The position numbers were made by a program, and so were the translations under genes. Below the pieces are notes generated by a model. It made no database searches. It was not told the DNA's origin and was given only the letters and a program-made list of their open reading frames with translations. A stretch of 64,000 nt of DNA from Halorubrum xinjiangense (GTDB lineage Archaea; Halobacteriota; Halobacteria; Halobacteriales; Haloferacaceae), in NCBI RefSeq assembly GCF_900102375.1, contig NZ_FNBO01000006.1, positions 62,001 to 126,000 on the forward strand, read 5' to 3'. This document shows positions 1 to 64,000 of the stretch, one piece after another. Positions within the stretch are counted from its first letter, which is position 1, and each line of letters starts with the position of its first letter.

Positions 1-65
1 GTCTCGACCGTGGGCCTGGCGAGCACGCCGAACGCCAGCATCGCCGCGAGAACACCGACGTACAA
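1..65 (-). CDS. Possible N-terminal part of a membrane protein, cut by the window edge
   Basis: The minus strand is open from the window edge and encodes a hydrophobic stretch (LYVGVLAAMLAFGVLARP) that looks like the first membrane helix of a protein continuing outside the window. The start is unclear: a TTG at 63-65 or an ATG at 39-41 are the only candidates, and the frame stays open upstream towards the stop of the protease gene. It is too short to name. Confidence 0.25.
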   Translation of the reverse strand, partial: MYVGVLAAMLAFGVLARPTVE

Positions 66-108
66 CTGCCCCGGGCACGATTGGAAATACCTCGGTTTTA
101 TCTCCCGA

Positions 109-882
109 TCACGCTCCGAGCGCGGCGAGCAGCGCCAAGCTGAAACTGATCGCGTTGATCAGGCTGTGAATTACGATGACCACGACGAGGTTTCGCGTGC
201 GCTCGTAGATCGCACCGAGGACGACCGATCCGGCGGCGATGCTCAGGAGGGCGAAGAAAACGCCCAGCGAGAGGAGATCCGATCCGCCGATCCAGTAGCT
301 CGGAACGTGTCCCAGCGCGAAGCCGACGGAAACGATGGCGATGGCCGCTACCGGCCCCATTTGTTCGCGGAGTCGGCCCTGAACGATCCCCCGGTAGAAG
401 TACTCCTCGATGGGGCCGATGATGAACAGCGCGCCAACGATCGCTAGGCCGTAGATTAAAACCGGCCGTTCAGCGGCCGCAGCGGCACTGAAGTTGGTTG
501 GTGGTACTACATTGAGTACCTGCATCCCGACGCCGATCAGGATCGCGGCGACGAACGAGATGGCGATACCCGCGACGACCCAGCCGCCCTCGCGCAACGT
601 CGGGAGCCGTCGCGGCACGTGGACGGTAACCGGTCGGAGGCGGTGGTACGCAACGCCGATCAGGCCGATCGCTATCGTCGCGAGGAGACCTCCGCCGACA
701 AACGTGACCGCGAGGTCTCCACCGTACCCGAACTGCGCCTGTACGAGCTTGAAGCCCTCAACGATCGCTAACGGGGGAATAGCTGCGGCAAACAGTAGCC
801 CGAGAGCGACGAGAATCGCCCGTCGGGGGCTATCGATACCGCGGGACTGTGCGTCTGCCTGACTGTGGATAGTAGTGGACAT
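109..882 (-). CDS. CPBP family intramembrane glutamic endopeptidase
   Basis: A 257-residue polytopic membrane protein. The CPBP/Abi signature is visible: EEYFYR (E159, E160, R164), FALGH with H192, and a last helix with VIHSLIN (H239, N243). These residues form the Rce1-like glutamate protease site in the membrane. About eight hydrophobic segments are present. Members process prenylated or small peptide substrates or have unknown targets. No bacteriocin or peptide gene lies next to it, so the substrate cannot be inferred. The start MSTTIHSQ gives the usual family length. Confidence 0.9.
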   Translation of the reverse strand: MSTTIHSQADAQSRGIDSPRRAILVALGLLFAAAIPPLAIVEGFKLVQAQFGYGGDLAVTFVGGGLLATIAIGLIGVAYHRLRPVTVHVPRRLPTLREGGWVVAGIAISFVAAILIGVGMQVLNVVPPTNFSAAAAAERPVLIYGLAIVGALFIIGPIEEYFYRGIVQGRLREQMGPVAAIAIVSVGFALGHVPSYWIGGSDLLSLGVFFALLSIAAGSVVLGAIYERTRNLVVVIVIHSLINAISFSLALLAALGA

Positions 883-1152
883 GAGGAACGCAGCGAAGAG
901 ACGCGACGCTTCTGTTTCGCTTGCTTCTGACTATGTGAGTATCAGTAGTGAAGCGGTACGCCGTACCAGTCCGTGTCTTAAATACGTCAATCGTGATCTG
1001 GAACTCACGACGGTGCGACCAGACCGCGGAATCGTGTCGCTTCGACTCGTACTTTTGAAACTATCCGAGATTACCGCGCGTTTCAGAGAAGTCACGCCTC
1101 GCTTTTCCGGTAGTGAATCGCTCAGTACAGGGGATGTGGTCAGCAGCGAACA

Positions 1153-1344
1153 TCAAGCCGAGCCAGTTTGCCAACCGATGAACTTCTCGAATCCATACGT
1201 GAATCCAAGGAAGATAACGGCGAACACGAACCAACGAAATACGTCGAACGTGCCCGTGAAGGCGAGGACGTTGAAAATGTACGACAACGACGCCCCGACA
1301 AACGCGGCCACGTAGAGGTTGCGCCGGAGATTCATAGAGAACAC
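1153..1344 (-). CDS. Small two-helix membrane protein, function unknown
   Basis: A 63-residue protein with a short basic N-terminus (MNLRRN) and two hydrophobic segments at about residues 10-30 and 35-55, ending in a polar tail. It reads as a small integral membrane protein with codon use like its neighbours. A longer overlapping frame on the same strand lacks this pattern. It stands alone between the CPBP protease and the ABC exporter, in the same orientation as both. I do not recognise the family. Confidence 0.6.
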   Translation of the reverse strand: MFSMNLRRNLYVAAFVGASLSYIFNVLAFTGTFDVFRWFVFAVIFLGFTYGFEKFIGWQTGSA

Positions 1345-1542
1345 TCAACCGAATTCGCGTTAACTCTTTTCACAGTCAAGCTTAACCCCTCTCTCAGATC
1401 AATCCCGTCTCACAACGCCGAAAGCATCAATTACAACCGGCTTCAGCCGGAGGGGGATGTCAATCTACGCTAATCGGCGGGTCACGGAACCGGGACGCCA
1501 TCTGGGCAGCGCGAATACGAGAGTGAAAGCAGGCCGATCCGA

Positions 1543-2397
1543 TCAGAGGTCTGCGGCGGCGAAGCTGCGGTAGCCGAGCGCCAGCGGAACGACGAGCCAG
1601 AGCACAAGCACGGCGACGCTGGCCCATCCCGTGAGGTAGAACGGAACCGGGCCGTCCAGCATTCCGCCGAGGGTCAGGGCTGCCGCGGTACCGTCACCGA
1701 GGAACCATCCGAGGGCGTTCTGGTAGGCGGCCGACGGCGTGACGACGTTGAGGAACGCGTACCAGCCCGGTACCGTCTCGAGTCCGCCGAAAGAGAACCC
1801 GTTCACGACGAACATGACCGCCGGAGCCAGGAGATCGCCGAGGAACTCGAGCAGGATGAACACGCCGACCCCGAACGCCATCGCCCGCCCGCCGCTCCCG
1901 GTCGTCGCGGAGACGGCGACCATGATCCCCACGTACACGAGGGCAAACAGGAGCGTAACCGCGGCGAAGATCGCGTAGTCGACCGGCGAGAACGTCGGGA
2001 ACAGCGCGACGATCACCGCCAGCGTGACGGCGAGTCCGACGAGGATGGCGACCGCGAGCACCGCGGTGCGCCCGATGAGCTTCCCGAGAACCACGTCGGC
2101 GCGGCTGTGGGGAAAGCCCAACAGGAGCTTGCTGGAGCCGCGGTCGCGTTCGCCGGCGATCGCTCCCGCACCGATGACGATCGCCGCGACCGAGACGAAA
2201 AGCGTCATCACGGCCAGCAGGAGCGTCAGGTAGCCGAGGGTGCTCAGTTCGCCGATGTCCTGGCTGAGTTCCGGGACTGTAGCGTAGAGGACCGCCAGCC
2301 CTGCCGAGAGGAGGACGAACGCGGCGGTAACGGCCCAGAGGGCCTTCGAGAGCCGCGCGTCCCGGAAATCCTTCCGAGCGACGACGGCCCAGCTCAT
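1543..2397 (-). CDS. ABC-2 type transporter permease
   Basis: A 284-residue membrane protein of the ABC-2 type (NosY-like). It has a cytosolic start (MSWAVVARKDFRDAR), a first helix near residue 25, then GAGAIAGERDRGSSKLLLG, the charged loop typical of ABC-2 permeases, and five further helices. Its first codons overlap the last bases of the upstream ATPase gene by 4 bp (ATGA), so the two are translated together as one exporter. The substrate is unknown; in haloarchaea such pairs are multicopy. Confidence 0.88.
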   Translation of the reverse strand: MSWAVVARKDFRDARLSKALWAVTAAFVLLSAGLAVLYATVPELSQDIGELSTLGYLTLLLAVMTLFVSVAAIVIGAGAIAGERDRGSSKLLLGFPHSRADVVLGKLIGRTAVLAVAILVGLAVTLAVIVALFPTFSPVDYAIFAAVTLLFALVYVGIMVAVSATTGSGGRAMAFGVGVFILLEFLGDLLAPAVMFVVNGFSFGGLETVPGWYAFLNVVTPSAAYQNALGWFLGDGTAAALTLGGMLDGPVPFYLTGWASVAVLVLWLVVPLALGYRSFAAADL

Positions 2398-3419
2398 GCG
2401 CGCACCTCCTCGCCGTCGGCCGAGGGAGTCACGAGCCCGCTATCCCCCTCGCCTTCGCTGTTCGTAGCCGGGTATTCGTCCGTCGTGTAGGCCGCGAACA
2501 TCTCTTCGAGGGAGGTCTCCTCGACGTCGAAGTCGACGACGGTCCCGCCGGCCGCCTCGACGGCGCGTATGACCGCCGACTTCGCGTCCGACGCGCACGA
2601 CACGGTCAGGCGACGCTCACCGTCGGCGCGGACGCCGGTCACGTCCGGAAGGGTAGCGACCGCGCCGACCATGTCGTCGGTCACCGACTCGACCGTGAGG
2701 ACCAGTCGAGCGTCGGTCCCCAGGGCGTCCCGAAGCGCGTCGATGGTGTCGACGGCGACCAGTTCCCCGTTTCGGAGGATTCCGACGCGGTCGCAGACCG
2801 CCTCGACCTGCTCGAGGATATGCGACGAGAAGAACACCGTCGCCCCGCGGTCGCGCTCCGCGCGGATGATGTCGCGCATCTCGCGTGCTCCGTTCGGATC
2901 GAGCCCGGTCGACGGCTCGTCGAGGATCAGCAGCTCCGGCGAGCCGGCGAGCGCCATCGCGAGGACGAGGCGCTGTCTCATCCCCTTCGAGAAGCCACCG
3001 GCCTTTCGGTCGGCCGCGTCGGCGATTCCGACGCGCTCCAGCAGCTCGATGGGATCGTCGTCACTGCTTTTCGAGGCGATCGCGAATTCGAGGTGCTGTC
3101 GGGCCGTCAGCCGATCGTAGAGGTGATAGCCGTCCGGGAGTACCCCGACCGCCTGTCGCACCGCCAGCGAATCCGTCTGTGCGTCGTACCCCAAAACGGT
3201 CGCCGTCCCTGCCGAGGGACGGACGAAGTCGAGGAGGATGTCGATCGTCGTCGACTTCCCGGCGCCGTTGGGGCCGAGGAAGCCGAAGATCTCTCCCTCG
3301 CGGACTGTCAAGGAGACGCCGTCGAGCGCGGTGACGTCGCCGTACCGCTTGTTCAGTCCGACGAGCTCGATCGCGATTCCGTCAGAACGCTTGCCGCGTT
3401 GTTCATCAAGCTGACTCAT
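2394..3419 (-). CDS. ABC transporter ATP-binding protein (ABC-2 partner)
   Basis: A 341-residue ATPase of the CcmA/DrrA type. Walker A is GPNGAGKST at about residues 49-57, the signature FSKGMRQRL near 143, Walker B LLILDEPS near 165 and a switch His in SSHILEQ. After residue 220 a C-terminal ACT-like domain ends in EETSLEEMFAAYT, common in drug- or lipid-exporting ATPases. It is first in a two-gene operon with the permease. The AT-rich stretch at 3474-3483 reads TATATAAAAG on the minus strand and is a likely promoter about 55 bp before the ATG. Confidence 0.92.
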   Translation of the reverse strand: MSQLDEQRGKRSDGIAIELVGLNKRYGDVTALDGVSLTVREGEIFGFLGPNGAGKSTTIDILLDFVRPSAGTATVLGYDAQTDSLAVRQAVGVLPDGYHLYDRLTARQHLEFAIASKSSDDDPIELLERVGIADAADRKAGGFSKGMRQRLVLAMALAGSPELLILDEPSTGLDPNGAREMRDIIRAERDRGATVFFSSHILEQVEAVCDRVGILRNGELVAVDTIDALRDALGTDARLVLTVESVTDDMVGAVATLPDVTGVRADGERRLTVSCASDAKSAVIRAVEAAGGTVVDFDVEETSLEEMFAAYTTDEYPATNSEGEGDSGLVTPSADGEEVRA

Positions 3420-3588
3420 ACAGCGCTCAATACGGGAAGCGGCCGCAAGATTGTGCTCGCCGTACCTATCCGCCTTTTATATACTCCGTGCCTTCACCAA
3501 CGCAGATGGCGGCCGTCGACCGATTATTTAATTACCGGATGGGTACGGCACCAATCATCAGCCGATCCTCGTCGTATACTCGGGTGAG
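3420..3588. promoter_or_regulatory. Divergent promoter region
   Basis: This 169-bp gap separates the ABC exporter operon (minus) from the lipoprotein gene (plus). It is visibly AT-rich against its flanks. A minus-strand TATA element lies at 3474-3483, and TTTAATTA at about 3526-3533 and GTATACT near the plus ATG are candidate elements for the lipoprotein gene. No operator palindrome stands out. Confidence 0.5.
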
Positions 3589-4464
3589 ATGAGTACTCGA
3601 GCCCACCTATCGGATCCACAGTCCGTGAGCCGCCGCGCGTTCCTCGGTACCGGAGCCGTTGTAGCCGTCGGATCGCTGTCCGGCTGTCTCGCTCGCGGCC
3701 CGTTCCTGCGGGACGAGGTGACAGAGGCCGTTACAGCTACGTTCGCGCCGGCCGATGTTCAGGAGATACGGGTCGTCAACGCCATCGGTGACGCCACCGT
3801 GCGAGCGGTGAACACCGACGAGATAGGGGTTCGCGTTCTCAAGCGATCGGTCGCCGGAGCTCGGGGCCTCGAAGACATCACCGTTCAGATCGGGGTCGAG
3901 GGCGACGTTCTCACCGTCGAAACGACTCTCGACGACGACGCGACGTGGTTCACCCGCTCCTCGCCGGGGACGGACGTATCGATTACTGTCCCACAGGGCA
4001 CGGCCGGACCGATCGTCTCCTCGATCTCCTCTCGGCTCGGCAACGTCGCCCTGTTCGACACTCGCGGCGACACGGTCGCTCGAACGAATCTGGGGGACGT
4101 GACGGCCGCGCGCGCCGACGGCTACCTCACCCTCGAGTCGGAACTCGGAACGATCCTCGCCGACGACGTAGCGGGATTGGACCGCGTCCGAACCGAACTC
4201 GGCCAGATCAAAGTCGATCTCGCGGGCCTCCGAACGGACGTCGAGATCGGTACCCAGATGGGTGACGTCGTCGTCGGCATCGCCGAGACGCTGGACCTCG
4301 ACGTGGTAGCCGAGTCCAACGCCGGCGTCGACTCCGACCTCCCGCTCACCGGAGTTCAGTCCGGGGGCGGGCGGGTTTCCGGCCGGCTCAACGCCGGCGG
4401 CTCCCGCGTCCACGTCTTCAGCGACGTGGGCGACGTCTCCCTGCGAACGATTCGAGGCGAATAG
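3589..4464 (+). CDS. Tat-type lipoprotein with DUF4097-like beta-helix
   Basis: A 291-residue exported protein. The N-terminus has a twin-arginine motif (SRRAFLGTG), a hydrophobic core and a lipobox (SLSGC, Cys about residue 33), so it should be anchored outside the membrane. The rest is a series of short beta-strand repeats with spaced Asp-Val pairs (GDVTAARADG, LGTILADDV, LGQIKVDL, MGDVVVGI), which is the DUF4097/DUF4098 pattern. These folds often act as cell-surface or stress-sensing proteins, but no activity is known. It is divergent from the ABC exporter. Confidence 0.8.
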   Translation: MSTRAHLSDPQSVSRRAFLGTGAVVAVGSLSGCLARGPFLRDEVTEAVTATFAPADVQEIRVVNAIGDATVRAVNTDEIGVRVLKRSVAGARGLEDITVQIGVEGDVLTVETTLDDDATWFTRSSPGTDVSITVPQGTAGPIVSSISSRLGNVALFDTRGDTVARTNLGDVTAARADGYLTLESELGTILADDVAGLDRVRTELGQIKVDLAGLRTDVEIGTQMGDVVVGIAETLDLDVVAESNAGVDSDLPLTGVQSGGGRVSGRLNAGGSRVHVFSDVGDVSLRTIRGE

Positions 4465-4591
4465 GGTCGGTTGGGTCTGTTGAAATCCTCAATCGCTGAT
4501 AGCTTGGAGAAACTGTGCTGAATACAGGGCGCGAATGTGGTACGAACCGAGACAGATCTACGGGAGGGAGCGATCGATCAATACAGGGTAA

Positions 4592-5665
4592 TCAGCCACC
4601 ATTAGCGACATGCTCTGGATAATCGGAAGCGACATCCATGTCTGTGATTTCGAAGCGAGCGCCCTCTTCGAAACTTTCTGTAATCAATAGGTTGCCACCA
4701 TGGGCAGTAACTATTGATTGTACGATCGGGAGTCCTAATCCGCCAGTTCCACGGGTAGAGAAATCTGCCCCAGTTACTTTCTCACGTATGTTTTGTGGAA
4801 TCCCACTTCCATTATCTTCAATATAGAACCCAGTTCCAAGCGGACCGACAGTCACTGTGCAGTCGTTGCCGGCGTGTTCTATCGCATTCCGAAAGAGGTT
4901 CTCGAATAATTGTAACAAGAGCCTCCGATCTCCAAGTATCTGTTTCGAGCTTATGACGGAGAGCGTGGCGTCGGTTGTTGCAACTGATTTCCATCCCTCA
5001 CGGGCTATTTCCTTCAATTCAAGTGATTCTACTTCTGTGAGCGCATCAGTCTTCGTGAACTCTAACGTTGCTTCCATGATCTCTGTAATTCGTTGTGCTG
5101 CTCGTCTTATTTTGTTGAGTTCATCGACATCACCCAAATCAGCAGCAAGCATTTCGGTGTATCCATCAATAACATTCAGCGGGTTGCGAATGTCGTGAGT
5201 CAGAACTTCAAATAAAGAATGGAGTTGTTCTGCTCGGGCATTTGATTGCATTTCAGCCAACTTTCGGTCAGTGATATTATGATGACTCACAAGAACATGC
5301 TGTTCTCCGTTATGTTCGAATTCTGCGGCATACATTATGAACCATCGTTGTTCGGTTGGAGAATGGCACGGATATTCAACGCGAAACGATTCCGTGTTCC
5401 CATCTAACAGTGTCCGTAACCCTTCAAGAACATCGCCTGCGGCTCCTCCTTCCCCCGCCTGTTCAGTCACTTCCAAATAGTTGTCACCGACCCAGTACTC
5501 CGGGTCACGCCCATAGTTCTCGTCAGCAAACCTCTCCCAAGCCTCATTTACCAGGACAATCGTCCCCTCCGAATCCAAGATAGCTAATTCTGCGGGTAGA
5601 GCGTTAAGCCCCGATACTGGTAGTCCAATTGAGATATCATTCACAGAATGTCTCCTTGAGAACAA
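4592..5665 (-). CDS. PAS-domain sensor histidine kinase
   Basis: A 357-residue cytosolic kinase. The N-terminal PAS domain (about residues 20-140) starts with ELAILDSEGTIVLVNEAWERF and ends in VLVSHHNITDRK. The HisKA helix is LFEVLTHDIRNPLNVIDGY with the phospho-acceptor His near 156. The ATPase domain shows the N box (LFENLFRNAIEH), DNGSGIP and GTGGLGLPI. No transmembrane segment or receiver is present and no response regulator is adjacent, as is common for haloarchaeal kinases. The gene is clearly less G+C-rich than the rest of the window and uses AT-ending codons, which suggests recent acquisition. Confidence 0.92.
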   Translation of the reverse strand: MFSRRHSVNDISIGLPVSGLNALPAELAILDSEGTIVLVNEAWERFADENYGRDPEYWVGDNYLEVTEQAGEGGAAGDVLEGLRTLLDGNTESFRVEYPCHSPTEQRWFIMYAAEFEHNGEQHVLVSHHNITDRKLAEMQSNARAEQLHSLFEVLTHDIRNPLNVIDGYTEMLAADLGDVDELNKIRRAAQRITEIMEATLEFTKTDALTEVESLELKEIAREGWKSVATTDATLSVISSKQILGDRRLLLQLFENLFRNAIEHAGNDCTVTVGPLGTGFYIEDNGSGIPQNIREKVTGADFSTRGTGGLGLPIVQSIVTAHGGNLLITESFEEGARFEITDMDVASDYPEHVANGG

Positions 5666-5948
5666 TTACGTCCCGGAGCATTGATAACCATGCTGCTAAA
5701 TTCATATTCAGACCACCCCTGAAATTCTTTGAAACATGTTTAGATACATTCTATCGGCTGATTCAGGATTCATCTGAGAAAATGACGCGGGTCTCGTGAT
5801 GACTGTATCCTCCGTATCTCCCACGCCGATATTGTCAGCGACAGGAGATTTCAACAGAACCGGCCGTTTAATTCTTGAAGCCGTCACCGGTGGCTCGTAT
5901 CTATTGCTGACCGGGCTACGACTCGATTCTCCAGGTCTGAAACCTCAC

Positions 5949-6629
5949 TCAGTTACCGAAGGTACTGTCTCGATCGACGGGCGTCGCCGCACGTAGCGTG
6001 TCACCGATGAGCGTGTGCTGGGCCCGGCGTAGACGGTCGGAGAGCGACTGCGGCGTGATACCCAACTCCTCGGCCACGGCCGCCATCGACGTCTCTCGCG
6101 GAAGATCGAAGTATCCCATCTGCCAGGCCGTCGTGAGTGCGTCCTGTTGTTTTGGGGTGAGCCCGAATCTGCTACCGGTCTTGGCGTCGGTCATCTCGTG
6201 GAGCCGTACCAGGTCGAACGAGAACCCGTGGTCACGGAGGTACCGGGTGAACTCGCCGATCTGCGCCTGACCGTCGAATCGGATTCGGAGGTCCCACCCG
6301 CTGGCGTCTCCCCTGGCTTTGAGGATTGACGTTCCCTCGCTCGTGTACTCTTGGGCGAGGGATTCGACGTGGTCCCCCCACGTCGCGCGGTACATCGTTC
6401 GCGTCTCGGCGTCTTGGATCCGCCGGAGGGTGTCGATCGAGTCGTCCGCACTGGCGGCGGTTTCGAAGGCCGCGTTCGATACCCCCGAGACGACGAAATA
6501 CGGGGTCAGGGACTCCATGTCCGAGGCGACGAGACGGTCGATCTCGACGACCGTCGTCGGTTCAGCATCGAACGTCTCGGAGAGAGCGAGGGCGCTTGGA
6601 GGCACGCGGAACTCCCCAAATATGCTCAT
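5949..6629 (-). CDS. Bacterio-opsin activator type HTH regulator
   Basis: A 226-residue regulator. The start MSIFGEFRVPPSALALSETF is typical of haloarchaeal Bat-like proteins, followed by a GAF/BAT-type sensor region to about residue 160. The C-terminal HTH_10 domain reads LTPKQQDALTTAWQMGYFDLP followed by AAVAEELGITPQSLSDRLRR. The N-terminal domain probably binds a small ligand and the HTH binds DNA. It stands alone; the target is unknown. The family is large in haloarchaea, and another member here lies at 22593-23330. Confidence 0.9.
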   Translation of the reverse strand: MSIFGEFRVPPSALALSETFDAEPTTVVEIDRLVASDMESLTPYFVVSGVSNAAFETAASADDSIDTLRRIQDAETRTMYRATWGDHVESLAQEYTSEGTSILKARGDASGWDLRIRFDGQAQIGEFTRYLRDHGFSFDLVRLHEMTDAKTGSRFGLTPKQQDALTTAWQMGYFDLPRETSMAAVAEELGITPQSLSDRLRRAQHTLIGDTLRAATPVDRDSTFGN

Positions 6630-6718
6630 AGAGTAACAACTCTAAACGGGACAGAATAACTGTTCGGGAACCAGTGTCGGGCCATTCGAGCCGAGGCGGT
6701 CGCCACGGGACGAGCGAC

Positions 6719-7363
6719 TTAGTCCCGTCGGCCTGCTCGACGGTGAACGAGGACGCCGAGGGCTGCCCAGGCGACTCCGAACGGCACGAGGAGGTTGTTG
6801 GGCCGTAGCAACGGCGTTCGAAGCACCGCCGGCAGCACGTCGACGGGGAGGAGCATCCCCACTGGAAGCACGGCTGCGGATACGAGAAGCACAGCCGTGA
6901 TCGCCGGGCGATCGGGCCCCCTCCACAGGGCGATTCCGAGCAGGCCGGCGCCGACGACCACGAGGCTATGGCCCCCATATGCAGCAATGAGAACCAGGGT
7001 GTTCTCTCCGGTTGCGGGGACCGCTTGGAAGCCGGCCGACACCAACACAGCGACGGCCCGAACGTACAGCCCTGCGATCAGAACCATCCCGGAAGTTGCC
7101 ACACCGAGGCCGACTCGGCCAATTCGCCCGTACCGGTCGCCGAGTGTAGCTGGCACTCCAACCGCCCCACCGATTATCAGCGTCCAACCCAGGAGCCTGA
7201 AGACGTCGAACACGGTCGCGTCGTACGGTCTAGTACCGAACACGACGGGCTCCAGCAGCGATGCGGCAGTCCAGCAGAATGCTCCAATGACCGCACCGAT
7301 ACCGAACCACGCGATAGTCGAGGGGTGTACCCGGCTACCGCTCGCCAGCCTATGGGCCATCAA
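6719..7363 (-). CDS. Polytopic membrane protein, function unknown
   Basis: A 214-residue protein with about six hydrophobic helices, starting at IAWFGIGAVIGAFCWTAASLL. No catalytic motif, cofactor site or transporter signature could be seen. The short loops hold a few Arg and Asp residues (RPYDATVFDVFR, GDRYGRIGRVG). Codon use is normal for the window. A second Met follows directly, so the start could be one codon later. I do not recognise the family. Confidence 0.65.
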   Translation of the reverse strand: MMAHRLASGSRVHPSTIAWFGIGAVIGAFCWTAASLLEPVVFGTRPYDATVFDVFRLLGWTLIIGGAVGVPATLGDRYGRIGRVGLGVATSGMVLIAGLYVRAVAVLVSAGFQAVPATGENTLVLIAAYGGHSLVVVGAGLLGIALWRGPDRPAITAVLLVSAAVLPVGMLLPVDVLPAVLRTPLLRPNNLLVPFGVAWAALGVLVHRRAGRRD

Positions 7364-7960
7364 TACCCTGCCCGGCGGTCACGGATCTACTCTGTTCGGA
7401 GTCGAATTCGGAGGTGTATACCCCCAGGCTACGAGTTCAAGCCTTGAATCTCCGCATGCGGACGCCGTTTGAAGGTGAGGATTGGGCATTGATACGACCT
7501 ACTATATATGCGGTCGAACGTCAACACCTTTTCGCCGTACCCATTCGCGGGTGATGTGTAGTCTGGTATAATCAGCCGCTCAGTGGAGCTGCGACCCTAC
7601 CACTGGTGAGCGCCAATCCTGACGATCGACCCACAGCGAACGCATTCGGAGACGACCAGCGGGTCAGAGAGAGAATGCGTTACGAGGACATCGGTGACGC
7701 CGGTTGGGCCACCACACCTCTTACATACCGTTTGTCTGTTTTCTATCATGTTATCTCTATTCCTCGGTCAAAGGCTACGTCACAGACGAGATTAACGTAT
7801 TCCACACCTGATCGTCTGATATAGTATCTCTACTGGAGTATCTGTACGCCCGAGAACAGTCGCACGCCCGTGTGAGATATCGCTCTCTGTTACGATGTCG
7901 ACAAAGCCGTGCTAACATACGTTCATATCATCTTATGCTCTTGTCGAGGGTCCTGTTCTC
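7364..7960. other. Non-coding or decayed 597-bp stretch
   Basis: No gene could be supported here. The stretch is AT-richer than its flanks. A 72-codon frame at 7606-7824 (VRERMRYEDIGDAGWATTP) has no recognisable similarity and its second half is compositionally unlike local proteins. The last 30 bp hold a TATA-like CTTATGC at about 7934-7940, about 25 bp before the downstream ATG, consistent with a leaderless promoter for the next gene. Confidence 0.5.
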
Positions 7961-8380
7961 ATGGATCCGAGAACCGTTCTTCGTCTCGAGGGAATTGCCC
8001 TGTTCGGTGTTGCGACCGCGGCGTACTTTACGCTCGGGGCGCCGGTGTGGCTATTCGTGGTACTCGCGCTCGCCCCGGACCTCTCGATGCTCGGCTATCT
8101 CGCGGGGGCCCGTGTCGGGAGCCGCCTCTACAATGCGTTCCACACCTACGTTGCTCCGGTCTCACTCGGGGCAGTCGGCTTTGTCACGGGACTGACGCCG
8201 GTCGTGTGGGTTTCGCTCATCTGGGCGGCCCACATCGGGATGGACCGTGCGTTCGGCTACGGGTTGAAATACCCGACTGGATTCAAGCACAGCCATTTGG
8301 CCCACGAGGACAACCACGCCGCGGCAGTCGCCGAACCCGTCACGGACCGCGTTGAACACGTCTCCGCCAGGAACGACTAG
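7961..8380 (+). CDS. DUF4260 family membrane protein
   Basis: A 139-residue membrane protein with four hydrophobic segments. It matches the DUF4260 pattern: an N-terminal RLEGIALF, then APDLSMLGYLAG, NAFHTYVAP and a C-terminal IGMDRAFGYGLKYPTGFKHSHL with conserved Asp, Arg, Tyr and His residues. Family members are single-gene, plasma-membrane proteins of unknown function found in bacteria and archaea. The start is supported by a TATA-like element about 25 bp upstream. Confidence 0.85.
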   Translation: MDPRTVLRLEGIALFGVATAAYFTLGAPVWLFVVLALAPDLSMLGYLAGARVGSRLYNAFHTYVAPVSLGAVGFVTGLTPVVWVSLIWAAHIGMDRAFGYGLKYPTGFKHSHLAHEDNHAAAVAEPVTDRVEHVSARND

Positions 8381-8507
8381 GGGCCCGATCTCAGGGACCC
8401 GTACCGTTAGTGGGCGTCCGTGGAATGTCCGGTGATACTCAATCTAAGGGGGTGTTTGCTATCAGTTCTCACTACGAAGTCATGCTCTCGACTCGCGTAT
8501 CCGTAGT

Positions 8508-9209
8508 ATGACTCGACAGTCGTATTCACGGAGTGAACTTCGAACTGAGAGGAGTCCAAACCACGATTCAGGCGGCCCTGGGCGGCGGAAATTCCTCGCC
8601 GGAACAGCGGCAGTCGTAACGCTCGCTCTGGCCGGGTGTCAGGGATTGAGTCCGATTCGGTCCGAACCGAGCTTCGGAGCACAGCGTGAACTGACCCAGA
8701 TGGATGGTCGGGAACGCCACCTCGTGTTCGGGGACGAAGCGGATCCCGATGTGTCTTTCATGCTTCGTCAGGACGTACCCCTCCCTGCCACCCCCGAATC
8801 TGGTCCTGAGTGGATCCCGTTCAGCGTTGTGGTCCACCACCGGAAGGGACTGGTTACGGATCACCTGAGCCTGCGTCTCCGCGCACCCCCCGTCGATAGG
8901 AGCGTTTTCGACGCGAACATCTACCTCCGCTCGCCGACAACCGGGGACACCCCGACATTCACCCTCGATAGAGATCCCACCGGCTGGACGGTTATCGAGG
9001 CCGAGGACCTCGGTAAGCCGTCCGCAGGGCGTTCAAGCGCCCCTGGCGAAGCGAACATCCACCTCGGTTTCATCCTCAATCCACTATCCAGCCACCCCGC
9101 CGAGGAACTTACCGTCGATTTTGAGGCGGAGTTGAGCGAGCCCAGTCCTGTTGGTCGAGACTCCCGAACTGCAACGGGTCGCATGACATTCCCGCTTGTC
9201 CGAGGCTGA
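8508..9209 (+). CDS. Tat-type lipoprotein, function unknown
   Basis: A 233-residue exported protein. The signal has GRRKFLAGTAAVVTLALAGC, that is a twin-arginine motif and a lipobox Cys near residue 43, placing the mature protein on the outer face of the membrane. The mature part (about 190 residues) is beta-rich with no motif I recognise. The stop lies directly before the remnant of an IS5-type transposase, so the gene 3' end may have been close to an insertion site. Confidence 0.7.
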   Translation: MTRQSYSRSELRTERSPNHDSGGPGRRKFLAGTAAVVTLALAGCQGLSPIRSEPSFGAQRELTQMDGRERHLVFGDEADPDVSFMLRQDVPLPATPESGPEWIPFSVVVHHRKGLVTDHLSLRLRAPPVDRSVFDANIYLRSPTTGDTPTFTLDRDPTGWTVIEAEDLGKPSAGRSSAPGEANIHLGFILNPLSSHPAEELTVDFEAELSEPSPVGRDSRTATGRMTFPLVRG

Positions 9210-9212
9210 GAC

Positions 9213-9663
9213 GCCTCTCTCAAGCGGCGTGACCGTGAGACACAGACTGTCAAAGCCGCGTTTCTCGTCGACACCGCGCAGGGTGCGGTTATCGACGTTC
9301 GTCGTGGTTCGAAGTGGCCCAACGAGACGAATCTCGGCCCGCAGGTCGCCTGCGTTCCGCAAGGCGACCTGCGGACCCTTGGCGCCGACGAGGGCTACGA
9401 CCATATGAGTTTCTGCGAGAAACTTCGCGCAGGAGGCGTTCGACCGCTGATCGAGCACCGCCATCTTCGCGCCGTACGATCGCGCGCAAAACGCCCGGAC
9501 CAACCATGATCTCTACAACCAGCGATCGGTGTGTGATACCGTGAACTCGGTGATCAAGCGCTCGGACGGCGGCGCCGTCCGAGGGTAAGCATGGTATTGT
9601 CAGTTCTGTTAGATTATGCTCGCCGCCGCAGTCTACGACGTCAAACAGGCCGTTAAACAGTGA
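9213..9663 (+). pseudogene. IS5-type (ISH) transposase remnant, frameshifted and deleted
   Basis: Three plus-strand frames join to give the C-terminal half of a haloarchaeal DDE transposase. First frame: KAAFLVDTAQGAVIDV, then SKWPNETNLGPQVA, ADEGYDHMSF and GGVRPLIEHR. After about 9464 the frame shifts to APYDRARNARTNHDLYNQRS and VNSVIKRSDGGAVRG, then stops. The last piece (MLAAAVYDVKQAVKQ) ends at 9663. The N-terminal half with the first catalytic Asp is missing. The element cannot make an active enzyme. No inverted repeats of the parent element were identified. Confidence 0.8.
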
Positions 9664-9762
9664 GTCCAGTCGCCGTCTGCGAATTCAACAGAGCCGTCTC
9701 AACGTATAAGGCACGGATGGATACGGCGGGAGCTATGTGTCCGTACAGATCGTATCCACCCT

Positions 9763-10488
9763 ATGTCCTCAGCAATAATTGACGAGGAGACAGTCGTACA
9801 GAACCGTGAGGAGCAGGCGCAGCCGCTGAGCAGAACGCTCGACGTGGCCATCTCGTCGTTCCTCGTGCTCGTTGGAGGGATTTTCGGAGCTGCCGGATAC
9901 CTCCTCGCCGGGTTCGCGGACGTCGACCGAGTCGCGTCTTGGGTAGCTTCCGGACGGATCACGTCGACCGAGATGAGCGACCTGGAACTGATCGACGCGG
10001 TCTACGCCCTCATTTGGGGAAGCGGAGTCAGCTTGACACTAACCGGCGTGATGCTGGTCGTGGCCGGTATCGCGTTCTTCGGGTTCCAGACCCGCGCGCG
10101 ACGCCGCTTCGACGCGACCGGGATCGTCTCGCCGAGCACGACCGGAAACGCCATCCTCGGGGCGATGGTCACGATCGTCGCGTCGTTCGTGCCGTTCTCT
10201 CCCGTCATCGGTGGCGGGGTCTCCGGCTACCTCAACCGTGGATCCGATAGCAGTGCCGTCCGAACCGGCGGCTTGGCCGGCCTGTTCGCCACCGTCCCGG
10301 TCGTCACCGTGTTCGCGGTCGTCATCTGGAGTCTCCTCGGGAGCGCCACGGGGCTGACGGCGATCATCGTCGCTACCCTGGCAGTCTCGCTGATGATCTC
10401 TGTGTCGTACATGGTCGGCCTGAGCGTCCTCGGCGCCTACCTGGGCACCCACCCGTCGTTCGTCGACGCGTTCAGTGACGCCGAGTAG
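9763..10488 (+). CDS. DUF5518-like membrane protein
   Basis: A 241-residue protein with four to five hydrophobic segments. The C-terminal half (GNAILGAMVTIVASFVPFSP, then GGGVSGYLNRG, RTGGLAGL) resembles the DUF5518 type of haloarchaeal membrane protein, and the N-terminal half has an extra helix pair around an Asp-rich loop (SDLELIDAVYALIWG). No enzymatic motif is visible. It stands alone; the start follows 80 bp after the IS remnant. Confidence 0.7.
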   Translation: MSSAIIDEETVVQNREEQAQPLSRTLDVAISSFLVLVGGIFGAAGYLLAGFADVDRVASWVASGRITSTEMSDLELIDAVYALIWGSGVSLTLTGVMLVVAGIAFFGFQTRARRRFDATGIVSPSTTGNAILGAMVTIVASFVPFSPVIGGGVSGYLNRGSDSSAVRTGGLAGLFATVPVVTVFAVVIWSLLGSATGLTAIIVATLAVSLMISVSYMVGLSVLGAYLGTHPSFVDAFSDAE

Positions 10489-10775
10489 ACGAGCCGTCAG
10501 TCTCGAGTGGCAACCACCCGCGTCTCATCGACGCGCGAACTCGTGACAATTTTCCTTCGGAGACTATTGTGAAGCCCGCAGCCGGCGACCGCCTTCCGAG
10601 GTAGCGATACGCACACGACCCTCTCGACGGCTGGTGTCGGGGTGTCGGACTCCTCAATCTCGTTCGTCACGAGTAGTTGTGGGTTCGCTCACCGGTGAAG
10701 CCGTGCGCTCCGTGTATCCGTGAACGCGGAGTTGCGGGCGAAAAAACCGTGTTCGGACCGACCGTCGAGAGCCGC

Positions 10776-11282
10776 TTACGCCTCGACGACTTCGATCGCG
10801 CCGAGCATCCCGTTCGCCTGATGAGGCGTACACTGGTACAGCTGAATTCCGGTGTTGTCGAAGGACTGCTCAAAGGTGGCCCCCTCCTCGGAGACGGAGT
10901 CACCGCTGTTGAAGTCGGACTCGGACCCCTCGACCGAGGCCACGTTGTGCGCGCCGCCGTTCCCGGTCCACTCCCAGACGACGGTTGTGCTGGAGTCGAT
11001 GCGGATCGCCGCCGGCGAGAAGGCGAACCCGACGTCGCCGGCGCCGACCTCGACGGTGACCTCGTCCTGTCCGGTGAGGTCCATGATCGTTCCCTCGTAC
11101 ATGCGGGCGTCCGAGAGGTACTCGTCGATCTCGCTGGGCACGTCGTCGACGGCGCTCCCGCCGTCGCCGCCGTCGGATCCGTCGCCACCGTCGCCGCCGC
11201 CGGAACAGCCGGCGAGCGTGCCGATGGTCAGCGCGGCGCCGGTTCCGGCGAGATACCGCCGTCTGGACAGTTTATCAGACAT
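10776..11282 (-). CDS. Halocyanin-like blue copper lipoprotein
   Basis: A 168-residue exported protein. The start MSDKLSRRRYLAGTGAALTI is a Tat signal with a lipobox (LAGC), then a Gly/Asp/Ser linker and a plastocyanin fold. The copper ligands are visible: GGAHNV (His), then YQCTPHQANGM (Cys, His, Met), a type 1 site. It probably carries electrons between membrane complexes outside the cell. The long upstream frame to 11777 is an artefact; the Tat start at 11282 is preferred. A halocyanin with an adjacent oxidase would be expected, but none is here. Confidence 0.9.
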   Translation of the reverse strand: MSDKLSRRRYLAGTGAALTIGTLAGCSGGGDGGDGSDGGDGGSAVDDVPSEIDEYLSDARMYEGTIMDLTGQDEVTVEVGAGDVGFAFSPAAIRIDSSTTVVWEWTGNGGAHNVASVEGSESDFNSGDSVSEEGATFEQSFDNTGIQLYQCTPHQANGMLGAIEVVEA

Positions 11283-11429
11283 CAGCTCATGTAGGGGCCG
11301 AGGCCTTACAAACCCCGTGATAGCTTTCGGTTCGCAGGAACGTTCCGCGCCGCTATGTGGCGGGTCGACGGTCCCCCCGCCCCGACACCGAGAGCGGGGT
11401 TTATCGCCTTCCGCGACGTCGCGGAACGC

Positions 11430-12020
11430 ATGCGCGAAGACGCGCTGGCGACCCGACTCGTCGAACACTACGAGGCGACGGCCGAGTCGCCGGCGATCCG
11501 GCTCGAAGAGCCGTACGACGCCGACGGTCGGGAGGGAGTCGTCGACCTGTTCGTCCGGACGCGGACGCCCGAGGCGGTCGACCGCGTGATCGAGCTCAAG
11601 GCGGACGCCGCGGTTCGCCGCGCCACCGGCGCGAACGAGGTCCTCCGGCAGTACCGCCGCATGGAGCGGTACTTCCACGCCGACGAGCGCCACGCGCTCC
11701 GCCCCAAACTCGGTCGCACCGAGCCGGGCGCCCGCTACCTGCTGTGTTTCGCGCCGACGCCGACCTGCGTCCACCACGTCGCGACGAACCGCACGCTGTA
11801 CGGCTCCGTCGACCCGGATGCGCGGGCGGGCGACGTGCCTGCGGTCCGCACCATCGCGTTCCTGACGGGCCTCGACGGCGACTCCGCCGGCCTCGGGCTG
11901 GTCTCCGTCAACGGCGAGGCGAAATTCGGGTCCGAGCCGTTCCGGCGGGCGGTCCCCGACGGCTCGCGGCTCGCGGAGAGTCTGTGCGCGGTCGACGACG
12001 ACCTGATCGAGTTCCCCTGA
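11430..12020 (+). CDS. PD-(D/E)XK nuclease-like protein, conserved hypothetical
   Basis: A 196-residue protein from the ATG at 11430 (MREDALATRLVEHYEATAES). An earlier ATG at 11355 would add 25 low-quality residues and a TATA-like element (TTTATCGC) sits between the two, so I prefer the later one. The region about residues 45-70 reads GVVDLFVRTRT then VIELKAD, which matches the D...ExK core of restriction-endonuclease-like folds. No specific partner gene is present. Possible role in DNA or RNA cleavage; unproven. Confidence 0.65.
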   Translation: MREDALATRLVEHYEATAESPAIRLEEPYDADGREGVVDLFVRTRTPEAVDRVIELKADAAVRRATGANEVLRQYRRMERYFHADERHALRPKLGRTEPGARYLLCFAPTPTCVHHVATNRTLYGSVDPDARAGDVPAVRTIAFLTGLDGDSAGLGLVSVNGEAKFGSEPFRRAVPDGSRLAESLCAVDDDLIEFP

Positions 12021-12072
12021 GACGGAGTCGTCCGATCGGTCGCCGGACGGTTGAGGCGTCGAACGCGACCGG

Positions 12073-13221
12073 TTAGAGGCCGAGCTCGCGACCGATGACG
12101 ACGTGTTGGATCTCGCTCGTCCCCTCGCCGATCTCCATCAGCTTCGCGTCGCGGTAGAAGCGCTGCGGCGCGAAGTCGGTGGTGTAGCCGTAGCCGCCGA
12201 GCGTCTGGACCGCCTCCTCGGCAACCTCGCGGGCCGCCTCGCTGGCGTCGAGCTTGGCGAGCGCCGACTCGCGGGTGACAGACTCGCCGGCGTCGTACTT
12301 CGTCGCCGCTCGGTGCGTGAGGAGCCGGGCGCGCTCGATCTGGCGGTGCATGTGGACCACCTTGTCGCGGACCGCGTCGAACTTCGCGATCGGCTTGCCG
12401 AACTGCTCGCGCTCGCCCGCGTACCCCTTCGCGGCCTCGTAGGCGCCCTGCGCGAGCCCGACCGAGAGCGCGGCGATGGAGATCCGGCCGCCGTCGAGCG
12501 TCTTCATCGTCTGTTTCCACCCCTCGCCCTCCTCGCCGAGCAGCCGGTCCTCCGGGATCCGCACCTCGTCGAGGGCGATCTCGCAGGTGGGCGAGCTGTT
12601 GAGCCCCATCTTCTCCCAGACGGTCGTCACCTCGAACCCGTCGTCCGCGTCGGGGTCGACGATGAACGTCGAGATGCCGTCGTAGCCGGCCTCGGGGTCC
12701 GTCACCGCCTTCACGAGGATCGAGTTGGCGACGTTCGCGTTCGTGATGAACTGCTTTGTGCCGTTGAGCACGTACTCTCCCGCGTCGGCGTCGTACTCGG
12801 CCGTCGTGTCCATGTCGGAGGCGTCGGAGCCGCTGCCGGGCTCCGTGAGCGCCCACGCGCCGAGCCCCTCGCCCTCCGCGAGCGGGCGGAGCCACTTCTC
12901 TTTCTGTTCGTCCGTGCCGAACAGCTCGATCGGCTTCGCGCCCAGCGAGGTATGCGCGGCGTACGAGAGCCCGATCCCCCCGGAGACGCGCCCGAGCTCC
13001 TCCGTGACCAAGGCGTACATCAGCTGGTCGCCGCCGAGGCCGCCGTACTCCTCGGAGACCGGGACGCCCATCATGTCCAGGTCTGCGAGCGACTCGAACA
13101 CCTCCTCGGGGAAGCGATGTTCGTCCTCGATCTCCTGAGCGACGGGCGCTATCTCCTCCTCGCAGAACTCCCGGACGGTGTCGCGTATCATCCGGTGTTC
13201 GGCGGGTACCTCGAAGTCCAT
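12073..13221 (-). CDS. Acyl-CoA dehydrogenase
   Basis: A 382-residue FAD enzyme starting at [20 protein letters not shown]. It oxidises acyl-CoA to the 2,3-enoyl-CoA in beta-oxidation or branched-chain acid breakdown. Visible are [15 protein letters not shown] (FAD/substrate loop near residue 130), [12 protein letters not shown] near 270, and [22 protein letters not shown] followed by [17 protein letters not shown], with the catalytic Glu of short-chain type dehydrogenases. The longer frame up to 13272 has poor N-terminal sequence. It stands alone, with no electron transfer flavoprotein next to it. Confidence 0.92.
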
Positions 13222-13310
13222 GGGCAAGAATTGCGACCCGCGGGCATAAACGATGCGAACGACCGTGAACAACCGCGTCCTTTTCCCGAACGGGGGCCCA
13301 CGCGGCGCGT

Positions 13311-13919
13311 ATGGCCCTCCGCCCTCAGCAGGTAGTCCTCGCGGTCGCCCTCGTCGCGGCCGTCGCGCTCGGCGCGGTCGCGATAGCCGACGTCGCCGGC
13401 GCCGACGGGATCGCCGGTATCGGCGCCGAATCGGAACCGCCGCGGCTGTCGGTGGAGTCCGTCGAGCGGCTCGACGTCGGCTGCGCCGACGACGTGGCGA
13501 CGTACGCGTCGAGCCGGACCGGCGGCGGCTCCGTCGACCGGGTCGGGTTCGTCGAGACCGGCGACGCGGCGGCGAACCTCTCCGTCGCCACCGAGCGGAC
13601 CTCGCCGCGCGGCGCCCGCCTGAGCGCGTTCCGCGTGTACATCGACTCGGCCGCCGCCGACGAACGCGCCGACTCGGACCCGACGGCGAACGGGAGCGAC
13701 GACTGTCGCGTCGGGATCCAGTATCGGGTGCGCCTCTCGTACGAGCCGCGCTCGTCCGGACCGCTCTCGTTCGGCGACGAGGGGACGCGCGTCCTCTGGC
13801 TGGAGAACGGCGAGTACGTGGGCTGTTCCGGGGTTGCCGAGGGATCGCTCGAGACCGAGTGCGCCCGCTTCCTCGACGGCGGCGGCCCGGAGCGCACGTG
13901 GGCGAACGGAACCGCGTGA
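13311..13919 (+). CDS. Exported hypothetical protein
   Basis: A 202-residue protein with an N-terminal hydrophobic signal (QQVVLAVALVAAVALGAVAIA) that is either a signal peptide or an anchor. The mature part holds four cysteines (VGCADD, DDCRVG, VGCSG, TECARF), so disulfide bonds are plausible outside the cell. No domain is recognised. It diverges from the acyl-CoA dehydrogenase gene (89 bp gap). Confidence 0.65.
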   Translation: MALRPQQVVLAVALVAAVALGAVAIADVAGADGIAGIGAESEPPRLSVESVERLDVGCADDVATYASSRTGGGSVDRVGFVETGDAAANLSVATERTSPRGARLSAFRVYIDSAAADERADSDPTANGSDDCRVGIQYRVRLSYEPRSSGPLSFGDEGTRVLWLENGEYVGCSGVAEGSLETECARFLDGGGPERTWANGTA

Positions 13920-14015
13920 CTCCGCCCCGTCGGGGGCGCGGGACCCGGCCGCTTCGGCGACCGCGCCTCCACCCGCGAGCCGACGACTTATGAGGCGTCG
14001 CCGCGTTCCGCCGCT

Positions 14016-14813
14016 ATGGAGTTCCGGGAGCTCGTCCGCGGTCGCGTCGACTGGCCCGACGTCGAGCGGGTCGCGCGCGAGCTGGCGGCCCGGTACGACC
14101 GCGACGAGGTCCGCGTGCGGTTCCTCGACGCGGACAACTGGCTGTCGACCCCGATGGTCGTCGACGACGACCTCTTCGTGAAGGTGATCACCCGCCAGAA
14201 CACGATCGTCCACGCGCTGTTCACGACGGGGCGAAACCTCGGCGCGTTCTCGGCCGGCACGGAGGGGTTCTTCGAGCGTCACGAGACGCCCTACGAGATG
14301 GCGCGCCATGAGCTTGAGGCGACCCGGCGGGTCCGGGAACTCGGCGTCAACGCGCCCGAACCGGTCGAGGCGTTCGAGGTCGGCGACCTCGGCGTCCTCG
14401 TGTTGGAGTACCTCCCCGAGTTCCGCACCCTCGGCGAGCTCGACGCCGAGGCGGTCGCCGGGCTCGCGCCCGATCTGTTCGCGACGCTGCGAACGGTCCA
14501 CGACGCCGGGCTTGCGCACGGCGACCTCCGCGCCGAGAACGTCCTCGTCGCGGACGGCGAGCTCTACGTCATCGACGCGACCCGCGTGAGCGACGACGGC
14601 CGCGAGGCGGCGCGCGCCTACGACCTCGCGAGCGCGCTCGCGGCGTTAGAGCCGCTGATCGGCGCGGCCGACGCGATCGAGGCCGCGCTGACGAGCTACT
14701 CGGCCGACGAGCTCCTCGCGGCGCGTAGATTCCTCGACTTCGTCGCGATCCGGCCGGACCACGACTTCGCCGCCGCGGAGCTGATAGGCGAGCTGGAAAA
14801 GCGGACCACGTAG
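14016..14813 (+). CDS. RIO/Bud32-like protein kinase or ATPase
   Basis: A 265-residue cytosolic protein. The N-terminal part carries DDDLFVKVITRQN with a likely ATP-binding Lys near residue 55, the hinge is VLVLEYLPEF near 130, and the catalytic loop is HGDLRAENVLV with Asp near 169. The metal-binding segment reads YVIDATRV, so the Asp is kept but the usual DFG/D-x-G is replaced by DAT. This resembles haloarchaeal RIO1-like kinases. Substrate unknown. Overall length matches a minimal kinase core. Confidence 0.8.
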   Translation: MEFRELVRGRVDWPDVERVARELAARYDRDEVRVRFLDADNWLSTPMVVDDDLFVKVITRQNTIVHALFTTGRNLGAFSAGTEGFFERHETPYEMARHELEATRRVRELGVNAPEPVEAFEVGDLGVLVLEYLPEFRTLGELDAEAVAGLAPDLFATLRTVHDAGLAHGDLRAENVLVADGELYVIDATRVSDDGREAARAYDLASALAALEPLIGAADAIEAALTSYSADELLAARRFLDFVAIRPDHDFAAAELIGELEKRTT

Positions 14814-14827
14814 CTGCTCGACGTCGC

Positions 14828-14892
14828 GGTCGGCCCGCTCACTCCGCGGTCGGCCCACTCACTCCGTGGTCGACCCGCTCACTCCGCGGTCG
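14828..14892. repeat. 20-bp tandem repeat at the 3' end of the DMT exporter gene
   Basis: Three near-identical 20-bp units (GGTCGGCCCGCTCACTCCGC at 14828-14847, 14848-14867, 14868-14887) and a partial fourth. The units include the last codons and stop of the DMT exporter gene on the minus strand, so the gene end seems to have been duplicated in tandem behind itself. Confidence 0.75.
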
Positions 14893-15814
14893 GACCCGCC
14901 GATTCGGCGACGGAGTCCGCACGCTCGCGGCTGACGATCCAAATGCCGACGGCCATCAGTGCGCCGCCGACGAGGAAGCCCGAGCCGAGCGCCTCCCCGA
15001 GCAGCGCCGCACCGAGCGCCGCCCCGACGACGGGCTGGGCGAAGAAGAACACGGCGACGGTCCCGGCCGAGACGTACGCTAACCCCTTGTACCAGAGGAA
15101 CCAGGCCGCTGCCGTCGACGCGAGTCCGAGGTACAACACGGCGCCCACCGACTCGACGGTGAGCGGGAGCGCGGCGGGCGATACGCCGAGATACCACAGT
15201 TCGCCGACGGCGAGTGTCCCCAACAGCGGAACGCTCGCCAATGAGGAGTACGTGGCCGCGCGGAGCGCCCCGTGGCGCCTGACTGCGCGGAGTCCCCAGA
15301 CGGTGTAGCCGGCCCACGCCGCGCTCCCGACGAGCAGCAGCGCCACGCCGAGGAGGTTGCCGGCGGCGATCGACGCGAGTTCGTACTGCCCGGCGAGGAC
15401 GACCGCGGTGCCGACGCCAGCGACCGTCATCCCGCCGGCTTTCGCTGCCGTGACGCGCTCGTCGAGGACGAGCGCGCCGAGCGCGACGGTGAACACGGGC
15501 GTCAACACCGTCAACAGTGATCCCTGGCTGGCGCTCGTCAACTCGGTGCCGACGAACTGCGTGGCGACCGTCAGCGTCACCCAGCCCCCGAGCGCCGCGA
15601 ACGTCGGCCACTCGGCGCGCGTCGGCGGCGCCCCGCCGCGGCCGACGACGACGAGCCAGAGGACCGTGGCGCCGAGCGCGACGCGGAGGAACCCGAGGGT
15701 TACCGGCGGGATCAGCGCGAACCCCCACTTACTGACGACGTACATCCCGCCCCACAGCGCCGCGGCTGCGAGCGGGGCGAGCGCGAAGGCGTAGCGTTCG
15801 AGCGCGGCTGTCAT
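14879..15814 (-). CDS. DMT superfamily (EamA) transporter
   Basis: A 311-residue membrane protein with ten hydrophobic segments in two EamA repeats (first about residues 15-150, second 165-300). Typical segments are AALWGGMYVVSKWGFALIPP in the first half and TAAAWFLWYKGLAYVSAGTV in the second. Such proteins export metabolites or amino acids; the substrate is unknown. It lies 69 bp after the Liv operon on the same strand and may be read through from it. Confidence 0.9.
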   Translation of the reverse strand: MTAALERYAFALAPLAAAALWGGMYVVSKWGFALIPPVTLGFLRVALGATVLWLVVVGRGGAPPTRAEWPTFAALGGWVTLTVATQFVGTELTSASQGSLLTVLTPVFTVALGALVLDERVTAAKAGGMTVAGVGTAVVLAGQYELASIAAGNLLGVALLLVGSAAWAGYTVWGLRAVRRHGALRAATYSSLASVPLLGTLAVGELWYLGVSPAALPLTVESVGAVLYLGLASTAAAWFLWYKGLAYVSAGTVAVFFFAQPVVGAALGAALLGEALGSGFLVGGALMAVGIWIVSRERADSVAESAGPTAE

Positions 15815-15883
15815 GGGGTGGAGCGGGACTGCGCTGCGGTCGGCGTGCGCCGACGAAGGGGGTCGAAACCGAGGGCGGCCGCC

Positions 15884-16648
15884 TCAGCCGCCGAGGTACA
15901 GCTGCGAGACCTCTTCGTCGTTCAGCAGCTCCTCGGGCGTCCCCTCGAACCTGACGGTCCCCTGATCGAGGACGTAGCCGCGGTCGGAGATGCCGAGCCC
16001 CTTCGTCACGTTCTGCTCGACCATGAGGATCGCCGTGTCCATGTCGTTGACCGCTTTGACGTCCTCGAACACGTCGTCGGCGGTGTTCGGCGCGAGCCCG
16101 GCGGACGGCTCGTCGATGAGGAGCACGTCGGGCTCCATCACGAGCGCGCGGGCGAACGCCAGCACCTGGCGCTGGCCGCCGGAGAGCGTCTTCGCCTTCG
16201 CGCTCCGCTTCCGCTCGATGATCGGGAACCGGTCGTACAGCGTCTCGATCACCTCCTCGAGGCCGCCGTCGCGGGCGACGCCGCCCATCCGGAGGTTCTC
16301 GTCGATCGTCAGCGAGCCGAACACGTTGTCGGTCTGCGGGACGTAGCCGATCCCCTCGCGGACGATCTCTTCCGGGGCCATCCCGCCGATGTCGCGGCCG
16401 TGGTACGCGACGGTTCCCGTCCACGGAGTCAACATCCCGAAGGCGGTCTTGAGGACCGTCGACTTCCCGGCCCCGTTCGGGCCGACGAGACAGACGATCT
16501 CGCCCGGGTCCAGCCGGACCGAGCAGTCGTCGAGCACCTGTACCTCGCCGTACCCGCTGTCGACGCCAGACAGCGAGAGCACGGGATCCGTTCCGCCGTG
16601 AGGCCCGTCCGCGGCCCCGGTCGTGTCGTCTGTCATGCCGTCGCTCAT
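15884..16648 (-). CDS. livF: Branched-chain amino acid ABC transporter ATPase LivF
   Basis: A 254-residue ATPase. Walker A GPNGAGKST near residue 57, signature LSGGQRQVLA near 155, Walker B VLLIDEPSAGLAP and the switch region VEQNV. Short length and the ATP site match LivF rather than LivG. It overlaps LivG by 4 bp and is the last gene of the operon. With LivG it forms the ATPase pair on the cytosolic face that drives import of Leu, Ile, Val or related amino acids, or possibly urea or amides. Confidence 0.9.
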   Translation of the reverse strand: MSDGMTDDTTGAADGPHGGTDPVLSLSGVDSGYGEVQVLDDCSVRLDPGEIVCLVGPNGAGKSTVLKTAFGMLTPWTGTVAYHGRDIGGMAPEEIVREGIGYVPQTDNVFGSLTIDENLRMGGVARDGGLEEVIETLYDRFPIIERKRSAKAKTLSGGQRQVLAFARALVMEPDVLLIDEPSAGLAPNTADDVFEDVKAVNDMDTAILMVEQNVTKGLGISDRGYVLDQGTVRFEGTPEELLNDEEVSQLYLGG

Positions 16649-17433
16649 GTTCCGCCTCCGAGGTACGCGTCGATGACGCGGTCGTCGTTGCGGACTCCCT
16701 CCGGGGTCCCCTCAGTGAGGACGTGCCCCTGGTCCAAGACGACGATCGGGTCGGCCAGGTCCATCACGAACTCCATGTCGTGTTCGATGAGCAGGAACGT
16801 CGTCCCCTGCTCGTTGAGCCGCCGGATCTGGTCTTTCAGCTTCTTCGCCAGCGTCGGGTTCACGCCCGCGACCGGCTCGTCGAGCAGCAGCACCTCAGGC
16901 TCCGCGAGCATCGCGCGAGCGAGCTCGACGAGCTTCATCTGCCCGCCGGAGATGTCGGTCGCGGGCTGGGTCGCGAGGTGGTCGATCTCGAACTCCTCCA
17001 GTATCCGCTCCGCCTCGGCGAGGTTCGCCGACTCGCTCTCCGAGACCGACCCGGGCGAGGCGAACAGCGTGAGGAACGACTCGCCGGGCTGTTTCCGCGG
17101 GCCGACTAACATCGCCTCGCGGACGGTCATCCCCTCAAGCTTGCGCGGCGTCTGGAACGTCCGGATGAGCCCGTGGTCAGCGACCTGGTACGGCTCCATG
17201 CCAGTGACGTCGGTCCCGTTCACCTCGACTGTCCCCCCGTCCGGCTCGTAGAAGCCGGAGATGAGGTTGAAAAGCGTGGACTTGCCGGCGCCGTTCGGGC
17301 CGATGAGCCCGGTGATCGTGCCGCGCTCGACGCCGAACGTCGCGTGGTCGGTCGCCGCGAGCCCGCCGAACGACTTCTGGAGGTCGTCGACGCGCAGGAC
17401 CGGGTCCTGCTTGGGCAGCGCGCCCTCACTCAT
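16645..17433 (-). CDS. livG: Branched-chain amino acid ABC transporter ATPase LivG
   Basis: A 262-residue ATPase starting at MSEGALPKQDPVLRVDDLQ (ATG at 17431-17433). The longer frame to 17505 is not supported because it runs into livM. Walker A GPNGAGKST near 53, the LivG-type insert GLIRTFQTPRKLEGMTV near 103-119, signature ISGGQMKLVELARAM, Walker B VLLLDEPVAGVNP and IEHDMEFVM. It overlaps the end of livM by 8 bp. It pairs with LivF. Confidence 0.9.
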   Translation of the reverse strand: MSEGALPKQDPVLRVDDLQKSFGGLAATDHATFGVERGTITGLIGPNGAGKSTLFNLISGFYEPDGGTVEVNGTDVTGMEPYQVADHGLIRTFQTPRKLEGMTVREAMLVGPRKQPGESFLTLFASPGSVSESESANLAEAERILEEFEIDHLATQPATDISGGQMKLVELARAMLAEPEVLLLDEPVAGVNPTLAKKLKDQIRRLNEQGTTFLLIEHDMEFVMDLADPIVVLDQGHVLTEGTPEGVRNDDRVIDAYLGGGT

Positions 17434-18607
17434 CGCCGCCACCTCCCTTGCGCTCGCGGACGCCGCTGTCGGGCGTCTCGGGCGTCGCCCGACCGTCGAC
17501 CGCACTCGGCCAGATCAGCTCCCGCTGCGGCGGGAGGACCCCCTGCGGCCGGTAGCGCATCACGGCGACGATCACGACCCCGATCAACAGCAGCCGCATC
17601 GGCGCGGGGTCTATCGGGAGCGCCACGTCGTTCAGGAAGCGCGTCCCCTCGCGGATCGTGACGATCACGATGCCGCCGAACAGCGCCCCGCGGTTGGATC
17701 CGCTGCCGCCCAGTATCACCGCGACCCACGCGTAGAACGTCGTGATCGGGTCCAGATCGCCCGGCCCGACGTAGAGGTTCAGGTGGGTGTAGAAGACGCC
17801 CGCCAGCGCCATGATCAGGCTCCCGAGGATGAACGACTGCATCTTGAACGAGTAGGTGTTCTTCCCGAGCGCCCGCGCGAGGTCCTCGTCGGACCGGATC
17901 GTGCGCAGCACGCGTCCCCACGGCGACTGGTGCGCGCGCCGGAGGACGAAGAACGTCACGCCGGCGAACGCGAGCACGAGCAGGACGTTCAGCAGCGACT
18001 GCCAGAACGACGTCCCGAGGATGATCGGCGACCCGGGGATCACCACCAGCCGGAGCCCGGGCATCGCCTCCGGGAACGTCGAGAGCACGGGCCACCCCTG
18101 GAAGAAGCCCGGGATGCCGCGCACCCCGGCGCTGCCGTTCGTGAGCCAGCGCTCGTTGAGGACGACCAGCCGGACGACCTCCGCGAGCCCGAGCGACGCG
18201 ATCGCGAGGTAGTCGGTCCGGAGCCGGAGCGTCGGAATCCCGATGAGCAGCGCCAGCACGAGCGCGACGACGAGCGCGACGACGAGCCCGACGAGCGGGT
18301 TGAACCCCCCCGCGATCGGCGAGCTGCTCGCGGTCATCAGCGCGGACCCGTACGCGCCGATCCCGAAGAACGCGGCGACGCTGAAGTTGATCAGTCCGGT
18401 GAACCCCCACTGGGCGTTCAGCCCGAACGACAGCAGCGCGTACATCCCCGCCAGCCCGACGAGGAACAGGAAGTACGTCGGCCCGAGCGCGCCCGTGAGC
18501 ATCGCGACGAGGAGGAACAGCGCGAACGCGACGCTGACGCCGAGAACCCACCCTTCCGGTCGAGTCAGGTCGGCGAACGTAGCCCTCGGGTCGTCGAGGA
18601 GGCTCAT
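17426..18607 (-). CDS. livM: Branched-chain amino acid ABC transporter permease LivM
   Basis: A 393-residue permease with about ten helices. The LivM pattern is visible: SFGLNAQWGFTGLINFSVAAF near residue 60 and the EAA-like segment AVILGGSGSNRGALFGG near 305. The C-terminal cytosolic tail is long, polar and Arg-rich (ETPDSGVRERKGGGGDE). It overlaps livH by 4 bp. It forms the pore together with LivH. Confidence 0.9.
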   Translation of the reverse strand: MSLLDDPRATFADLTRPEGWVLGVSVAFALFLLVAMLTGALGPTYFLFLVGLAGMYALLSFGLNAQWGFTGLINFSVAAFFGIGAYGSALMTASSSPIAGGFNPLVGLVVALVVALVLALLIGIPTLRLRTDYLAIASLGLAEVVRLVVLNERWLTNGSAGVRGIPGFFQGWPVLSTFPEAMPGLRLVVIPGSPIILGTSFWQSLLNVLLVLAFAGVTFFVLRRAHQSPWGRVLRTIRSDEDLARALGKNTYSFKMQSFILGSLIMALAGVFYTHLNLYVGPGDLDPITTFYAWVAVILGGSGSNRGALFGGIVIVTIREGTRFLNDVALPIDPAPMRLLLIGVVIVAVMRYRPQGVLPPQRELIWPSAVDGRATPETPDSGVRERKGGGGDE

Positions 18608-19563
18608 GTCGCCCCCTCACCGGCGATCCCGTTGGGGCGAACCAACAGCACCACGACCATGATCACGAACGCGATCGCGTTCGCGTACTCGATGGTGATC
18701 AGATTCTCGAGCAGGGTCGCGAGCCACCCCGGCCCGATCGGTAACGCCTCGACGACGTTGGAGAAGAACGGCGTTAACTGGGTTATCATGCCGATAAGGA
18801 AGCCGCCCGCCATCGCGCCGTAGACGGAGCCGATCCCGCCGAGGATCACCGCGGCGAAGATCACTAACAGGAGGTTAAACCCCATCCGCGGCGAGAGCTG
18901 GTTGAACAGGCCGAGGAACACGCCGCCCGCGCCGGCGAGCCCGGCGCCGATGACCCACGTCCACAGCTTGACTCGCTTCGTTCGGATACCGCTGACCCGC
19001 GCGAGGTCGGGGTTGTCCGCCATGGCTCGCATCTTCCGACCGAGGTCGGTGTACTGGAGCAGGACGTGGAGCCCGACGACGAGCACCACCGCGGAGGCGA
19101 CGATCGCGACGTCGTGAAGCGTCACCCGGACGCCGTATGGGACGAGCGACTCGATCGGGCGGAGCTGCTGGACGTCGAACCGCGTGAAGTCGGAGCCGAA
19201 CCCGATCTGGATCAGCGCGCGGTAGATGAACGCGATCCCGATTGACGTGATCAACAGCCCGATGGAATCGATGTCGAGCGGTTCGTAGATCAGCTTCTCG
19301 GTCGCGACGGCGACGACCGCCGCGACGCCGATGCCGACGACGAGCGCGACGAAGAAGCCGAACGGGAGCCCCAACACCGCCCCGCCGAGCCCGCCGACGG
19401 CGCCGAAGGTCACGAGCGCGGTGTACGCGCCGATCGTCATCGTGTCGCCGTGCGCGAAGTTCGCGAAGTCGGCGATGCTGTACACGAGCGACAGCCCGAT
19501 GCTGCCGAGGACGATGATGCTACTGAAGACGAGCCCGTTCGCCATGTATCCGAGGACGGTCAT
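18604..19563 (-). CDS. livH: Branched-chain amino acid ABC transporter permease LivH
   Basis: A 319-residue permease with about eight helices. The LivH signature ADFANFAHGDTMTIGAY near residues 32-48 and the coupling segment AAVILGGIGSVYGAMAGG near 240 are clear. The gene follows the binding-protein gene by 9 bp and overlaps livM by 4 bp. It works with LivM as a heterodimeric channel. Confidence 0.92.
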   Translation of the reverse strand: MTVLGYMANGLVFSSIIVLGSIGLSLVYSIADFANFAHGDTMTIGAYTALVTFGAVGGLGGAVLGLPFGFFVALVVGIGVAAVVAVATEKLIYEPLDIDSIGLLITSIGIAFIYRALIQIGFGSDFTRFDVQQLRPIESLVPYGVRVTLHDVAIVASAVVLVVGLHVLLQYTDLGRKMRAMADNPDLARVSGIRTKRVKLWTWVIGAGLAGAGGVFLGLFNQLSPRMGFNLLLVIFAAVILGGIGSVYGAMAGGFLIGMITQLTPFFSNVVEALPIGPGWLATLLENLITIEYANAIAFVIMVVVLLVRPNGIAGEGAT

Positions 19564-19572
19564 CTGTCGGGA

Positions 19573-20871
19573 TCAGCCTTCGATGAAGTCGATGCCTTCG
19601 TAGTCGTGATCTTGGACCTCTTGTACCTGGAGGAACCCGATCGGGTCCCCGTTCTCGTCGAAGTCGATGGGGCCGCTGACGCCCTGGTAGTTGACGTCGT
19701 CCGGGCCGCCGCCGTCCGCGAGGATCTCGCTTGCGGCCTCGAATGAGGTCACCTCTTCGCCGTCGGGACCGGAGACGCGTCGCACGGTCTCTTGAAGCGC
19801 CTCTCCGGTAAACTCGTCGGCCGCCTGGATCGCGAGCGCGGCGTTGACGACGCAGTCGTAGGCGTACGCCGCCCAGGACGTCGGCTGCCGGTCGTACTCG
19901 TCCTCGAAGGCGGACGCGAACGACTGGAAGTTCTCCTCTTCGACCGGCGCGGACGGCACGACGATCTTCATGCCGTCCATGCTCCCCTCGGGAGTGTTCT
20001 CCAGCACGTCGTCGCCGGAGACGGAGTCGGCGCCGTAGAACTGCGCCTCGTACCCCGAGGAGAACACCTCGTTGACCATGGTGGCGAACTCCGCCTGGTA
20101 GGTGATGAACAGCCACGCCTCCGCGTCGGAGCTGTTCATCTCCGAGATGACGCCGGAGTACGACTGCTGGTCTTGGTCGTGTGAGTTCTCGTACGCGAGC
20201 TCGCCCTCCCACGCGTCGACGAACGCGTCGGCGAGGCTCTGTCCGTAGTCGTTGTTCACGTAGGTGAGCGCAACCTCGTCGTAGCCGTCCTCGGCGATGA
20301 GGTCCGCGAGCGCGTTCGCCTGGCTGAGCCCCGACGGCGACATCCGGAGCAGGCCCGGGAAGTTCGTGAGCTCGAGCCCCGTGGAGTTCTGACTGAGCTG
20401 GACGACGTCAGTGCCCTCGACGACGCTCTCGTAGATGGCCAGCGAGACGCCGGAGCCGACCGCGCCGATGAGGAACGGGACGCCGTCCTGATTGACGAGC
20501 TTCTGTGCGGCGGCGATGCCGCCCTGGTTCTCGCTCTCGGAGTCCTCGACGAGGATGTCGAGTTCTCGCCCGCCGATACCGACGTCGTTCACGTGCCGTA
20601 AGGCGAGGTTGACGCCGCGCTGGTTCCGCTCGCCGAACGACGACAGCGAGCCGGTCTGTGAGTCGACCATCCCGATCTCGTAGGGGTCGGTAGAGTCGCC
20701 GCCGTCGTCGCCGTCTCCCCCGTCGCTGCCGTCGGTGCCGTCGCCGCCGTCTCCCCCGTCGCCGCCGTCGTCGGTCGTGCTGAGACAGCCTGACAGGGCG
20801 ACGAGCCCCGCACCGCCGGTCAGTTTCAGCAGCGTCCGTCGGTCCGCCGCATCCGTGGTATCTCGTGACAT
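19573..20871 (-). CDS. Branched-chain amino acid-type substrate-binding lipoprotein
   Basis: A 432-residue exported protein, first gene of the Liv operon. The start has a Tat-like signal (DRRTLLKLTGGAGLVALSGC) with a lipobox Cys near residue 29, then a Gly/Asp-rich linker of about 35 residues. The mature fold is a periplasmic-binding-protein type I (YEIGMVDSQTGSLSSFGERN, then LALRHVNDVGIGG, FLIGAVGSGVSLAI). It captures the ligand outside the cell. An AT-rich TTAAGATA at about 20901-20908 could be the promoter. Confidence 0.92.
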   Translation of the reverse strand: MSRDTTDAADRRTLLKLTGGAGLVALSGCLSTTDDGGDGGDGGDGTDGSDGGDGDDGGDSTDPYEIGMVDSQTGSLSSFGERNQRGVNLALRHVNDVGIGGRELDILVEDSESENQGGIAAAQKLVNQDGVPFLIGAVGSGVSLAIYESVVEGTDVVQLSQNSTGLELTNFPGLLRMSPSGLSQANALADLIAEDGYDEVALTYVNNDYGQSLADAFVDAWEGELAYENSHDQDQQSYSGVISEMNSSDAEAWLFITYQAEFATMVNEVFSSGYEAQFYGADSVSGDDVLENTPEGSMDGMKIVVPSAPVEEENFQSFASAFEDEYDRQPTSWAAYAYDCVVNAALAIQAADEFTGEALQETVRRVSGPDGEEVTSFEAASEILADGGGPDDVNYQGVSGPIDFDENGDPIGFLQVQEVQDHDYEGIDFIEG

Positions 20872-21045
20872 ATTATTACGATAGTTCCGAACACATCAGG
20901 GTATCTTAACCCCGGCCCGTCCATGGTCGGTTCGGCGGTCGCGGTTCGAGGAGTCCGTGCGAACCGGGGACTATTTGTCCGACAAAAATCCGTGAAATAA
21001 TTGGTCGGGTGCGGATATATACCGATCCCGCCTCGAACTACTCGT

Positions 21046-21912
21046 ATGATCCCGCCCATCGCGAGCAACTTCGTCGCCGGAGAGACTCCGGAGGCGGCGC
21101 TCGCGCACGTCGAGGCGCTCAACGGCCGCGGTGTGGCCGGCATCCTGAACCTCCTCGGGGAACACTACGAGGAGCGACCGCCCGCCGACGCCGACGCCGA
21201 CGCGTACGTCGACCTCGTCGAGGCGATCGCGGAGCAGGGCGTCGACGCCTGCGTCTCCGTAAAATCGAGCCAGATCGGCCTCGACATCGGCGACGACGTC
21301 TTCGAGGAGAACCTCGCGCGCATCGTCGAGGCGGCCAACGCCCCCGCGGCGACCGGCCCGGACGGGACGGGCACCTTCGTCTGGATTGACATGGAGGACC
21401 ACGAGACCACGGACGTGACGCTTGACGCGTTCGAGCGCCACGCGGTCGAGACCGACGGCAACGTCGGCGTCTGCGTGCAGGCGAACTTAAAGCGGACCCG
21501 AGACGACCTCGAACGGCTCGCCGACCTCCCCGGCAAGGTCCGGCTCGTCAAGGGCGCGTACGACGAGCCGCCGGAGATATCGTACAAGGAGAAGGCCCGC
21601 GTCGACGAGTCGTACCGCGACTGCCTCGCGTACATGTTCGAGGCGTTCGACGACGGCGTCGCGGTCGGGAGCCACGACCCCGCCATGATCGACTACGCGA
21701 GGGAGCTGTACGCCGAGCACGGCACGCCCTACGAGGTCCAGATGCTGACCGGCGTCCGCGAGTCGGCGCAGTTCGAGCTCGCGGCCGACGAGGACGTGAT
21801 GGTGTACCAGTACATCCCATACGGCTCCAAGTGGTTCTCGTACTTCTACCGGCGGATCAGAGAGCGCAAGTCGAACGCGCTGTTCGCGCTGCGGGCGATC
21901 GTCGGGAACTGA
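21046..21912 (+). CDS. Proline dehydrogenase
   Basis: A 288-residue flavoprotein of the PutA/ProDH barrel. It oxidises L-proline to pyrroline-5-carboxylate and passes electrons to quinone. Visible are VRLVKGAYDEPPEISYKEK near 163-180, GSHDP near 207, EVQMLTGVRESAQFELA near 230 and YFYRRIRERKSN at the C-terminus, matching the substrate-binding YRR-x-x-RE segment. The ATG at 21046 has a TATA box (GATATATA, 21014-21021), so transcription should start at the ATG. The later aldehyde dehydrogenase is its likely partner. Confidence 0.9.
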   Translation: MIPPIASNFVAGETPEAALAHVEALNGRGVAGILNLLGEHYEERPPADADADAYVDLVEAIAEQGVDACVSVKSSQIGLDIGDDVFEENLARIVEAANAPAATGPDGTGTFVWIDMEDHETTDVTLDAFERHAVETDGNVGVCVQANLKRTRDDLERLADLPGKVRLVKGAYDEPPEISYKEKARVDESYRDCLAYMFEAFDDGVAVGSHDPAMIDYARELYAEHGTPYEVQMLTGVRESAQFELAADEDVMVYQYIPYGSKWFSYFYRRIRERKSNALFALRAIVGN

Positions 21913-22018
21913 ACGAACTGGGTCAGGAACCGACGATCGGGCGTTACGATTTATCACTCAGAGCGTGGTGTTGCGGTCAGCTGTTTATGAGTGATTGACG
22001 GACCGACGACGGACACCT

Positions 22019-22261
22019 CCAGAGCCCCAGCCGCCCGCTTATAAATGGCAGACTGGCAATCGGCGGCGATCACCTCCAAAGCCCCAGTCGCTCACTTATA
22101 AATAGCCACTAGCAGATCAGCAGAGAACAGTTCCAAAGCCCCAGTCGCTCACTTATAAATAGCCACTAGCAGATCAGCAGAGAACAGTTCCAAAGCCCCA
22201 GTCGCTCACTTATAAATAGCCACTAGCAGATCAGCAGAGAACAGTTCCAAAGCCCCAGTCG
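22019..22261. repeat. 57-bp tandem repeat, three exact copies plus flanking variants
   Basis: Three identical 57-bp units lie at 22076-22132, 22133-22189 and 22190-22246. A diverged copy precedes them (22019-22075) and a 15-bp partial copy (22247-22261) follows. Each unit starts CCAAAGCCCCAGTCGCTCAC and holds TTATAAATA, a sequence like a haloarchaeal TATA box. The partial unit runs directly into the left arm of the downstream inverted repeat. There are no spacers, so it is not CRISPR. Confidence 0.9.
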
Positions 22262-22350
22262 CGAGGAGGGCGCACGCTCGCTGCGATCCTCAGTCGCTCG
22301 CTTCGCTCGCTCCTTGCGGTTCTTACGTCGCCTGCGCCCTCCTCGCGACT
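22257..22350. repeat. 18-bp perfect inverted repeat (large hairpin)
   Basis: The left arm AGTCGCGAGGAGGGCGCA (22257-22274) is perfectly complementary to TGCGCCCTCCTCGCGACT (22333-22350), with a 58-bp loop rich in GCTCGCT motifs. The arm overlaps the end of the tandem repeat array. A second imperfect stem follows at about 22447-22490 (GCGCGTGCTCC...GGAGGCACGCGC). This is either a non-coding element or a structured RNA; no reading frame inside it looks like a gene. Confidence 0.85.
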
Positions 22351-22592
22351 GCCCCTTTGAGAGTCCCGCCCGACCGCGACCGCACAGCGCCTCACGCCTC
22401 CCCAGCCTCGCCGCTCGCTCCCTCCGGTCGCTCGCGGCGTCCCTCGCGCGTGCTCCTCACGCCCTTTCGGGCGCTCGGAGGCACGCGCCACCGCCTTCAT
22501 TTATAAACACTCGTCGCCACCAGTTGCGGGTATTTAAATGTCGTATCGCAACCAACGCTCTGTAACCCTCCCTCCGCCGTCGAAACCGCCGA
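22351..22592. other. Non-coding remainder of the repeat block
   Basis: No gene was supported. The segment is rich in short CGCTCGC/GCGAGCG runs with imperfect stems, and ends in AT-rich pieces (TTCATTTATAAACAC at about 22496-22510). Frames crossing it encode Arg/Ala/Ser-rich low-complexity strings typical of shadow translation. Confidence 0.6.
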
Positions 22593-23330
22593 TCACGGGT
22601 CCAGCAGCTTCGCCTCCGCCTTCCGGAGGTGTTCGAGCAGCGTCGTCTTCGAGACGTCCAAGTCGTCGGCGAGCTCGCGCGTCGACGCCTCCCGGGGCCA
22701 CTCGTAGTAGCCCGTCTCGCGGGCGTGTTCGAACACCTTCCGCTGGGTCGTCGTCAGCGTGTCGAGCCGCTGTTCGCGGGGGGTCCGCCCCCCGTGGCCC
22801 GACGACGACATCGACTCAACGGATACCTCCGCGCCGGCCGCCTCCTGGACCGCGTCGAGCGACTCCCGGATATCCGTCCGCTCGCCGACGAAACACACCT
22901 GCCACTCCTCTCGCCCGGCCTCGATCCTGACCGGCGCGCTGTGGACGAACCCGTGCTCCAGCAGCGTCGGGCACACCATGTCGGCCGGGTCGTACTCTAA
23001 GAAGAACTCGCGGACGACGTTGCCCGGGGCGTCCCGCGCGCGCCCGAACCGCTCTTGTAGCTCCAAGAGGTTCCCCGCGCGGTCGGACTCGCGGATTGCG
23101 TCGAGCAGCGCCTCGACTTCGGCGTTCGTGTCTCCAAACGCCGTGAACAGACCGTTCACCGTGTTCGGCGCGTCGCTCTCGGCCCTCGGTGAGTTGTATA
23201 TCGCGTGTGCTAACACGCCGCCGTCGGTCCTGCCCGTCGCCTCGATCGCCCAGCAGTTCGGATGCCACAGATCGAGCGTGAGCCTGGTTCCGGCCCACTC
23301 TCCCGCCCCGTCCGCGTCGGTTGTCGCCAT
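22593..23330 (-). CDS. Bacterio-opsin activator type HTH regulator, probably of proline genes
   Basis: A 245-residue regulator with a sensor domain (about residues 15-185, starting TRLTLDLWHPNCWAIEATGR) and a C-terminal HTH_10 reading LDTLTTTQRKVFEHARETGY then TRELADDLDVSKTTLLEHLRK. It lies between the proline dehydrogenase and the divergently read aldehyde dehydrogenase, so proline control is likely. An 8-bp palindrome ACCATGGT (23372-23379) in the shared promoter gap, flanked by ACCCT/AGGGT, is a candidate operator. Confidence 0.88.
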   Translation of the reverse strand: MATTDADGAGEWAGTRLTLDLWHPNCWAIEATGRTDGGVLAHAIYNSPRAESDAPNTVNGLFTAFGDTNAEVEALLDAIRESDRAGNLLELQERFGRARDAPGNVVREFFLEYDPADMVCPTLLEHGFVHSAPVRIEAGREEWQVCFVGERTDIRESLDAVQEAAGAEVSVESMSSSGHGGRTPREQRLDTLTTTQRKVFEHARETGYYEWPREASTRELADDLDVSKTTLLEHLRKAEAKLLDP

Positions 23331-23371
23331 TGTTCAGCTTATCCTGGTACCGCATGACAAAGACCCTGCCG

Positions 23372-23379
23372 ACCATGGT
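23372..23379. promoter_or_regulatory. Candidate operator palindrome in the divergent promoter
   Basis: ACCATGGT is a perfect 8-bp palindrome at 23372-23379 between the HTH regulator and the aldehyde dehydrogenase. It is flanked by ACCCT (23363-23367) and AGGGT (23380-23384), making a longer imperfect dyad. Position about 40 bp before the dehydrogenase ATG suits a regulator site. Short palindromes are common by chance, so support is modest. Confidence 0.3.
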
Positions 23380-23419
23380 AGGGTGGGTTATTTGGACGTG
23401 CCGACTGGAAGCTTCAATC

Positions 23420-24940
23420 ATGGCGCAGCCCTACCAGCACTACATCGACGGCGAATGGGTCGACGGCGACGGCTCCGAGACGTTCGAGAGCGAGAACCCC
23501 GCGACTGGGGAGTCGTTAGGAGAGTTCCGACACGGGACGCCCGACGACGTCGACCGCGCGGTCGACGCCGCGGACGCGGCGTTCGAGGAGTGGCGCGAGC
23601 TCTCCCGGGTACAGCGCGCCGAGTACCTCTGGGACGTGTACCACGAGCTCCGCGACCGCACCGACGAGCTCGGCGAGATCGTCACCAAGGAGTGCGGGAA
23701 GGAGATCAGCGAGGGGAAAGCCGACGTGGTCGAGGCCGCACACATGGTCGAGTGGGCCGCGGGCGACGCCCGCCACCCGTCGGGCGACATCGTCCCCTCG
23801 GAGATCCCCTCGAAGGACGCGTACATGCGCCGGAAGCCGCGCGGCGTCACCGGCTGCATCACGCCGTGGAACTTCCCGGTCGCGATCCCCTACTGGCACA
23901 TGGCCATCGCGCTGGTCGAGGGGAACACCGTGGTGTTCAAGCCGGCGGAGCAGACGCCGTGGTGCGCGCAGATCATCGCGGAGATGTTCGACGACGCGGG
24001 TATCCCCGACGGCGTGTTCAACATGGTCCAGGGGTTCGGCGACGCGGGCAACGCGATCGTCGAGAACGACGACGTCGAGACGGTCATCTTCACGGGCTCG
24101 GCCGAGGTCGGTCACCTGATTCAGGATAAGCTCGGCGGCGTCGCCGGCAAGCGCGCCGCCTGCGAGATGGGCGGCAAGAACGCGATTGTCGTCACCGAGG
24201 AGGCGGACCTCGACACTGCGGTCCACTCCGCGGTGATGTCCTCCTTCAAGACCACCGGCCAGCGCTGCGTCTCCTCCGAGCGCCTGATCGTCCACACCGA
24301 CGTGTACGACGAGTTCAAGGAGCGGTTCGTCGAGGTCGCGGAGTCGGTCGCGGTCGGCGACCCCCTCGACGAGGACACCTTCATGGGGCCGCTCATCGAG
24401 GAGGAACACCGGGAGAAGGTCACCCGGAACAACGAGGAGGCCCGCGAGGAGGGCGTGAACGTGCTCGTCGACCGGACCGAACTCGACGACGAGGAGATCC
24501 CGGACGGCCACGAGGACGGCTACTGGGTCGGTCCGTTCGTCTACGAGGCGGACCCCGACGCCGACCTGCGCTGTACCCAAGAGGAGGTGTTCGGCCCCCA
24601 CGTCGCCCTGCTCGAGTACGACGGCGACATCGAGCGCGCCGTGGAGATCCAGAACGACACCGACTACGGCCTCGCCGGCGCGATCATCTCCGAGGACTAC
24701 CGGCAGATAAACTACTATCGCGACCGCGCCGAGCTGGGGCTGGCGTACGGGAACCTCCCGTGTATCGGCGCCGAGGTCCAGCTCCCCTTCGGCGGCGTAA
24801 AGAAGTCCGGCAACGGCTACCCCTCGGCCCGCGAGGCGATCGAGGCCGTCACCGACCGCACCGCGTGGACCCTGAACAACTCGAAGGAGATCCAGATGGC
24901 GCAGGGGCTCTCGGCGGACATCAAGACGAAAGACGACTGA
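23420..24940 (+). CDS. Aldehyde dehydrogenase, probably P5C/glutamate-semialdehyde dehydrogenase
   Basis: A 506-residue NAD(P)-dependent dehydrogenase starting MAQPYQHYIDGEWVDG. The fold is clear: TPWNFPVAIPYWH near 158, cofactor site FTGSAEVGHLIQDK near 230, catalytic Glu in CEMGGKNA near 254 and catalytic Cys in TTGQRCVSSE near 290. The proline dehydrogenase about 1.5 kb upstream and the regulator between them suggest oxidation of the proline product to glutamate. Without the search I cannot exclude another aldehyde. The upstream frame extension to 23321 is rejected because it precedes the promoter. Confidence 0.85.
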   Translation: MAQPYQHYIDGEWVDGDGSETFESENPATGESLGEFRHGTPDDVDRAVDAADAAFEEWRELSRVQRAEYLWDVYHELRDRTDELGEIVTKECGKEISEGKADVVEAAHMVEWAAGDARHPSGDIVPSEIPSKDAYMRRKPRGVTGCITPWNFPVAIPYWHMAIALVEGNTVVFKPAEQTPWCAQIIAEMFDDAGIPDGVFNMVQGFGDAGNAIVENDDVETVIFTGSAEVGHLIQDKLGGVAGKRAACEMGGKNAIVVTEEADLDTAVHSAVMSSFKTTGQRCVSSERLIVHTDVYDEFKERFVEVAESVAVGDPLDEDTFMGPLIEEEHREKVTRNNEEAREEGVNVLVDRTELDDEEIPDGHEDGYWVGPFVYEADPDADLRCTQEEVFGPHVALLEYDGDIERAVEIQNDTDYGLAGAIISEDYRQINYYRDRAELGLAYGNLPCIGAEVQLPFGGVKKSGNGYPSAREAIEAVTDRTAWTLNNSKEIQMAQGLSADIKTKDD

Positions 24941-24979
24941 CCGGTCCGGCCTGACGCCCCGACCCGGGCGTCCGATCTC

Positions 24980-25897
24980 TCACTCGGTCACGTCTCGAAC
25001 CGCTTCGACCAGCTCTGCCGGCGTTTCCGCCGCTTCAAGCGCGCCGCGGGCCGCGAGCCGCTCCCGTGGCCGCCCGACTGGCTGCGGCTCGGATACCGTC
25101 TCAATCAGGTCGGCCTCCCGCAGGAGCCGCTTTATCCGCGTGAACGTCGAGGGGCTCCCGAGCCCCGCGTCCTCGCAGGCCCGCCGGAGGGTGCGGTCGA
25201 GGACGCCCTCTCGGGCGCCGACCGCGTAGGCGCGGACCCGGGCCCCCTCCGGGTCGGGACCGGCGGCCGTCGGTGAATCCCCGTCGACCTCGGCGTCGAG
25301 CGCGCGAAGCACGGCGGCGGCGATCGACTCGTCGCACCGCGCCGCGAACCCTTCGTACACGCGCCGCCGGCTGGGTGTCCGGAGCCGGTGGGATTCGGCC
25401 GCCGCGAACTCGGCGACGTACCGCTCGCGGAGCGAGGCGTCGTCGCCGACGCGGTGCCACCTTCCCTTGGCCGCCTCCTCAGCCGCCTCCACGCCCCCCT
25501 CGTCGGTCTCGCTCCCGATCAGCGCGAACCCGGTCTCGGCGCCAGCGAGCACCGGGTTCGGCTGCGGCACGTCGAGGACGCGGAGGTCGACCGTGTCGGC
25601 GTCGAGCAGCGCCGCGAGCCGACTCGCCGAGCGGAACCCCGCGGTCGACGCCGCGACCGCGGCCTCGCCCGCGAACAGCTTCAGCGGCGGGAGATCGAGG
25701 CTATCGGGACCGCTCTCTTCGCCCGCTTCTCCCGCCAACTCCGCGACGCTCGGGGCGACGAGCGAGGGAGCGATCTCGCAGTACGCCTCGACGACCGCGC
25801 GAAGCAGTCGCGGCCCGGGATCGACGAGGATCGGGTCCGAGAGTACCCCGAGCGGGAGCGGCTCAGAGGTCGAGGGCAGCGCAGGGCCGGTCACCAT
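24980..25897 (-). CDS. TbsP-like (DUF5821) transcriptional regulator
   Basis: A 305-residue protein. The N-terminal 200 residues are an Ala/Glu-rich alpha/beta domain (GVLSDPILVDPGPRLLRAVV). The C-terminal region is a winged helix (VLDRTLRRACEDAGLGSPST followed by RIKRLLREADLIETVSEPQP then VGRPRERL). This resembles the haloarchaeal DUF5821 family, one member of which (TbsP of Haloferax) acts together with TrmB on glycolysis genes. Assignment rests on memory. A second aldo/keto gene is divergent from it. Confidence 0.65.
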   Translation of the reverse strand: MVTGPALPSTSEPLPLGVLSDPILVDPGPRLLRAVVEAYCEIAPSLVAPSVAELAGEAGEESGPDSLDLPPLKLFAGEAAVAASTAGFRSASRLAALLDADTVDLRVLDVPQPNPVLAGAETGFALIGSETDEGGVEAAEEAAKGRWHRVGDDASLRERYVAEFAAAESHRLRTPSRRRVYEGFAARCDESIAAAVLRALDAEVDGDSPTAAGPDPEGARVRAYAVGAREGVLDRTLRRACEDAGLGSPSTFTRIKRLLREADLIETVSEPQPVGRPRERLAARGALEAAETPAELVEAVRDVTE

Positions 25898-25975
25898 CGA
25901 GCGATCCTACGGACGCGACGGATTAAGGCTGCTGGCACCGGGAGGCGCGCGAGGCGCGGGACACCGCCGGACCGC

Positions 25976-26043
25976 CGGATCGCCGGACTCGCCGGATCGC
26001 CGGACTCGCCGGATCGCCGGACTCGCCGGATCGCCGGACTCGC
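25976..26043. repeat. 17-bp tandem repeat, four exact copies
   Basis: The unit CGGATCGCCGGACTCGC occurs four times in a row (25976-25992, 25993-26009, 26010-26026, 26027-26043), with diverged copies on both sides (for example CCGGACCGCCGGAT before and CGGACCGCCGGATCGCCG after). It lies between the divergent regulator and aldo/keto reductase genes. Since 17 is not a multiple of 3 it is not a coding expansion. Confidence 0.9.
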
Positions 26044-26125
26044 CGGACCGCCGGATCGCCGAACTCTCGGATCGCGGCGTGCCGGCTCGCACGCCTTTTT
26101 CATCCCGCGGGCGGAACCGTCTCGC

Positions 26126-26923
26126 GTGCCACCGCTGGACCTGTCGATCGGGCTCGGAACCTCCGGGCTCGACGACCCCGAGACCTGTACCGACACCGTC
26201 GCCGCGGCGCTAGACGCCGGCTACCGCCACGTCGACACCGCGCAGATGTACGACAACGAGGCCGCGGTCGGCGCGGGGATCGCCGAGAGCGACGTCGACC
26301 GCGACGACGTGGTCGTCGCCACGAAGGTCCACCCCGAGAACCTCGCGCCCGAAGACGTGCGCGAGACGGCCCGCGAGAGCCTCGACCGGCTCGGGCTCGA
26401 CCGCGTCGACCTCCTCTACGTCCACTGGCCGATCCGGGCCTACGACGCCGAGGCGACGCTGCCCGCGTTCGACGACCTCCGCGACGCCGGCGTGACGGAC
26501 CACGTCGGCGTCTCGAACTTCACCCCCGACCTGCTGCGCGAGGCCTGCGAGATCCTCGACGCGCCGATCGCGGCCCACCAGGTCGAGTGTCACCCGCGGT
26601 TTCAGCAGCCCGAGCTCCGCTCCCTCGCCGAGGAGTTCGACCACCGCCTCGTGGGCTACTCCCCGCTCGGCCGCGGCGAGATCCTCGACGACCCGGCGAT
26701 CGCCGAGATAGCCGAGCGCAACGACTGCTCGCCAGCGGTGGTCGCGCTCGCGTGGGCGGTCGACCGCGGGATCGTGCCGATCCCGAAGGCGCGCGCCGAC
26801 CACGTACGAGAGAACTTGGCCGCGGTCGACGTCGACCTGCCCGACGCCCACCTAGAGGAAGTCGACGCGCTCGACCCCGGAGACCGGCAGATCGATCCCG
26901 ACGACGCGGCGTGGAACCGGTAA
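26126..26923 (+). CDS. Aldo/keto reductase
   Basis: A 265-residue (alpha/beta)8 oxidoreductase with a GTG start at 26126. The catalytic set is complete: DTAQMYDNEAAVGAGI with Asp and Tyr, ATKVHPEN with Lys, and the active His in LLYVHWPIRAYD. Cofactor residues IPKARADHVREN near the C-terminus bind NADPH. It reduces aldehydes or sugar carbonyls. Longer frames starting upstream at 25388 run through the tandem repeat and are rejected. A pyrimidine-rich CCTTTTTCATC precedes the start. Confidence 0.9.
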   Translation: MPPLDLSIGLGTSGLDDPETCTDTVAAALDAGYRHVDTAQMYDNEAAVGAGIAESDVDRDDVVVATKVHPENLAPEDVRETARESLDRLGLDRVDLLYVHWPIRAYDAEATLPAFDDLRDAGVTDHVGVSNFTPDLLREACEILDAPIAAHQVECHPRFQQPELRSLAEEFDHRLVGYSPLGRGEILDDPAIAEIAERNDCSPAVVALAWAVDRGIVPIPKARADHVRENLAAVDVDLPDAHLEEVDALDPGDRQIDPDDAAWNR

Positions 26924-26986
26924 CGCGTCGGCCTCGCCGAGCCCGCGGTATCGGACCGCGTCGACCTCGTCGAACTGGCCTTACCC

Positions 26987-28048
26987 TCAGACCGCGTCGA
27001 GCCGCGCCCGCAGCTCGGCGTCCGCGCGCTCGACTAGGGCGTCGAGCGGCTCGTCGAGGTACGTCGCCCACTGGTCGATGAACCCCGAGCGTCCGAGCGT
27101 CCTGACGACCTCGTACACCGGGCACCGGCGCTCGAACCCCGCCGGGAGGCCGCCGGCGCGCTCGCGGTAGCCCGCTCGCAGGGCCGCGGCGAACCGCTCC
27201 GGCCCGGTCGAGTCGAAGCCGTTGAGCAGCTGGTCCTCAGCGCGGACGAGGTCTCGGGCGGGGTCGCCGACGTGCGACAGCTCCCAGTCGATCGCCGCCA
27301 CGGCGTCGCCGTCGACGAAGAGGTTGGGCTTCGCGACGTCGCCGTGGAGCAGCGCGGCCGGCGCCTCGTCGAGCAGCGCTCGGTTCGCGCGAACGCAGTC
27401 GACGACCGCGTCGTAGTGGTCCGCGAGCCGCTCCGAGGTCCCGATCTCTCGGGTCCGCTCGACCGTCGCGAGCAGTACGTCCGTCCACGACGCGAACTCG
27501 ATCGAGAGGCCGGGCAGTGCGTCGTTCTCGGCGATTGCCGTTCCTTCCGCGGTGGTCGCTGTTCCTTTTGCGGCGGTCGCTGTTTCCCCCGCTGCGGTCC
27601 CGATCTCGATGCCAGTGCCGACGATCTCGCCGTGGCCCGCGAACCGGTCGGTGTGGAGCGCGGCGAGCGCGGCGCCGACCCGGCGGATCAGTCGCTCGCG
27701 CTCCCGGTCGCTCGCGGCCTCGTAGACGTCCAACAGCTCTCGGCCCGGCGCCGGCGCCGTCGCGAGGTACGCCGGGTCGCCGTCGGGCTCGGCCGCCAAC
27801 ACCTCGGGGACCGGGAGCGGGCCGTACGCGCCCACGTACCGGAGCACGGCGCACTCCCGGGCGAGCCGGCCGCTCTCATCGGCGAGGGCGACTTTGAGGA
27901 ACGCCCGCTCCCCGTCGGCGAAGACGACCCCGACCGTCTCGTTGGCGCCGTTCCAGGAGGGACCGACCCCCGTCACCCGGTCCACGGTCCGATCCGGAAA
28001 CGCGGCGGCGAGCGCCCGCTCGATCAGCTCCGATTGGGCGCCGTCCAT
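26987..28048 (-). CDS. Aminoglycoside phosphotransferase-like kinase (APH fold)
   Basis: A 353-residue enzyme from MDGAQSELIERALAAAFPDRT. ATP-binding Lys lies in GERAFLKVALA near 60, the catalytic loop is LLHGDVAKPNLFVDGDAVAA with Asp near 240, and the Mg site is AIDWELSHVGDPARDL. A repeat-rich insert near residues 145-170 (AAGETATAAKGTATTAEGTA) looks like slippage expansion. Family members phosphorylate homoserine, choline or similar amino alcohols; the substrate cannot be read. The gene is divergent from the large unknown gene at 28166. The frame extension to 28147 is rejected. Confidence 0.85.
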   Translation of the reverse strand: MDGAQSELIERALAAAFPDRTVDRVTGVGPSWNGANETVGVVFADGERAFLKVALADESGRLARECAVLRYVGAYGPLPVPEVLAAEPDGDPAYLATAPAPGRELLDVYEAASDRERERLIRRVGAALAALHTDRFAGHGEIVGTGIEIGTAAGETATAAKGTATTAEGTAIAENDALPGLSIEFASWTDVLLATVERTREIGTSERLADHYDAVVDCVRANRALLDEAPAALLHGDVAKPNLFVDGDAVAAIDWELSHVGDPARDLVRAEDQLLNGFDSTGPERFAAALRAGYRERAGGLPAGFERRCPVYEVVRTLGRSGFIDQWATYLDEPLDALVERADAELRARLDAV

Positions 28049-28165
28049 GCGAGTCCCTCCGGTCCGAGGGGTGATAATATTTCGTCGACGTCGCGGCCGA
28101 GTCACGAGAAACCAAGGCACACGCGTCTCAGTACCATATCGCAGCAATCACCGACATCCTCATAC

Positions 28166-30319
28166 GTGTTGGAGAATCAGAAAGATCCTGTGAAAGACGG
28201 GTCAGCCGGCGGACGTATCGGGTTCGAGGTCGACGGGAGGACGCTCACCGTTCACGACGCGATCGAGGGTGAACGGATGCAACTCCACGTCGACCGCGAG
28301 CCGGATCTCTCGCCGGCGTTGCTGGAGCTTTTCCCATTCCCAGTCGATCGGGCTGTCAGTTTCGAGGCGGCGTCGATGTCGGTCGCGGAGTACTCGACTG
28401 TAAACGTCCGCGACAGCGACGGAGAATTCATTGAGCGCCCCGGTGAGGCGACGGAGTTCCCCCGTGCCGACTACTGTATCGAGGTCAACGGGGTAACGAA
28501 GGTGTATATTCGGGTGACGGACGTCGAAATCGCTGTGAATGAGGTTCGAAGCTCCGGGCCTTTCGAGTTCGTGTTTGACCGCCCGCGTACGGTGACGGTC
28601 GGCGCTCGCTCGTTTCACACGCGTCCCGAGGCGACGATCACGGTCCCCGACGATCCGGCCGCCCTCGCGGAGGCGGTGTCGGTACTCGGCTCGTCGATCA
28701 GGGAGTTCTCGCCGGAACGATCGTGGCCGACTCTCCGCGGGTACCCGCCCCGGATCGAGCGCGGCGACACTCTCGAGATTCCGACTCCGCTCGTCACGCC
28801 GGACACCGGTGTCGAAGTGATCGTCCGACCGACGTACGCCGATGTGTACCGTCTCTCGACGCTCTCGTACTATCTCGGCGCTCGGGTTCAGATCGGCGAC
28901 GCTCCGGCGATCCGGTTCGATAATGGCTACGAAGAACGGCTCCCGACCGAGGGACGAGCGCTCGAATGCCGCGTTGAACAGCTTCTCCGGAGCTGGTTTT
29001 TCCTCGACACGCTCGCGCGGATCGAGGGGTACACGCCGTCGAATCGCTACGAGTACGAGGCGGTCGGACCTGATCTCCCGTTTTACCCACCAAACCTCGC
29101 GGACCTGCCGATGAGCGAGCGGCTGATAGAGTATCTAGAGGTCGATCCCGAGACCGTCGTACCACACGCCCCTGCGTGGCCGACAAAAGCCACCTTGCGT
29201 CCCACGCCCGCGGCCGCGGAACTGCTCCCACATCTCGCGCGAGTCCTCGCTCCAATTCGCATCCGCGGTACTTCCGACTCGGCACGGTCGGACGCGCCTG
29301 TCGGCTTAGCGATCTCAGGCGGAGTAGACGCCGGTTCGGATCCGGATCCGGACCCTGAAACGGAGCTGATACCCGCCGGAGCGTCCGTTTTGACACCAGC
29401 GGCCTACGAAAACCGACTGCGGCGCGGGATCTCCGAGCGCGGAGACGTGACTGTCGCCTTCCTCTGTGACGGGAAAGAGCGCGCACGGAATATTAGAGAA
29501 ACGCTGATCGATCCAGAAGTCCCCGACGGAATCGGGTCGTGGACCGTGTATGCCGACCCGAATAGTGATGCGGTCGCTAATACCCTATCCGACCCCGAAC
29601 TCGATCTCGTTTTTTCCGAATTCCCGATGCGGAATAGCGTCGTTGAGGCCGCTGGAGACTCCGTCGATATCACGGCCGGAAACGCCGGTTCAGATCTACA
29701 CGCCCCAGCTATGTCCGTGTTCGAAGGGACCAAAGATGTCAGCGCTGCCGTCGACGCGATCGACCGGGGTAGCCTGAGCGGGGCGGTGTTCGAAAATCCC
29801 CTCGAACCGCACCACATTCGGACGTTTGTCGGACTACTCTCCGCGGGATGTCCGGTCGTCGTCGCAGCGCGACTAACGTCCGACTCAAGCGATCTATCGG
29901 CACGATTCGTTGGTGACCCGGGCAGCGTCGTTGCGCTCGATAGAGGACTTCCGACGCAGGTGTACTCGTTTCATCCTACCGCACCGGACTCGTTCCGAGT
30001 TCGGTTCTGGTCGTTTCTCTCGACAGAGGCACTACTTGGGACGGACTATCGAGTGGTCACCGAATTCCTCGATTCAACGCCGTTTTTGGCCGGAACTAAG
30101 CGTGACATCGGATATACAGACACATCCGAGATTTTTGAGTTACACAATAAGAAAGGGCCCGTGCTTCGCCTGTTCGGCGACATCGTTCTCCAAAACGACG
30201 ATCTCACCGCAGAGCATATCGAGTCGGCGGCCCGACTAGCCCTTTCCGACGACGAACCCCCAAAGTCCGATTCCACAGAGGTAGTCAATCAGGATGCCGA
30301 GTCCGAACGCCATGACTGA
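28166..30319 (+). CDS. Large cytosolic protein of unknown function, possibly CHAT-like
   Basis: A 717-residue acidic protein with a GTG start (28166 or 28190; both fit). The N-terminal half is a beta-rich region (FEVDGRTLTVHDAIEGERM, RPEATITVPDDPAALAEAVS), the middle has LSTLSYYLGARVQIGDAPA, and the C-terminal half alternates strands and helices (GAVFENPLEPHHIRTFVGLL, then SAGCPVVVAARLT). From memory, haloarchaea have large proteins with the same YYLGAR middle and a C-terminal CHAT caspase-like domain; here the Cys/His pair is not at the expected position, so any protease activity is doubtful. G+C is slightly lower than the flanks. No signal or helix. Upstream overlap with the reverse-strand phosphotransferase is excluded. 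Confidence 0.6.
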   Translation: MLENQKDPVKDGSAGGRIGFEVDGRTLTVHDAIEGERMQLHVDREPDLSPALLELFPFPVDRAVSFEAASMSVAEYSTVNVRDSDGEFIERPGEATEFPRADYCIEVNGVTKVYIRVTDVEIAVNEVRSSGPFEFVFDRPRTVTVGARSFHTRPEATITVPDDPAALAEAVSVLGSSIREFSPERSWPTLRGYPPRIERGDTLEIPTPLVTPDTGVEVIVRPTYADVYRLSTLSYYLGARVQIGDAPAIRFDNGYEERLPTEGRALECRVEQLLRSWFFLDTLARIEGYTPSNRYEYEAVGPDLPFYPPNLADLPMSERLIEYLEVDPETVVPHAPAWPTKATLRPTPAAAELLPHLARVLAPIRIRGTSDSARSDAPVGLAISGGVDAGSDPDPDPETELIPAGASVLTPAAYENRLRRGISERGDVTVAFLCDGKERARNIRETLIDPEVPDGIGSWTVYADPNSDAVANTLSDPELDLVFSEFPMRNSVVEAAGDSVDITAGNAGSDLHAPAMSVFEGTKDVSAAVDAIDRGSLSGAVFENPLEPHHIRTFVGLLSAGCPVVVAARLTSDSSDLSARFVGDPGSVVALDRGLPTQVYSFHPTAPDSFRVRFWSFLSTEALLGTDYRVVTEFLDSTPFLAGTKRDIGYTDTSEIFELHNKKGPVLRLFGDIVLQNDDLTAEHIESAARLALSDDEPPKSDSTEVVNQDAESERHD

Positions 30320-30418
30320 TCGGTTCTAGTTCGCGGAGCCCTTCGATCTATCGTGTCCACTGTCTATCGATTTCCACTCTGCCGACATATTTTATTCCCG
30401 GACGACGAACCGCCGCGT

Positions 30419-30568
30419 ATGCCCCAGATACACCTCGACGAGGAGACGGTCGAGCGGCTGGACGCGCTTCGGGTCGACGACGAGGAGTACGACGAGATCG
30501 TCAGCGAACTCATCAGCATCTACGAGGCGGAGGAGCTGACGCTGTTCCGCGGCAGCGACGTGGAGTGA
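30419..30568 (+). CDS. Small acidic protein, DUF7557-like
   Basis: A 49-residue protein starting MPQIHLDEETVERLDALRVD, with a helix-turn-helix-like short alpha pattern (ELISIYEAEELTLF). It resembles small haloarchaeal VapB/antitoxin-like proteins, but no toxin gene is adjacent. The start at 30419 replaces a longer frame (30353) with a poor N-terminus. A TATA-like TATTTTATTC (30388-30397) precedes it. Confidence 0.7.
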   Translation: MPQIHLDEETVERLDALRVDDEEYDEIVSELISIYEAEELTLFRGSDVE

Positions 30569-30614
30569 CGTCGGTCGGGCGAACGCTCGGTGCCGCTGTC
30601 GCCGCGAGCCGACT

Positions 30615-31067
30615 CTACTCTTGGTACGCGACGCGGACCTGCTCCCACTTGCCGACCTCCTCTAAGTGCGCCTGTAGCTCGTCGGCGTACTCCTGAGTCA
30701 GCCGCTCGGCGGCCTCGAGTTCCTCGTCCGAGGGGCCGTCCGAGCCCCCGCCGAGCCCGAGCGCGCCCTTGATCGAGTCGACGAGGCCGCCACCGCCCGA
30801 TCCCCCGGCGTCGCCGCCGGGGGCGCCGCCCATCCCCGCCATCTGCGACCGGAGGTTCTCCAGTTCGGGCATGATCGCGGGGAGGCTCGACGTGTCCGCG
30901 ACGACGCGCGCCGCCTCGGGGTCATCGGCGTTTTCGATCTCCAGTTCCGTGGCCGTCATGATCAGTCCCCACTCCTGGCTGGAGAAGCGCGACGCCGCGA
31001 CGCGCTCGTTGAACTGGTTGTCGACGGTCATGCGCTCGCCGACGATGGCGTCGGTCCACTCGCTCAT
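30615..31067 (-). CDS. DUF5799-like cytosolic protein
   Basis: A 150-residue protein. The N-terminal half (MTVDNQFNERVAASRFSSQE, WGLIMTATELEIENADDPEA) is conserved in haloarchaea as DUF5799 from memory. The middle is a Gly-rich stretch (GGSGGGGLVDSIKGALGLGG) and the C-terminus is helical. Function unknown. It faces the small gene at 30419 convergently. Confidence 0.7.
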   Translation of the reverse strand: MSEWTDAIVGERMTVDNQFNERVAASRFSSQEWGLIMTATELEIENADDPEAARVVADTSSLPAIMPELENLRSQMAGMGGAPGGDAGGSGGGGLVDSIKGALGLGGGSDGPSDEELEAAERLTQEYADELQAHLEEVGKWEQVRVAYQE

Positions 31068-31142
31068 ACGCCTCCGTTCGCCGGACGCGGTAAAAAGTCC
31101 GTCCCCCTGCGGCGAGCCGCGAATTCGAGCGGGGTCCCGAAC

Positions 31143-32318
31143 TCACCGGCGTCGCAGGTCGTCGAAGGCGTCGCCCGCGAGCCCCGGCCCCGCCGGAACG
31201 GCGATCCGCCCGTCGTCGATCGGACAAGGGTCGGGCGCCAGGTCCTCGTCGAGCAGCGACCCGGTCGCGAGCCCGCACGGGGAGACGTCGGGGACCGCGG
31301 CCGCGACGTGGACCGCGGCCGTCCGCGCGATGACCGCGTCGATCGTGGTGGTGACAACGGGGTCGACGCCCGCCGACCGCGCCCGCAGCGCGGCCGCGAG
31401 CGCTCGATCGGGCCCGCCGAGCGCCATTGGTTTAAGAACGACCGCGTCGGCGCCCGCGTCCAGCACCGCGTCGATCCCGTGAGCGGCGACCGACTCGTCG
31501 GCCGCGATCGGGACCGACGCGGTGGGATCTGCCCGACCGCCGTCCTCGCGAAGCGACGCCAGCCCATCGAGGTCGTCGGCCGGGAGCGGCTGCTCGACGT
31601 ACGCGAGGTCGAACGCGGCCAGCGCGTCGAGCGCGCGGCGCGCTGTCTCCCGGTCCCACGCGCCGTTCGCGTCGGCTCGGAGTGCGACCGCGTCGCCGAC
31701 CGCCTCGCGGACCCCACGGACGCGCTCGACGTCGGCGTCGACGTCGCGGGCGCCGACCTTCAGCTTGAGGCAGTCGAACCCCGCCTCGACCGCCCGCCTC
31801 GCCTCGGCGGCGGTCGCCTCGGGGGAACCGTCCCCGACGGTCGCGTTGACCGGAACGGCGTCGGCGGGCGTCGCGTCGATGCCGGCCTCGTCCGCGAGCC
31901 GGTCCGAGAGTCGCTCACCGGCGTCGCGCGCCGCGGCGTCGGCGAGCGCGAGGGAGAGGCCGTGTCGCGCCGCCGGCGTCGACTCCGCGTCGAGCGCCGC
32001 TAGCGGCGGTTGGGATTCCGCTCGACCGTCGAGTCCGTCGAGCGCCGCCGCGCACGCCTCGCGCGACTCCGTCCATCCCGGCAGCGGGGTCGCCTCGCCG
32101 AGGCCGACCGAGCCGCCCGCTCCGTCCGCGCCGCCCGCCCCGCCCGCGCCGATCGCCCATTCCGCGCCGTCGCCCCGGCGCTCGACCGCGATCAGGAACC
32201 CCTCTCGGCGACGTATCTCCCCGGCGGCCGTTCCGAGCGGTCGGGTCAGGTCGAGCGCGAACGAGCGATGTCGCACTGCGCGGCGCGGGCCTCCGCCGCG
32301 GGGGTCGTCGTCGGTCAC
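31143..32318 (-). CDS. menC: o-Succinylbenzoate synthase (menaquinone synthesis)
   Basis: A 391-residue enolase-superfamily enzyme with a GTG start at 32318. It overlaps the stop of the upstream menA by 4 bp. The barrel residues are visible: KLKVGARD (KxK), ALRADANGAWD, YVEQPLPADDL, IAADESVA and VVLKPMALGGPDRA, the Asp/Glu/Asp metal set. It dehydrates the SHCHC intermediate to o-succinylbenzoate. A low-complexity Gly/Ala insert (GAGGAGGADGAGG) lies near residue 60. Confidence 0.85.
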   Translation of the reverse strand: MTDDDPRGGGPRRAVRHRSFALDLTRPLGTAAGEIRRREGFLIAVERRGDGAEWAIGAGGAGGADGAGGSVGLGEATPLPGWTESREACAAALDGLDGRAESQPPLAALDAESTPAARHGLSLALADAAARDAGERLSDRLADEAGIDATPADAVPVNATVGDGSPEATAAEARRAVEAGFDCLKLKVGARDVDADVERVRGVREAVGDAVALRADANGAWDRETARRALDALAAFDLAYVEQPLPADDLDGLASLREDGGRADPTASVPIAADESVAAHGIDAVLDAGADAVVLKPMALGGPDRALAAALRARSAGVDPVVTTTIDAVIARTAAVHVAAAVPDVSPCGLATGSLLDEDLAPDPCPIDDGRIAVPAGPGLAGDAFDDLRRR

Positions 32319-33244
32319 ACCGCCAGCCCGACGGCGAACGCGACGGCGTACGCCGCGAGCAGTTTGCCGGTCGATTCGAGCGCGGGGTTGAGCGCCTCGC
32401 CGGACGTCTCCGTCAGCACCGTCCGCGCGACGGCCGCCGCCAGCGGGAGGGTGACGAGCGGGAGGAGCGCCCCGAGGCCGTCGCCGCGCGCGACGAACCA
32501 GAGCGGGGCTAGATACGCGACGGCGAGCATCGCGAGGTACTCGGCGCGGGCGAACCGGTAGCCGAACCGGACGGCGAGCGTGCGCTTGCCCGTCGAGGCG
32601 TCCTCCTCGCGGTCCCGGAGGTTGTTGACGACGAGGATGTTCGTCGAGAGCGCGGCGATCGGGAGGCTCGCGACGACCGCCGCGAGCGCGACGGTCCCGT
32701 CGGGGATCCCGAGCGGGAACCATCCGGAGAGCAGCGCGGCGGCCTGGACGTAGTACGTCCCGGTCACGGCGATCACGCCGAAGAAGACGAACACGAAGAG
32801 GTCGCCGAGCCCGTGGTAGCCGAGCGGGTACGGCCCGCCGGTGTAGGCGATCCCGGCCGCGACCGAGGCGAGCCCGATCACGAGGATCGGAACGCCGCCG
32901 ACGGCGACGAGGTAGGTGCCGACGCCGATCGCGGCCGCGAACGTGAGCCACATCGCCCGCTTCACCTCCGCGGGTTCGATGAGGCCGCTGGCGACGACGC
33001 GGGTGAACCCCTCGCGGTCGTCGGTGTCGGCGCCCTGGATCGCGTCGTAGTAGTCGTTCGCGAAGTTCGTGCCGACCTGGATCAGCGCCGCGCCGACGAG
33101 CGCCGCGAGCGCGGGCAGCGGCGCGAACACGCCGTCTGCGAGCGCCAGCCCGACGCCGACGACCACCGGCGCGGCCGCGGCCGGGAGCGTCTGGGGCCGG
33201 GCGGCGATCACCCACGCCCGCCGGCGGGTCACCTCGGTACTCAT
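32315..33244 (-). CDS. menA: 1,4-Dihydroxy-2-naphthoate polyprenyltransferase MenA
   Basis: A 309-residue UbiA-family prenyltransferase with nine helices, starting MSTEVTRRRAWVIAARPQTL. The first metal motif is NFANDYYDAIQGADTDDREG near 65-85 and the second is NNLRDREEDASTGKRTLAVR near 190. It attaches a polyprenyl tail to dihydroxynaphthoate at the membrane. It is read with menC. The longer frame to 33283 is rejected. Confidence 0.9.
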   Translation of the reverse strand: MSTEVTRRRAWVIAARPQTLPAAAAPVVVGVGLALADGVFAPLPALAALVGAALIQVGTNFANDYYDAIQGADTDDREGFTRVVASGLIEPAEVKRAMWLTFAAAIGVGTYLVAVGGVPILVIGLASVAAGIAYTGGPYPLGYHGLGDLFVFVFFGVIAVTGTYYVQAAALLSGWFPLGIPDGTVALAAVVASLPIAALSTNILVVNNLRDREEDASTGKRTLAVRFGYRFARAEYLAMLAVAYLAPLWFVARGDGLGALLPLVTLPLAAAVARTVLTETSGEALNPALESTGKLLAAYAVAFAVGLAV

Positions 33245-33394
33245 TGCCGCCAGTTGGTGCGTGGCGTCCCTTAAGGTTGCCATCGCGGATCGTCGCCGAC
33301 GACTCGCGGTTCCCGGTCGATCGGTCGGGAGACCGATCGCGGCGAACGATACCGAGTCGCGTACACCTATCCCCCGCGAACGTGACTACCCGCC

Positions 33395-33937
33395 ATGGCC
33401 CGCGTTCCCTACGCCGAGGCGACGGACGTGCCGGACGAGTACGAGGACCTCCTGGAGTCGTCGCTCCAGGGGAAGCCGCTTCACGTGTACCAGTCGATCG
33501 GCAACAACCCCGAGGTGTTGGCGGGGCTCCGGTCGTTCCTTGGGTCGCTGTGGACCGACAGCGGCCTCACCGACCGGGAGCGCGAGCTCGTCATCCTGGC
33601 GGTCACGAGCGAGATCGGGAACCGCTACGAGTGGCACCAGCACGTCAACATCGCCCGGGGCGTCGGGATCGACGACGACGAGATCGCGGCGCTCGGGAGC
33701 GGGGACCTCGCGCCTTTCGGCGACGAGGAGACGGTCCTCGTCGAGTACGCGCTCGCGGTCGTCCGCGGCGAGGTCGACGCGGTCGCTCACGACGAGATCG
33801 CGGCGCTGTACGACGACGAGACGATTGTCGGCATCGCCGCCGCGGCCGAGGGGTACGACGCGCTCGGCGGGATGATCGACGCGTTCGACCTCGAACTGGA
33901 GTCCGGGACGGAGTTCCACGGCTGGGACCCGCGGTAG
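33395..33937 (+). CDS. Carboxymuconolactone decarboxylase family protein
   Basis: A 180-residue AhpD/CMD-like protein. It has the all-helical pattern (LTDRERELVILAVTSEIGNR, YEWHQHVNIARGVGIDDDEI) with a His pair but lacks the Cys-x-x-Cys of peroxiredoxin-type members. Function unknown. It is divergent from menA. Confidence 0.85.
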   Translation: MARVPYAEATDVPDEYEDLLESSLQGKPLHVYQSIGNNPEVLAGLRSFLGSLWTDSGLTDRERELVILAVTSEIGNRYEWHQHVNIARGVGIDDDEIAALGSGDLAPFGDEETVLVEYALAVVRGEVDAVAHDEIAALYDDETIVGIAAAAEGYDALGGMIDAFDLELESGTEFHGWDPR

Positions 33938-34009
33938 CGGGGCGTCGACCACCCGCCGACCCGCCCGGCGGACCGACAGGTTCGACAGGGATCGGGCCCT
34001 ACCACGCGT

Positions 34010-34288
34010 ATGACCGACACGGAGGCAACGTCGGCGAACGGTATCGAGGGGCAATACGAGGAGACCGGCGGCGAACGCCTGCTCACCTTCTCGCGGGACG
34101 GCCGCGAGGCGACCGTCGCACAGAACGCCGAGGGGTACGCCATGCTGAAGGTCCGGACCGGCCCCGACGGCGACGAGCTTGAGCGATACTACGGGTTCGA
34201 CATGGCGCTCGACCACGCCGCTGAGCTACTCGGCGTCGAGGTCCCCGACCTCCCGGTCCCCGACGCCGCGGCCGACATGGGTATGTAA
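34010..34288 (+). CDS. Small acidic protein, DUF7111-like
   Basis: A 92-residue protein (MTDTEATSANGIEGQYEETG then LLTFSRDGREATVAQNAEGY). It has a beta-rich middle and ends in DLPVPDAAADMGM. I recall the family as haloarchaeal DUF7111. No function is known. It sits between the CMD gene and the ABC importer operon. Confidence 0.65.
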   Translation: MTDTEATSANGIEGQYEETGGERLLTFSRDGREATVAQNAEGYAMLKVRTGPDGDELERYYGFDMALDHAAELLGVEVPDLPVPDAAADMGM

Positions 34289-34605
34289 CGGCCGAGACGG
34301 AAACCCAGCGGCCGAGCCGCCCGCTCGGACCCCGCAACCGGGGCATCTCCCACGGTCGACGGTGCGGCCGCCCACACAACCAGCAAGATAGTCCGGAAGC
34401 GGGAACGGGAGCCGAACTGATTCGCCGATGTGGGAGGCGGGGTCGACGAGGCGCGACGGGCCGGCAGGAGCGGTGACGCGACGATCGAGGCCCGTGCGAA
34501 CCGCTCGCATTGGCGGAATTAAATAACTATGGGGCATCATAGTCGTAGTTGAATATTCTCCATAGCCATATCTCCTTATGAGTGGCACCGGTAGGCGGAG
34601 TCACG
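34289..34605. promoter_or_regulatory. Promoter gap of the ABC importer with an inverted repeat
   Basis: No gene is supported. At 34518-34525 ATTAAATA looks like a TATA box, and immediately beside it ACTATG (34526-34531) and CATAGT (34538-34543) form a 6-bp inverted repeat with a 6-bp spacer. The dyad lies about 65-80 bp before the importer ATG, so it could be an operator if there is a leader. The upstream 200 bp show nothing. Confidence 0.4.
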
Positions 34606-35589
34606 ATGGAGCGAAGACAATTCCTGCGCGGTACCGGCGCGGCGATCGGCGGCTCGCTCGTCGCCGGCTGCGTCGGGGGCGGCGGCGGGGGCGAACTGGG
34701 GACGCTGACGGTCGACTACGCGTACTACAACCCGGTCAGTCTCGTGTTACGCGAGAAGGGTTGGGTCGAGGAGGCGTTCGCGGACACCGACACCGACGTG
34801 GAGTGGGTGTTGAGCCTCGGGAGCAACCAGGCGAACGAGTACGCCCAGAGCGGCGAGGCCGAGGTCTCTTCGACCGCCGGCATCGCGGCGCTGATGGCCC
34901 GCACAAACGGCGTGCCGATCACGACGCCGTACGTCTACTCGGAGCCGGAGTGGACCGCGCTCGTCACCTTCGAGGAGACCGGGATCGGGTCGGTCGAGGA
35001 CCTCGAGGGGAGCCGCGTCGCCGCCACGCGCGGGACGGACCCGTACTTCTTCCTGCTACAGGCGCTCGACGACGCCGGGCTGAGCGAGGAGGACGTCGAG
35101 ATCGTGAACCTCCAGCACCCCGAGGGGCAGTCCGCTCTGGTCCGCGGCGACGTCGACGCGTGGGCCGGCCTCGACCCCCACATGGCCGAGCTGGAGCTCG
35201 AACACGACGGGGCGGAGCTGTTCTTCCGCGAGCCGCGGTACAACACCTACGGCTTCCTGAACTTCCTCGACGGGTTCCTCGCCGACCACGCCGAGGACGC
35301 CCGCCGCGTGATCGAGGCGTACGAGCGCGGTCGCGACTGGGCCGTCGAGAACCCCGAGGCGACCGCGGGGATCCTCGCGGACGCCTCCGAGATGTCGGGG
35401 CCGGTCGCGGAGCGGGTGTTCACCCAACGGAACGACCTCTCCGGACCGATCCCGGGCGAGCCGCACCGCGAGCTGCTCTCCGACCTCTCGCCGATCCTCG
35501 AACGCGAGGGGCTCGTGACCGAGGACGCCGACCCCGGCGGCCACGTCGACGAGCTGATCGACGCCGAGTTCGCGAGCGAGGTCGTCTGA
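34606..35589 (+). CDS. Sulfonate/nitrate/taurine-type ABC substrate-binding lipoprotein
   Basis: A 327-residue exported protein. The start MERRQFLRGTGAAIGGSLVA is a Tat signal with GC as lipobox. The mature part has LGTLTVDYAYYNPVSLVLRE, SLGSNQANEYAQSGEAEVSS and GSRVAATRGTDPYFFLLQAL, the SsuA/NrtA fold. It binds a small anion or sulfonate outside the cell. The specific ligand cannot be read. Confidence 0.88.
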   Translation: MERRQFLRGTGAAIGGSLVAGCVGGGGGGELGTLTVDYAYYNPVSLVLREKGWVEEAFADTDTDVEWVLSLGSNQANEYAQSGEAEVSSTAGIAALMARTNGVPITTPYVYSEPEWTALVTFEETGIGSVEDLEGSRVAATRGTDPYFFLLQALDDAGLSEEDVEIVNLQHPEGQSALVRGDVDAWAGLDPHMAELELEHDGAELFFREPRYNTYGFLNFLDGFLADHAEDARRVIEAYERGRDWAVENPEATAGILADASEMSGPVAERVFTQRNDLSGPIPGEPHRELLSDLSPILEREGLVTEDADPGGHVDELIDAEFASEVV

Positions 35590-35590
35590 G

Positions 35591-36460
35591 ATGGCGGCGG
35601 ACACCCGCCGGGAGTCGGACGTCTCCCGGGAGTCCGACGCCGGCCGCGGGTCGGCGGCCGGCGGGGCGGCCCGCGGCGCGGAGTCGCGTGAGCTCGGCCC
35701 GCTCCCGCTCCCCGCCGCGAGCCGGTTCCGGCCGTTTCTCGGACTGCTCGTCCCCGTCGCCCTCGTCCTCGTGTGGCACGTCGCCGTCGCGACCGGCGTT
35801 TTCGCGGCCCACCAGCTTCCGGCGCCGCTGCGGGTCGCGGAGACGCTCTACGGGTTGGCCGCGTCGGGCGAGCTGTGGGGACACGTCGCGATCACGCTCC
35901 AGCGCGTGGTGCTGGGCGCGGGGCTCGGGATCGGCGTCGGGATCCTGTTCGGGACCGCGACCGGGCTCTCGCGGGCGGCGAGCGACCTGCTCGACCCGCT
36001 CCTCCAGAGTCTGAAGAACATCCCGTCGCTGGCGTGGGTGCCGCTGTTCCTCCTCTGGTTCGGCATCGGCGAGAGCGCGAAGGTGCTGCTCATCGCCGTC
36101 GGCGCGTTCTTCCCGGTGTACCTCAACCTCTCGACCGGCATCGCGGCGGTCGACGAGGAGCTCCTAGAAGTCGCCGAGGTGTACGACCTCGACCGCGCCG
36201 AGTCGCTGCGCCGGGTCGTGTTCCCGGCCGCGCTCCCGAGCCTGCTCGTCGGGATCCGCGGCGGCGTCGGGCTGGCGTGGATGTTCGTCGTCGCCGCCGA
36301 GCTGATCGCGGCGAGTCAGGGGATCGGGTTCCTGCTCAGCGACGGGCGGACCCTCGCGCGGCCCGACATCATCGTAGGGTCGATCCTGCTGTTCGCCTTC
36401 CTCGGCAACTGCTCGGACGTCGCGGTGAAGGAGGTGAAAAACCGTGTCGTCGGACGCTGA
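35591..36460 (+). CDS. Sulfonate/nitrate-type ABC transporter permease
   Basis: A 289-residue BPD-type permease with six helices. The EAA loop is LEVAEVYDLDRAESLRRVVF, followed by PAALPSLLVGIRGGVGLAWM. The N-terminal 50 residues are a polar, low-complexity tail. It starts one base after the stop of the binding protein and its stop lies inside the first codons of the ATPase (17-bp overlap). Confidence 0.9.
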   Translation: MAADTRRESDVSRESDAGRGSAAGGAARGAESRELGPLPLPAASRFRPFLGLLVPVALVLVWHVAVATGVFAAHQLPAPLRVAETLYGLAASGELWGHVAITLQRVVLGAGLGIGVGILFGTATGLSRAASDLLDPLLQSLKNIPSLAWVPLFLLWFGIGESAKVLLIAVGAFFPVYLNLSTGIAAVDEELLEVAEVYDLDRAESLRRVVFPAALPSLLVGIRGGVGLAWMFVVAAELIAASQGIGFLLSDGRTLARPDIIVGSILLFAFLGNCSDVAVKEVKNRVVGR

Positions 36461-37238
36461 CGCGGACGCCCCGTCGTCGGAGGCCGCCGCCGCATCTTCC
36501 GATCCCGTCCTCGCGGTCGACGGCCTCCGAAAGCGGTACGACGACACGGTCGCGCTCGACGGCGTCGACCTCGCGGTCGCGGACGGCGAGTTCGTCGCGG
36601 TCGTCGGCCCCTCGGGCTGCGGGAAGTCGACGCTGCTGCGCGTGCTCTCGGGCCTCGAAGCCGAGTTCGGCGGGCGCGTCGCGGTCGACGGGACGGATGT
36701 CCGCGACGGCGGCAGCGACGCCGTCGGCATGGTGTTCCAGGAGCCGCGGCTGCTGGACTGGGCCGACGTGCGTGAGAACGTCGCCGTCGGGCTCCCCGCC
36801 GACGTCGACCCAGACAGCCCGGGGGCCCGCGAGCGCGTCGACGACCTGATCGAGACGGTCGGGCTCGGCGGCTTCGCCGAGAGCCGCCCGGACGAGCTCT
36901 CCGGGGGGATGGCCCAGCGCGTGTCGCTCGCGCGCGGGCTGGCGTACGACCCCTCGGTGCTGCTGCTCGACGAGCCCTTCTCGGCGCTCGACCGGCTGAC
37001 GAAGGCGGACCAGCAGGACCACCTGCTCAACGTGTGGGAGGCGCGCGGGACGACAATCGTCCTCGTCACCCACGACGTCGAGGAGGCCGTCTACCTCGCC
37101 GACCGCGTCGTCGTCCTCGGCGGCCAGCCCGGCACGGTGGAGTCGGTCGTCGACGTCGACATCGATCGTCCGCGCGAGCGGGCGGACGCCGAACTGGTCG
37201 CGCTCCGACGCGAGGTGACGGCCGCGCTCGGGCGGTAA
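36444..37238 (+). CDS. Sulfonate/nitrate-type ABC transporter ATPase
   Basis: A 264-residue ATPase with a GTG start overlapping the permease by 17 bp. Walker A GPSGCGKST near residue 54, Q loop VFQEPRLLDWADV, signature LSGGMAQRVSLARGL near 150 and Walker B VLLLDEPFSALDRLT. The VTHDVEEAVYLADRVVVLGG segment is typical of SsuB/TauB. Drives import of the ligand bound by the first gene. Confidence 0.92.
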   Translation: MSSDADADAPSSEAAAASSDPVLAVDGLRKRYDDTVALDGVDLAVADGEFVAVVGPSGCGKSTLLRVLSGLEAEFGGRVAVDGTDVRDGGSDAVGMVFQEPRLLDWADVRENVAVGLPADVDPDSPGARERVDDLIETVGLGGFAESRPDELSGGMAQRVSLARGLAYDPSVLLLDEPFSALDRLTKADQQDHLLNVWEARGTTIVLVTHDVEEAVYLADRVVVLGGQPGTVESVVDVDIDRPRERADAELVALRREVTAALGR

Positions 37239-37408
37239 TGGCGTCCGCGCTCCGGCGGTAGTGACGTCTGCGATCTGTCGGTGCGGATGGCTGGCACGGG
37301 CCGCGCGCCGGCCGCAGTCCGAACGAAACGAACGTCGATCGAACTTATTAATCGAGTTCCGGATCGGAATACGCGCCGGATCATCGGTGTGTGTATAACC
37401 TCCTTAAG

Positions 37409-37422
37409 GTGTATATACACCG
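37409..37422. promoter_or_regulatory. 14-bp palindrome upstream of leuA
   Basis: GGTGTATATACACC is a perfect 14-bp palindrome at 37409-37422, about 110 bp before the leuA ATG. A second, related half (GGTGTGTGTATAACC) lies at 37386-37400. The pair looks like a binding site for a dimeric regulator, possibly one that controls leuA or the upstream importer. The TATA-like TTAAGTA at about 37504-37510 is placed correctly for a leaderless leuA. Confidence 0.45.
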
Positions 37423-37533
37423 GCGCAGTCATGCGATATATCGTTCGCACCGCGCGTCGCCCCCGACTGCCGGTCCGCTCCGATTTTGCGATCGTCCAAA
37501 CCGTTAAGTACTCGACCGACTTGTCGTAAACCG

Positions 37534-38755
<1,222 letters not shown>

Positions 38756-38881
38756 TGGCCCCCTCCCCGACCGGAGCGCCCCCCGAGCGACCGCGAGGCG
38801 GGTCGCGGGAGCGCACCGGGCGCCGTCCCGTTCCGGGCTCCCGACAGGAATTTATACCCCGGCCGCGTTGCTCAGGTCGAG
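38756..38881. promoter_or_regulatory. leuA 3' hairpin and ilvB-operon promoter
   Basis: After leuA a 7-bp inverted repeat CGGGAGC (38806-38812) / GCTCCCG (38837-38843) could be a terminator or processing stem, though no T-tract follows. TTTATA at 38851-38856 is a strong TATA candidate. Transcription from it should begin near 38880, directly at the ATG of the small leader ORF. Confidence 0.55.
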
Positions 38882-38956
38882 ATGCGACGGCACACCACGG
38901 CCGCGGCGCACGCGAGCGTTCCGGCAGCCGTCGCGCCGAGTATTGTAGGGGTATAA
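38882..38956 (+). CDS. Putative 24-residue leader peptide of the ilvB operon
   Basis: A 24-codon ORF (ATG 38882, stop TAA 38954-38956) begins exactly where transcription from the TATA box at 38851-38856 should start. It starts MRRHTTAAA and ends APSIVGV, with four Val and one Ile. The last codons (ATT GTA GGG GTA TAA) lie inside a palindrome with 8-bp arms (TGTAGGGG 38944-38951, CCCCTACA 38958-38965). This is the layout of branched-chain amino acid leader peptides used in bacterial attenuation. No protein evidence; the size alone makes it uncertain. Confidence 0.45.
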   Translation: MRRHTTAAAHASVPAAVAPSIVGV

Positions 38957-39131
38957 CCCCCTACACCATCCCTTCCTCACCGACGCGACGCACCGCCGAA
39001 CGCCGGCGGCCGGGCCGTTCCCGACGCGCAGAGTTCCGCACGAAAGACGGGAACGGCGCGCCGGCCCGCCCCGCGTTCCCAGCGACCGACACGAGAACCC
39101 GCCAGATGGCACACCGCACACCCCCACGACA
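38957..39131. promoter_or_regulatory. Leader region of ilvB with alternative hairpins
   Basis: Between the leader ORF and ilvB, GCCGTTCCCG (39014-39023) pairs perfectly with CGGGAACGGC (39048-39057). The inner part GGGAACG (39049-39055) can instead pair with CGTTCCC (39074-39080). The two stems exclude each other. An alternative promoter is possible at 38950-38958 (GGTATAACC). A 170-nt untranslated leader is unusual in haloarchaea. Confidence 0.5.
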
Positions 39132-40943
39132 ATGAGCGACACAGCAGCACAGCCGCGATCCGACGCAGACGGGTCGGACGACGCCTCGGAAGCGGCCGCG
39201 ACCGAGGAGCCGACCGACCCGGACGACGAACAGGCCGCGGGGCCCGTTTCGACCGGCGCCGAGTCGGTCGTCGCCGCCCTCGAAGCCGCGGGCGCGAAGA
39301 CCGCCTTCGGCGTTCAGGGCGGCGCGATCATGCCCGTTTACGACGCCCTGTACGACTCCTCGATCCGACACGTGACGATGGCCCACGAGCAGGGCGCCTC
39401 TCACGCCGCCGACGCGTACGGCGTCGTCGCCGGCGAGCCGGGGCTCTGTATGGCAACGTCCGGGCCGGGCGCAACGAACCTCGTCACCGGCATCGCCGAC
39501 GCCGACATGGACTCGGACGCGATGTTAGCGCTGACCGGGCAGGTCCCAACGGAGTTCGTCGGGAACGACGCGTTCCAGGAGACAGACACGGTCGGCGTCA
39601 CGCGCCCCATCACGAAGCACAACTACTTCGCCGGCGAGGCGGACACCGTCGGCGACACCGTCGGCGAGGCGTTCGAGCTGTCGCGCGCCGGGCGGCCCGG
39701 CCCGACGCTCGTCGACCTCCCGAAAGACGTCACGCAGGCCGAGACGGATCGGACGCCCGGTCCGGCGACGCCCCCCGCGGGGACGGACCCCGACCCGAAC
39801 GCCGACCCGGACGCGGTCGAGGAGGCCGCGCGCGTCATCGAGGCCGCCGAACGTCCCGTCTGCCTGTTCGGCGGCGGCGTCATCAAGGCCGACGCGAGCG
39901 CCGAGGCGCGGACGTTCGCCCGGAGCTACGGCATCCCCGTCACGACGACGATGCCGGGCATCGGCTCGTTCCCCGAGGACGACGACCTCTCGCTCTCGTG
40001 GGCCGGGATGCACGGCACCGGCTACGCGAACCTCGCTATCACCCACACCGACTGCCTGATCGCGGTCGGCACCCGGTTCGACGACCGGCTCACCGGCGGG
40101 ATCGACACGTTCGCGCCCGAGGCCGAGGTGATCCACGTCGACATCGACCCGGCAGAGATCTCGAAGAACGTGTACGCCGACTACCCGCTCATCGGCGACG
40201 CCGGCCGCGTGCTAGACCAGTTGACCGCCGCGGTCCGCGAGGCGCCCGACGCCGAGGCGTGGCGTGACCGCTGCGACGAGTGGAAGGAGACGTACCCGCT
40301 CACGTACGCGACCCCCGACGACGAGCCGCTGAAACCGCAGTTCGTCGTCGAGGCGTTCGACGAGGCGACCGACGACGACACCATCGTCACCACGGGCGTC
40401 GGCCAACACCAGATGTGGGCCTCGCAGTTCTGGACGTACTCGGAGCCCCGGACGTGGGTCTCCTCGCATGGCCTCGGCACGATGGGGTACGGCGTCCCGG
40501 CCGCGGTCGGCGCGCGCGTCGCCGCCGACACGATGGGCGAGGAAGACCGCGACGTGGTCTGTTTCGACGGCGACGGCTCCTTTTTGATGACGATGCAGGA
40601 GCTGTCGGTCGCGGTCCGCGAGGAGCTTGACCTCACGATCGCGGTGCTCAACAACGAGTACATCGGCATGGTCCGGCAGTGGCAGGACGCCTTCTACGAG
40701 GGGCGTCACATGGCCTCCGACTACACGTGGATGCCCGAGTTCGACAAGCTCGCGGAGGCGTTCGGCGCCTTGGGCCTCCGCGTCGACGACTACGACGAGG
40801 TCGCGCCCGCGGTCGAAGAGGCGCTCGAGTACGAGGGGCCGGCCGTGATCGACTTCCACGTCGACCCGGAGGAGAACGTCCTGCCGATGGTGCCGAGCGG
40901 CGGCGCGAACGGGAAGTTCGCGGCCGCGGAGGACCAGCTATGA
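39132..40943 (+). CDS. ilvB: Acetolactate synthase large subunit
   Basis: A 603-residue ThDP enzyme that joins two pyruvates, or pyruvate and 2-oxobutyrate, in valine, leucine and isoleucine synthesis. The first 40 residues are an acidic low-complexity tail. Then [20 protein letters not shown] near 56-75, catalytic Glu in [17 protein letters not shown] near 82, and the ThDP site [14 protein letters not shown] near 480 then [12 protein letters not shown]. The stop overlaps the start of ilvN. Confidence 0.93.
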
Positions 40944-41638
40944 GCGGCGACGCCTCCGGTGCCGGCGGCGAGTCGCGCGCGACTCCAGACGCCGACTCCC
41001 GCCCGCTCCCGGGCGAACAGCCCGGTCCGGACGAGCGCGACCACCCCGAGGGGCGACGGAACCTCGAGGGGATCCGGATCGACCCCGTCGTCGAGGCCGA
41101 ACACGCGTCGCGGCGCGCGGTCATCTCGGCGCTCGTCGAGGACGAGCCCGGCGTGCTCGCGCGCGTCTCCGGGCTCGTCTCCCGCCGGCAGTTCAACATC
41201 GAGAGCCTCACCGTCGGTCCGACGACCGTCGACGGCCACTCGCGGATCACGATGGTCGTCGAGGAGACCGACCCCGGGATCGACCAGATCGAAAAGCAGA
41301 TGGCGAAGCTGAAGCCGGTCATCTCGGTCGGCGAGGTCGCCGGCGACGCGGTCACCTCGGAGCTCGTCCTGCTGAAGGTCGAGGCGGACGACCCCGCCGC
41401 GGTCCACGCGGTCTCCGAGATGTACGACGGCCGGACGGTCGACGCCGGCCCGGAGACGATCACCGTCGAGCTCACCGGCGACAAGGCGAGCATCGACAAC
41501 GCGATCGGCGCCTTCGAGCGGTTCGGCATCGTGGAGATCGCGCGAACTGGGCCCACCGCCCTCGCGCGCGGCGACACCCCGACGGCGCCCGGAGAGAAGC
41601 CCGGAACGGCCGGCGAACCGACCACGCACGACGACTGA
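40940..41638 (+). CDS. ilvN: Acetolactate synthase small (regulatory) subunit
   Basis: A 232-residue subunit. The ATG overlaps the ilvB stop (ATGA). After about 50 low-complexity residues an ACT domain follows: [20 protein letters not shown] near 60, then [20 protein letters not shown], and a second domain to about residue 200. It gives feedback control and activates IlvB. The longer upstream frame (to 40679) lies inside ilvB and is rejected. Confidence 0.92.
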
Positions 41639-41670
41639 CACGCGACCCGCAGCAACCCCACACGATACAC

Positions 41671-42729
41671 ATGACCGAAGACGACACGCAGACGTTCGAC
41701 TCGACAGTATACTACGACGACGACGCCGACGAGGAGGCCATCGCCCACAAGACGGTGGCCGTCCTGGGCTACGGCTCGCAGGGCCACGCGCACGCGCAGA
41801 ACCTCTCCGAGAGCGGGGTCGACGTGATCGTCGGCCTCCGCGAGAGCAGCTCCTCGCGGGCCGCCGCCGAGAGCGACGGGCTCCGCGTGGAGACCCCCGC
41901 GGACGCGGCCGCCGAGGCCGACGTGGTGAGCGTCCTCGTCCCCGACACGGTCCAGCCGGACGTGTACGAGAACGCGATCGAGCCGAACCTCGACGCGGGC
42001 GACACGCTCCAGTTCGCGCACGGGTTCAACATCCACTACAACCAGATCAAACCGCCCGAGGACGTCGACGTGACGATGGTCGCGCCGAAGTCGCCGGGCC
42101 ACCTCGTCCGCCGTAACTACGAGAACGACGAGGGGACGCCCGGCCTGCTGGCGGTGTACCAGGACGCCACCGGCGACGCCCACGACGAGGGGCTCGCGTA
42201 CGCGGCCGCGATCGGCTGTACTCGCGCCGGCGTCGTCGAGACGTCGTTCCGCGAGGAAACCGAGACCGACCTGTTCGGCGAGCAGGCCGTCCTCTGTGGC
42301 GGCGTTACCTCGCTCGTCAAGCAGGGGTACGAGACTCTCGTCGACGCCGGCTACTCCCCGGAGATGGCGTACTTCGAGTGCCTCAACGAGCTGAAACTCA
42401 TCGTCGACCTGATGTACGAGGGCGGGCTCGGCGAGATGTGGGACTCCGTCTCCGACACTGCCGAGTACGGCGGGCTCACGCAGGGCGACGTCGTCGTCGA
42501 CGAGCACGCCCGCAAGAACATGGAGGAAGTGCTGGAAAAGGTCCAGAACGGCCAGTTCGCCCGCGAGTGGATCGCGGAGAACCAGGCGGGACGCCCCTCT
42601 TACACCCAGCTTCGGAACGCAGAGAAGAACCACGAGATCGAGGCCGTCGGCGAGGAGCTGCGCGGCCTGTTCGCGTGGGAGGAGTCGGGCGAGGACGAGG
42701 AGGAAGAGACGGCCGAGGTGTCGGCCTGA
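41671..42729 (+). CDS. ilvC: Ketol-acid reductoisomerase
   Basis: A 352-residue enzyme. The Rossmann start reads [20 protein letters not shown] near residue 31, catalytic residues include [20 protein letters not shown] near 131-150 and the acidic set in [15 protein letters not shown] near 202 and [20 protein letters not shown] near 232. It rearranges and reduces acetolactate. A 20-residue C-terminal acidic tail follows. Its stop touches the leuC ATG (TGATG). Confidence 0.94.
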
Positions 42730-44189
42730 TGAGCGAGGGAACGCTGTACGACAAGGTGTGGGAGCGACACAAGGTCACGGAGCTGCCGAACGGGCAGGAC
42801 CAGCTGTTCATCGGGCTCCACCTCGTTCACGAGGTGACGAGCCCGCAGGCGTTCGGGATGCTCCGCGAGCGCGAGCTCGACGTTGCGTACCCGGACCAGA
42901 CGTTCGCGACGACGGACCACATCGCGCCCACCGAGGCCGACAAGCGCGAGCGACCGCTGGCCGACGACCAGGCCGAGGAGATGCTCTCCGCGCTCGAACG
43001 CAACGTCAGCGAGAGCGGGATCACGTTCTTCGGTTTCGAGTCCGGCAAGCAGGGGATCACCCACGTCGTCGCTCCCGAGCTGGGGCTCTCTCAGCCCGGG
43101 ATGACGGTCGCCTGCGGCGACAGCCACACCGCCACCCACGGCGCGTTCGGCTCCATCGGCGTCGGCATCGGGACGAGCCAGATCCGAGACGTGCTGGCGA
43201 CGGGCTGTATCGCGGCGGACAAACAGAAGGTACGTCGGGTCAACGTGGAGGGCGAACTCGGGTCCGGCGTCTACGCGAAAGACGTGATCCTGAAGGTGAT
43301 CCAGGAGCTCGGCGTCGACGGCGGCGTCGGTCACGTGTACGAGTACGGCGGCCCCGCGATCGAAGCGCTCGACATGGAGGGCCGGCTCGCGGTGTGTAAC
43401 ATGTCTATCGAGGGCGGCGCCCGCGCCGGCTACATCAACCCCGACGAGACGACCTACGAGTACTTACGGGGCCGCGAGTACGCCCCCGAGGGCGACGCGT
43501 TCGAGGAGCGGAAGGCGTACTGGGAGTCGGTCGCGTCGGACGACGACGCCGAGTACGACGACGTCGTCACCATCGACGCCGACGGGATCGACCCGCTCGT
43601 CACCTGGGGGATCAACCCCGGACAGGTGATCGAGGTCTCCGATCCGGTCCCGGACCCGGACGACTTTGAGGGGCGGACGGACCGCGAGGCCGCCGAACAG
43701 GCGCTCGATCACATGGAGATCGAGCCCGGCGAGTCGATGCTCGGCTACGACGTCGACGTGGCGTTCCTCGGCACCTGTACGAACGGCCGCCTCTCGGACT
43801 TCGAGGAGGCCGCGAAGATCCTCGAGGGCAACACCGTCGACGAGGGCGTCCGCGCGCTGGCCGTCCCCGGCTCCGAGACCGTGCGCCAGCAGTGCGAGGA
43901 GCGCGGCATCGACGAGGTCTTCATCAACGCCGGCTTCCAGTGGCGGCGCGCCGGCTGCTCGATGTGCCTCGCGATGAACGACGACGCCTTAGAGGGCGAC
44001 GAGGTGTGCGCGTCCTCCTCGAACCGCAACTTCATCGGGCGGCAGGGGTCGAAGGACGGCCGCACCGTCCTGATGAGTCCCGCGATGGTCGCGGCCGCGG
44101 CGGTCGAGGGCGAGGTCGCCGACGCGCGCGACTACCTGGACGACGGGCCGACCGGCGGTGCCGGCGGCGTCGAGGAGGTGGCGGACTGA
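42729..44189 (+). CDS. leuC: 3-Isopropylmalate dehydratase large subunit
   Basis: A 486-residue aconitase-family protein starting [20 protein letters not shown]. The [4Fe-4S] ligands are visible: Cys in FLGTCTNGRLSDFEEAAK near 345 and RRAGCSMCLAMNDDAL near 405 (Cys-x-x-Cys). Also TVACGDSHTATHGAFGSIG near 130. It dehydrates and rehydrates 2-isopropylmalate with LeuD. The stop overlaps leuD by 1 base. Confidence 0.94.
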   Translation: MSEGTLYDKVWERHKVTELPNGQDQLFIGLHLVHEVTSPQAFGMLRERELDVAYPDQTFATTDHIAPTEADKRERPLADDQAEEMLSALERNVSESGITFFGFESGKQGITHVVAPELGLSQPGMTVACGDSHTATHGAFGSIGVGIGTSQIRDVLATGCIAADKQKVRRVNVEGELGSGVYAKDVILKVIQELGVDGGVGHVYEYGGPAIEALDMEGRLAVCNMSIEGGARAGYINPDETTYEYLRGREYAPEGDAFEERKAYWESVASDDDAEYDDVVTIDADGIDPLVTWGINPGQVIEVSDPVPDPDDFEGRTDREAAEQALDHMEIEPGESMLGYDVDVAFLGTCTNGRLSDFEEAAKILEGNTVDEGVRALAVPGSETVRQQCEERGIDEVFINAGFQWRRAGCSMCLAMNDDALEGDEVCASSSNRNFIGRQGSKDGRTVLMSPAMVAAAAVEGEVADARDYLDDGPTGGAGGVEEVAD

Positions 44190-44806
44190 TGAGCTCGAAC
44201 GACGCGGGCGATCAACACATCACCGACGTCTCCGGGACCGGCGTGCCGATCCCGGGCGACGACGTCGACACCGACCAGATCCTGCCGGCGAAGTTCATGA
44301 AGGAGGTCACGTTCGACAACATGGCGGACTACCTCTTCTACGACGCTCGGCGGGACGACGACGGCGAGTTCAACGACCACCCGCTCAACCGCTTCGAGGG
44401 CGCGTCGATCGCGGTCGTCAACTCCAACTTCGGCTGCGGCTCCTCCAGAGAACACGCGCCGCAGGCCATGATGCGGTGGGGGATCGACGGCGTCGTGGGC
44501 GAGTCGTACGCCGAGATCTTCCGCGACAACTGTAAGTCGCTCGGGATCCCGGCGGTCACCGCCGACCACGAGACGGTCACCGAGCTGCAAGAGTGGATCG
44601 AGGCGAACCCGGACGGCGATGTCGAGATCGACGTCGAGGCGAAGACCGTCACGTACGGCGACGAAACGATCGACGTCAACGTCGACGACGCGATGCGGGA
44701 GGCGTTAGTCGAGGGGATCTGGGACACGACCGCGCTGATGTACTCGAACCGGAGCAAGGTCGACGCGACCGTCGACGAGCTACCCTACGTCGAGGGTGAC
44801 GACTGA
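44189..44806 (+). CDS. leuD: 3-Isopropylmalate dehydratase small subunit
   Basis: A 205-residue swivel-domain protein. GDDVDTDQILPAKFMKEV near 23-40 and SNFGCGSSREHAPQAMMRWG near 78-98 are the family markers. It partners with LeuC. It starts one base inside leuC (ATG 44189) and the next gene begins directly after its stop. Confidence 0.93.
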   Translation: MSSNDAGDQHITDVSGTGVPIPGDDVDTDQILPAKFMKEVTFDNMADYLFYDARRDDDGEFNDHPLNRFEGASIAVVNSNFGCGSSREHAPQAMMRWGIDGVVGESYAEIFRDNCKSLGIPAVTADHETVTELQEWIEANPDGDVEIDVEAKTVTYGDETIDVNVDDAMREALVEGIWDTTALMYSNRSKVDATVDELPYVEGDD

Positions 44807-45805
44807 ATGGGCGAGGAGATCGCCGTCATCGAGGGCGACGGGATCGGCCGAGAGGTCGTTCCCGCCGCAGTCGAGGTGTTAGAGGCGTTCGACCTCGGGT
44901 TCGAGTTCGTACGGGGCGAGGCCGGCGACGCGACGGAGGAGGCGACCGGCGAAGCGCTCCCGGCGGAGACGTATGACCTCGCGGCCGAGGCGGACGCGAC
45001 GCTGTTCGGCGCGGCCGGCGAGACCGCGGCCGACGTCATCCTTCCGCTTCGAGACGCCGTGGACTCGTTCGTCAACGTCCGGCCCGCGAAGGCGTACCCC
45101 GGCGTCGACGCGCTGCGCCCGGAGACGGACGTGGTCTTCCTCCGCGAGAACACCGAGGGCGTCTACTCGGGCCACGAGGACCGCCTAAGCGAGGACCTCT
45201 CGACGCTGACGCGGGTCGTCACCTCGTCCGCGTCTCGGGAGCTGGCGGAGTACGCCTGCGGCTTCATCGAAGACGGGCGCGGTCCCGCGGGCGACCCCGA
45301 CGAGGGGTTCACGGTCGCGCACAAGGCGAACGTGATGCGCGAGACGGACGGGCGGTTCCGCGATGAAGTGCTGTCGGTCGCCGACGAGCGCGGCGTGGAC
45401 GCCGACGAGGAGCTGATGGACGCGTTCGCGACGAAACTCCCGCTCGACCCGAGCCAGTACGGCGTGATCGTTTGCCCGAACCTCGCGGGCGACGTGCTCT
45501 CCGATCTGGCCGCCGGGCTGGTCGGCGGACTTGGGCTGCTGCCGTCGGCGAACATCGGGCACGAGAACGCGCTGTTCGAGCCGGTCCACGGCACCGCGCC
45601 CGACATCGCCGGCGAGGGGATCGCGAACCCGACGGCGGCGGTCCTCTCCGCGGCCATGCTGTTGGAGTACCTCGGTCACATCGAGGAGGGCCAGCGGGTG
45701 CGCGACGCCGTCGAGAGCGTCCTCGCCGACGGCCCGCGCACCGGCGACCTCGGCGGCTCGGCGACGACCGACGAAGTCACCGCGGCGATCGTCGACCGCC
45801 TGTAG
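44807..45805 (+). CDS. leuB: 3-Isopropylmalate dehydrogenase
   Basis: A 332-residue NAD-dependent decarboxylating dehydrogenase. The N-terminus is [20 protein letters not shown], substrate Arg residues are in [20 protein letters not shown] and [17 protein letters not shown], and metal-binding Asp residues in [20 protein letters not shown]. The C-terminal NAD region [20 protein letters not shown] is intact. It ends the operon. Confidence 0.93.
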
Positions 45806-45901
45806 ACGGCGGATCGCGCCCCGTTCGGAGGGGTCGGCGGGCCCGCCGCCGACCGCGGGCGAACCACAAGACAAGAAACCCTGCGTCCCCTCCGCCCGGA
45901 T

Positions 45902-46276
45902 ATGAGCAACTACGAAGTCGCGATGGAAGCCGCCTGGTTGGTCCGAGACGTCGAGGAGACCGACGACGCCATCGGCGTCGCGGTCAGCGAAGCCGGCAAG
46001 CGACTCAACGAGACGGACAAGCAGTACGTCGAGGTCGAGCCCGGCGTCACCGGCTGTCCGGCCTGCGGTGAGCCGTTCGACGCCGCCTTCCTCGCGGCGA
46101 ACACGGCCTTGGTCGGGCTCCTCCTCGAGATCGACGTCTTCAACGCCGACAGCGAGGAGCACGCCGAGCGGATCGCGAAAAGCGAGGTCGGCGGCGCGCT
46201 CCGCGACGTCCCCCTCGAAGTCATCGACGTCTTCGAGACCGAGGCCGACGAGGACGAGGACGCGTCGGAGCGATAG
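45902..46276 (+). CDS. DUF555 (UPF0212) family protein
   Basis: A 124-residue protein (MSNYEVAMEAAWLVRDVEET) with a C-x-x-C pair (TGCPACGEPFDAAF) that suggests a metal site. The family is archaeal and of unknown role. It follows leuB by 96 bp with its own start and may not belong to the operon. Confidence 0.88.
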   Translation: MSNYEVAMEAAWLVRDVEETDDAIGVAVSEAGKRLNETDKQYVEVEPGVTGCPACGEPFDAAFLAANTALVGLLLEIDVFNADSEEHAERIAKSEVGGALRDVPLEVIDVFETEADEDEDASER

Positions 46277-46350
46277 GCGCGAGGCCGCCCTCCGGCGCGA
46301 TTTCGGTCGGTGCCGAAAGCTTTTCTAATAACCTTAAGTAATTAGTCGGC

Positions 46351-46890
46351 ATGGAACTGCCGACGCCACAGGACCTCCGCGAGCGCCGGACCGGACTGGA
46401 TCTGACCCAGAGCGAGCTCGCCGACGCCGCGGACGTCTCGCAGCCCCTCATCGCGCGGATCGAAGGCGGGGACGTCGACCCGCGGCTCTCGACGCTGCGC
46501 CGCATCGTCAACGCCCTCCAGGAGGCGGAAGGGGAGGTCGTGCGCGCGACCGACCTGATGAACGAGACCGTGATCAGCGTCGCGCCGGACGACGCCGTGA
46601 GCGCGGCCGTCGAGCTGATGGAGGCGGAGGCGTACTCGCAGCTCCCCGTCCTCCAGAACGGCGTGCCGGTCGGCTCGATCAGTCAGGGGGACGTCGTCCA
46701 CGCCGGCGAGAACGTCGGCGACCACCCCGTCAGCGAGGTGATGAGCGAGTCGTTCCCGACGGTCGCGCCGTCGGCGACCGTCGACGAGGTCCGGAACCTC
46801 CTCGACCACTACAAGGCCGTGATGGTCACCGACGGCGGCGAGACCGTCGGGATCATCACCGAGGCCGACATCGCGGCGCAGCTGTCGTAG
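46351..46890 (+). CDS. XRE HTH plus CBS-domain regulator
   Basis: A 179-residue protein: residues 1-65 are an HTH (DLTQSELADAADVSQPLIAR then IEGGDVDPRLSTLRRIVNAL), residues 70-178 are two CBS repeats (SVAPDDAVSAAVELMEAEAY, SFPTVAPSATVDEVRNLLDH). CBS domains usually bind adenosine nucleotides, so it is a likely nucleotide-responsive DNA-binding protein. AT-rich TTTTCTAATAACCTTAAG lies directly upstream. Confidence 0.9.
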   Translation: MELPTPQDLRERRTGLDLTQSELADAADVSQPLIARIEGGDVDPRLSTLRRIVNALQEAEGEVVRATDLMNETVISVAPDDAVSAAVELMEAEAYSQLPVLQNGVPVGSISQGDVVHAGENVGDHPVSEVMSESFPTVAPSATVDEVRNLLDHYKAVMVTDGGETVGIITEADIAAQLS

Positions 46891-46914
46891 GCGTCCGCTC
46901 CCGACCGATCCCTC

Positions 46915-47151
46915 TCACTCCTCCCGGCGCTCGGAGAGCCGCTCCCAGATCTCCGTACAGCCCGCGCCGTCCTCGACGTCGTCGAGGTGCCTTGACCCGT
47001 CTCCCGCGTCGCCGTCGCCTTCGCCGTCCGCGTCGCCGTCGCCGTCCGCTTGGTCTTCGCCGTCTGCGTCGCCGTCGCGCTCGACGCCCCGTCCGGAGCC
47101 GTCGCCTCCGCCGCCTCCCGTGTCGTCGTTCGCCGCGGCCCCGTTAGTCAT
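46915..47151 (-). CDS. Small acidic conserved hypothetical
   Basis: A 78-residue protein from the ATG at 47151. The first 55 residues are low-complexity Asp/Gly, and the C-terminus VEDGAGCTEIWERLSERREE is of a type I have seen conserved in haloarchaea. No function known. The low-complexity part means the start is uncertain. Confidence 0.5.
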   Translation of the reverse strand: MTNGAAANDDTGGGGGDGSGRGVERDGDADGEDQADGDGDADGEGDGDAGDGSRHLDDVEDGAGCTEIWERLSERREE

Positions 47152-47256
47152 CTGCCGGACGTAGGCCGACGGCGGTGATAAGCGGTCATTCGGCGGCACG
47201 ACGCGCCGCCGCTCTCCGGCGACCGCAACGCTCGCCGGTATCTCGGACGTGAGCGC

Positions 47257-48300
47257 TTACAGCTCCAGACCGCGGACCTCGACCGTCGCTTCGGCCGCCT
47301 CGCCGCTGCCGGCCTCGGCGGCCTCGACGCGTCCGATCACGCGGCCGTCGGTCGCGTCGGCAAGGGGCGCCGCGTCCTCTGGGTCGAGGGCGGCAACGAA
47401 TCCGGTCCCCATGTTGAACGTTCGGTGCATCTCCTCGTCGGAGACGTTCCCTTCCGCCCGGACGAACTCGAACACCGGCTGGGGGTCGAAGGCGTCGTCG
47501 ATCACGTAGCGGTGGGCGCCCAGGCGTTCGAGGTTCGTCCAGCCGCCGCCCGTGACGTGGGCCGCGCCGCGGACGCCGCGGTCGCGCATCGGGTCGAGGA
47601 GGTCGGTGTATATTGCGGTCGGTTCGAGCAGCGCGTCGCCGAGCGTCTCGTAGTCGCCGAACGGGCACGGATCGGTGTAGGCGTGGCCGCGCGTGACCGC
47701 CTCCCGCGCCAGCGTGAGGCCGTTCGAGTGGATCCCCGACGAGCGCCAGCCGACCAGGGCGTCGCCCGGCTCCGCGCGGCCGTCGAACACGCCGTCTTTC
47801 GCGGCGAGGCCGGCGCAGGTGCCGGCCAGGTCGAGCCCGCGGACCACTTCCGGCATCACCGCGGTCTCGCCGCCGACGAGCTCCATGTCCGCGAGCTCGG
47901 CGCCGCGGGCGAGCCCCTCGCCGACCTGCTCGGCGAAGCGCTCGTCCGGCTCGTCGACCGCGAGGTAGTCGACGAACGCGACGGGGCGGACGCCGGCCGC
48001 GACGAGGTCGTTGACGTTCATCGCGATGCAGTCGATGCCGACCGTCGAGTAGTCGCCGAGCGCCTCCGCGACGAGCAGCTTCGTCCCGACGCCGTCGGTC
48101 GCGAGCGCGAGGTAGCGGTCGCCGATGTCGAGGAGGCCGGCGTACTCACTCCCGGAGCCCTCCGCCTCGGTGTCCGCCCCGACTGCGCCGATCAGCGCCG
48201 CGGTCGCGGCCTCGCTCGCGTCGATGTCGACGCCGGCGTCCGCGTAGGTGAGTTCGTCGTCGCCCGGTCCGCCGTCGCCGTCCCCGTCGCCCTCGGTCAT
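47257..48300 (-). CDS. purM: Phosphoribosylformylglycinamidine cyclo-ligase
   Basis: A 347-residue AIR synthetase: makes AIR from FGAM with ATP in purine synthesis. Start MTEGDGDGDGGPGDDELTYA, then YADAGVDIDASEAATAALIG, LATDGVGTKLLVAE near 70, CIAMNVNDLVAAGVRPVAFV near 92 and VGGETAVMPEVV near 145, the metal and substrate loops. The frame beyond 48300 is not coding. A long low-complexity Gly/Asp start is usual here. Confidence 0.9.
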   Translation of the reverse strand: MTEGDGDGDGGPGDDELTYADAGVDIDASEAATAALIGAVGADTEAEGSGSEYAGLLDIGDRYLALATDGVGTKLLVAEALGDYSTVGIDCIAMNVNDLVAAGVRPVAFVDYLAVDEPDERFAEQVGEGLARGAELADMELVGGETAVMPEVVRGLDLAGTCAGLAAKDGVFDGRAEPGDALVGWRSSGIHSNGLTLAREAVTRGHAYTDPCPFGDYETLGDALLEPTAIYTDLLDPMRDRGVRGAAHVTGGGWTNLERLGAHRYVIDDAFDPQPVFEFVRAEGNVSDEEMHRTFNMGTGFVAALDPEDAAPLADATDGRVIGRVEAAEAGSGEAAEATVEVRGLEL

Positions 48301-48389
48301 GTGTGTTGGGCCACGCCCGCGGAGCAAAAACGCACCGTTCCGGCGGGGAGCGGTCGGAGGCGGCCGGACGCGGTCGCGCCGCCTGCGCC

Positions 48390-49064
48390 TCAGAAGGGCC
48401 CGCCGAACCCGAGCCCGACGACGAAGACGAGTCCGACGGCGAGCAGCACCGAGGGGACGAAGACGGCCGCCCAGACCGGCTTGCTCCACCCCATCACCGT
48501 CTTCCCGTCGAGGGGGCCGTACGGAACGAGGTTGAACGCCGCGAGGAACGCGTTGATCGCGATGCCGCGCGCGCCGAGGATCGTGACGAGGTCGCTGCCG
48601 AGGACCCCGCCGAGCGCGAACAGCGGGAAGAAGACGACCATCAGCCCGAGGTTCACGGCGGGACCGGCGAGCGCGATGTGCCCGTGCTCGCGGGGCGTCA
48701 GCCGCCCGCGGTGGTGGACGGCGCCCGGCGCGGCGAAGATGAACCCCAGAAGCGAGCTCATCACCGCCAGGAACAGCATGCTGTTGTCCGCGCGGAACTC
48801 CGCGACCTGGTCGTAGTGGACCGCGACGACCTTGTGTGCGACCTCGTGGAGCAGGAATGCGACCCCGGCGGTCGCGAGGGCGACGAACAGCGGCGGGAGC
48901 ACGCCCGCGGCGAGGATCCGGCTGATCCCCCCCGACCCGCCGACGAAGAACAGCATGAACGCGACGCCGAGCGCGAGCCACGCGACGAGCAGGTCCCGGA
49001 GTTCCGTCCCGCTGAAGTAGAGGCCCGCGATCCGGCGCCCGGAGAACGTCCCGGCGCCGCTCAC
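48390..49064 (-). CDS. Site-2 protease family (M50) membrane metalloprotease
   Basis: A 224-residue membrane protein with a GTG start at 49064, overlapping the TraB-like stop by 4 bp. The zinc site is complete: FLLHEVAHKVV (HExxH, near residue 70) and FNLVPYGPLDGKTV (N-x-x-P-x5-DG, near 183), with a conserved ALAGPAVNLGLM between. About six helices. It cleaves proteins in the membrane; no substrate is evident. Confidence 0.9.
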   Translation of the reverse strand: MSGAGTFSGRRIAGLYFSGTELRDLLVAWLALGVAFMLFFVGGSGGISRILAAGVLPPLFVALATAGVAFLLHEVAHKVVAVHYDQVAEFRADNSMLFLAVMSSLLGFIFAAPGAVHHRGRLTPREHGHIALAGPAVNLGLMVVFFPLFALGGVLGSDLVTILGARGIAINAFLAAFNLVPYGPLDGKTVMGWSKPVWAAVFVPSVLLAVGLVFVVGLGFGGPF

Positions 49065-50839
49065 GCGATCCCCCCCACGGCGCCGCGCACGAGGTCGACG
49101 CCGTTGAGCGCTCCCTCGACGAGCAGCCGGCCGACGTCCTCTACGCCGCCGACCTCGGCGCCGAACATCGCCGGGATGACGTACGCCGCGAAGAGGAAGC
49201 TCGCGACGATGCTCCCGACGTTCGTCATCGCGACGACGACGATGAGCCGGAACAGCGGCACGTCGAGCATCGCGGAGACCAGCTCCGTCGCGGAGCGCGT
49301 CTCGTCGGCGAGCAGGTCGTTGAGCGCCCCGATGTCGGCGACGTTCACCGTCAGGCTCCGGAGCTCGACGTACCCCGTGAACCAGCCGGGCGCGAGCAGC
49401 GGGTTGATCGAGGTCAGCCACGCGACGGCGCCGCCGACGCCGGCCGAGAGCCAGCGCGCGCCGGCCACCTTCGCGAACGCGAACGCAAAGACGCCGTTGA
49501 TCAGGAACCACGCGCCGAACAGCCGGAGCAGGAACGCGTTCCCGGCCCCGCCAAGCGCCAGCAGGAGGAAGAAGCCGACGAAGCCGACCGTGATCGCGTA
49601 GCCGATCGCCTTCTTCCACGGGAGTCCTCGGCCCGACTCCTGTCCGACCAAGTCGTCCATCGGCGGGAGGGTCGCGGGGTCAGCGAGGTACCCCTCGATG
49701 CCCGCGCGGTGGCCGGCGCCGACGACGGCGACCACGTCGCGTCCGGCCTCACGGAGCGCGACGAGGCGGTGGGCGATGAAGGCGTCGCGCTCGTCGATGA
49801 GCGCCTCCGCGCCGCCCGGGGAGAACTGCCGGAACTCCTCCATCATCATCGTCACCACGTCCGTGTCGGTGAGGTCCGCGGCGTCGAGCTCCTCGATCCC
49901 GCCGGCCTCCGCGTCGACGTCGCCGCCGGCGAGCGCGCCGACCGCGACCGCGAGGACGGCGCCGACGAGGAGCCCCAATCCGATACCGATCCCGAAGCCG
50001 CCGATCGCGGCGACGGCGAAGCCGCCGAGGTACGCCGAGACGAGCCCGTCGGCGACGCCAGTGACTCCGGCCGCGACCCCGGCGGCGAGCCCGGTGCCGA
50101 CCGCGGCGTAGAGCCGCTGGTCCGGCGAGAGCGCGAGCGTGCCGACCTGATCGACGGCGATGCCGACGACGAGCGCGACGAGGACGCCCGCGGCGACGCT
50201 CGTTAGCACGGCGTTCGTGATCCCGACGGCGCCGCCGAAGAGGCCGATCGCCGGGCCGGCGAGGATCCCGACGAGGAGGCCGCCGATCACGCCGGCGACG
50301 CGCGGGTCGCTGACGCCGAACGCGAGCCCGCCGACGAGCCGGAGCTTCTCCGTGAGCGTCATCCGGGCCCAGAACCGCTGGATCGTCGTCTGAATGTCGC
50401 GGTCGACGAGCGCCACGTCGATGCCGAGCGACTCGGCGACGTCGACGGCGGCCTTCATGTCGGCGCCCGGCTCGATGTCGAACCGCTCGCCGAGCTGGGT
50501 CTGGACGTACGAGAGCATCCAGTACGCGAGGAACTGGAACACGGTGTTCCCCTTGAGCAGGTCGCTGGCGTCGAGGTCGTCGGGCGTCTCGCCGTTGAGC
50601 TGGCGGTAGCGCCCCTCGTCGAGCTCGACGGCGACGACGTCGGGGCGCTCCCGCTCGATCGTCTCCTCGACCTCGTCGACGGAGCGCTCCGACACGTGCG
50701 CGGTCCCGACGACCGTGACCCTCCCCTCGTCGGCAGAGTCGCGGCGCGGCTCCCGCTCGAGGTCGCCGCCGTCGGTCCGCGAGGGCCGGTCGGTCGACGG
50801 GGGCGCCTCGTCGTCGCTCCCCCGTGACGTCTCTGTCAT
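49061..50839 (-). CDS. TraB/PrgY family membrane protein
   Basis: A 592-residue protein starting MTETSRGSDDE. After a 40-residue polar tail the conserved core begins VTVVGTAHVSERSVDEVEET, then VVAVELDEGRYRQLNG. The active-site-like His and Glu residues sit there, and AGHRAGIEGYL occurs near 355. The remainder has about eight transmembrane segments, mostly in the middle and C-terminal half. TraB/PrgY proteins in bacteria act in pheromone shutdown; haloarchaeal role unknown. It overlaps the M50 gene and the two may act together. Confidence 0.85.
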   Translation of the reverse strand: MTETSRGSDDEAPPSTDRPSRTDGGDLEREPRRDSADEGRVTVVGTAHVSERSVDEVEETIERERPDVVAVELDEGRYRQLNGETPDDLDASDLLKGNTVFQFLAYWMLSYVQTQLGERFDIEPGADMKAAVDVAESLGIDVALVDRDIQTTIQRFWARMTLTEKLRLVGGLAFGVSDPRVAGVIGGLLVGILAGPAIGLFGGAVGITNAVLTSVAAGVLVALVVGIAVDQVGTLALSPDQRLYAAVGTGLAAGVAAGVTGVADGLVSAYLGGFAVAAIGGFGIGIGLGLLVGAVLAVAVGALAGGDVDAEAGGIEELDAADLTDTDVVTMMMEEFRQFSPGGAEALIDERDAFIAHRLVALREAGRDVVAVVGAGHRAGIEGYLADPATLPPMDDLVGQESGRGLPWKKAIGYAITVGFVGFFLLLALGGAGNAFLLRLFGAWFLINGVFAFAFAKVAGARWLSAGVGGAVAWLTSINPLLAPGWFTGYVELRSLTVNVADIGALNDLLADETRSATELVSAMLDVPLFRLIVVVAMTNVGSIVASFLFAAYVIPAMFGAEVGGVEDVGRLLVEGALNGVDLVRGAVGGIA

Positions 50840-50965
50840 CACCCGTCGTACTCGGTCACCGCGTTTAGGGTTTGTGAGTCGATAGCGGGCTCCGCGCACC
50901 GGCCGCCCGGCGACCCGCCCCAACGATCCAACAAGTTTGTATTCTCACGCGTCTCAACTGTTCGC

Positions 50966-51694
50966 ATGTCCCGGCTGTTGCCCTCCCTGCCGGACGCGAC
51001 GCCCGAGGAGCGCGAACCCCGGGTCGTTGGCGTCGACGACGACGAGGCCGACGACCTCATTGCCGCCCTCGGCTCCGAGACGGCGCGCGCGATCCTCTCG
51101 ACGCTCCACGACCGGCCGGCCACGAAGTCCGAACTCGCCGACGAGGTCGACACCTCGCTCCAGAACGTCCAGTACCACCTCTCGCGGCTCGACGACGCCG
51201 ACCTCGTCGAGGTCGTCGACACGGCTTACTCCGAGAAGGGCCGCGAGATGGACGTGTACGCCGCCGCCGACGAGCCGCTCGTGTTGTTCGCGGGCGGCTC
51301 CGAGGAGTCGACCGGGATCAAGACCGCGCTCATGCGCCTGCTCGGGGGGTACGGGCTCATCGGCCTCGCGGCGGTCGCGGTCCAGCGGCTCCTCGCGGTC
51401 GGCTCGCTCGGGGGTGCCGGCGGCTACGCGGGGGCCTCCGGCGGCGGCGACGCGGGAACGGCGACCACCGACGGCGCCGACGGGAGCGGGGCGGACGGCG
51501 CCGACGGTCCCACCATAGAGAGCGCTCCTGACCAGGACACCGCCGCCGAGAGCGCGGACGGCGCGATCGAACTCATTGGCGACCCGCTCGCGGAGTACGC
51601 CGTCTCGCTCGTCGAGCCGGGGATCGTCTTCTTCCTCGGCGCCGCGCTCGTGTTCACGCTCGCGTGGGCGTACTGGTACCGCGCGTCGAACTGA
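50966..51694 (+). CDS. ArsR-like winged-helix regulator with C-terminal membrane anchor
   Basis: A 242-residue protein. Winged helix: LGSETARAILSTLHDRPATK then SELADEVDTSLQNVQYHLSR near 32-75. The C-terminal part is a Gly/Ala/Asp-rich linker with a hydrophobic segment near 125-145 and a final helix at 212-237 (VEPGIVFFLGAALVFTLAWA). A membrane-anchored regulator is unusual but seen in haloarchaea. The target is not known; it is divergent from traB. Confidence 0.85.
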   Translation: MSRLLPSLPDATPEEREPRVVGVDDDEADDLIAALGSETARAILSTLHDRPATKSELADEVDTSLQNVQYHLSRLDDADLVEVVDTAYSEKGREMDVYAAADEPLVLFAGGSEESTGIKTALMRLLGGYGLIGLAAVAVQRLLAVGSLGGAGGYAGASGGGDAGTATTDGADGSGADGADGPTIESAPDQDTAAESADGAIELIGDPLAEYAVSLVEPGIVFFLGAALVFTLAWAYWYRASN

Positions 51695-51821
51695 GACACC
51701 ACTCGCATCGAACCGAGGCGACCACTCCGTGGAACTGAGGCGGCGCGAGGGCGGGCCGGCCGCCGAGCCGAACGGCCCGCGCGTGGGACAGCTATTCAAA
51801 CCGCCGTCACCACGTTCGCGT

Positions 51822-52280
51822 ATGGAACACGAAGCCGAGGTCGTCGGGGTCGGAGCGGGCTCGGCGCCGAGCGGCGACGTCCCGGCGGTGATCCTCTCCG
51901 CGCGCGGCGAGTACGTCCCGATATTCGTCAGTGGCGACCAGGCCCGGTCGATCGGGATGGCGTTGGAGGGCGAACCGTTCGACCGACCCCTCACGCACGA
52001 CCTCCTCGTCGACATCCTCACGGAGTTCGGCGGCGCGATCGACCGGGTCCGCGTCGACGACCTCCACGACGGCACCTTCTACGCGAAGGTCGACGCCGAG
52101 CGCTACGACGACGGCGAACCCGAGCGGTTCGTCTTCGACGCCCGCCCCTCCGACGCGCTCGCGCTCGCCGTGCGCGTCGACTGTCCGGTCGTCGTGACCG
52201 ACGAAGTGATAGACGAGGCGGGCCGTCCGCGGGACTCGATCCGGTTCAGCGGTGACGGCGACCCCTCCGAGGATCGCTGA
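51822..52280 (+). CDS. DUF151 bifunctional nuclease family protein
   Basis: A 152-residue protein (MEHEAEVVGVGAGSAPSGDV). The DUF151 core is clear: VPIFVSGDQARSIGMALEGE near 38-57, FDRPLTHDLLVDILTEFGGA and FDARPSDALALAVRVDCPVV near 110. Plant and bacterial members have RNase or DNase activity; the archaeal role is untested. Confidence 0.88.
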   Translation: MEHEAEVVGVGAGSAPSGDVPAVILSARGEYVPIFVSGDQARSIGMALEGEPFDRPLTHDLLVDILTEFGGAIDRVRVDDLHDGTFYAKVDAERYDDGEPERFVFDARPSDALALAVRVDCPVVVTDEVIDEAGRPRDSIRFSGDGDPSEDR

Positions 52281-52377
52281 GACCGCCGCTTCGACGTCGA
52301 CCTCCCCGTCCGGCGCTTCGGCGTCCGCCGGGCCGCCGAAGCCGGCCGTTCAAGTCGCCGGCCCTCCCACGACGGCC

Positions 52378-52860
52378 ATGGACGAGACGGCCACGCTCGC
52401 CTCCTCGCACACCGAGATGACGGAGATGCTGCTCCCGAACGATACGAACAACCTCGGCCGTGCGCTCGGGGGCGCCGTGTTACACTGGATGGACATCTGC
52501 GGCGCCATCGCTGGCATGCGCTTCGCGAACCGACAGGTGGTCACCGCCTCGATGGACCACGTCGACTTCATCGCCCCCATCGAGATGGGCGAGGTCGCCA
52601 TCATCGAGGGGTACGTGTTCAACACCGGGCGGACGAGCGTCGACGTGAAAGTCGACGTGCGCGCCGAGAACCCCCGCACCGACGAGACGCGACGGACGAC
52701 CACCTCCTACTTCACCTTCGTCGCGCTCGACGACGAGGGGCGCCCGACGCCGGTCCCCGACCTGGCGTGTCCGACCGAGGACGAGGAAGCCCTCCGCGAC
52801 GACGCCATGGACGGCCGCGAAGAACAGTTACGGCAGGTCGTCGAGCGCTACGACCTCTGA
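52378..52860 (+). CDS. Acyl-CoA thioesterase (hotdog fold)
   Basis: A 160-residue hotdog protein starting MDETATLASSHTEMTEMLLP. The catalytic Asn/Asp set lies in NDTNNLGRALGGAVLHWMDI near 21-40, with SMDHVDFIAPIEMGEV near 60. It hydrolyses acyl-CoA to free acid and CoA. The frame extension to 52252 is rejected as poor sequence. Confidence 0.9.
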   Translation: MDETATLASSHTEMTEMLLPNDTNNLGRALGGAVLHWMDICGAIAGMRFANRQVVTASMDHVDFIAPIEMGEVAIIEGYVFNTGRTSVDVKVDVRAENPRTDETRRTTTSYFTFVALDDEGRPTPVPDLACPTEDEEALRDDAMDGREEQLRQVVERYDL

Positions 52861-52881
52861 CTGGGCGCAGTCCGGACGGCC

Positions 52882-53388
52882 TCACTCCTCCGCGTCGCCC
52901 GCGACGACCTCGACGGTCGCGTTCGGGTCGTCCGACGCTGCGACAGCCGCCTCGTGCGCCGCCAACGCGCGCTCTGCGAGGGCGTCGAGCGCCTCGTCGG
53001 CGTCGCAGTCGCCTTCGTCCCGGTCGCCGGTCGCGAGGTGACTCGGACAGCCGCAGTCCGAGGCGCCGAACCCGTCAACCGGGCCGGCCGGCAGGCGCTC
53101 CGCGACCGCGCACTCGACGTCGACGCCGACGCTCCGCACGACCCGGTCGATCCGCGCGGCCGGGTGGCCGAGCAGGTAGTCGACGTGCCAGTGGCGGACG
53201 TCGTGCTCGCCGCGCGCGGTCCGTCGGTGTCTGTCGACCCGGGAGAAGCCGCCGGCGCCGAGCGCGCTCCCCGTGTACGCGTACGCGCCGGCCGGCAGGC
53301 GGTGCTCGCCGAGCGCGCCCGCCGACAGCGTCGCGTCCTCCGCGAGGTCGACGACGAGGGTGTAGCTCCCCACCGCGGCGTCGCTCAT
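52882..53388 (-). CDS. DUF123 (GIY-YIG-like) protein
   Basis: A 168-residue protein. It has GSYTLVVDLAEDATLSAGAL, then LPAGAYAYTGSALGAGGFSR, RHRRTARGEHDVRHWHVDYL and the Cys-x-Cys in FGASDCGCPSHLA. The pattern matches DUF123, found next to endonuclease III in some archaea. The gene is not next to nth here. Its start lies 37 bp after the stop of the upstream DCC gene on the same strand. Confidence 0.85.
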   Translation of the reverse strand: MSDAAVGSYTLVVDLAEDATLSAGALGEHRLPAGAYAYTGSALGAGGFSRVDRHRRTARGEHDVRHWHVDYLLGHPAARIDRVVRSVGVDVECAVAERLPAGPVDGFGASDCGCPSHLATGDRDEGDCDADEALDALAERALAAHEAAVAASDDPNATVEVVAGDAEE

Positions 53389-53425
53389 CGGTCGATCACC
53401 GTCGGGACCGCGGCCGACGCCCCGA

Positions 53426-53869
53426 TCACGACAGCGCGGCCGGCGCCTCGTCGGCGGCCGCCCGGAGCGACGTCACCATCTCGCCCGCGTCGTCCTCGAG
53501 GCGGTACGTGTCGTGGACGTCCGCCGGGTCGCGGTCGCGGCCCGACAGCGCCCCGACGACGCCGGCGATCGTGTCGTAGTTGTCGCGGACGAGGCCGCCG
53601 ACGATACCGGGGGTGCCCGCGCGCTCGGCCAGTTCCTCGGCGGCCGACCGCCCCGCGTACACCCGGCGCTCGACGGGGTCGACGAACACCATCGCGAACG
53701 GACGGGAGCCGAACTGTGCGTCGAGGAACGGCCCGACCGGGTCGGCCTCCCACGGGACTGCGACGACGCCGTCGAGCCGTCGGAGCGCGACCGCCGCGAC
53801 CGAGCAGTACGGGCAGTCGCCGTCGAAGATCAACACCGGCGCGTCCGCGCCGTCCGGGTCGGTAGACAT
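53426..53869 (-). CDS. DCC family thiol-disulfide oxidoreductase
   Basis: A 147-residue protein with the DCC signature: FDGDCPYCSVAAVALRRLD near 14-32, that is D-G-x-C-x-x-C. Likely cytosolic redox protein. Later segments include FVDPVERRVYAGRSAAEELA. Start MSTDPDGADAPVL. Confidence 0.88.
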   Translation of the reverse strand: MSTDPDGADAPVLIFDGDCPYCSVAAVALRRLDGVVAVPWEADPVGPFLDAQFGSRPFAMVFVDPVERRVYAGRSAAEELAERAGTPGIVGGLVRDNYDTIAGVVGALSGRDRDPADVHDTYRLEDDAGEMVTSLRAAADEAPAALS

Positions 53870-53947
53870 ACGAAAAGATAGGGCCTCGACCGGCTTAAGC
53901 GGCCGGTCGGGCGAACTCGTTCGGGTAGACCGTCGCGTCGAACCCGC

Positions 53948-54232
53948 TCAGTGCGAGTGGCCGAGCGCCTCTTCGAGCGGCTGCCCGAAGCGTTCCTCGA
54001 ACAGCTCCGCGGCCGTCTCGTTCATCTCCGCGATGTCCTCGGGCACCTCGCCCTCGCTGTGGTGGACGATGACGTGCGCCTGCTGGGCCATCGCCTGGAC
54101 GACCACGTCGGAGACGACGGCGGTCGCGGGCTCGCCCTGCTCGCTGAGCACGTCGACGAGGCCGGCGGGCAGTTCGAACGACTCTTCGTCACCGTCGGGG
54201 CCGGTGACCGTGTAGGTCTCGGTATCTCCCAT
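53948..54232 (-). CDS. Small conserved hypothetical, DUF7545-like
   Basis: A 94-residue protein starting MGDTETYTVTGPDGDEESFE. Ends in FGQPLEEALGHSH, a His-rich tail. It lies between the DCC gene and the zinc permease, in the same orientation. I recall it as DUF7545. No function known; the His tail and the neighbours could hint at metal but this is weak. Confidence 0.6.
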   Translation of the reverse strand: MGDTETYTVTGPDGDEESFELPAGLVDVLSEQGEPATAVVSDVVVQAMAQQAHVIVHHSEGEVPEDIAEMNETAAELFEERFGQPLEEALGHSH

Positions 54233-54322
54233 ACCGGCCAGTCGCGGCCGCGACATAAGGGTCTGTGGAAACCGGACGCGGCCGGAGCGGCCGTCGTTTC
54301 GGGCTCGCGCGGCCCGTCCGAG

Positions 54323-55375
54323 TCACCCGTGCGCCGAGATGGCCTTCACCGAGAAGCCGGAGCCGACGATGGTCGCGAGGTACACCGCGATCGCCGTGAC
54401 GACGATCGACCCCCCCGACGGGAGGCTCAGTCCGATCGAGACGGCGAAGCCGCCGATCACCGACAGCTGGCCGAAGATCACCGAGAGGTACATCGTCTCC
54501 CGGAAGCTCCGGGCGACCTGCGAGGCGGCCGCGACGGGGACGACGAGCATCGCGGCGACGAGGATGACGCCGAGCACCTGCATCGCGCCGACGACCACGA
54601 CCGCGGTCAACACCACGAGCAGGGTGTTGTAGCCGGTGACGTTCAGCCGGGCGACCCGCGCGGCCTGCTCGTCGAAGGTGATGAAGAGGAGCTGCTTGTA
54701 CGTCAGCGCCACGGCCGCGACGACGAACACGGAGAGCGCGCCCATCAGCCGCGCGCCCTCCGGCGTGACGACCGCGAGGTTCCCGAACAGGTAGCCCTGG
54801 ATGTTGACCCCGGTGAGCCCGTCGCCGTAGCTGATGATCAGGGTCCCGACCGCGAAGCTCCCGCTGAGCATGATCGCGATGGGCACGTCGCCGTAGGCGT
54901 CGGTGCGCTCGGTGAGCCACTGGACCGCGAGCGCGCCGAGGATCCCCACCGCGAGCGCGACGAGCAGCAGCGACCCGTTCCACCCGGTCGAGGAGGTGAC
55001 GAGGATCCCGACCGCCACGCCGGCGAACGCGGTGTGCGCGAGCGTCTCGCCGATCAGCGCCATCTCGCGGTGGACGAGGAACGAACCGACGAGCGGGGCG
55101 ACGACGCCGACGAGCACGCCCACCGCCATCGACTGCCACATGATCGGGTGCCGGAACACGTTCGTGCCGAACGCGGCGTCCATCCCGCGCCCGAGCGAGC
55201 GGAACGCGCCGTACAGGTCGCTCGCGACCGGGAGGTCCTGCGCCCAGTACAGCAGAAGGAACGCGAGCATGACCGCCGCGACGACGCCCGTGAGTCCGAT
55301 ACCGACGAGCTCCGCGGTCCGGCGGCGTCCCCGGTCGGCTCGACGTGCGGTCTCGGCGTCCGATTCTCGGCTCAT
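54323..55375 (-). CDS. znuB: Zinc/manganese ABC transporter permease
   Basis: A 350-residue permease of the ZnuB/TroC type with about nine helices, start MSRESDAETARRADRGRRRT. The family pattern HREMALIGETLAHTAFAGVA near 115 and SFAVGTLIISYGDGLTGVNI are visible. It overlaps the last base of the ATPase gene. It moves the metal across the membrane. Confidence 0.88.
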   Translation of the reverse strand: MSRESDAETARRADRGRRRTAELVGIGLTGVVAAVMLAFLLLYWAQDLPVASDLYGAFRSLGRGMDAAFGTNVFRHPIMWQSMAVGVLVGVVAPLVGSFLVHREMALIGETLAHTAFAGVAVGILVTSSTGWNGSLLLVALAVGILGALAVQWLTERTDAYGDVPIAIMLSGSFAVGTLIISYGDGLTGVNIQGYLFGNLAVVTPEGARLMGALSVFVVAAVALTYKQLLFITFDEQAARVARLNVTGYNTLLVVLTAVVVVGAMQVLGVILVAAMLVVPVAAASQVARSFRETMYLSVIFGQLSVIGGFAVSIGLSLPSGGSIVVTAIAVYLATIVGSGFSVKAISAHG

Positions 55376-56115
55376 CAGTGGTGGTGGTGGACGACCTGTC
55401 CGGTCGCGCCGTACGCCTCCGCGAGGGCGTCGCTCTCGACGAACGACTCGGTGTCCCCGTGGTGGTACAGCTCGGTGTTGATACAGGCGACGCGGTCCGC
55501 GCGATCGGTGACGACGCCGATGTCGTGCTCGATGAGGATGACCGTGATACCGTCGCCGTTGAGGTCGTCGAGGAGCGCGTAGAAGGCGTCGCGCGACTCG
55601 GCGTCGACGCCGACCGTCGGCTCGTCGAGCGCGAGGAGGTCGGCGTCGCTCGCGAGGGCCCGGGCGATGTACGCGCGCTGCTTCTGCCCGCCGGACAGCT
55701 CCGAGACGAGCCGGTCGGCCAGGTCCTCGATGCCCACCGTCTCGATGGCGTCCGCGACGGCGGCGCGGTCGGCGTCGGAGAGCCGCCCCCGCCCGGCGTG
55801 CGCGAACCGGCCCATTGTGACGCACTCGCGGACGGTGACCGGCATCGCGCCGCCCCGGCTCGTCGCCTTCTGGGAGACGTAGCCGATCCGGCCGCCATCG
55901 TCGAACTCCTCGATCGGGCGCCCGAACAGCTCCACTGTCCCCTCGTCGGCCTCGTGGAGCCCGAGCATGAGGTGGAGGAGGGTGGTCTTCCCGGAGCCGT
56001 TCGGCCCGACGAGCCCGAGGAAATCTCCCTCCTCAACGGTCAGGGAGACGTCTCTCACGGCGACCGTGTCGCCGTAAGAGAAGGTTACGCCGTCGAGGTC
56101 GACGATTTCGCTCAC
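55375..56115 (-). CDS. znuC: Zinc/manganese ABC transporter ATPase
   Basis: A 246-residue ATPase. Walker A GPNGSGKTT near residue 39, signature LSGGQKQRAYIARAL near 141, Walker B LLALDEPTVGVD. The protein ends VVHHHH, a natural His4 tail that could hold zinc. It drives ZnuB. Confidence 0.9.
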   Translation of the reverse strand: MSEIVDLDGVTFSYGDTVAVRDVSLTVEEGDFLGLVGPNGSGKTTLLHLMLGLHEADEGTVELFGRPIEEFDDGGRIGYVSQKATSRGGAMPVTVRECVTMGRFAHAGRGRLSDADRAAVADAIETVGIEDLADRLVSELSGGQKQRAYIARALASDADLLALDEPTVGVDAESRDAFYALLDDLNGDGITVILIEHDIGVVTDRADRVACINTELYHHGDTESFVESDALAEAYGATGQVVHHHH

Positions 56116-56215
56116 TGCGTGTGTCCGTTCTGGGTCGGCCGCACGTTTAGCTCTTTTACTCCGCCGTCGCGCCGGGGGACGGACCAGCCGGTCGGCGGCC
56201 CGGTAGTCGTCCCGC

Positions 56216-57250
56216 TCACTGCGCCCCGAACGCCCGCTCGAATGCGGGGACGTTGATCTCGGTCATCTGTTCGAGGTAGCCGTACCCGGCGTCGTTCCAC
56301 TCCCGCGTCGTCCCGCCGGCGGGCGTGACGGGGACCGCCTCCGTGGCGTCGCTGTTCTCGACGATCGACTCGGCGAGCCGCGGCGACTGGAAGCGGTCGT
56401 ACAGCACGACATCGATCCCCTCCGTGTCGACGAGGTCGATCGTGTCGGCGATCGCCGACTGCGTCGGCTCGTTTTGCGGCGAGACGCCGACCGGCGAGTG
56501 GAGCCGGAACCCGTAGCGCGCCTCCAGGTACTGGAAGGAGTTGTGGCCCGCCAACACCGCCACGTCGCGCGCGGCCTCCTCGGCGATCGACTCGAACGCG
56601 TCGTCGACCGCGTCGAGTTGCTCGACGTACGCGTCGGCGTTCGCGGCGTACGCGTCGGCGTTGTCCGGGTCCGCCTCGCCCAGCCCCGCCGCGATCGTCT
56701 CGACGATGTCGGCGGCGAACACCGGGTCGACCCAGACGTGGGGGTCGTGCTGGCGGTCCTCGTCGTGTTCGTCCTCGTCGCCACCATCTTCGTCGTGACC
56801 GTCTTCGCCGTGGCTCTCTTCGTCCTGGCTCTCTCCGTCCTCGTGCGTGTGGTCCCAATCGAGGAGGTCGTCTTCGAGCCCGGCGAGCCCGTCGATCACG
56901 GTGACGGAGTCGTAGTCGTTCTCAAGCGTCTCAGCCAGATCCTGCGCCCACGAGAACTCGGGATCGTCGAGGTAGACGAACGCGTCCGTCCCCGCGACGT
57001 CCGTCGCGAGGGTGCCGTCCGGTGTCCACCCGTGGCCGAGTTGGCCCACGTCGACCGGGTCCTCGAACTCCGCGTTCTCGCCGGCCACCTCGTTCGCCCA
57101 GTCGTTGAGGGTGAAGAAGGCGGCGTACCCGGAATCGAACCCCGCGGACCCGTCGTCCACGGCGCCGGAACATCCCGCCAGCGACGCCGCGGTTCCCGCG
57201 ACCGCGAGCCCGGCCCCCCGCCGCAGTACCGACCGCCGTGAGTGAGTCAT
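56216..57250 (-). CDS. znuA: Zinc/manganese ABC substrate-binding lipoprotein
   Basis: A 344-residue exported protein. The start MTHSRRSVLRRGAGLAVAGT has a Tat signal and lipobox (AGC). The TroA/ZnuA fold has LGHGWTPDGTLATDV, a long acidic His-rich loop near residue 140-172 (HDEDGGDEDEHDEDRQHDPHV) and AGHNSFQYLEARYGFRL. The loop is the typical zinc-collecting segment. The operon order is znuA-znuC-znuB. Confidence 0.9.
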   Translation of the reverse strand: MTHSRRSVLRRGAGLAVAGTAASLAGCSGAVDDGSAGFDSGYAAFFTLNDWANEVAGENAEFEDPVDVGQLGHGWTPDGTLATDVAGTDAFVYLDDPEFSWAQDLAETLENDYDSVTVIDGLAGLEDDLLDWDHTHEDGESQDEESHGEDGHDEDGGDEDEHDEDRQHDPHVWVDPVFAADIVETIAAGLGEADPDNADAYAANADAYVEQLDAVDDAFESIAEEAARDVAVLAGHNSFQYLEARYGFRLHSPVGVSPQNEPTQSAIADTIDLVDTEGIDVVLYDRFQSPRLAESIVENSDATEAVPVTPAGGTTREWNDAGYGYLEQMTEINVPAFERAFGAQ

Positions 57251-57281
57251 ACCTGTCGGTACCACCGATTAACAGAAAAAG

Positions 57282-57311
57282 GTTATTATTTCACAACTAG
57301 AAGTTAATAAC
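57282..57311. promoter_or_regulatory. Inverted repeat in the znuA promoter
   Basis: GTTATTA (57282-57288) and TAATAAC (57305-57311) form a 7-bp inverted repeat with a 16-bp spacer, 32-61 bp before the znuA ATG on the minus strand. Its inner arm overlaps where the TATA box would be. It could bind a metal-responsive repressor (DtxR/SirR-like), but no regulator gene is next door. Confidence 0.4.
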
Positions 57312-57380
57312 ACGGGCGTAAAGAGCGTCCCGGCTTAACAACTCGACGGCGCGGCCTCGAAAACGGCGCGACGCCGCGGG

Positions 57381-57866
57381 TCACTCGGTGAGGTCGACGA
57401 CGGCCGCCTTCGCGAGGTCGGCGAGCCGCTCGGGGGGGACCGCGAACACCGTGCTCGGCGTCCCGGCCGCGCCGTAGACGGTGTCGTAGTCGGTGAGCGT
57501 CGGGTCGAAGACGGTCGGGACCGCGGCGTCGTGGCAGATCGGCGGGACGCCGCCGATGCTCCAGCCGACCTCCTCGCGGATCCGGTTCGGATCGCCCATC
57601 TCGGCGGCGTCGGCGCCGAAGTGGTCGGCGACGGCGTCTAGGTCCAGCCGGTTCGCGCCGCTCGTGATCGCGGCCGCGAGCCCGCCGTCCAGCTCGCCGC
57701 CGGCGAGCGAGACGACGATGGTCGACGCGATAGCGCCCGTCTCGCAGCCGAGCGCCTCGGCCGCGGCGGCCGCCGTCTCCGTGCCCGCGTCGAACTCCAG
57801 TACCTCTACGTCGACGCCGTACCGTTCCCGCGCCCGTTCCTCGAACTCCGCCGCGCGTGGATGCAT
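57381..57866 (-). CDS. YbaK/prolyl-tRNA deacylase-like protein
   Basis: A 161-residue protein starting MHPRAAEFEERARERYGVDV. The YbaK/ProX domain shows AIASTIVVSLAGGELDGGLA and GWSIGGVPPICHDAAVPTVF near 108-127. Members clear mischarged aminoacyl-tRNA. It is close to SBDS, also a translation factor. The start at 57866 is preferred over 57896. Confidence 0.85.
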   Translation of the reverse strand: MHPRAAEFEERARERYGVDVEVLEFDAGTETAAAAAEALGCETGAIASTIVVSLAGGELDGGLAAAITSGANRLDLDAVADHFGADAAEMGDPNRIREEVGWSIGGVPPICHDAAVPTVFDPTLTDYDTVYGAAGTPSTVFAVPPERLADLAKAAVVDLTE

Positions 57867-57950
57867 GCGATCCGCCCCGCGTCCCGCCGGTATCAACCTC
57901 CCGGAGGCGGTGAAAATCCGGCCGTGAGTTACCCCCGATCCGCGTCGGCG

Positions 57951-58676
57951 TCAGCGGGTTCGCAGCTCGTCTTTGTCCTTGATCACGCGGGCGTCGCCCT
58001 CGCCGGACGTGACCTCGTTGACGAGGTCGTAGAGGTCGTTCTGAAGCCCGGCCGGGAAGGTCAACACGCCGACCCACGAGCCGTCGTTCTGCCACTCCTC
58101 GCGCTCTAAATCTCCGAACTCCCGGATCTGCGCCTGCCCGGACCCCGCGTAGTCGGCCGGGAGCTGGACCGCCATCGTCACCTCCTCGAACCGGATCGGG
58201 ATCACGGGCCGGAGCGCGTCGAGCGCGTCGTCGACCTGGTTCTCCACCGGCTCCATCGGGTCGACCTGGAACCCGGCCTCCTCCAAGGCGCGCTCGATCC
58301 GCTCGGGCGGGTGCGGCGAGTCGTCCATCTGCGGGTTCACGGCGTTGCGCGTGATGGTGTTCACGAGCTGTTTGTGCTTCCGCTCTTGCATCTCCGCGCG
58401 CTGCTCGGCGGTGACCTGGATCTCCCCGCGCTCGACGACCTCGGGGATGATCGCGAGCGGGTCCGTGGTGCCGAAGACGGTCTCTAAGTCCTCTTCCGCG
58501 GGGCGATCTCCCCGCGAGGCGTTCTCGAAGACGTCCTCGGCGGCGATTACCTCTTCTAACTCCCCGTCGAACTCACCGCGTTTGATCGCGAGCGCGGCGT
58601 CGGGGTCGATCAGGACCTCGAAGCGCTCCCCGTGTGACTCCAGTCGGGCCGTCACGGCCTCGTCGAGCGATATCAT
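57951..58676 (-). CDS. Ribosome assembly factor SBDS
   Basis: A 241-residue protein starting MISLDEAVTARLESHGERFE. Domain 1 (residues 1-90) reads FEVLIDPDAALAIKRGEFDG, domain 2 is ITRNAVNPQMDDSPHPPERI near 125, and domain 3 begins RPVIPIRFEEVTMAVQLPAD. This is the full three-domain archaeal SBDS. It helps release the anti-association factor from the 50S subunit. The frame beyond 58676 is excluded. Confidence 0.9.
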   Translation of the reverse strand: MISLDEAVTARLESHGERFEVLIDPDAALAIKRGEFDGELEEVIAAEDVFENASRGDRPAEEDLETVFGTTDPLAIIPEVVERGEIQVTAEQRAEMQERKHKQLVNTITRNAVNPQMDDSPHPPERIERALEEAGFQVDPMEPVENQVDDALDALRPVIPIRFEEVTMAVQLPADYAGSGQAQIREFGDLEREEWQNDGSWVGVLTFPAGLQNDLYDLVNEVTSGEGDARVIKDKDELRTR

Positions 58677-58796
58677 ACCGAACGATACCACCCCCGCGGG
58701 CAAAAAGCCTCCCGCCGTCTGCGGTCTCGCCTCGGATAGCCTTCATCGACCGTCTGGCCGCCGCTATCTCTCGATTACGGAGAATCAAGGAGAAAG
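58677..58796. other. Gap upstream of SBDS
   Basis: AT-rich ends and no coding potential. The first bases upstream of the SBDS ATG hold the likely promoter. Beyond it the decayed mobile element starts. Confidence 0.4.
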
Positions 58797-59469
<673 letters not shown>

Positions 59470-59573
59470 ACCTCTCCGTACGCCCGGGGACACTTGAACC
59501 CGCGAAGGGCGGCAGTTCTGGCCACGGCGGCCACCGCGGAGTCGGCCGCCCCTCGCGCGGCGTCCCTCGCCCA

Positions 59574-60980
59574 CTACCGGCGCGTCCGGGCGTCGCGGTC
59601 GGTCGCCTTGCGAGAGGGATGTTTGACCGTGATCTCCCGGTCGGCGCTCGGACCGACGACGGTTCGCTCGCGGCCGTCGGGCCACCGCACGTCCACGCGC
59701 AGCGGCTCCGCGCCCCCGAGCCCGAAGTGGGCGACCGGCTCCGTCTGACAGAGGCAGCCCCCGCCCGCGTCGACCGTCCGCCGCTGGACCCCGTCTTCGG
59801 TCTCCAGGCTGACGACGGCGCCGCGCGCCGGCGCGCCGTGCCGCGTCGTCGGACGCACGCGCAGCCAGCCGGCGTCCGGCGCGTCCGGGTCGCCGTAGGC
59901 CGTCACCGGCTGCGCGGCGACCTCCCCGTGGACGACGAGGAGCTCTACGGCGCCGTCCGCGTCGAGGTCGGCCGCGACCGCGCCGGTGCCGAACCCGTCC
60001 GGCTCCGCGGCCGCTCCGAGGTCCACCGACTCCCACTCGGGGGGCTCGCCGGGGCGGTCCACACGCTCGAACAGTCGGTTCTCGGCGCCACAGACGTTGA
60101 AGAAGAGCTCCTCGCGCCCGTCGTTGTCGAAGTCCGCGGCGACGACCGTGCGGACCGCCCCCACGTCGCGGAGCGCGGCCGGGGCCACGTCGTCGTACCC
60201 GCCGTTCGGCGAGCAGCGCAGGAGGCGGCTCGGCGCCGACTCGTTGCCGACCGCGAGCGCGAACGTGCCGCCCTCGTCGACGACCGCGGCGCCGCGCGTG
60301 TCGCCGCCGGGGTCCGAGAGGTCGGGCCCGCCGTCCGTCCGCGCGTAGTGGCCGTCGCGGTTGCTGAAGAGGCGGTTCGGGCCGCCTTCGACGCCCGCGA
60401 ACAGGTCGCCCTCGCGCGAGCGGTACGGGACCGCGAGCAGCGACCGACAGCCCCCCTCGACCTCTAACCCGACCGCCTCGGCCATGTCGGTGACCTCGCC
60501 GTCGTCGCCGAGCTCGTAGAACGCGAGCGGGGCCGCGTAGCCGGAGACGGCGACGCCGTACCGGCCGGTTCCCAGCCGGTCGAGCGCGGCGACCGACCGA
60601 CCGGCCCGGACGTCGATGCGGTCGGCGTTCACCCCGCGGGCGAACACGTCGGTCCAGCGGTACCGGTCGGCTTCCAGCCGGCTCAAGAGGAGGTCGGGGT
60701 CGCCGCCGTCGACGCCGCGCGCGCAGTTGTGGACGTACACCTCCTCGCAGCCGTCGGCGTCGAGGTCGGCCGCGCAGACGCCCATCCCGTGGCGCGTCCC
60801 GTCGGCGACGATGCCGCAGGCGGTGTCGGAAAAGCGGCCGTCCGTCCGGGTGTACAGCCGGTTCGGCTCGCCGTAGCCGGCGACGAAGACGAGCGGCCCG
60901 TCGCGGCCGGGCGTCACCGCGACCCCGTACCCGCGCATCGGGCGCCCGTCGTCGACGAGCGCGGACCGCTCCATGAACAT
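59574..60980 (-). CDS. CRTAC1/ASPIC family beta-propeller protein
   Basis: A 468-residue protein with FG-GAP repeats (GVCAADLDADGCEEVYVHN near 65, VVAADFDNDGREELFFNVCG near 290, GAVAADLDADGAVELLVVH near 345), each with a Ca-binding D-x-D-x-D-G loop, and a C-terminal ASPIC/UnbV domain (LRVDVRWPDGRERTVVGPSA). No signal peptide or lipobox is present, so it looks cytosolic, unlike most relatives. Role unknown. Confidence 0.8.
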   Translation of the reverse strand: MFMERSALVDDGRPMRGYGVAVTPGRDGPLVFVAGYGEPNRLYTRTDGRFSDTACGIVADGTRHGMGVCAADLDADGCEEVYVHNCARGVDGGDPDLLLSRLEADRYRWTDVFARGVNADRIDVRAGRSVAALDRLGTGRYGVAVSGYAAPLAFYELGDDGEVTDMAEAVGLEVEGGCRSLLAVPYRSREGDLFAGVEGGPNRLFSNRDGHYARTDGGPDLSDPGGDTRGAAVVDEGGTFALAVGNESAPSRLLRCSPNGGYDDVAPAALRDVGAVRTVVAADFDNDGREELFFNVCGAENRLFERVDRPGEPPEWESVDLGAAAEPDGFGTGAVAADLDADGAVELLVVHGEVAAQPVTAYGDPDAPDAGWLRVRPTTRHGAPARGAVVSLETEDGVQRRTVDAGGGCLCQTEPVAHFGLGGAEPLRVDVRWPDGRERTVVGPSADREITVKHPSRKATDRDARTRR

Positions 60981-61061
60981 GGCCGCCCGTCACCGCTCCG
61001 AGAATATGAACGCACGGGTTGGATACGGACGGCCTCGACCGGGAGGAAATTGACGGCGACG

Positions 61062-62153
61062 CTACATTTTCCGCTCGATGTACCGGTTGACCCGGGAGAG
61101 CCGGTCCGAATCGAACGTCCACAGGCCGCGCCAGACACGGGGCTCTGTCTCTACCGCGAGGAGTCCGACGCCCCCCTCGATCCCCCGGACGAGGTCGCTG
61201 TTCGGGTCGGTCTCGGCCGGGTGCGGCCCCTCCGGGGGACGGTACACGACGAACCAGCTGTCGGTGAAGTCCGGGTCGCTCCCGGCGTGGATCACCGCGT
61301 CGAGGTCCGTCGGAAGCTCGTCCGGGACGCCGTAGAGGTGCGTGTCGATACCGGTCCGGGAGATCCGCTCGTACACCTCCCGCGTGCCGATCTCGTCGTC
61401 GATGCGCGAGAGCCGCTGGAACGACGAGCGCAGGGTGCCGTCCCCGGCGGTCCACGCCGCTCGCTCGATGAACCGCGAGATAGTGATGAGAAGCAGTTTC
61501 TGTCGATTTGACTCGGGGTACCCCCGGAGCGTGAACGTCGCGTCGTCGAGGCCGCTTATCACCGATGGGAGGTCGATGTCGCCGAGCGACCGACTGCCCG
61601 TGACGTACAGATCGGAGTTGACGAAAAGCACTGCGTCGCCCAGCTCGTCGAGCGTCGAGCCCGCCACCACCTCGTCGCCCTCCATGAGCAGCACGAGGTT
61701 CTCGATATCGTCCGGGTCGCCGCCGTCGAACGGGACGTCCTCGTGACGGCGAAGGACCTCTACGTCGAGCGACGGACCGACGTTCCCGTCCCCGTCGACC
61801 GCGCTGGTCGCCGCCAGTTCTCGCGCGGTGAGACCGGCGGCCCGGTCGGGTTCGGTCCGCCCGGCGCCGTCGATCACGCCGCTGTCGCCCGCGCCGTCGA
61901 TCACGCCGCTGTCGCCCGCGCCGTCGATCACGCGGCCGTCGCCCGCGCCGTCGATCACGCGGCCGTCGCCCGCGCCGTCGGTCATCCGGCCGTCGCTCCG
62001 GCCGTCAGTCACTCGCCCTTCGACCACCCGTACTGCGTCGTCGCCAAACGTGTCCACGAGCATGTTCAAAACGGGGTCCGGGTCGGTCCGGTTGATGACG
62101 ACCACGGAGCGCTCGGGTCCGCCGAAGCGGTTGAGAAACTGTTCGAGAGTCAC
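61062..62153 (-). CDS. DICT sensory domain protein with a minisatellite linker
   Basis: A 363-residue cytosolic protein. Residues 1-45 (LEQFLNRFGGPERSVVVINR) and 130-363 form the DICT-type sensor seen in haloarchaeal signalling proteins: LLLITISRFIERAAWTAGDG, THLYGVPDELPTDLDAVIHA, WRGLWTFDSDRLSRVNRYIE. Between them residues 52-97 repeat a 9-residue unit (GAGDGRVID, then GAGDSGVID). No kinase or HTH follows. Confidence 0.75.
   Translation of the reverse strand: MTLEQFLNRFGGPERSVVVINRTDPDPVLNMLVDTFGDDAVRVVEGRVTDGRSDGRMTDGAGDGRVIDGAGDGRVIDGAGDSGVIDGAGDSGVIDGAGRTEPDRAAGLTARELAATSAVDGDGNVGPSLDVEVLRRHEDVPFDGGDPDDIENLVLLMEGDEVVAGSTLDELGDAVLFVNSDLYVTGSRSLGDIDLPSVISGLDDATFTLRGYPESNRQKLLLITISRFIERAAWTAGDGTLRSSFQRLSRIDDEIGTREVYERISRTGIDTHLYGVPDELPTDLDAVIHAGSDPDFTDSWFVVYRPPEGPHPAETDPNSDLVRGIEGGVGLLAVETEPRVWRGLWTFDSDRLSRVNRYIERKM
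61866..62024. repeat. 27-bp in-frame minisatellite in the DICT gene
   Basis: Units of 27 bp at 61866-61892, 61893-61919, 61920-61946, 61947-61973 and a diverged 61974-62000 and partial 62001-62024. The unit begins GCCGTCGATCACGC. It encodes nine residues, so copy-number change keeps the frame. Confidence 0.85.
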
Positions 62154-62352
62154 GTGTTCCGTCTTGAGCGGGTTCGACTCATAAGGATTCTCACGCGGTT
62201 ATCGGCGTTGAGAAGAGCGAACACCGGCCACCGGGCAGATCACTGCCGGGGGTTCGCACCCGCGATCCCGGCGGTCGATTCGCGGTCGGACGCTGGGTCG
62301 TCGGCGGCGGCCCGGAGCTGCCTCCGTCCAGAGCGCCTCCGTCCGGAGCCGC

Positions 62353-63954
62353 CTACGCGTCCAGCGCCTCTTCGAGCAGCTGGAGGGGATGTTCGATCTC
62401 GTAGCCGGTGCCGTGTTCCATCTGCATCGCGCAGGTCGGACACTCCGTCATCCCGACCTCTCCCTCGGCGTCCTCCATGTGTTCGAACATCTCCGCGCCG
62501 ATCTCCATCGACTTCTCGTACTTCTCCTCCTTCCAGCCGTACGTGCCGGAGATGCCGGAACAGGAGTCGCCGACGTCCTCCATCCGAACGCCGTCGACGT
62601 CGCGGAACGTCTCGACCGCCTGCCGCGAGAGCCCCTGGTTGCGGGCGTGACACGGCGCGTGGTACGCGAACGCGCGCTCGTCGTCGAGCCCGCCGGCCGC
62701 GTCGAGCTCGCCCTCTAGGTTCTCGTGGATCCGGAGGTACTCCAGCGCCTCGAACGTGTGCTCTGCGAGGTCCTCGATCCCGTGGAGGTCGAACAGCTCG
62801 GGGTACTCCTGGCGCAGCGACAACGAACAGGAGGTACAGGAGGCGATCACGTCGGCGCCCTCGCCGATGGCCTCCACGAGGTTCTCGACGTTCGTCTCGG
62901 CGTGCCGGCGGGCGTCCTTCAGCATCCCGTTCGCGAACATCGGCGTGCCCGAGCACTTCTGGGGCGGCACCATCACCTCGTAGCCGAAGTGCTCGTAGAC
63001 TGAGACCAATGCCTTGCCGACCTCGGGAGTATTGTAGTTGGAGTAGCAGCCGTGGAAGTACGCCACGCGCTTGTCGGAGTTTTCCACGTTCGCGCCGCCG
63101 CGTGCCTTCCACCACTCGCGGAACGTCTCCGTGGCGAACTCGGGGAAGTCGCGCTCCTTGGGGATCCCCATCACCTTCTCCATCGCCCACCGCGCGGGGC
63201 CGAAGTTCATCGCGAACGACGCCGTCCGCGGGAACATGCTCGCGAGGCTCGCCGACGTGCGGTAGTTGGCTAAGATTCGGTTCCGAATGTACTCGACGGA
63301 GAGCTTCTCCATCTGCCGTTCGACGTACTGCCCGCGCGCCTCGTTGTGCATCTGCGAGAGCGGCACCGAGGAGGGACAGGCGTCGTCACAGCGCATGCAG
63401 TTCGAACAGGAGGTGATCGACTCGTCGATGTCGTGGTCCTCCTTCCGCTTGAGTCGCCACTGCTCGGGGCCCTGGAACTTCGGGCCGGGGAACTCGTCGT
63501 CGACCTCCGCCACCGGACACGAGGTGTCACAGCTCGTGCACTTGTAACAGGAGTCGGCCCCCTCGCGGAGGTCGAGGTCGCCGCCGGGGAACACGTCGAC
63601 GGGGTCGTACGCCTCGGGGTCGAGCTCCGCCGAGTCGGTCCCGCCGGTCGCGCTCTCGGTCCCGCCCGACGCGCTCTCGACGCCGCCGTCGGTCGCGGCA
63701 CGGTCGGCTGTCGACTCCCCGCCGGTCCGCGCCGCGTCGCGGTCGTCGGTCACGTCCGCCTCCGGAACGTCCCCCCCGTCGGTGACGAAGACGGACGGCT
63801 GCTCGTCGCGGCCGGCCTGCGGGACGCCGGGGGCGGGCTCTCCGCAGCCGCACCCCCCGCGGCCGGGGTTCTCGCGACCTCCCTCGCGGTCGCCGCTCCG
63901 GTCGTTCGCCCCGTTCGCGTCCCCCGCGTCGTCGTCCTCGGTGTGTCGTGTCAT
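62353..63954 (-). CDS. glpC: Anaerobic glycerol-3-phosphate dehydrogenase subunit C
   Basis: A 533-residue iron-sulfur protein. The first 120 residues are a low-complexity acidic tail with a Cys pair (GRGGCGCGEP). Then two 4Fe-4S binding sets: SCYKCTSCDTSCPVAE near 140 and SCSNCMRCDDACPSS near 190. The C-terminal half has cysteine-rich domains (FHGCYSNYNTPEVGKALVSV, APCHARNQGLSRQAVETFRD, GDSCSGISGTYGWKEEKY). It connects GlpAB to quinone. Its ATG overlaps the glpB stop. Confidence 0.87.
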   Translation of the reverse strand: MTRHTEDDDAGDANGANDRSGDREGGRENPGRGGCGCGEPAPGVPQAGRDEQPSVFVTDGGDVPEADVTDDRDAARTGGESTADRAATDGGVESASGGTESATGGTDSAELDPEAYDPVDVFPGGDLDLREGADSCYKCTSCDTSCPVAEVDDEFPGPKFQGPEQWRLKRKEDHDIDESITSCSNCMRCDDACPSSVPLSQMHNEARGQYVERQMEKLSVEYIRNRILANYRTSASLASMFPRTASFAMNFGPARWAMEKVMGIPKERDFPEFATETFREWWKARGGANVENSDKRVAYFHGCYSNYNTPEVGKALVSVYEHFGYEVMVPPQKCSGTPMFANGMLKDARRHAETNVENLVEAIGEGADVIASCTSCSLSLRQEYPELFDLHGIEDLAEHTFEALEYLRIHENLEGELDAAGGLDDERAFAYHAPCHARNQGLSRQAVETFRDVDGVRMEDVGDSCSGISGTYGWKEEKYEKSMEIGAEMFEHMEDAEGEVGMTECPTCAMQMEHGTGYEIEHPLQLLEEALDA

Positions 63955-64000
63955 TGGTTCGCCTCCGTCGCCGCCTGCCGCCCGGCCTCGAGGCCGGTCG
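63951..64000 (-). CDS. glpB: Anaerobic glycerol-3-phosphate dehydrogenase subunit B, partial
   Basis: Only the last 15 codons are in the window (TGLEAGRQAATEANQ then stop), overlapping the glpC ATG by 4 bp. The C-terminal pattern and the position before glpC fit GlpB. The rest lies beyond the right edge. Confidence 0.6.
   Translation of the reverse strand, partial: TGLEAGRQAATEANQ

Follow-up and report, generated by a model that had tools for sequence, protein, structure and literature searches.

A conserved leader reading frame with isoleucine and valine codons as a probable ribosome-mediated attenuator of haloarchaeal ilvB

A leader reading frame and hairpin conserved upstream of ilvB

In the 64,000-nucleotide stretch of Halorubrum xinjiangense DNA analysed here (the window), the acetolactate synthase gene ilvB is preceded by a promoter, a short leader open reading frame (uORF1) and a hairpin that encloses the end of that frame, an arrangement that is probably a ribosome-mediated leader-peptide attenuator responsive to isoleucine and valine. 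Comparison of haloarchaeal loci shows that the promoter, the ORF, its codons, the hairpin and the placement of the stop are conserved together. The features are as follows.

38851–38856, + strand: TATA box TTTATA, leader promoter, with its first base 31 nt 5′ of the uORF1 ATG
38882–38956, + strand: uORF1, leader peptide MRRHTTAAAHASVPAAVAPSIVGV, 24 codons and a stop, with an equivalent frame in 79/79 usable loci
38942–38947, + strand: proposed regulatory codons ATT (Ile) and GTA (Val), from codon enrichment and natural variants
38944–38965, + strand: hairpin TGTAGGGG-TATAAC-CCCCTACA, enclosing the last codons and the stop of uORF1, from folding and conservation
38954–38956, + strand: uORF1 stop codon TAA in the hairpin loop, from loop-frame analysis
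38966–38985, + strand: G-poor, pyrimidine-rich stretch with a CCCTTCCTC core at 38970–38978, from base composition; possibly a termination-factor site
39106–39135, + strand: uORF2, MAHRTPPRQ-stop, its TGA overlapping the ilvB ATG (ATGA), from frame conservation
39132–40943, + strand: ilvB, acetolactate synthase large subunit, the presumed regulated gene, with 95–96% identity to the nearest Halorubrum ilvB copies

The genes after ilvB encode an ilvN-like small subunit and ilvC. For the comparison, ilvB loci were collected from 80 haloarchaeal species, of which two without upstream DNA were dropped, so that 78 loci and the window make up 79 usable loci. GTAGGGG followed by CCCC lies upstream of ilvB in all 79, counts that are not independent events because the species share ancestry; the signals closest to independence are the natural variants, the codon bias and the restriction of the stop to one frame. 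The frame through GTAGGGG reads Ile-Val-Gly-(Ala/Val)-(x)-stop, with Val-Val in one locus and terminal Gly-Gly in another. An in-frame ATG is found 24–43 codons 5′ of the stop in most loci, with promoter spacing in nearly all, and a perfect 6/6 TATA match starts 30–32 nt 5′ of this ATG in 47/79 loci compared with 1/1106 control blocks. This is the spacing expected of a leaderless transcript, and in the window, where the first base of the TATA box is 31 nt before the ATG, transcription is thus expected to start at or beside the ATG. Leaderless transcripts make up 72% of the protein-coding transcripts of Haloferax volcanii (PMC4983044). The preliminary description of this DNA had placed TTTATA at 38851, an ATG at 38882 and a 24-codon ORF ending Ser-Ile-Val-Gly-Val-stop, all of which are present (TAA at 38954–38956), and it had proposed that conservation of the ORF be checked in relatives, where the frame recurs in every usable locus.

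The element extends well beyond this sample. Among 292 haloarchaeal genomes, the ATT form was detected in 219 and the ATC form in 70. Counting by hand left 13 genomes with neither form and one further, spurious match, so that about 95% of the 292 carry the element, usually as a single copy. In 31 of 35 fetched copies ilvB lay downstream, the remaining four being off-target matches. A comparable leader was not found in 14 non-halophilic ilvB genes inspected directly.

The hairpin and the stop codon in its loop

The 8-bp palindrome noted at the outset (arms at 38944–38951 and 38958–38965) is present and recurs in 79/79 usable ilvB loci. Its predicted pairing in the free leader has a mean probability of 0.95, with a z of about −4.3 against shuffles. 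Covariation is seen at the inner pair (C-G/T-A/G-C) and in locus L131, where a compensatory G-C to C-G change keeps the pairing of an altered stem, GTAGGGCC-CGCCTA-GGCCCTAC; it is confined to these positions because the arms are largely invariant. The covariation that had been suggested as a check is thus present, in this limited form, for the hairpin, and the further stems proposed downstream are not conserved.

A stop codon in the uORF1 frame occurs in 35/38 distinct loops, the other two frames giving none, while shuffled loops contained an in-frame stop in 3.2 cases on average and 10 at most (2000 trials). TAG, TAA and TGA are all used, differences in loop length keep the stop in frame, and in the three exceptional loops the ORF stops five codons further on. 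Stops restricted to this one frame are hard to account for without translation of uORF1. With the last codons and the stop inside the hairpin, a ribosome positioned there must open the stem, so hairpin formation would depend on where the ribosome is.

Proposed regulatory codons and natural variants

In 79/79 loci the final universal Val is encoded by GTA, although GTA makes up just 0.4% of the Val codons in ilvB of these species. The preceding codon is ATT in 52, ATC in 26 and GTA in one, although ATT represents 5.9% of ilvB Ile codons. The suggested test of codon conservation thus shows enrichment of both GTA and ATT. GTA is retained in a number of loci even where it is unpaired in the hairpin. 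Two observations on these codons count against the attenuator reading: a single Ile-Val pair is universal, and GTAGGGG is nearly invariant beyond the needs of pairing or amino-acid identity.

The latter, exceeding what coding demands, would suit a protein-binding site, with the GTAGGGG...CCCC dyad acting as an operator or as the RNA site of a regulator and the ORF being incidental. We regard this as very improbable, since the stop falls in the uORF frame only, the arms are spaced by 5–9 nt with the stop held in frame, the promoter-ATG spacing is conserved, the outer part of the 3′ arm is not, and there is one copy per genome. The 22-bp palindrome has a single perfect copy in the 3.26-Mb genome, and a genome-wide search for the further copies that an operator might have yielded none.

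The genomes in which neither form had been detected were inspected for divergent copies, and in these the Ile position is occupied only by Val, Leu, Met (once) or an expanded Ile run. Val-GTA is found in L128, L130 and L135, Leu-GTA in L132 and Met-GTA in L141, while L136 has the normal peptide; endings among these variants include VVGA-stop, LVLVGAL-stop and, with a compensated stem, PIVGPA-stop. L127 and L129 have SIRVRAA with GTA and a different GC hairpin. In L133, the second ilvB copy of one genome, the leader is MTRSTAPESTLVTSGISDSATGIIGIIGIIGAPQ, with six Ile codons leading into GGGGCT...AGCCCC and a TAG in the loop. Within the stretch examined, no recognisable leader precedes four ilvB genes (L134 and L137–L139), and L140 was set aside as not a true ilvB.

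As a separate observation, genome G219 carries two close ilvB copies (L133 and L141) whose leaders have diverged, that of L133 containing (Gly-Ile-Ile)x3, GIIGIIGIIGA.

These peptides also bear on a different kind of stalling, in which the terminal Ile-Val-Gly-Ala/Val would arrest the ribosome by itself or together with bound free Ile or Val, as in TnaC. The conserved hydrophobic C-terminus and the stop codon close after it are in keeping with such nascent-peptide arrest, but the distance to the stop varies (IVG[AV]-stop, IVGAx-stop, IVGALSPHL-stop), as do the flanking residues, a divergent leader has IIGIIGIIGAPQ, and the Gly is accounted for by the GGGG arm, which makes arrest of this kind quite unlikely. 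That a leader ORF with Ile/Val codons controls ilvB, as first proposed, thus has strong comparative support from the promoter-ATG spacing, the in-frame loop stop, the branched-chain residue at the key position and the six-Ile divergent leader; the ORF, its promoter spacing and its pathway end-product codons are conserved, and its translation and regulatory effect are what these would imply.

The region between the hairpin and ilvB

Immediately 3′ of the hairpin, G falls to 2–3% at positions +1 to +15 across the 79 loci, and T reaches 46% at +11 to +15. A U-run directly 3′ of the hairpin was not found, the longest T run within 30 nt being at most 2 in 54/79 loci, and a search for a mutually exclusive antiterminator stem gave no conserved alternative; with both absent, the classical output is missing. 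The stems previously proposed at 39014–39023, 39048–39057 and 39074–39080 lie in an indel-rich stretch and are absent or replaced in relatives. Consequently, of the order originally put forward (leader ORF, regulatory codons, mutually exclusive stems, ilvB), the ORF, codons and hairpin stand and the exclusive stems do not. That account had also overlooked the rarity of GTA, the loop stop, the G-less pyrimidine tract and the second ORF at the ilvB start. A scan with the curated covariance models of Rfam 15, for known riboswitch, T-box and leader families, gave no gathering-level match in the window and chance-level matches alone at 38700–39300.

Could the ORF and hairpin be accidents of GC-rich DNA? 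Such genomes do contain many long open frames, and the downstream stems are not conserved, but the statistics on loop-stop frame, codons, TATA spacing, genome survey and spacer ATGs (given below) are all contrary. Conservation, codon and frame statistics refute a chance origin for uORF1 and the hairpin, and its probability is practically negligible.

In 60/77 loci an ORF extends as far as the ilvB start and terminates at its ATGA, with position and frame kept and CA-rich codons. ATGs in the spacer between the hairpin and ilvB are strongly biased to this frame: 72 lie in the uORF2 frame versus 6 and 3 in the remaining two, where about 25 per frame would be expected. uORF2 may couple translation to ilvB. 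The overlap and the ATG bias favour purely translational control, in which the position of the ribosome on uORF1 would set translation of uORF2 and then of ilvB by termination-reinitiation at ATGA, with no early termination. This is nevertheless fairly unlikely: uORF2 is missing where uORF1 and the hairpin persist (e.g. L026–L029, L031–L033, L036–L038), and the predicted accessibility of the ilvB start hardly differs between the free (0.57) and the stalled leader (0.60), values that led us to reject sequestration of the start by the leader.

Proposed attenuation mechanism

Under the favoured attenuator reading, transcription would begin at the uORF1 ATG, with leaderless translation closely trailing RNA polymerase. 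As long as charged Ile- and Val-tRNA are in good supply, the ribosome would pass ATT-GTA, reach the stop in the loop and depart, after which the GC-rich hairpin would fold and G-poor, pyrimidine-rich RNA would be exposed. Most transcripts would then end or be cut there, premature termination being favoured, possibly with the assistance of FttA/aCPSF1. When Ile or Val is scarce, a ribosome stalled on ATT-GTA would cover the 5′ arm and block the hairpin, allowing expression of ilvB and the downstream genes. We infer the stalling, the direction of regulation and termination as the output from the conserved architecture, in which hairpin formation would presumably lower ilvB expression by early termination. 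FttA, the archaeal termination factor, has a preference for U-rich RNA, and a response of FttA to the loss of coupling has been proposed (PMC11616081).

Because two defining features of the class, a U-run terminator and an antiterminator, were not found, we do not file the ilvB leader as a member of the classical trp/ilv-type attenuators, though it would be functionally alike to bacterial leader-peptide attenuators. The preliminary description held such ilv attenuation to be undescribed in haloarchaea, and within the open-access literature searched no archaeal leader-peptide attenuator was found.

Relation to known systems

In Escherichia coli, ivbL/ilvBN is a leader-peptide attenuator of an ilv operon. 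Others are found in Corynebacterium ilvBNC (PMC11857589) and in actinobacterial ilvB leaders (PMC1262725). The haloarchaeal ilvB leader shares with them a short ORF with branched-chain codons before ilvB and a hairpin that a stalled ribosome could disrupt. It differs in having an archaeal leaderless uORF whose stop falls within a single hairpin, just one Ile-Val pair of rare codons in place of a long run, and neither a U-run terminator nor a conserved antiterminator that we could find. The E. coli TnaC leader is Rho-dependent and senses free Trp through nascent-chain arrest. The ilvB leader ORF, like tnaC, ends just 5′ of a stretch, here G-poor and pyrimidine-rich, that may offer a termination factor an unstructured site; unlike in TnaC, codon sensing is favoured, and the archaeal factor would be FttA, not Rho.

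Leaders upstream of pheS, accessory trpS and leuA

Two tRNA synthetase genes also appear to be under the control of leaders of this kind. Upstream of pheS (30 loci, including L204–L232; counts made by hand from listings), a leader ORF ends in GFGFFF in 16/30, continuing (A/D)x-stop, and six more have close variants (GFDFFF, GFGFVF, GLGFFT, GFGFFS, AF[RE]PFF). Many of these leaders have a TATA-like box about 29 nt 5′ of the ATG; the stop is in or touching a GC hairpin in about half. For the accessory trpS, a second tryptophanyl-tRNA synthetase gene (L233–L240), a leader was found in 8/9 loci whose Trp-Arg-Trp (WRW) codons are flanked by the two arms of a long stem, CAGTCCGCTC...GAGCGGACAG. No leader was found upstream of trpC or leuA, which were also checked, and this counts against the attenuator reading.

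A bacterial counterpart for comparison with the haloarchaeal pheS leader is E. coli pheM-pheST, and actinobacterial trp/trpS leaders are also known (PMC1262725). As in these, clusters of cognate codons (GFGFFF, WRW) lie beside or inside stems; unlike these, the pheS and trpS leaders described here are archaeal. For Hfx. volcanii, Table 2 of Babski 2016, on long 5′-UTRs, lists uORFs with mapped starts before pheS (26 aa, with a TSS upstream of the uORF) and a tryptophan-tRNA ligase (23 aa); it gives neither a mechanism nor an analysis of codons, and ilvB is not listed (PMC4983044). As independent leaders with cognate codons, those of pheS and trpS speak for the attenuator reading at ilvB, and they suggest that leader peptides are used more widely. 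We give roughly even chances to a general, independently organised haloarchaeal system, with Ile/Val sensed at ilvB, Phe at pheS and Trp at an accessory trpS, whose leaderless uORFs would end in or around hairpins and control FttA-dependent termination.

A further observation concerns the start of leuA (window 37534–37640, and the same place in L004–L083), where the ATG at 37534 is out of frame with LeuA, as is the first ATG in 72/76 loci. The N-terminus read from the ATG is acidic (25% D+E, 1% K+R), the upstream part of the LeuA frame is basic (34% K+R, no D/E), and one frame gives way to the other at a near-invariant stretch, TCGAGTTCTTC. Judged from these frames, leuA appears to need a +1 frameshift, for which GGTCGAGTTCTTC is the candidate stretch; no report of it was found in the open-access literature searched.

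Conclusions

Leader-peptide attenuation is a textbook bacterial mechanism. The genetics available for Haloferax volcanii, where ilvB is HVO_1508, allow the ilvB leader idea to be tested directly and, if it is true, the leader would offer a simple test of the fate of archaeal RNA polymerase when the ribosome stalls or leaves, which is the FttA question. It would also qualify the view of structured leaders as minor in haloarchaea, where control by them has been stated not to be typical (PMC4983044). A near-universal haloarchaeal version would mean that coupled transcription-translation is used for regulation in archaea and, should the general system hold, it would place ribosome-mediated attenuation in a domain for which the open-access literature searched gave no reports.
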